This document shows positions 1 to 29,864 of a DNA stretch of 29,864 bases, piece by piece (the stretch's first letter is position 1; each line of letters opens with the position of its first letter). Location of the stretch: assembly GCF_000003605.2 (NCBI RefSeq), contig NW_003119928.1, positions 97,386 to 127,249 on the forward strand, read 5' to 3'. The stretch is from Saccoglossus kowalevskii (taxonomy: Eukaryota; Hemichordata; Enteropneusta; Harrimaniidae). The notes beneath the pieces were generated by a model. The model was not told the DNA's origin and searched no databases. It saw only the letters and a list, made by a program, of their open reading frames with translations. Both the position numbers and the translations under genes were made by a program.

Positions 1-401
1 TTACGCGAGATTTGAACGGGACTTACGTAGGCGTCGGATCAGATGTATGTAGGGCGGAATTAAAAAAAATCAAAATCAAAGTAAAATAATAAAATAAAAA
101 GGCATTAATAACAAAAGTAATAAAAAATAAAATTAAAATAAGTTTATAGCCAAAATAATTAAAGCCCGTACACTACATCAGATTTTAATCAGATTGACCT
201 ATGCCAAGGAGGCTTGGGATTATGTCAAAAATGTAAGGAAAAGAGGTTTCAAACACCAACATCGAATACGCCAACAACGACAATAGCGCAAACAATAGAA
301 GACAACATGGTGAGTATGCAAATCTTGTCACCGTCCCGGCAAACACGGTCTTCACCGTTACTGAGTTCTGTGTATATATAATACAGAAAGATATCCACAA
401 T
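1..401. other. AT-rich flank upstream of LINE fossil
   Basis: The first 180 bases are A-rich low-complexity sequence made of aaaat-type words. From about 240 to 400 the plus strand has short open stretches that may be the decayed start of the LINE ORF1 that follows, but I see no motif that proves it. Confidence 0.4.
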
Positions 402-785
402 ATGAATAATAATCAGCAATCTATGGACACAATGAAGTTCATTAACAACCAACTTGAAAAAATGAGAAAAAGATTGGAGAAACCGGAAGTAAGTAAGGCA
501 AACCTTGCATGAGAGAACACTCAATTACGTGACAACATCTGTGTATTAGAACATTGATCCGACCATAACTCCGGCCGACATTGACGTCACACACCGCATC
601 GGTAAAAAATACTTCAAACAGCCAATCCACGTGTTCGAAATCAGTTATTGATCGCTTTGCAGCCAAGTAAAGACGGAATATTATTTTTGAACGCATCTTC
701 GCTAGCCAAGATCTAAGTTTATTCGGCCAAGTCTCTAAACAGACCTTGGCAGAACGACCATCAAATATGCGTATTCTAACAGCGC
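402..785 (+). pseudogene. Degenerate LINE ORF1 (L1-type, Transposase_22-like)
   Basis: This is a broken copy of ORF1 of a non-LTR retrotransposon, whose product is an RNA-binding coiled-coil chaperone. From the ATG at 402 the plus strand reads 36 codons rich in N, Q, K, E and L (for example FINNQLEKMRKRLE), which look like a coiled coil, and then meets a TGA at 510. Past it the same frame gives ENTQLRDNI. A shifted frame near 570-648 reads TPADIDVTHRIGKK, the DIDVTHRIGK block typical of ORF1 RRM domains in this class. A further shift near 651-780 gives RFAAK, stop, then RRNIIFERIF, which fits the following RRM strand and helix. At least one in-frame stop and two frameshifts mean it is dead. 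No reverse transcriptase ORF2 follows; a helicase fragment begins within 50 bases instead. I am fairly sure of the class, not of the LINE clade. Confidence 0.6.
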
Positions 786-833
786 CCCCAGTGTGTGTTA
801 CAAATCCCTCTTTGGCTTTCATTTTTAAACAAA

Positions 834-1013
834 ATGGCGGCGCCCATGAATCGTGATATTTGTGATGATAAAATTGCGAAAGTTTTCGGTGTTGGTGCCC
901 TCAAGCCTCATCAGGTACAGGCAATCGACGCAGTTTTGTGTGGGAAGGATGTCTTCATTGCTACAAAAACAGGAAGTGGAATTTTGTTTTATAATTTGGT
1001 ACGTCCAAGCTGA
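834..1013 (+). pseudogene. Truncated RecQ-like helicase N-terminal fragment
   Basis: From the ATG at 834 the frame encodes 59 residues. It contains KVFGVGALKPHQVQAIDAVL followed by GKDVFIATKTGSG. This matches the start of superfamily-2 RecQ-type helicases: the F-G, L-K-P-x-Q and A-I-x-A-x-L residues of motif 0, then the strand leading into the Walker A loop. The Walker A lysine is absent: TGSG is followed by ILFYNL instead of KS, and the frame stops at 1011. The helicase core is missing, so the piece cannot be an active enzyme. It sits 48 bases after the LINE ORF1 fossil on the same strand, suggesting either a mobile-element-associated copy or a first exon whose remainder is outside or decayed. 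The start region AAAATGGCGGC also fits a YY1-type site. I trust the family; whether it was ever a host gene or part of an element I cannot tell. Confidence 0.55.
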
Positions 1014-1046
1014 TTGGGCGCCTTGTTTCGAGGCGCGCCCAATCAG
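1010..1046. repeat. GC-rich hairpin after helicase fragment
   Basis: CTGATTGGGCGC (1010-1021) is repeated inverted and perfectly as GCGCCCAATCAG (1035-1046) with a 13-base loop. With a two-base bulge, the CCT after the left arm and the AGG before the right arm lengthen the stem. The first base of the left arm overlaps the codon just before the stop of the helicase fragment. It could be an element end or a foldback remnant. Confidence 0.7.
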
Positions 1047-3061
1047 ATCTCACTGCTTAAGATACGCAATTAGCCTATGCGATCCCGCACAGTATCGTGT
1101 AGAGGCCTATAGGTCGAAGACACATACAGGCACACACATACAGAACTCAAACAAAACATGATTCTACTGAAACTGCAACTACGTCCATAACGGATTCAGA
1201 CAGTTAGAGCCTGTGTGCTCACACCACTATCATTTGTGAGTTCTTTTCAAGCAATGTATTATAATCCCCCATACTAATATGTGGAAGGAACAATAAAACA
1301 TCACTCAAAACATTCAGATGTAATTACTGAATAAACCAATAACAATGTTGAACCATCAAGTTTGGAAGTGTGTTCTTTATATCTTCTCCTCTAAAACCAT
1401 TACAAATGTTTATCTGTAATTTGGTGTATTGATTCCCGGGGGTATTTAGCTCTCAGATTATTCACAGCTGCATGATCCACATGGTGGAATGATTTAATTT
1501 GGATTTTAAATACTTAACATAAACCTTCATATGCATCTTTTGGGAAATCAAAAAGATATTGGTTATTTGGAAGACAATTACTGTGGCTTCAACTATCAAG
1601 AGTCGTGTACATTACGAAGAAGTCGTCATCAAATCGGTATATTGACATGAATGAAACTAATTTATGTATATGTGGAATTGTTACATTTAAAATATATAAT
1701 ACATGTCTCATAGGTCGCTGAACGCTGAACAACTGTATTATTAATTGGTGAATATAACTGTTAATAATTTCACAGGAAAACGAACATACATATATTACAG
1801 CATGAACACCAGACTTCATACAGTCCCTTATTTATTTTATTTTTTTTTTTTTCAATAAAATAAAATGTTATAGGAGTGTATAAATGGCGAAAGCCGAGTT
1901 ACTGCAAAAATTTAGTTACCGCAAAAAAAAAATAAGGGACTTGTGAACTTTGAAAGGGTTTCTTTTCTATTAATATTGATGACCATTTGAATGACGTCAC
2001 ACATAAACAACAACAAATAAACAAGGGACAGTACGCGAGTCGACATAAACACGAGATCACGGCAAGCGCCTTGTTACTGCAGGCAATACATATTATATAA
2101 TTTCTTTATATATACTATATTAGAATCAAAACTGTGTATAAATAACTAATGCAGTCTCTTTTATTATGTACAAATAAATCTAGGATTACTTAATATATTA
2201 TACTAATAATTTATAACAAAATGTTTTTATATATACAAATAGGATTTGTGTATTATTTACATATAATTTGTTTATTACCATAACATGACAATTGTCAATA
2301 TTGTCAATATGGTGTATATTTTATTATATACAAATAATTTACTTCATATACAAACACTTTGTGCCACTAATGACTATGTACATATAATGAAGGCTCGTGT
2401 TATTGTTACATATAGTTTGCTTACATCAATAAATGCACGAACGGCACCCCATGTGATGTGTTGTTATTTGTTTCAATGTTATCTTGCATTCAGTATCGGG
2501 TTCTTGTACAGTCTAAAAGTAATGATTTTCGTATGTACAAACTCAAAAAGAGACTGAAAGAGTTATCCTTGGAGGTTGATACAATTGTCCCCAAAGCCCC
2601 CACCATATTTAAGATTATTATTAACTACACCTATGATATCAATGGAATGCACTCGCGGGTGTCTGATAAAAAAAAAAGTTTAAAAATAAAATTTGCAAGA
2701 AACCTTTTCGTATCCTTTGTGTGATAACAAAATAAATAAATTAATTTTACAATTGGTAATTAAATCTAATGCTAAAAACTAAAAAACACAAAATATTCAA
2801 AAAAATGATGTATACCAACAATGGTTGGGTATTCGGTTGAGCACATTTATAATTATGTCATTCAAAGCATATGGATGTTTGTTTGACATTTAGCCTCTAT
2901 TAATTTCTGTTTTAGACATATCTAAGTGTCTATAGCTTCTTCGCACTTGCAATATATGATGATATGTGCTGTGTATCTTAACTTCGTGTATCTGGATAAT
3001 TGTCTTTCAGGGTCGCCTCAATACTAAAGATAAAATGCGTATCGTGTTTTTATATTTTTAC
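1047..3061. other. Gene-poor AT-rich region
   Basis: I find no convincing gene. Between about 2161 and 2350 the words TATACAAATA and TGTACAAATA recur (near 2166, 2232 and 2328), suggesting a decayed AT-rich repeat. A frame at 2497-2660 has somewhat coding-like composition (KLKKRLKELSLEVDTIVPKA) but no recognisable domain, and I do not call it a gene. Confidence 0.35.
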
Positions 3062-3121
3062 CCAAAACTACAAACATGGCGCCCTCGCAGGCCAAAACTA
3101 CAAACATGGCGCCCTCGCAGG
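3062..3121. repeat. 30-bp tandem duplication containing ATGGCGCC
   Basis: Two identical 30-base units (3062-3091 and 3092-3121) lie head to tail, each with CAAACATGGCGCCCTCGCAG. The sequence continues GCCAA into unique DNA. Because 30 is a multiple of three, the frame reading WRPRRP is repeated without a shift, but I see no gene around it. Perfect identity implies a recent event. Confidence 0.9.
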
Positions 3122-3844
3122 CCAACGGCATCAGTTTGGATCAAAGCAGAGGGCGCAACTAACGGGACCCTGTCATTCAGTGTGTAGTTGATGTTATATT
3201 TGTTGGGTCCGTCATATTTAGGGAGTTGTATCACATGAAATGAACAAATGCTCAATCAGTTCCACCCACATACCTACAACAGGCCTAAATTATTCAATTA
3301 TTCACACTGATTTAATTCAATGGATGACATCCTCTGAAGACCCCAAAACTAATGCGAGAGGGCGAAAAAAATGCTGCTAAAACCACAAGACTACGGAGCT
3401 GTTATTACTAATTGAACCGCAGTGTATCAAAAAACAACAAGTCTTTATTTGTAGGAGGTACATGTTGATGTACACATCTCGTACTGTATTACTGTCACAG
3501 GTATCATCACCTTTGATTTTGAAAAGGCAAGAGGATAAGGCAGATGTTAGCTTTGCCAAAGGCATGCACATCAACTCAATGATAAAGAAAAACTTACTGT
3601 GTTATATTGAAAAAAAATTAATTAAAAATGAACAATACGTTTGTCAACAGCAATCTGAAAATTAACTTCTTTGACATTCAAACTACAGCTTTTAAAGTGA
3701 CACTTCAGATACACAAATGCTCTAGAACTACTTCAACTATGTAACAAATTATAAGAGGCTCGATATTGAAAAAAATACACCAACAGAAAGTCAACAAAAA
3801 TTTGGATGCAGAAAATTATGTACATGTATCTTGATGAAAATTTG

Positions 3845-4273
3845 TCATATGATCAAAATATTACTGACTGTGTGTGCAAGCAAATTATCCGAATCAGAAA
3901 ATGAAAACAAAAATAATAAGAAACTTTTTTTCACCCCGAAAGGGGAATTCGGCCGATGAGCTTCCGCTGCTTTCGTTGCAGTTTTGTCGACTTCAATGCG
4001 GACAAAGCAACCGAACTGACTTGTCGCCTGACCGAATTTTAGGCCACCATACACCTCCACTCCTCTCCCATTTCTCTCACCGTTGCGGAAAAAACGCGGG
4101 ACAGCCACTCTAGACAATATGTCCTTAAAGTTGTCTGGGCGAAACTCGTTTGCCGCTACCAATCTCTCGTATAGCTGTGTAAACGTCACATCTCCCTGGC
4201 CAATGTCAATTGCGTACCAGTCGACAACAATCCCTCGTTTTATGCTCACGTATTTTGGTGGTGTGGTCGCCAT
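3845..4273 (-). CDS. Uncharacterised coding-looking ORF
   Basis: The minus strand from the ATG at 4273 encodes 142 residues beginning MATTPPKYVSIKRG. Codon choice and amino-acid mix look truly coding through about residue 113: VVDWYAIDIGQGDV, a probable amphipathic helix LYERLVAANEF, and a G-rich run ending VEVYGGLKFGQ. After NSPFG the character changes to low-complexity F, L and S. At that point the strand reads TTTCGGGGTGAAA, a possible splice donor, so the real exon may end near 3935. There is no signal peptide or membrane segment in the first 113 residues. The ATG sits in ACATGGCGACC, a YY1-like start context shared with other fragments here. I do not recognise the family. It could be a first exon of a host gene, a retrocopy or part of a mobile element. 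Confidence 0.4.
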   Translation of the reverse strand: MATTPPKYVSIKRGIVVDWYAIDIGQGDVTFTQLYERLVAANEFRPDNFKDILSRVAVPRFFRNGERNGRGVEVYGGLKFGQATSQFGCFVRIEVDKTATKAAEAHRPNSPFGVKKSFLLFLFSFSDSDNLLAHTVSNILII

Positions 4274-4412
4274 GTTGGATCATTTATGACAAAATTGGCA
4301 TTTTTTGAGGCATTCTCCTTCATAGGTTTTTGCGCTTTACGTAACGCGCATCTAACTGTGCGTAGTTTGATTTTGAGGTAGTCCAAAACGAGTTTTACGA
4401 CAAGTCGGCGCT

Positions 4413-4694
4413 TTGCGACAATATGAGTCGGCAAGTTCCGGACAGAAAACCGATCTGTGGAGACTCGTCGTCGGAGATTTTTTTTTTTTAGAACAGGCGA
4501 AAACTAATGCGCGCGCGGATGTCATCCATAAAATTAAGTCGGTGTGGCCTAAAGGGTATGGAAAAAATACATGGGCTATAAGTAAAATGTTTCTGATATA
4601 TGTGGCATTACGTTGTAAGAAAGAAGGACAGTATGAAACTCATATACCTGTTATATTTATCCTTGGTATTGGACATGTATCAACAGTTGTGTAA
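4413..4694 (+). CDS. Possible divergent ORF, broken by a T12 run
   Basis: Facing away from the ORF that starts at 4273, an ATG at 4423 opens a frame (MSRQVPDRKPICGDSSSE) that runs into twelve T residues at 4488-4499 and stops. In the neighbouring frame a coding-looking stretch continues: LEQAKTNARADVIHKIKSVW, then PKGYGKNTWAISKM. A one- or two-base slip in the T run would join the two, either as a mutation here or as a sequence error. I do not recognise a domain. The 150 bases between the two ATGs could be a shared promoter, although no TATA box is obvious. Confidence that this is a gene is low. Confidence 0.2.
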   Translation: MRQYESASSGQKTDLWRLVVGDFFFLEQAKTNARADVIHKIKSVWPKGYGKNTWAISKMFLIYVALRCKKEGQYETHIPVIFILGIGHVSTVV

Positions 4695-6618
4695 TGGTAA
4701 CTATAACAACGTTTTAATTGTGGAAATGTATGAATTGTAATATTTCTAGAAATGTGCGTTTTTTCACAATTTATCTATTTTCATTTGCAAATATTTATAT
4801 TTATATATATTTGTGACTAAATATTAATATTGAGTATCATAATATATGTGTTTATTCCATACTATAGGTCACTTGCCCAAAAATACAATAGTAGTATCAT
4901 TGCGCGAAGTAAACAAACAAGCCTTTGTTAATGACATGGTCCCCGTTGGAATTGTTCGTGCCAAAAAATAAGGGAATGTGGACTAAAGGAATAATTAGTA
5001 ATTGAAAGTGAATAAGTGGCTGGTCTAGTATCAACAGAAATTTAGTAATATATGACTCTTCCAAAATCGAAATATATGGTCAGAAATTAAACAGGATATG
5101 CTATTCATGCATTTGTTGTATCCAAACAACATTTCATTTGTCAAGGCTCATGTACAGAGATATAGTTATGGTATGGGTATGGTTAAAAAGCAAGATTTTA
5201 GGCAGTCAACCATATTTGACCCGATTGTGAAACTAATTGCCATGGAGCAAGAACAATAAAATATGTCAGCGGTACATTTTGAAAAAAAAACGAGATGGCG
5301 GCCAGTTGATCATTTTGGATTCAAACATGAAACGAATCATCATGGACATGTATCTCTACATGTGTAATGTTTGTATCAAATTTGAACAAAAAACATCAAA
5401 TCAATTCCAAGATATCACTCGAAACAGACATTCACAGTTTATTTCTACTATTTGCACACCGTTATCATTGAAGAACATTTCTGGAGAACATTTCAGTTTT
5501 CTGACTAACTTGTAAATTTGTGATTGGTAAAAATTTGTGAAAGAACAAACAGACGGAAATACACGGTAGCAAATTCTTAAAGTGATTACAAAATGTATCC
5601 TATTTATAAATTGTCACGCTCTCGCTGCGTTTTCTATTAAATGCTCTCATTCAGAATGTGTTAACAAACAAGTTAATATGTAACAGATGAGCGAGAAAGC
5701 GCAGCTGATCATTTTAATTGATTTACTATAAATAACACTGACGTAACCATGAAACGTCGAGACGCGTGAACTTTTGACGTCGCGTTATTAGTTCGTGCGT
5801 GAGTTGGGTGGAATATGAGATGGCACTACGTACGACTGCGGTATCAACGCTGCATGATTTTTAAACTTCCATATTCTTACATATGTATACACATGTTATT
5901 TATAGAGCTCGCTGCTCTCACTTTAAATATTACTCAGAAACAAACCAGGATTGCTTGAATATTCTGTAGATATCAAGACAATATTATTCAAACCTTGGAT
6001 TCGAATAGATACAAGTCTGATTCTAATGAAAATTTAATGGTTGCATTTATATTTATATGTCTCTTAACTATTTGTGTATTTGTTGTTTAACATGCAATTA
6101 GGCTATGAGCTAGACGACTCACAGGGGGTACTAATTATCTAGGATATCTATTTTAGTGTATAATTTGAAAAATGTTTGCTGGACATGTCAAATTTGTAGC
6201 CTTGGCTTGATATTATTGGTTAAAGTATCTTTTATATTTCTATTTATGGCCATATTTATTCTACAAGAGACCTTAAACATTTTAAAATAAAATATAAAAT
6301 GAGCCACCTATATGTTGTTTTGTTTTTTTGTATTTACTTCAACACTAGTTTCTTAATTCAGAATGGCTTAAGATATGATTTGCACTATAGAGGTATAAAG
6401 GGATGAGCATTTATGGATAAAAGTATAAATATATATTTATGCAGACAAATGACATGCATAAGCATGACCGAATAGGGAAAAGTTTAGTACAATCTAACAA
6501 CTGAGTTCATTTTTCTATATTTCTGATATATCTTTCAGTTTAATAGTATAATTGGGAACAATAAAATACCCTTATATCTATAAAATTATTAAATCACTTT
6601 TACCTATTAAATTATAAA
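4695..6618. other. Intergenic AT-rich stretch
   Basis: Nothing I can call as a gene. A near-CRE (TTGACGTCGCG, about 5775) and an ATGGCG core (5295-5300) are the only motif-like sites. The frame from the ATG at 5237 to 5515 lacks recognisable features. Confidence 0.35.
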
Positions 6619-6723
6619 ATGAATCTTGGTATCGTTATCACGTTTCTTATGTTTCTGTCGCTTGATTTAGCCAGTGTTCGAAAACTGTGTCCGACGGGAA
6701 ACTGGCATATTAGTGGAGACTAA
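6619..6723 (+). CDS. 34-residue ORF with signal-peptide-like start
   Basis: The ATG at 6619 opens 34 codons ending at TAA 6721. The first 19 residues, MNLGIVITFLMFLSLDLAS, have the layout of a secretory signal: a short start, a hydrophobic core and a small-x-small end. A 15-residue tail with one Cys, one Trp and one His follows (VRKLCPTGNWHISGD). It could be a tiny secreted peptide, the first exon of a longer precursor, or chance. I see no strong splice donor inside it. It is too short for composition to decide. Confidence 0.22.
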   Translation: MNLGIVITFLMFLSLDLASVRKLCPTGNWHISGD

Positions 6724-8289
6724 TCAACATTCCCAAAGCTTGCTTACCTGCCGGTTTGATCCGATCAACAATAGGGGAACGATGCTATGATCCATCACAC
6801 TATCTTTTACCAATATGATGATGTCTATGTAAATTTAAATCCAGTTCCATCAACGAGAAAGGCTGCATTTAACACATATATCATATGATATAATCTATGA
6901 TTGTTCACGTGAGACACTTATAAGAAAGATGGCTTTAGTGGTGCGTTTTTTGTGGAACTTTGCAAAGTTGTGTGGTTGATATTAGGCAAACAAATTGAAT
7001 TGTACACGCATTGTTAGTGGCACTACAATCATAATAATGAACACTTGGCAACTCGAAAGTAATCAATGTAATCCATCTGGTACGAATTGATTGTAAAATG
7101 GATAATACCAGACAGTGTTCTGTGTTCATTGTTTTTCTCAGTTGTTTGTATACTGCCCTCAGCAGTCGTGAGACCTGTCAGAGGCTGTTAATGAAGAGCT
7201 GAGCAAAAGGGCATGAAAATTAAATCTAGTCCACGGCATATACAGACACACATGAACATCGAAACAGGAACTTGGGTTCATTAATATATAAATAGTATGA
7301 ATGTCACTGTTCTTGTATTGGTTGATGCATTCGATGGTTATTAGAAAAGACAGTGAAAGCAAGTGAAAAAAGAAAAAAAAAGTAAATGAATTCAAACGTT
7401 AAGTGGTAAATCTCGTTTTATTAATCGGTGTTATTTTTCTAAATGCATTGTACATTACCAGACATGACTTCTAAGTGCAGTTGAATTGAGGGAAGGAAAA
7501 CATCAAACCGATCAAGATCCTCTAATTAGGATTTTATGTGAACGATTGTCACAGGTCCCACCTCACAAAAACTGCCATTAAAAATAATGATCTCGTAAGG
7601 TCTTTGCAGTGCAAGACAGTTCCAAATAAATATAACATAATATAACACAAAACTATTCCATAGACTCAAAATTAAAGGTAAATGTTTTGTGTGTGTGTGA
7701 GAAAAATACAAAAATAAAACCACTCCAGAGGAGAAAACATAACATATGTAAGTTAAGCGACTGTGTTTACTACATGATAACTACCGGTATAATGACCCTA
7801 ATTAGATACATCCAATTGGTAGCGACATTACTGAGTATAAGGCCCAGTAAATAGCTTCTTGGATGACAACTGTGGGACACATGGTCAACTTTAAACTTGA
7901 ATTGTATATGGTCAAAGACGAATAGCAAATAACAAATAATATATATGCATATTCTATATTATAAATTACAATGCAATTACATTTCATTTAAAACACTGTC
8001 CTCACAAAATACTGACTGACCTGTGAAGTCTCGCACAATAAACAACAAGGTGAACAATAGTTGGTATTTATTTTGTAAATGACCGCTGGTGGCGCCAATG
8101 TCTGAGATCACAACTGATATTCGTGTATTGTCTCACATTGACATTAGATGCAATACAATCAGCCTCAAGACAATAAATTCACTTGTAAGTTTTCAAAAAT
8201 CACCTGCTGTATTAACAAACATTGAATAAGTATACTTCGTGACGCGGGCCCAGCCGTACGGAATTAAATGATCTATGACCTAACAACAC
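6724..8289. other. Region downstream of the deiodinase gene
   Basis: No gene recognised. On the minus strand this follows the proposed poly(A) signal and would become 3' UTR only if a longer transcript exists. The minus strand has several AATAAA words (for example near 8066-8071 and 7417-7422), as expected in AT-rich DNA. A short GT microsatellite lies near 7688-7698. Confidence 0.35.
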
Positions 8290-8295
8290 TTTATT
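8290..8295 (-). terminator. Candidate poly(A) signal of the deiodinase gene
   Basis: The minus strand reads GCAATAAAGTGTTG here, about 360 bases after the stop codon, with a GT-rich stretch just downstream as is usual for cleavage sites. AATAAA is frequent in AT-rich DNA, so this is only the nearest well-placed candidate. If used, the 3' UTR and any SECIS must lie between about 8270 and 8652. Confidence 0.4.
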
Positions 8296-8501
8296 GCAGA
8301 TGCACACCAAAAATGTCCACCAAAGCTTCTGTTTCTGTATTTGGCCGTAATAAATGGAAACATAGCAGCAAAATCTCCTGGTGCACAAAGAAATTGCATT
8401 GCTTAGCATGGTTGCTAAGTATTTATCAAATAAAAACGTGATATAAGACATAGATCATATTCAACCCGAGATGGCGCTCTATACAATGATGTTGTTTCAA
8501 T

Positions 8502-8573
8502 GGCACTATTGGTTATTATTCTCCCTCCATTAAATATATGAACAGTACAATATATTTCATAGAATAGTGTGCC
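8502..8573 (-). other. Two-helix fold in 3' UTR, SECIS-like in part
   Basis: In the minus-strand 3' UTR an outer stem pairs GGCACACTATT (8573-8563, two-base bulge) with AATAGTGCC (8510-8502). Inside it ATGA occurs two bases after the outer stem, and an inner stem AAATATAT/ATATATTT closes a 10-base loop. A eukaryotic SECIS has such an outer stem and ATGA, but should also have an AA apical motif about 10-13 bases on and a GA opposite the ATGA. Neither is clearly present, so this is a fold worth testing, not a SECIS call. Confidence 0.2.
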
Positions 8574-8652
8574 TATGTAGTTAGTCCAATGTTATGAAAC
8601 AATCGGGTTACGGCTGGGAAATGTCTGTGTATTGTTATAATAAGGTGATAAT

Positions 8653-8905
8653 TTATTGTTCTGTAAATCTACTATCCAACCACGTTCGTAGATGATCGGT
8701 GACATTCATATGCGGCATCTTCAATTGTTCAATCATTGTATCTCCGATGTATACCATCTTTCCGTTTTCGACAATAAAGGCACGATCTGGATGGGCGTGG
8801 AATGCTCTGTTGAAGCTATTTTCCATGCTGTCGACAGCCACAGAAATCTTCGTATCACTGGACATATCGAAAGTAAACAAGTCACCCGCTCTATTCACCA
8901 TAGCC
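8653..8905 (-). CDS. Dio: Deiodinase exon 5 (C-terminus, stop)
   Basis: The acceptor TACGTTTCAG ends at 8906. The first base completes the Arg272 codon and 83 residues follow to TAA at 8655-8653. It carries SVAVDSMENSFNRAF and PDRAFIVENGKMVYIG, corresponding to the family's V-D-x-M-x-N segment and the strand pair that closes the thioredoxin fold. The final 35 residues (IGDTMIEQLKMPHMN and onward, ending SRFTEQ) form a probable helix like the terminal one in other deiodinases. Confidence 0.9.
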
Positions 8906-11900
8906 CTGAAACGTACAAGTCGGAGTGGCATGTTTAACAGCGTGTATGTTTTAACGAAAGAGTTTTTGGACTGTGTGCTATTGATGTTTTACTTTTATTA
9001 ATATTGGCCAACATCGATGAACACAAAATAAATCCCACATTAAGTTTAGCCTCAGCAAGCGATCATTGGTGTCAGCTACGCGTAAACAACTGCCTGTCAT
9101 ATATCAGTAATATCTACACAGCATCAACCAATCTGTATAATCAAGGCCATGACTACTGGTACGAAAATAAATTCAAAAAAGAGACGTCTTTTAAATGTAT
9201 TGCCCTTAATGTGTTCCTTAGCAAATCGAAAAATGCAGCTCAGTGGTTTAACTAGAACGGGTATGTTGAACTCTAGTTTATTTGAACAAAAGTATGGTAC
9301 GTACAAATTAACCCCCCCCCCCAAATAAAATGGAATAAAAAACGCCGTCCAAAGGTAGTTCGGTATGTTTGGTTATTTCTATTTAAATGAATCAATCTGA
9401 TTGACATATATCCGAAATGAACATACCGGCGATCGTTCCGAGTTACTTACTGTTGCTCGCATACAATATATTTAAAAATCGTATTTACCGTGCACAATCA
9501 ATTCTGTCGTCCAAAACTTTATGTTGATTCATGAAGCTGAAATTCGTGCCCATTTTAAAACCATCACGAGGATGGGCCTCTACAAGGTACACAAACAGGA
9601 AGTCGACAGTCGACTTGTAGTCTGCAAACAGCTTGGACAGAGAACCGCCATCCACGATGGCCTGTACATCAGAAAGAGAAAAAAGATAGCATCAATGAAA
9701 CAAATACTTAATGTAGTAACAGAACATTTTCTAGAATGTTAATGCAAATGCTCAAAAATGGGCATATAAACAGGATCTAGGTTTCAAGATGCTACATTCA
9801 TGTTGACTATGGTATTTCGTTCATTTATTTCTACAATTTAATTCAACTTCATCTCAAAATACACATCCTTGATATACATGAAGAAGAGGTTAACTCCCAT
9901 GGCCATGACAACAACCCTTGTATAAGTTTGGCCAAGTTGAATGTACATTTTGCATATACTTAGTTAATATTCAAACTCAGGTTAGATTGAAAAGAACTTA
10001 TATCGTGAGAAATAAACTACTTGGCCATGATCCTTTGAGTGGAAAAAAACGTTGACCTTCCTGTTTAATACAACAAAGGCACATAGAAGTAGGGCGGGTG
10101 AAACGTGGACTACGTGCAGAAACTCTGTAGCCTTCACGCACCCTCAATTGACACGAGACAACACAGTGAGGTCACTACTCCTAGTACTTTATTCAAGCCA
10201 CATTTGTTTATTGCTTATTATTATTCCTTAGAACAATTGTAAGTTAGATGAAAGATCTGAACAATTTAATTATGTGGCATGTGCTCTCATGATATTCATG
10301 GTAATGCGAGTATGTGAAGAACAGAATATTAATTAAAAGTGATCATCCCAATATGTTCCTTTTATAAATTACTATTATATATATATAATACTCACTCGGA
10401 GTGGAGGTCAGCTAAACGATGATGCTATCACTACCATTGGTCTGTTCTTACGTAAGTTAAGACTGGAGAGTTGTCTCACTTCTTTGGTCTCCACGTCAAC
10501 AATCCCAACATCGGGGACTTTGTCTCCGGGCTGCAACTTCCCACTCTGCATCATTGACCGGAATTCATACATGAAATCAAGATGGCGTCTCACCTGTGAA
10601 GATGGTGAGTGTTAGCAAAAAATAGATATAGACATGTGCATCAGAATATTATACATAGTCCGTTACAATCATACCTCCAAATATAATTGGGGTAACCAGG
10701 AGGATATAATCATTGGTTTCATGAAACAATATCAAGTTTGGTTGGTTCCCCTCTCCCTTTTTCCAAAACTGAAAAAGTTATGATGTTGCGCAATTAATCA
10801 CATCCAGGATGACATACAAAGCGGTGTTTTATTCTTAGTATTCCTTTTAACATAAAGTTACTCGGCTAATGATTACCTCTGGGTCTTTTTCATATTTCTG
10901 TACCAACATTTCCATGGCGAATAGGCAAATTGGTGTAGCTTTAACGTCTGGAAATTCGGGACACATTTCTTTGAGAACACGGTTTGCTGTGTCTGACCAG
11001 ATCATCATCGTTTCAAGCATCACCGATGGGCTGCTTGGGTCAAGTTTGTCATACTGTCTTTGAACATGTTCAGAAAATGAAAGTTCACGATGTTTCTTGG
11101 CTATCTTCACAACAAGTTCTCTGTCATTCAAGAAATTCAATAGTTTTCCTGTGCAATTGATAGAAACAAAATATATGTTGGTCACAAAATCTTAACCGCA
11201 TTGGCCCAATCCTTGTATCCTTATTTTCCACTGGGCAATTTAATGTTTAATTTATTTTTAATTGTAAGTACTCTGTACAACAACAACAACAACAATGAAT
11301 TCAATTGCATGTTCATTGCTAGTAAGTCTACGCGAGAGAGTGTAATACTGATAGCATGTGCGTTGTGTAGACATTACACATTTGCTAGCTATACTAGTCT
11401 ACCAATGAATTTCTTGTATTTCTGTTAGGAGCAGCTGCTGGCGATGAGACACTGACTGCGCCCGCAATGCGGAATGGAATGTTATTAGACAGTTCCGAAT
11501 GAAATGAATTACGGCGGATTTGTAACATAGATACATCATTGGTAATTGTTTGCAGGCATCTTCACTCTCTCAGGATTGTACGAGTTGTATCAGTCATGAA
11601 GACAATCACTATCCATAGTTTCGAGTTGTCATACCCTGGGTATTTATTTCTAGCATTTCTAATGGCAGGTACGTAAGCGTACGATATCTTGATTATTCGC
11701 ATTAAGGGGACTTGGCATGCCACCGTTACCGATGGTAGTATCATGATTCCAGTTCATGTGTAACTCCTGGCACTCGAACATTGAAAATTAGAATAACTGT
11801 GTAGAACATTGTAGAACTCACAAAATATCCTTTCTACCTTAATGATCATTTACTCTTTCCTGTATATCAACAATATTTTTGTTTTTGGTAGACTTGTTTT

Positions 11901-13845
11901 TCTCCAAAGTGCCTGACCCCAGTGTTAAAAGGTGTAAACAGGCATAGATACGTCTGACGTCAGGGATAGTTATTGTTCTAGGTTGATCTAGACGGGCTCG
12001 TGTCGAGATCACTTGGCGGGACCTACTAGTATTCATTATCGCATACATAGCAACGATGCATCAGAAGAATGTCTGAGTCACAGCAAAACGCCAATGCATG
12101 ACGTCATTGTAAGTATTTCATTCAGGCCAGCCAACCACGCAGAGAGAAAGTATTGCAGACACCACGTGAGTTCGCATCGAGCAAGCTGATTGGCTCGCTG
12201 AGAACAACTATTTTTGCAAGTCGTGACAGAACGTGTTTGAAACTCTTCGAATCAACGAAAATGTTTCTCCTCTTCTTTGCCCAACACGGTTTGCAATAAA
12301 TCTTGAGTATTTAAAACACTACAATAACGGAGCGTTCAGCAATAGGCTAACATTTCTAACGAAATAACTGCCGCAACTATATTTGCCGCAGTTAAAATCA
12401 GCCGATATTATCAACTATAGCAGATATGCATGCAAAAAAGTATCGTTCAAAAATGGCTTTGTGTGTTCTTTTTTGCGGTATACTTGTATATAGGAACGCG
12501 ATTTAAAAATGTACTACACTGAAAACAAAATATATTCCTGTCATTCAAGGAAATAAAGTAGTGTCCGGTACTGGGTATAGTCACGACTATACTAAGAAGT
12601 AATACAAAAACAGGAAGTCTCGATGGCATAAGCTGATGAAATAGCATGTGGGGTATATCATTAGTCAGCATGATAACATCAGATGAGACGCGCCTACTTA
12701 GGGAATACGCCAGAATACGTGACAAATTTGTCTTTCCGCCCTTGAAATATGCTGGCACATTTGAGGTAATTCCTCTGGTTACGTCGCACTATAGCGCCGC
12801 CATTATATTGTATTTGAGAATTGCAACTTGAAAGACACAGGCTTTTTTTAACAAAAAGGATATCGCATGTAACTGATACTTATACTATGTTAGAATGAAA
12901 CGGAATTTGGTTGTGAACGATCATTACATACCCAATGGCGCAAACATTTTTAATTCAAATATACCCCAGCCTTTCCAAACTCTCCGCTTCTTTACAGCAC
13001 AGTAAGTAGTTGCCACAGAAAAAAATGCATCCAAACACTATTTTTTATTATTTAATACAAGTAGCCGTCAAATTGTTCAGTAAAACATGCTTGATTAGAA
13101 TTATTTCAATACTCAAATACACGCTGGAAGCCATTTGACATTTGTGTTTCTCTATGAAGGTGCGTATTGCGGGCCAATAATGAACAGTCATTTTAATTGT
13201 AGTCAGTGCTTGGGGTATTTCAACTTATGACTATAACAATTATGATATTCGAAGCTGATTCATTGTAACATGCATAAAGTGCTTTAATTACAGCACAAGC
13301 CGTACATTGGGTACTGCAGGCTCCATTGTTATATAAAGTTTAGTCAAAAGAGCAAATTGCATGCATCTGGAAATTTTGAATTTTGTCACGATTCTTGCAG
13401 ACAGGGTAGTATTTACATGCGAATTACGGGGTCATTTTTGCGCCAACTACTCGCATTGAAATACATTACACCATCTCACTAAAACGTGCAGACATGTCCG
13501 CATTTCAGACAACTAAAAAAATAGTTTAAACCTGGAAAATCATTTTTCAGCTACAAAACTTAACGCGAATATTTGAAATGTTGTACTGAATTGAGTTAAC
13601 AGTGAATACAAGGTAGTACAAAAAAGTTCCTAAAATAAAATTTACAGGAAAACTAAAAGAAATATATTCCTACCGTTCGCCATATTTTGCGTCATTGGCA
13701 TTGCCATTTTCCCAGACATCGGAATATTCCCTTCCATTTTCTTTTTCATCATCATCATCATCATCATCGGGGATAGGGAATCAGACCGGGAACAGACCCC
13801 CGGCTCTGTGCAAGGACCAGGACCTGTTAAAAGCTTCTGTGACAT
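8653..13845 (-). CDS. Dio: Iodothyronine deiodinase-like selenoprotein, 5 exons
   Basis: Deiodinases use a selenocysteine in a thioredoxin-like fold to remove iodine from thyroid hormones; homologues in invertebrates may act on related iodinated or other substrates. Joining 13845-13674, 11148-10877, 10593-10396, 9661-9489 and 8905-8653 gives 355 codons plus stop, with every junction GT/AG and in phase. Seen in the product: strand NRPMVVIASS leading to FS-TGA-PP, matching the family's S-x-T-Sec-P-P site (TGA is codon 210); FLFVYLVEAHPRDGF, matching the E-A-H-x-x-D-G-W block (Glu242, His244); a conserved histidine in NQHKVLDDR (His261); and a C-terminal block PDRAFIVENGKMVYIG. At 355 residues it is longer than vertebrate enzymes (roughly 250-300), the extra length being N-terminal, with no transmembrane helix. 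The resolving cysteine two residues before Sec in type 1 enzymes is Phe here. Substrate and location are not shown by sequence. Confidence 0.93.
9489..9661 (-). CDS. Dio: Deiodinase exon 4 (E-A-H block)
   Basis: The acceptor CTGATGTACAG ends at 9662 and the donor GTAAATAC begins at 9488; the exon leaves two bases of the Arg272 codon. It encodes residues 215-271: AIVDGGSLSKLFADY, FLFVYLVEAHPRDGF and FSFMNQHKVLDDRIDCA. The Glu-Ala-His and the later His in the position of the family's N-H-Q are retained, while the Trp of D-G-W is Phe. The antisense strand is also open here but has no independent features. Confidence 0.93.
9662..10395 (-). other. Deiodinase intron 3
   Basis: A 734-base intron between the Sec exon and exon 4, starting GTGAGTATT and ending TGATGTACAG. 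It contains an alternating AT stretch near 10375-10389 directly next to the donor. No other gene seen inside. Confidence 0.8.
10396..10593 (-). CDS. Dio: Deiodinase exon 3 with in-frame TGA (Sec210)
   Basis: The acceptor CTTCACAG ends at 10594 and the donor GTGAGTATT starts at 10395; both boundaries are phase 0. It encodes residues 149-214: VRRHLDFMYEFRSMM, then GKLQPGDKVPDVGIVDVE, then RKNRPMVVIASSFS, then TGA (10410-10408), then PPLR. Stopping at the TGA would remove the E-A-H block and the rest of the fold, while reading through gives the Sec-Pro-Pro of the family and lands on a strong donor five codons later. That is the main reason for calling the TGA selenocysteine. Confidence 0.93.
10594..10876 (-). 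other. Deiodinase intron 2
   Basis: A 283-base phase-0 intron from GTAATCATT to CTTCACAG. Nothing else is visible inside. Confidence 0.85.
10877..11148 (-). CDS. Dio: Deiodinase exon 2 (N-terminal helical region)
   Basis: The acceptor CAATTGCACAG ends at 11149 and the donor GTAATC begins at 10876. It encodes residues 58-148, including LLNFLNDRELVVKIAKKHR, LETMMIWSDTANRVLKEM and ICLFAMEMLVQKYEKDPE. The heptad-like spacing of L, I, V and M with charged residues suggests several amphipathic helices. It lacks a 20-residue hydrophobic run, so it does not look like the membrane anchor that vertebrate deiodinases carry before the catalytic fold. I do not recognise this domain. Confidence 0.85.
11149..13673 (-). 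other. Deiodinase intron 1
   Basis: A 2.5-kb intron from GTAGGAATA to CAATTGCACAG, in phase 1. It contains a CAA microsatellite (about 11279-11295), two exact TGACGTCA sites (11955-11962 and 12099-12106) and a CACGTG E-box near 12162. No other exon with good splice sites was seen on either strand. Confidence 0.75.
11955..12106. promoter_or_regulatory. Pair of exact CRE palindromes in intron 1
   Basis: TGACGTCA occurs at 11955-11962 and 12099-12106, 144 bases apart, with a CACGTG E-box about 60 bases further on. CREs bind CREB/ATF bZIP factors in animals. A cluster in a long first intron is a plausible enhancer, but only the motifs are seen. Confidence 0.35.
13674..13845 (-). CDS. Dio: Deiodinase exon 1 (Met-rich leader)
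   Basis: The ATG at 13845 opens 57 codons plus one base, ending AACG before GTAGGAATA; the split codon is completed by exon 2 as Gly58. The peptide starts MSQKLLTGPGPCTEPGVC, then has seven Met encoded by an uninterrupted repeat (CAT on the plus strand, 13747-13767), KKK, and a segment with MSGKMAMPMTQNM. Thirteen of residues 27-55 are Met. I chose this ATG because a TATA box lies about 90 bases upstream and there is no earlier in-frame evidence. No signal peptide or membrane helix is seen. Confidence 0.8.
13747..13767. repeat. (CAT)7 microsatellite in exon 1
   Basis: Seven perfect CAT units on the plus strand encode Met27-Met33 of the deiodinase-like protein on the minus strand. Triplet slippage would change Met number without shifting the frame. 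Confidence 0.95.
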
Positions 13846-13931
13846 CTTGCCTGTAAGTATTGTTCGAGGCTCGATCAGCTGTCCAGTGTCGAATCAGCTG
13901 GGCGAATACCGATTTTCCGTTCAGTTGCCCT

Positions 13932-13939
13932 CTTTTATA
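13932..13939 (-). promoter_or_regulatory. TATA box of the deiodinase gene
   Basis: The minus strand reads GAAGTATAAAAGAGGG, a consensus TATA box. A start about 30 bases downstream would lie near 13905 and give a 5' UTR of about 60 bases before the ATG at 13845, a normal arrangement. Confidence 0.7.
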
Positions 13940-13960
13940 CTTCCTGTGCCGTGTACTATC

Positions 13961-13974
13961 GACCCCTAGGGGTC
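13961..13974. promoter_or_regulatory. Palindrome upstream of TATA with RGGTCA-like half-site
   Basis: GACCCCTAGGGGTC is a perfect 14-base palindrome 22 bases upstream of the TATA box. On the plus strand it runs into GGGTCA (13970-13975), which fits the nuclear-receptor half-site RGGTCA. A further TGACCC (14090-14095) and GGTCA (about 14106-14110) lie upstream. Nuclear-receptor control would make sense for a deiodinase but is inferred. Confidence 0.35.
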
Positions 13975-14131
13975 AATCTTTAATTTAAGCGAGATGCGAA
14001 TAAAGCATCGAATGGTCCATTCAACAGGTAAAATTATTAAAAGTAGGCCGGTCAGTCGAATAAGTAGGGCGCATGTCTAACCTCATCATTGACCCTAGGA
14101 CATTCGGTCACAAAGGGTGGTCCCTTAAGTT

Positions 14132-17100
14132 TGTGTTCTTTTCCAACAGTCTAATTATTGAGAACAGTTGAATTTAATATTGTAAAGTGTATAACAGTTT
14201 CTTTATGTAAAAATACATTTATTTTTAGAATCTAGGTTTTATTTTTTAAATGAACTTGTTTTCTTATTTTGCCTTTGCTCCAAAAATCATTATTAAACTA
14301 TGTGTAAATCTACAAACATGGGCGAGGCACTAGTTCAAACGTGCCATCGAGCCTAGGTGGTCATATCGTGTGCAAGCTAAAATTTTAGATTATTGAGTAA
14401 ATTGTAATGATGGTGTTGTTGTACAGTATTTTTTGCAGTTGTGAGTACATGTATGTACATCGTGATGATTTAAGTATTTAAGTACCCGAGTTTCCACTGT
14501 TTCTGCGATTACGGAGATTTTTTTTTTTTTGCTTGTTTCAACATCTCATCGATGTTGGGCGTCGAATTTAGATACTATTGTGTCTCACGTCTCAAAAATC
14601 TACAAAGAAACACTTGCTATTGTTGACGATTCCTACCAATGACCCCCGGAAACAAGCAGTTTATTCATAGATTGTGCCCATAACCAGACGTAACGAAAGG
14701 CAATTAAGTTTATCATGTCGTGAATTGGAGAGTGGAGTGGAGGTCTCTGCTGCATTTGTGCGTCGGGTGCAATGCCCGATGTTTTTCATGTCCCGTTTTA
14801 CTAGACAGAGAATAGTTCCTTTCTAAAAACATACTATTCACAGTGAGTAAAAGGTAATAGTATCATTACAAATTAGTGTAGCTCTTTTTCGTGACTAACT
14901 GAAACCCATTTTCAAGCTGTGCTCTGTCTGTGCACAGCACCAGAGTGAATTTCCATGGTGATCCTTCACAAATTCAAGAAAAGTACACGGGATTGATAGC
15001 AATTGATTGCATTTAAGGGTCAATGGCCAATAGAATGTCTGATTTGAAAATTCTGTATCATCGCTACGTGATTCAATACTAGAGTTAAAGCCGCGTTGCA
15101 TGGGATGTCCCTGACCATACTGCAAAAAGTACCACATTTGCATATAGAGAATGGTTCGGCTCCATAAATAATTGACTTCCACGTATACTCAGGGCCACTA
15201 ACAAAATGAAATACGACGCCAAAGATGTGAAGCTTAGAACATCATTTAGTGTAAAATTTAGTTTATTTAATGATATTATTTTTAAAAAATGGGGTATTTT
15301 GGGGTCATGTTACTTTTCTGTTGGACTTGTCTGTGATGCAGAGTGAGCGTAGTGTTTGACGTGTCAATCACATTGATAAGAAACAACATATCTCTATTTT
15401 AACAATGCGTAATCACATTCTTATCACGATCAAGTGTGGTGATTATACTCCGTTGACCTCGTATCCATTGTTTCCAGTGCAAGGTGGTGACCCTGGACAT
15501 GTTTTCCATTCATGTATTTGGCAACCACCAACCAACACCCACACCCCACTTCTGTGCGGGTTCTCATTAGATATGTATAAATGTGGCATATAGATGATAA
15601 TGATAATAAGAGATGGGTTCATTGCCAATTGTGCTAGCAAATTTATTGACAGCATATTATTTTACTATAAGTAATTTTACTTAGACTTTAGTCTTTTATG
15701 TATTTTCTTTTGTCTCGTGTGTGTACTTGTGTTTTATTATATTTAATGTCTTTTGACCACAGATAATGTAACAAAATATTTTATTTAGTCTCAAACAAAA
15801 CATGCTATACTATACTACTATGTTCTCCTGTCAGATAGTCTGGAATGAGGTCTGCTGTAAACACCTACTGCTTAAATTCAGTCCTTGTAAGCAGCAAAAT
15901 GTTTTCTCCAATGATAATAAAATCATTATTTCTGATGAAAAAACGATCCATACCTCACATAACAAATAAGTACAAAGAAATGTAGTCTGTAGCTGGGTAA
16001 AAAGAGTGTTTATTATCGCATTGTGTTTATATATCTGTCTGACTGAAATTGGGTAGGGATCTGGAAGGACTATTTTAAACATTTCGACTGGTTATTGATT
16101 GTCATACGAATGGTTAATAGTTTTCTTTTAAATATTACTGTGCAGGCCATTCTGGAAACGTGTATGTGTAATTTCGCACGTAACAAGAGTTTGATTGTTT
16201 GATAAATGTTCTTCGTTTTAACATAAATATGTCCCGTCAGCAATTTGACACGTGGCGGACGTGTTTCATGGGTTACCTAGCTAATAGATGTGTTGACGCC
16301 AATTTTAACGATTCGTTCTGAACTTTGGTCTCTGGCGTTGCATTGTTTATGGGTCTGATGATGTTTCATTGTGAATATTCTCACCTAATTTTGTATCAGT
16401 CGACTATTGATTGACATCCGGCCTACTGAGTTGTGGCGTTGCATCATAATCGTTGAGCCCCTGTGCTCGAATGGGTAGGTATTGCGAGGGTTAATATCAT
16501 AATAGCAACGAAAATTCTCTAAAATAAAGAATATACTGGCATTTCAGCAAGACATGTATGTTTTTTTTTATTTCTAATTTCTAATTACTAATTTTGCTGA
16601 ACAAATTTACTGAACAAGACGTTTGAAGACATTTATTTTGTTTCTAAATTCCTTTCCCGTGTGGAAACATCTCACGAACGTCCGTCAGACTGCATATATA
16701 TGTTACTTAGCCATACAGAGTTTCCCAACCCCGGGAATTTCAGGTGGCGGAAACTCCTACTAATCTAGGACCTCTCTTAACAGGGTCCCCATACTGGCAG
16801 TGGTGGTGTGAATGGAAATGAACGAACAAAATCGTCTTTTTCAATGACGACAGTAAATTTAATGGGGATCGTACTTTCACACAGGTCAAATAAATGTAGG
16901 TCGAAACTTTAAAGAATGTTCTTTGACCTCTTAATATATAAATTTCCTGTCATTAATATTTCATTAAATAATTAGTAAAATGAATATAAGAAAGTGGCCT
17001 AGTTATAATTAAACTGAAGTTGACCACATAAATGGTATTGTTGTTGACCTCGTAGTGACCCGCCGCGTGCGTAATTTGCATAGTATAGACGCCGTGGAGT

Positions 17101-17338
17101 CAGTCTCTTTCACAGCTCGTTGAATCGGCGAAAACTATAAGCAACTTTAACGTATCTATCTCGCAAGGAAAATTGTTTTATTTAAGACAGACCCCATCAA
17201 TTCCGTGGAGAAAAACTAATTTTGAAACTTTACAAAAAACGAACGAATTTCGTGTACAAATAATGAAGCGGTGACGACTGCTCTTTTTAAGTGCTAATAT
17301 AATAATCGGAAAGAAGCCGTAAAAGATTCCTTGCATAC
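14132..17338. other. Intergenic, no gene recognised
   Basis: Apart from a T-run ending at about 14530, another near 16561-16569 and an octamer-like ATTTGCAT near 17074, I see nothing definable. The longest open frame (minus, 15182-14895) has no recognisable motif or splice context. Confidence 0.35.
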
Positions 17339-17700
17339 GGCTATAGAGTGAATAGAATGTTAGGTTCAATAGAGGTACAACAATTGTATTGCGAATAAGA
17401 GTTGAACGAAAAGTTCGGGGCATCCTTCTGACATCGCGTTGTAGTAAACATCGCCGACCCATATAAAGGACTCCGTATTTTGGATTGCGAACGAGAGTTG
17501 AACGTAAAGTTCGTGACATTCGTTTGACATTCATAGTTGCGGCAAAATACACAAAATATTGTTTTGGTATATCGCGTTGTAGTAGTAAACATCGCCCACC
17601 CATATGAAAGATTCCGTATTTTGGATTGCGAACGAGAGTTGAACGTAAAGTTCGTGACTTCCGCGTGACATTCATAGTTGTGGACAAAATATTCAGGTGA
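17339..17700 (-). repeat. 138-bp minisatellite with open frame
   Basis: The word ATCGCGTTGTAGTA starts units at 17433 and 17571, 138 bases apart. The units share GTATTTTGGATTGCGAACG and GAGTTGAACGTAAAGTTCG. A more worn unit precedes at about 17340-17432. Since 138 equals 46 codons, the minus-strand frame stays open through all copies (from the ATG at 17723 to 17178) with repeated peptides RTLRSTLVRNPKYG and MGRRCLLQRD. No signal peptide, domain or promoter was seen, so I annotate a repeat that happens to be open rather than a gene. Confidence 0.7.
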
Positions 17701-17776
17701 CGAAAAACATTTAACGGGTCCAAGTTGGACTGGCTAATTTAGACCGTAAAGAAGGAAAAATGGCAATTGTTTATAA

Positions 17777-18051
17777 CCCCCCCCCCCCGTTAGAAAACTA
17801 TCCTTCAGATTTGTTTGACTTTGTTTTCCAAATCCTTGTTTCCCTCTACATATTGCCCCCCAGCATTTCTTTGCCAGTGAAACATTTCTGTGACCCCCCC
17901 TCTTATCAGAAAGTTTAAAATTTTGGGGTTATGGGGTTAAACTAAAACGCATGGCACAATTCCCTAAAAAAACACGAAAATGTCCCCATATCCTTAAAGG
18001 AGTCGCACACAATTTTTCTTGTGTATAGACAATTTAAAGGACCCCCCCCCC
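17777..18051. repeat. Poly-C tracts interrupting the minisatellite
   Basis: Runs of C12 (17777-17788), C6 (17856-17861), C7 (17894-17900) and C10 (18042-18051) sit between the well-kept and decayed minisatellite copies. In AT-rich DNA such clustered homopolymers are uncommon, and the G-rich strand could form a quadruplex. Confidence 0.7.
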
Positions 18052-18154
18052 GCTTTCGAGGAATAGACACTTTTCTCCCACCCCTAAAACAATCCTTAAT
18101 AGCTTTTTCAATGAACAGCTCCATTCGCAACATACACCAGCTTATTTGCTATAT

Positions 18155-18335
18155 TGAGTTGTTGGAAACATCACCGGCCTATATAGAAGAATTCCATATC
18201 TTCGATTGCAAGAGACCACAGTCCCTGGCACGGAGTTCACAAAGCCCTCGGTCAATACATTGGGAACAAAATCCAAAAATATTGTTTTTCCATATACGAG
18301 TAGTTGTAAACATCAGCTGCCTGTATAGAGGTCGT
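18155..18335 (-). repeat. Decayed copies of the 138-bp minisatellite
   Basis: Two worn units in the same orientation: one reads GGAAACATCACCGGCCTATA then CTTCGATTGCAAGAGA; the other reads AAAATATTGTTTTTCCATATA then TAGTTGTAAACATCAGCTGC. These align with AAACATCGCCGACCCATATA, GGATTGCGAACGAGAG and ATATTGTTTTGGTATAT of the main array, so the array once spanned about 1 kb. Confidence 0.55.
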
Positions 18336-18339
18336 TAAT

Positions 18340-21263
18340 AGTGTTTACTGCATTGTGGTAAACAGGTACTGTCTACAATAACACGAAGAGGATTATTTGT
18401 TTGTGAGAAACGGCTGTGACGTCAATGCGTTGAATGTCGTACATGTCTATGGAACTGGGTTAAGCCGGCAATGTGTGTAGGGTGTCTTTGGGGGGGGGGG
18501 TCTAAATACAACCGAAGATCATTCGTAATGTACAACTTGAACTAGCAGCACTATAAATTATATATAATAAGTGAATAAATACAGTGTCTCTACTCATAAA
18601 CTAGATGATACGTGACATGTTCGACAAATATTGTTAGTGTGTAATTGGAATAGTTTGGGTATCTGTCTGCAGATGGCTCTCAAGTACAGGGTGATTACAA
18701 TTAAGTAATTCATAAATTTTGTAATTACGGAAATAAATATTAATAAATATTCGTTTAATAATTGGTTTAACATTTTAATTATTCTGAACAAATTAAAAAC
18801 AAAAAAAAGCAAATTACAAAATATACTAACTTGCAACTTGCAGAGAAACAATTCATTCCGTCACCGAATATTAGGAATAAGAATCGTACTAAATTACATT
18901 AAGTGTTATGCATCCTCATAAATTGTTGTCAAAAGCAAGCAGAGATCATCTATTGATTATAATACCTTTAATATTAATTAACTGTGTATGTTCTCTTTTT
19001 CAGATATACACAAGTTGATTAAACAGGGTGTGCTAGCAAAGGTACATTCAAAGTTCATGTAGGAATACTTCCAGTTCAAGGGTGTTCCTATCGAAATATG
19101 GCCTTGTACTTCAAATATCACATGCATGTCATAAACACATATTACTGAACTTAAAGACCTCGACCGGTCTATTTACGCTAACAAGATCTTAATTATTGAT
19201 GGTCTCACCTGCATTGCATTGGTATAGGGTTCAAGTTCAAATGTACAGATTAATTAATTTGTTGTTATGAACAGCATCTGCATGCAGTACAAGACTGAGC
19301 TATCTGTCCAGATAAACAGATCTAAAAGATTTGTATTCTACTTGCATATTCTGTGCTCGGCGGATCCGAAAACATTTTCGGGGGGGGGGCTTTACGGGAC
19401 GATAAAATCAAACCAAAACGTAATTGTGATATACTAACGTAGAATGGGAATCGCGTTTTATAGATTTATGTATTAAACATAATGTATGGTAATGTTTATT
19501 ACAGTATAGATCTCCTAACTGGGTATGGGTTCTATTGGGACCACCCCGATACGGCATACCTGTCCGTAACAACGATTATAATGTTGTATAATGTTTCGTC
19601 TGAAATGCTGCAAAAATAATACTTACAGACAGACGCCTGCATTCCAATTACAACAAGAATGTCTGCCACCAGGTCTGTCTGATATCTGCAATTTGCAATA
19701 TTTATCCCTAAAAATGTAATTGCAAGAAAACATTATACACGGTATATTTTCTACTGATCTCAAGGTAAATCAGTTTAGCTAATCGAAGCTGCCAATCATT
19801 AAGGTGCTGCCATGAGTACGAATGACATACACAGGGACTAACTGCAATTCCCAAATAAATTAAAACTCGTGTGATTTGTAACCATGTGGTGACATGTAAT
19901 AACATGTAATAATCATTTAAGAAGAATTTAGAGGATCATTTTAAAGAAAACATTACAATCGATTATAAAAAAACTTTCCAAATTCAAAAACATTCTAGTA
20001 TTATATTGGGTAAAACTTCATACTCCTCAAATATTCACTTTGTCGTTATGTCAACCGGCCTTATTTTTATTGATGTACAGAGAATGAGTGGCTACAGTTG
20101 TATTCATATGCAGAGTGTAATTACTACAGATAATCATATAAAACTTGTAAACCGAAAAGACTATTGCGGATTTCGATGAACTGCTCGGTAAATACACCAT
20201 CAGAATCATCATTTCAATACCACGTGGTATGCATTGAATTATTCATGGGCAAACGACAAAGTGTGCAATAGACTTTAGAATGCAAATGCTTACAGAATCT
20301 GTATAATTTTAATATAATGTACCGTCGTGATATTTACTCGACTGCGACCAAATCAGTGGGTTTATATCTGTAACAATCAACAAATCGCCCAACTCGCTAT
20401 AAATTAATTAATGTCTATCCCACTGAATCTTTCTCTTGAATTGATTCTAACATTTGTATCACATTTGTGTTTATTCCTCGTCTCTATTATAGTAATACAT
20501 TCATATAAGTGTCGGAATAGCGGCATGCCAAGCATTTAACAACATCCAGACTTTTGAATAGGAAACTTTGCTACGTACGTGTAAGCATGCCGTGTCCTTG
20601 TGCAGAAGAGGGACACACTCAACCCAGTAAATTGGGTCAAAGTATGCCCATTGAATTTGAATGTGCCTGTGGATAATGACCGTTGATTTCATGGGTTCAA
20701 TAACTAGGTAGGGTCACTGTACTTCTATAACCTTCTATAGGTTTTAATAATGTGCATAATGTCAACGTCCCTTGGTTGACCCGTCCGTCTTCGACCCCCC
20801 TAAATACGCATGAATTGCAATTGGTTTTCTCTAAGCTTCACCATTTGATGAGGCGATTAATTTAATTAAATTTTGACAGTAGCAGTGACAAATAAAACGA
20901 CGATTCTCTCAATGGCATATCAAAAATTCAGAGTATGTACGAAGTGAGGCATCTTAACTCATTATCTCACATACAGGACGGATAAGATATCCATTCAAGA
21001 AGGAACGGTGATGCAAACAAATTGGTCAATTTTTAGTAATTTTATTGAGTACTTTATTAAATCCAGTTTTGTAAATGTTAAGAGCAGAATGTACGTCATC
21101 TGATGTTAAAACAAGTAGCAAAGGACAATCTTACGGTGGGGTTGCCCTACTTCAATATACACAATGCAAAGTGGTTCAATTAATTAACATGTATCACGTG
21201 ATAGTCACATTTCGCCATAATTAGTCTGCGTGATATCTGCGTGCACACCAAAGTGGCTATCAC
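18340..21263. other. Intergenic, no gene recognised
   Basis: G11 at 18490-18500 and G10 at 19380-19389 are the only striking tracts. An exact CRE lies at 18417-18424. No frame has coding features I would trust. Confidence 0.35.
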
Positions 21264-22030
21264 GTGTGCGTTTGTTTTAATAATCGTCCGGAAAATTACG
21301 ATACGGAGAATAAATATTTGAATGCAGTCAGTATACTAGTAATGTATGGTTTATGTTCGCACGATTATGTTTTAACTATTAGAATTAGTGAAACATCTGG
21401 ATCAACATTAGATAAGCGCGTTTCCACGCGATTTTTTTATATTCCAGTGTACGATCGAAAAATTGTGACTCGTCGTATAACAACTTTTGAGATACAGCAA
21501 CACTTACAAAATAATAAAATATAGTGTCATCGTACTGTCGTTTTCTATTGTGTCAGAGTGTCGTGACTATCTGGGAAAGACCCTGTCGCCATGAGTTTTC
21601 CCTTACTGTCAAATACAAGTGTACTAGTATTTTCGAGTTAATCGGTTGATCAAAATGAGACAATGAATCTAAAAGTATTAGTATTAAATTACCAGAAAAC
21701 TTCTAGTTGTAGGTGAATGCGAATGTGAAATGTGTTTCCAAATAAGCGAGTATAGCATTTATCCTTTCTTAAAGAAATGAATCCTAATTTGAGCAATCTG
21801 TAAACAATAAAATCAACAAAACCTAGATTCAGGGAAAGAAAAATAGAAGAAAACATGTTCATTTAATTAAAGTCTACCATGGTTAGCCTACTAAAAGTGA
21901 TCAGCCACATCGTTGTTTTCACGCCCTAGTATCAAAGTCCCAAAACATTCACTCTGATTTCATGCTCCATAAATTCGTAAATTCGATTGTGAGCTTGAAC
22001 CTTAGAGCAAGTGTATTACCATCATTATTA
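21264..22030. other. No convincing gene
   Basis: The plus frame to 21524 is open for over 80 codons (ending HLQNNKI) but shows no motif, start context or splice partner that I recognise. Confidence 0.3.
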
Positions 22031-22033
22031 TAC

Positions 22034-22065
22034 CATGGAGGTAAAAGACACATTTTACCTCCATG
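22034..22065. repeat. Perfect 13-bp-arm hairpin
   Basis: CATGGAGGTAAAA (22034-22046) and its exact reverse complement TTTTACCTCCATG (22053-22065) enclose six bases, GACACA. The stem is perfect, much stronger than the AT-rich background would give by chance. Confidence 0.9.
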
Positions 22066-22440
22066 ATTATACTTACTAACACAGTCTGTGTAATGGCGTT
22101 TCCGATGAATCGGTAGCTGGCGATTCAAAATTTGACTAGGTTTGGAAAATATGGCCACTTTTGGGGAAATCAACTACAATACTATGTCAACGAAACCTAG
22201 AGTCAGAAATGGTGCCAATAAAATAACCGAGTAATCGCAGTGGTTGCGTAGTGTGTGAGCAATCACCTTGGTAGCCCGTTTAATTGTGGACGTAGGTCGA
22301 TATAGTTTCTCGCATTGCTATAGTGTATGATTTAATATAGTTGACGCGGACAGCGGGGCAAACAGACCGGTCTCCCTATTCGACAATATAATATATGGAT
22401 TCAAAAGATTTCCGTATACACGGTCTGTGGAAGTGGTCGG

Positions 22441-22638
22441 CTAGATCGTTGGCGAAGCTGATTCACGATAAGTTGGAAAGCAGATCCTAAATGCCAGCAA
22501 AAATTGAGTGGGGTTTGCAAAATGATCGAGCAGAGCTTCATCCTGCAGTATGTTCGTAACGTCGCCCATTGGGGTGCCACAGTGGTTTGGTTGATTCAGA
22601 TTCAGAAAGATAAAATGACCACGGAAGCTATCGTACAC
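22441..22638 (-). CDS. Coding-looking ORF fragment of unknown family
   Basis: The minus strand from about 22659 to the TAG at 22441 encodes roughly 70 residues with balanced composition, including GHFIFLNLNQPNHCG, TNILQDEALLDHFANP and QFLLAFRICFP. There is no ATG at the start, so it would be a terminal exon; the possible acceptor CCAAAG near 22660 lacks a pyrimidine tract. GHFIFL followed by NHCG loosely recalls the C-terminal G-[FY]-x-K then HCGI of papain-family cysteine proteases, but the match is too short to claim. It may equally be chance. Confidence 0.2.
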   Translation of the reverse strand: MYDSFRGHFIFLNLNQPNHCGTPMGDVTNILQDEALLDHFANPTQFLLAFRICFPTYRESASPTI

Positions 22639-22659
22639 TAGCTCGTTCTTTCCTTTGGT

Positions 22660-24509
22660 ATTTCTTTAGTACCTGTTGCACGTTTCATACATACCACGCC
22701 GTGTACGCTACTTGCAACACGTATGCAAATGAATTGTACACAGCCAGACTCTGGGTATTCGATCACCGAGCTGACAGAACCAGCAGCCACAATTTATAAT
22801 CAGTCAACCGGCACATACAACTCAGACATTTAGTCATCTGTTGGGCTGTGTCACCAATCACGTGATCTTGCTGTAGTCTAACTAAACGTTTTAATCTACA
22901 TATTAATTAATGTCGTCTATGTTCAAAAGCGTAGTGTCCTTGAGAACGTTTTGTGGTTTAAAAAAAGCGCGACAACAACAATTCAGTAGTTAAAATACAA
23001 CCTTCTAAAAAAATTTGTGAATAATGTGAATCACATACAATCGTGTCAACGTTGACGGCAAGCCTGAAATTGTAGCCTGGATACCATAATACGATTTAAA
23101 TGCGAATGCCATATTATAGCGGCATGCAACGAACATACATCGAATGAACATATATACACGTTGCTGTCATGGCAGTGGCATCAGTCACGGTGAAAGTATC
23201 AAGCTGAAACCCTGTTGTGTCAGCAAAATTTGCCCCTCAAAATGCAGGGAATAGCGTTTCAGAGGGTCTAGATTTCAGATCTCGCGCCTCATGCAAAATT
23301 TCGTGCCGCCGCCTCTGGCCATGGTCAACCCATAGTGGTAGGGGTATTCACATGGCTGAGCCTGAAAACTGTTGACTATGTCTGAAACAGCACTCAAGCA
23401 AATGTGTCTTGTAATGATTACAACATACACACTTCGCAGATAATGTGGAGACAACACTGCAATCAACTCACAACATGGTCAGTAGTAAAAAAAGACGTAA
23501 CACACCGGAAACCATATTTTTGGATGGCCAGAGGCCCTTCCCCGTCTAGATCGTATGCATACAATATACTATGCAGTCGGAGAAAACGCATTATGTGCAT
23601 TATGATTTTCAAAACGATCATTCACCATATCTATGACTTGCACACTTCAAGTTTGCTTAAACTCATTTGGGGCCGCCACAAACATTGAGGATGTTCATGC
23701 CTCTCTTCAATAAATCAAATGCGTGACGTGTAGGATTACGCAAACCATTCAGTCGCATGATTTCAAGCAGTCTTACGCAATTTTGTATGAACAATGAGTT
23801 GAATGACTTGTCACTATATCTAGTACATAAATTATTTTTTTATTATTTAATCAAACAATTTAAAGAGCCCATCAACCAGACAATCGGTTACAGTTCAATA
23901 ATGTTATCAATGAATTTTTGACGGTAATTGGCAGTATGTTCAAGGTAATTGAACTCACAAACGTTGACTTTGATTTCTATATCGTGCTAAAATGTTACGT
24001 TACATGTTCTCATTCATCGGATAATGTAAGGTAGAATAACGCTACGTAGTACTTAAATCAATATTTATCAGCTTGACATTGCCTGATTACCAGTATCGGT
24101 ATACATTTCGGAGACATGAGATGAGTAAGACAATGTACGGTACGAACAAAATATCTATATTTTTGAATTTATGAGTTGACCGGCGAAAGCACGAGTTCTT
24201 CCGTGCGGTGAAAATATATAAACGACTCAACTAATTAAAGTTATCGGAACTGTTAGTGTAAGACCGACCGTTGTCTGATTCCAATCCGTGGTAAAGAAAG
24301 TGGTGGTCGATTGCCAAAAATAACTATTTTGAGTATATACGTGCGAATTTTAAATCGTCCGTAGCTTAAAATATACACGCTTTTATTTATGCCATCATTC
24401 CCTTTCAATAGTATAATCAAATATATGTATATACAAGGTATTTTTTTACTGCACGAATTATACTGCCGCCACGAAATGCCCATGCGGTGATGACGTGCGG
24501 AGAGAAATT
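22660..24509. other. Intergenic, no gene recognised
   Basis: No supported gene, RNA or repeat. Open frames on both strands near 23275-23688 overlap each other and lack coding character. Confidence 0.35.
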
Positions 24510-25005
24510 GACCCGACCTGGTTCACGAACCAAATCGCGTGAGTATTTGGCGCGATCGTTCATCTGAACCACACGTACATACATTGTTTTTTATTTTTTA
24601 TTTCAGACTTTATTCAACGAGGGTAACTCAATTAGCTAAATACAAATCTACATTGAGTCCTCAAAAAGACACAACAGAAGACACAATTACAGATATAATA
24701 TTACTATTAAACATCAAACGCGATTAAAACAAACCTGACGATTGCCACAGTCACAACTTTGCACATGAAGTTTATAAATTAATATCCGTCGTAAAGCATG
24801 AAAATTTAAGTTATAAATATGCTTACATACTCAGTAGTAATTAGAGTAATGTTTTTTCATCTCTTGGCAGGAAAAATTACAGTACTACATTTTGGCTATA
24901 TACACATTTCGTGATGACCCGACCTGGATCACCCCCACCGTCAGATCGTGCGAGCATGTTACGCGATTGTTCACGCGAGCCAGACGAGCACACTTCGTTC
25001 ATTGT
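24510..25005 (+). repeat. Diverged direct duplication
   Basis: A segment at 24510-24588 beginning GACCCGACCTGGTTCAC returns at 24916-25005 beginning GACCCGACCTGGATCAC. Both go on to a CGTG[AC]GAG-like word, GCGATCGTTCA or GCGATTGTTCA, a CACAC/GCACAC word and end in CATTGT. About 330 bases of unrelated AT-rich DNA lie between. The order of shared words supports common origin rather than chance. Confidence 0.6.
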
Positions 25006-25239
25006 GCAATTACTCACATAAAACTAGGTTGCGTACCTACTTACTAAATGGCTGGGCGATGACTAAGATATCGGTCATGCACAGTTGACTGCCATGACAA
25101 CCGTCGGAAAGGGTGTGATCTAGAAATAATTACCTACTGTGCAAGAGGGGTATTGTTAAACTGGATCAAAGAAAAGAACTTTTGGTACTTGGGAAAAGCA
25201 AAGGCATGCTAGTCGCCCTAGTCACATCAATTATAGACT

Positions 25240-25271
25240 GTTTAACCAAAGACTATAGTCTTTGGTTTAAC
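25240..25271. repeat. Near-perfect 32-bp palindrome
   Basis: Arms GTTTAACCAAAGACTA and TAGTCTTTGGTTTAAC meet with no loop. One base pair is mismatched (the fourth base from each end). It is the first of four inverted repeats in 220 bases. Confidence 0.9.
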
Positions 25272-25281
25272 TTACTCGCTC

Positions 25282-25299
25282 ACCTATGACGTCATAGGT
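25282..25299. repeat. 18-bp perfect palindrome around a CRE
   Basis: ACCTATGACGTCATAGGT is perfectly self-complementary and has the CREB/ATF core TGACGTCA (25287-25294) at its centre. It could be a bZIP site or part of the local palindrome cluster. Confidence 0.9.
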
Positions 25300-25394
25300 C
25301 GATATGAAAGAATGCTGGTCGCGACATTAGTCTGTCGACGAGACACAATTTATATGTATATAATTTAAAGAGCCACAAACACTTGAAGAACAAC

Positions 25395-25458
25395 CTAATA
25401 TTAATAAATATTAGTAGAAGGACATTGACTCGGCGCGAGGGTTACGGCACCGCCGAGT
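25395..25458. repeat. Two adjacent hairpins
   Basis: CTAATATT/AATATTAG with a 4-base loop (25395-25414) is followed by ACTCGGCG (25428-25435) and CGCCGAGT (25451-25458) with a 15-base loop. Both arm pairs are perfect. Confidence 0.8.
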
Positions 25459-25459
25459 G

Positions 25460-26540
25460 ATGTTGGCCTTGCGTAATACCACGAGACATATTGTATGTAA
25501 TTTCATTTTTATCCCGTACATTATGGCTGATCAGTGGAATGTATTTTCTATTTCTCTGTGCTGTGTTTAGCTAAAACTCCGGTAATCTAATCTGTTTATG
25601 CAATTAGATTGAACTTTTGAAACCATGACTGACTGTCAGAAATTTGAAATATTATTATATTATAAAGTTTATTAAATTGGAAATTTCTGGTGATTTTTCA
25701 GATTTCACTAAAACGCGCGTGTGATATAAAGGCACATTTATTTGAGACGTCATTTTCTTCCAACTTTAACTTCTGCGTGCACAGCAAGATATTTCACCCT
25801 TGCTTGTGGTGATATTTCATGAAATTTAAAAATGTCATGGTTTGTGTTCACTCTAATAATTATGTTACCAAGGAAAACCAGAAACCGTCAATATTGTGAC
25901 GGCTCCAAAAATAATTCTGATAGCAAGCCGCAATGTTAAAGTAAGGGACTCAGACTTTGAGGTTATTGCACCCGTCCCAAACACACCCACTTAAGACATC
26001 AATTGAAAACTTATTACGTCTACTTTACAACCATATATAGTGCGGAGTTCTAAAGTGGTCAGAATTGTTATCAAGAAGCCTGGCCACAAGTCTGCTATTT
26101 GATTCACAGAAAACTGTTGTTAAAACAAAAACAAGAAAAACTTGATTGGTTCACAGTCTGATTTATTTGCTTCTTTTCGTGCCAAAAATTAGAATAAAGA
26201 ATACAAATTCTGCCCGGAAATGGCTGTTTAAGGTGTCTGCTAAAAAAAAGTGACGTCATCGTAATTACATAAACAAACGATCAAGCTCCGATGATTTATA
26301 AAAAGGATTACCACAGCAATCAGGCTGCTAGATTTTAAGAACAAATCTAAAATGTAATTTTTAATAAAAAAAATGACAAAAATATTTACGATAATGTGTT
26401 GTATCGTCCGAACGGGGACTAAAAATGAAACATGTTATGTTTGACCTTCGTGTGTTCGCGCGTGTATCTTAGACATGCCTGGACCAATCACAATCAAACT
26501 TCACCCATGCATAATAAATAATATTGTACATATGCACATC
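25460..26540. other. Intergenic, no gene recognised
   Basis: One exact CRE (26251-26258) is present. No coding region or repeat I can define. Confidence 0.35.
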
Positions 26541-26549
26541 AATTTGTTT

Positions 26550-27280
26550 CACATACGTTACATACGTTGGACATTATAGGACCTTGATGCACCACATTTT
26601 TTATTTCAGATCCAATTTAAAATGGCCGACTGGCGGCTATTTTGTTTTACTGAATGCAGTTCTGGTGCCATATCTCTGCGATAATTTTACTGATTATGTT
26701 AACATTTTATATATTCATTATAGATCATGTCATAGATATACAAATATATTTGTTTGACTATCTAATTTAAATGACGGATCTTGGTCGTTTATGAATGGAT
26801 TTTATTCAAACTTGGTACATACATAAGACATTACGGGTCACTGATATATGTCATTTTATTTTTTTAAATTTGATTCAAAATGGCTGACTGGCGGCCATTT
26901 TGTTTTAATGAATTTGTTTCTAGAGGCGTATCTCTGACATGATTTGACTGATTATGATCAAATTTTATATTTGTGCTAAAAAATCACCAAAAATCAAGCA
27001 TTTCTGGCATTCCAGAACTGGACCATTTGTTCAATCTTGGTACATACATTAGAAATCATTGATTTCTGATGCACGTCATTTTATTTTTTAGGTGGGATTA
27101 AAAATGGCTGACTGGCTGCCATTTTCTTTAAATGAATGCATACTAGAGCCACATCTCTGATATGCTTTAACTGAATATGTTCAAATTTTATATATTCGTT
27201 TTACATAGATGTACATAATTTTCTGGATCCATACTTCTGACATGTTCCAACTATAATACTATAAACAAACTATATTTTAA
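26550..27280 (+). repeat. Three-copy tandem repeat, about 220-260 bp, each with a hairpin
   Basis: Three worn units share, in order: ACATAC...TTGG or TTGGTACATACAT, a CATTTTATTTTTT stretch, AAAATGGC[CT]GACTGGC[GT]GC[CT]ATTTT, TGAATG or TGAATTTG, [AC]TATCTCTG or a close variant, ACTGATTATGTT-like sequence and ATTTTATATATTC. The hairpin arms AAAATGGC and GC[CT]ATTTT start at 26619, 26877 and 27101. No open frame spans the units. This could be a non-autonomous element array or minisatellite. Confidence 0.75.
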
Positions 27281-27504
27281 ATTTGAAAACTAACATGGCT
27301 TGTTTTTTTATATTCCATTTAGAGAACTGTTTGTGGCCTATAGTCAAATTGTTGAAATCAGTGTTGGATAGTCTGTTATCTTGTTGCCATGGGAACAAAA
27401 CATTTGCATTTTTCATCCATTTTGGCAAGTCGTAATTAACCCATATATTTTGGCGAGGGTGTGAGATAGCTGTGTGTGTTGGTGTCTGAATTAATTCGAA
27501 ACAT

Positions 27505-27519
27505 GGGGTTAGGGTTAGG
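27505..27519 (+). repeat. Short interstitial telomere-like sequence
   Basis: GGGGTTAGGGTTAGG contains just over two copies of the animal telomere unit TTAGGG. This is short enough to be chance, or a trace left by end-joining repair. Confidence 0.35.
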
Positions 27520-28158
27520 TACCCGTAATATTATTTTAATGTAAGCAGCCTAACTGACACAATCTGTATCAAGGGGACAACTAAATTGGATTTGATCTCT
27601 ATATACGTTTCATAGCTACTATTGCATGTCTATTGCATGTATCAATCTGATTTGGCTGGTGGTTTTCAAGAAGAAGCCACAAATATAAATATGGTAAATA
27701 TTTCATAATCACACCAAAATTAAACCTTGTTGACATGTTGCATTAGAATTTCAAAATTGGAATTATCCTAACAACAAAAAGAAAATAATTATAAGTGACT
27801 TTTCACCAATACCATGAAGAAGATTCATGTACTAAAATAAAACATGGCCGAGACTTCAAACTGGTTAATAGCATGTTAAAGGAGATTAGACGAAAACAAA
27901 AAACGTATTATGAAAATATACCTTTACTTTCCCTTCATAACTATGGTTTATTTGATAGTATTTATAATTAATTGAAAACAAAAAACATTTAGAAATTTAA
28001 ATTCCTTTCCAAAACATTGAATATCTACACATGTATTACGTGTGGAGAATGAAGCTTGTGTAAATATCCGTTTTGAGTATGACTAGCTCTTAATGAATAT
28101 CGCAAAATACACTTCCTTCATTAATATTAAAATACATGATCTATTTTGTTATTTTAAG

Positions 28159-28212
28159 GCGATGGCGGTGGTTTACCATAACTTTCGGCAAGTAGATATT
28201 TTTCCCAATGAT
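28159..28212 (+). CDS. Possible short internal exon
   Basis: A 54-base open segment lies between a pyrimidine-rich acceptor (TATTTTGTTATTTTAAG) and a strong donor (GTAAGTG at 28213). It reads AMAVVYHNFRQVDIFPND, phase 0 at both ends. I cannot join it in phase to the downstream open frame at 28897, and the family is unknown, so it may be chance. Confidence 0.22.
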
Positions 28213-28896
28213 GTAAGTGTTGTTTAAAAGTGTTTTTTTCTGGGTATTCTGACCACTTGATAAAACGGGTGTATTAAGTTAAAAAAAACATGGATTTGCC
28301 ACTCGCCCAATAAAAACAAGGAGATAAATGAAGACTGGTGATTATGAGGAAAAGATTAGTACTATACTGTCCAATTTATGGTATTTAGATAGTAACTAGA
28401 TATGTTGTTTTTCTTAAGTAGTGTGAATTATTTTATATTTTTCCCGCCAAAATGTTGATTAGATATATACTATATATGCTCATACTATTCAGGACCTGTT
28501 ATGCAATTCATGTCATAATGTATAAGGACCATACGAATAATGTTATTATTCTAAAATGGGCCTTTCGATTAATATAGAACATGTACTATAAAATTATATA
28601 TTACAAGTAATAAAACTTACCCAAGTATTTATTTAATTCATATCCTCATAAATTCATCAGATATGCACTACTATGATAAACACATAATCAGTCTAATTTC
28701 CATTAAAATAGTATAAATACATTTTTCCATTTTTCTTGTGAGAGTATTTTCTGATGAAATTTACTGAGATATATAATTGTTGCAATATTTTTGAACTTCA
28801 TTGCAGTTGTATTCATATGCTAGTGTATTTGCTACACAAAATTATTATGCATCTGTCACCGTAACGCCATAAGTTAACTATGAGCGTGCCGTAATT

Positions 28897-29142
28897 TTGC
28901 GGTATTGCACTGGGTATATGCATCTTACCATATTAGGAAATGTGAATTCCAAATATAGAAGTAGGCGTCCTATAATAATAGAAACAAACATGTCACCCCA
29001 CGGTTTGACCGGACCCCACACAAAGAAGTTCGCTAAGTTTGTTCTAAACTTTTTGGATGTCAGCATTCCTATGATGTACCCTTGGAAGGAAAAGATGTAT
29101 AATAATAAAGTTATTACGAAGATACCGCTGCACTTCGGTTGA
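28897..29142 (+). CDS. Possible terminal exon or ORF of unknown family
   Basis: The plus frame is open for about 80 codons to TGA at 29140. The second half is coding-like: NMSPHGLTGPHTKKFAKF, FLDVSIPMMYPWKEKMY and a basic tail VITKIPLHFG. An ATG at 28990 could start a 50-residue product; alternatively an acceptor at TATTAG (about 28936) or AATATAG (about 28961) could make it a last exon. Not recognised. Confidence 0.25.
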   Translation: MRYCTGYMHLTILGNVNSKYRSRRPIIIETNMSPHGLTGPHTKKFAKFVLNFLDVSIPMMYPWKEKMYNNKVITKIPLHFG

Positions 29143-29299
29143 TGCTGTTATCAGGGGGAAACTCGTCTCGTCTCTCTATCTCGTCCCCTTGAGGTACGGG
29201 ATCGGGAAAGTCACTTTAACTTTACAGTCAAATAAGGCACACGCAACGAAATACGTTTCAGCTCTCGTCTTAGTCGGTCAATCGAGCACTCTATCAGAC

Positions 29300-29445
29300 A
29301 CAGCGCCCTGGGGAAAAAATCCCCAAGACTAACGCAAGGCTGACCCAAGACTCGCCCAAGACTGGACTGCCTCAAGGCTCGCCCCTGGACTCTCTCGGAC
29401 TGCGTCTGTCGTGGAGTCTTCGCCAAGACCAACTCAAACTCTCTT
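29300..29445. repeat. GC-richer patch with repeated CAAGACT word
   Basis: CAAGACT or a one-base variant recurs at 29324, 29346, 29357, 29373 and 29424, mostly with CGCC or GCC around it. Just before it GGGGA (29310-29314) and TCCCC (29320-29324) form a short hairpin. The composition change suggests the end of a mobile element or a worn tandem repeat, but no TIR or LTR partner is in the window. Confidence 0.4.
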
Positions 29446-29864
29446 TATTCATTTTCAAAACTCTGACCAATTACAATGCAGTAAAAAGACTCTAGGGCGT
29501 AACCTTCAATCATAAAGCCAATCACACTAAGTACTGAATACGTCATATCTTTTGATTAATCGTTCACTACATTAATAACTACGGATGTCAGAATAGCGAC
29601 GGTATCTTGTAATTAGTTCCAAACCACTGAGCCAAGTTCCGTCCAAAACTTCAAATAGACCTAAACGATGACAGACATAACACAGCAATTCAGCTAATAA
29701 TCAGCTAATTAAGTCGGTTAACAGATACGCGAAAACAAATTCATGACACATCCCTTCACCCAAACTGAGATATGGCTCTCGGCATACACGTTCATAAATC
29801 AAAGATACCGCCTCTACTCATCGTCATACAGGTTAAATACATACTATATAAAGGATAAATCAAA
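29446..29864. other. Right edge, nothing recognised
   Basis: No gene or defined repeat. The final bases (ACTATATAAAGG) hold a TATA-like word on the plus strand, but no downstream sequence is available to judge it. Confidence 0.3.

Follow-up and report, generated by a model that had tools for sequence, protein, structure and literature searches.

The window analysed here is a stretch of 29,864 nucleotides of Saccoglossus kowalevskii DNA (contig NW_003119928.1, positions 97,386 to 127,249 of the forward strand), and its minus strand carries a deiodinase-type gene of five exons. We verified the phases and the GT/AG borders of the five exons put forward in the original prediction, and the span given there, 8653-13845, is exact; the exons add up to 172+272+198+173+253 = 1068 nt, that is, 355 codons and a TAA stop. 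The single internal stop is, as had been claimed, a TGA at codon 210 (10410-10408, minus strand), after which come CCT CCA CTC CGA and then GTGAGT as donor. The features of the gene are listed below.

13939-13933, minus strand: possible TATA box, TATAAAA, noted by eye
13845-13674, minus strand: exon 1, codons 1-57 plus 1 nt, with the ATG start and a Met/Lys-rich low-complexity N terminus
11148-10877, minus strand: exon 2, an extra N-terminal domain of ~90 aa
10593-10396, minus strand: exon 3, where the thioredoxin-like catalytic domain begins; carries the putative selenocysteine (Sec) codon
10410-10408, minus strand: putative Sec codon, TGA, codon 210
9661-9489, minus strand: exon 4, with E-A-H-P-R-D-G-F and Q-H, the equivalents of Glu200, His202 and His219 of DIO3
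8905-8653, minus strand: exon 5, encoding the C-terminal portion of the catalytic domain and the stop codon TAA (8655-8653)

The TATAAAA sequence, together with an in-frame TGA seen by eye 5′ of the ATG at 13845 (13896-13894, minus strand), suggests that coding begins in exon 1. Of the 36 listed ORFs in the window with a length of 85 aa or more, 10 were scanned against Pfam, without a match.

Read with U at the TGA, the product matches the Pfam family T4_deiodinase (PF00837) over residues 162-349, with an E-value of 3.2e-27 and a score of 95.8 bits, the cut-off of the family being 27 bits. It also matches the solved cores of DIO3 (4tr3; E 4.7e-15, residues 196-354) and DIO2 (9h48; E 1.2e-11), to each of which it is 32% identical over the aligned PDB stretches, and both alignments cross the TGA. 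The read-through product thus compares with known deiodinases as had been anticipated. The predicted motifs were found in part: the deiodinase site is present, as S-F-S-Sec-P-P and E-A-H-P-R-D-G-F, but the Thr expected before Sec is a Ser and the expected final Trp is a Phe.

To place these residues we used an alignment (A4) in which the core of the window protein stands beside the cores of six paralogs and the PDB stretches of DIO3 and DIO2; DIO3 residue numbers were counted by hand along the printed sequence, and the row of one paralog (C2222b) has one surplus residue at an exon join. The window protein keeps the equivalents of DIO3 Sec170, Ser167, Tyr197, Glu200, His202, His219 and Arg225. 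It shares with DIO3 and DIO2 a catalytic Sec next to P-P (the crystallised chains have Cys instead of Sec), the E-A-H-P-x-D-G block and the His before the next helix. The roles of these residues, including the proton relay and loop anchor formed by Glu200, His202, His219 and Tyr197, are described in the available portions of PMC7506546 and PMC11592359. In contrast to DIO3, Thr169 is replaced by Ser, so that the site reads SxS-Sec rather than the SxT-Sec of DIO3 and DIO2, Trp207 by Phe and Tyr257 by His. According to the available text of PMC7506546, the Thr169Ser change cuts DIO3 activity by only 60%. The window protein also has 11 extra residues relative to DIO3, and 8 relative to DIO2, at the join of exons 4 and 5, and ~6 extra in the substrate-clamp loop, where the Arg275/Lys241 region, compared by eye across an indel, reads L-K-M-P versus G-R-G-P and G-K-G-P. 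The His219 equivalent is absent from three of the six aligned paralog cores (C1606, C4558 and C2921a).

DIO1-3 have an N-terminal transmembrane region, as the consulted part of PMC11592359 states, whereas none was found in the 355-aa model of the window protein: its best 19-residue Kyte-Doolittle mean is 1.17 and lies at the catalytic strand. Because no anchor was found in this model, the protein is presumably soluble, unless an unseen upstream exon supplies an anchor. The domain encoded by exon 2 has no Pfam family above its cut-off, and its PDB matches are no stronger than E 0.13; we dismissed the matches of the N-terminal domain to PF02526 (below cut-off) and to TSR1 (E 0.13).

Paralogous loci and their catalytic codon

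A search of the S. kowalevskii genome (572 Mb in 4830 contigs) gave 20 exon matches at E ≤0.001 and at least 10 deiodinase-like loci including the window gene, both counts being lower bounds. The nine other loci were fetched for a comparison of paralogs within this one genome. The catalytic exon was located in eight of the nine, and in all eight the codon is TGA; no Cys form was seen among these eight exons. Their active sites read SLS-U-PP (n=3), SMS-U-PP (n=1) and SWS-U-P[FM] (n=4). Like the window gene, all eight exons continue as U-P-x-x-[RS] into a GT donor, and the exon that comes next begins after an AG acceptor. Searches by tblastn with two of the paralog catalytic-exon peptides gave no match, and those exons were located by pattern instead.

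The extra N-terminal domain recurs in the family: a pattern search found a stretch resembling the exon 2 domain, at 24-27% identity, in five of the nine paralog loci. Counting the window gene, the animal carries at least nine deiodinase-like genes with a putative Sec codon; several of them share this unnamed domain, and no anchor was found in the model of the window member. Two loci depart from the common plan. At C2921b the last exon and a SECIS element (the structure that directs Sec insertion) were found but no further exons, and at C2222a the last exon found ends early and the SECIS lies 1.2 kb farther; C2222a may be a decaying copy or may be mis-modelled.

SECIS elements at the paralogous loci

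SECIS elements were sought with a script for UGAN, helix II, AA and NGAN, plus helix I. As a control it was run on the three SECIS of this genome that score above the Rfam cut-off; the strict form found two of the three and a loosened form all three, the looser settings having been chosen after the strict scan missed one. The loosened scan gave seven SECIS, spread over six of the nine paralog loci; C2921a has a pair, separated by 247 nt. These seven, with the three found by Rfam, were built into a covariance model (R1) that does not include the candidate of the window gene. The SECIS alignment used was A2, whose row S44 is out of register in the 3′ arm; an alignment made with MAFFT (A3) was dropped, its 3′ arm being split.

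At loci outside the model, R1 scored 42 bits (E 6.6e-8) in C4558, ~820 nt after the stop, and 23.3 bits (E 0.0047) in C2222a. With scan and model taken together, a clear SECIS lies downstream at eight of the nine paralog loci. Rfam had listed no SECIS in six of the paralog loci (L029-L034), in five of which R1 later listed clear ones. At the remaining locus, C1465, the TGA is present but neither scan nor model gave a convincing SECIS: its R1 matches (14.0 and 13.7 bits) lack, by eye, the AA and the expected helix, and were rejected. Since these sites outscore the candidate of the window gene without having proper SECIS features, R1 alone cannot settle weak cases.

A candidate SECIS of the window gene

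Three features downstream of the window gene are relevant here.

7580-7473, minus strand: candidate SECIS with basal helix I, as in the minimum free energy fold
7553-7501, minus strand: candidate SECIS core, ~1.1 kb past the stop, with a (G)UGAC...UGAU quartet, an A-rich apical loop and an apical mini-stem
7422-7417, minus strand: possible poly(A) signal AATAAA, ~80 nt past the candidate SECIS, noted by eye

The core at 7553-7501 is the top element of the looser scan in the 3′ region of the gene. It folds as one long hairpin with the expected internal loop; the energy of 7580-7473 is -28.1 kcal/mol (z -1.86), and 11 of 200 shuffled sequences fold at least as well. R1 gave it 12.2 bits (E 1.1), which places it fourth among the 22 hits that the window yields when both strands are counted. 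The strict scan found nothing within 3 kb after the gene, and Rfam found no SECIS in the whole window or in the 3′ region.

The frequency of such sites by chance was estimated in two ways, with thresholds that were set once the candidate had been seen. First-order random sequence totalling 8 Mb contained 5 equally strong sites, which corresponds to an expectation of ~0.0008 per 1270 nt. Real DNA totalling 239,728 nt gave seven rows that reached the score of the candidate, among them the candidate itself and the SECIS of C1606, with two others overlapping; this rate corresponds to ~0.03 chance sites in 1.3 kb.

The G before the UGA is unusual: according to the accessible part of PMC3473315, GUGA is frequent among the SECIS of sponges and of certain algae, whereas nearly all the others of that study, those of non-sponge invertebrates included, have AUGA. 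In being GUGA, the candidate differs from the SECIS described there. The core given for mussel deiodinases in the excerpted text of PMC8481496, UGAN/KGAW, accommodates the UGAC/UGAU of the window, which has the additional feature of a G before the UGA. Two earlier AATAAA sequences, at 8295-8290 and 8072-8067 (minus strand; by eye), could end the transcript upstream of the candidate. Another SECIS-like site, at ~8161, was discarded, since a continuous stem competes with it and it folds no better than its shuffles (z -0.49). The site at 7553-7501 is probably the SECIS of the window gene, an assignment that we regard as plausible but weak, and not secure.

Selenocysteine decoding in S. kowalevskii

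The genome contains a tRNA-Sec with anticodon TCA that scores 76.7 bits, above the Rfam cut-off. The same search gives matches in all 14 control genomes and exceeds the cut-off in five of them, and only matches above the cut-off were counted. Two of the three Rfam SECIS above the cut-off follow, respectively, a piece ending in GCUG, which we take from its motif to be the end of thioredoxin reductase, and a piece of glutathione peroxidase. Pfam searches near these SECIS gave E-values of 4.2e-8 for a reductase piece, 5.3e-8 for GSHPx and 0.034 for the GCUG piece itself. SelD-like exons are present below their family cut-off (best E 5.6e-11), at a locus that is partly masked. No match to SepSecS was obtained in an exon-by-exon search of the genome, which can miss genes with many exons. 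The tRNA-Sec, the GCUG piece with its SECIS and the glutathione peroxidase piece with its SECIS agree with the earlier proposal that this organism decodes UGA as Sec. The mitochondrial contig of the genome (17,037 bases), with genes assigned from their reading frames, shows a gene order resembling that of chordates and hemichordates, ND6 lying on the opposite strand and COX1 being inverted. In COX1, ATA occupies positions at which Ile is usual, and AAA positions at which Lys is usual; gene order and codon use together suggest a hemichordate.

Discussion

The gene in the window is very probably a Sec-encoding member of the deiodinase family, and its UGA codon 210, judged from sequence, almost certainly encodes Sec. 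The selenoprotein reading put forward in the original prediction is supported by the same TGA in all eight paralogous catalytic exons, by SECIS at eight of nine paralog loci, by the tRNA-Sec and by the other selenoprotein genes of the animal. In the mechanism we propose, codon 210 would be decoded under the direction of the candidate SECIS in the 3′ UTR, and the core of the protein would fold in a thioredoxin-like manner. By comparison with DIO1-3, Sec210, as selenolate, would be the nucleophile that strips an aromatic substrate of a halogen; the proton relay would fall to Glu and His residues, and a thiol system would regenerate the enzyme.

The conserved catalytic residues suggest that the enzyme may process iodinated compounds, and thyroid-hormone-like iodinated aromatics are, on balance and by analogy, its most likely substrates. 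A clearly less likely reading is that the gene encodes a selenoprotein of deiodinase fold acting on something else, as a soluble reductive dehalogenase or a peroxiredoxin-like enzyme; it is compatible with Sec at codon 210 and competes over the substrate only. It would account for a model with an extra N-terminal domain and no membrane anchor (hydropathy 1.17), for the replacement of Trp207, Tyr257 and Thr169, for the residues inserted where exon 5 begins and in the substrate-clamp loop, and for a family of at least 10 loci in the genome. Against it, the window protein has the equivalents of Glu200, His202 and His219 and, by eye, a basic residue ahead of a Pro close to the position of the Arg275/Lys241 clamp. 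Acorn worms are rich in bromo- and iodo-aromatics. The wider idea that the family consists of soluble selenium dehalogenases for bromo- and iodo-aromatics, beyond thyroid hormone alone, seems improbable to us.

Two further readings question Sec itself. If the TGA were a true stop, the locus would be a pseudogene or would give a truncated product, with decaying exons downstream. The weakness of its SECIS would fit such decay. Yet the one internal stop in 355 codons falls precisely on the catalytic codon, in a gene with intact splice sites and no frameshift; the TGA is shared by all eight paralogous catalytic exons found, and exons 4 and 5 retain catalytic residues and match solved deiodinases, all of which makes this reading very improbable. 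The uncertain SECIS of the window gene might be thought to point to ordinary readthrough of a stop codon, with Trp, Arg or Cys put in instead of Sec. This is hardly credible for a TGA that coincides with the catalytic Sec position of DIO2 and DIO3 (the crystallised forms have Cys there), in a genome with SECIS at eight of nine paralog loci, a tRNA-Sec and other selenoprotein genes.

With codon 210 read as Sec, the window gene joins a published group. Multi-copy Sec deiodinases of invertebrates have been reported already; this gene differs in its front end and belongs to a large family. The part of PMC3473315 available lists nine copies of selenoprotein deiodinase in amphioxus, 12 in Capitella, 11 in Trichoplax and four in Lottia, and no deiodinase selenoproteins in the remaining two species of its table; as here, these are multi-copy selenoproteins with SECIS downstream of some. 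Several deiodinase-like loci, the Sp-Dio genes, likewise occur in the sea urchin, another invertebrate deuterostome, according to the consulted portion of PMC9856734. On Saccoglossus deiodinase selenoproteins, a search of the accessible PMC papers found nothing. An invertebrate with many Sec deiodinase-like genes offers a test of whether deiodination, or a wider dehalogenation, predates vertebrate thyroid signalling. Predictors that read TGA as a stop would truncate or split the window gene and its paralogs.

Further parallels come from a mussel and from amphioxus. In the excerpted text of PMC8481496, the mussel proteins McDx and McDy likewise have a TGA at the catalytic centre and a SECIS in the 3′ UTR, and at 258 and 242 aa, respectively, they compare with 355 aa for the window protein. 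One amphioxus gene with two SECIS, described in the available part of PMC3473315, resembles the paralog C2921a found here.

tRNA-Sec genes and other selenoprotein genes of the host genome

We found an array of selenocysteine tRNA (tRNA-Sec) genes on one 11,244-base contig of the S. kowalevskii genome (C1591; segments L039-L041), with 10 copies above the Rfam cut-off, most spaced by ~1.3 kb and some by 0.52 kb. ARAGORN called three genes on segment L040 of this contig and none on segment L039. A single copy lies on another contig, C4068; the three array copies compared with it show 3 or 4 base differences. In addition, a thioredoxin reductase with a GCUG end and a piece of a glutathione peroxidase each adjoin an Rfam SECIS (segments L042 and L043).

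SECIS elements of the deiodinase paralogs

One deiodinase paralog (C2921a) is followed on its 3′ side by two near-identical SECIS, 247 nt apart:

L032:3291-3247, minus strand, SECIS
L032:3044-3000, minus strand, SECIS

A double SECIS is common to this paralog and amphioxus, where one gene of the invertebrate deiodinase family DI carries two, according to PMC3473315. Another paralog, C2222a (L034), has the TGA and a SECIS, and an early stop in its last exon as found; it may be a decaying copy.

Other observations

The window contains a perfect 30-base tandem repeat (3062-3125, 2.1 copies). Contig C4830 (L053, L054) is a 17 kb mitochondrial genome, with COX1 inverted relative to its neighbours and a repeated stretch close to one end.
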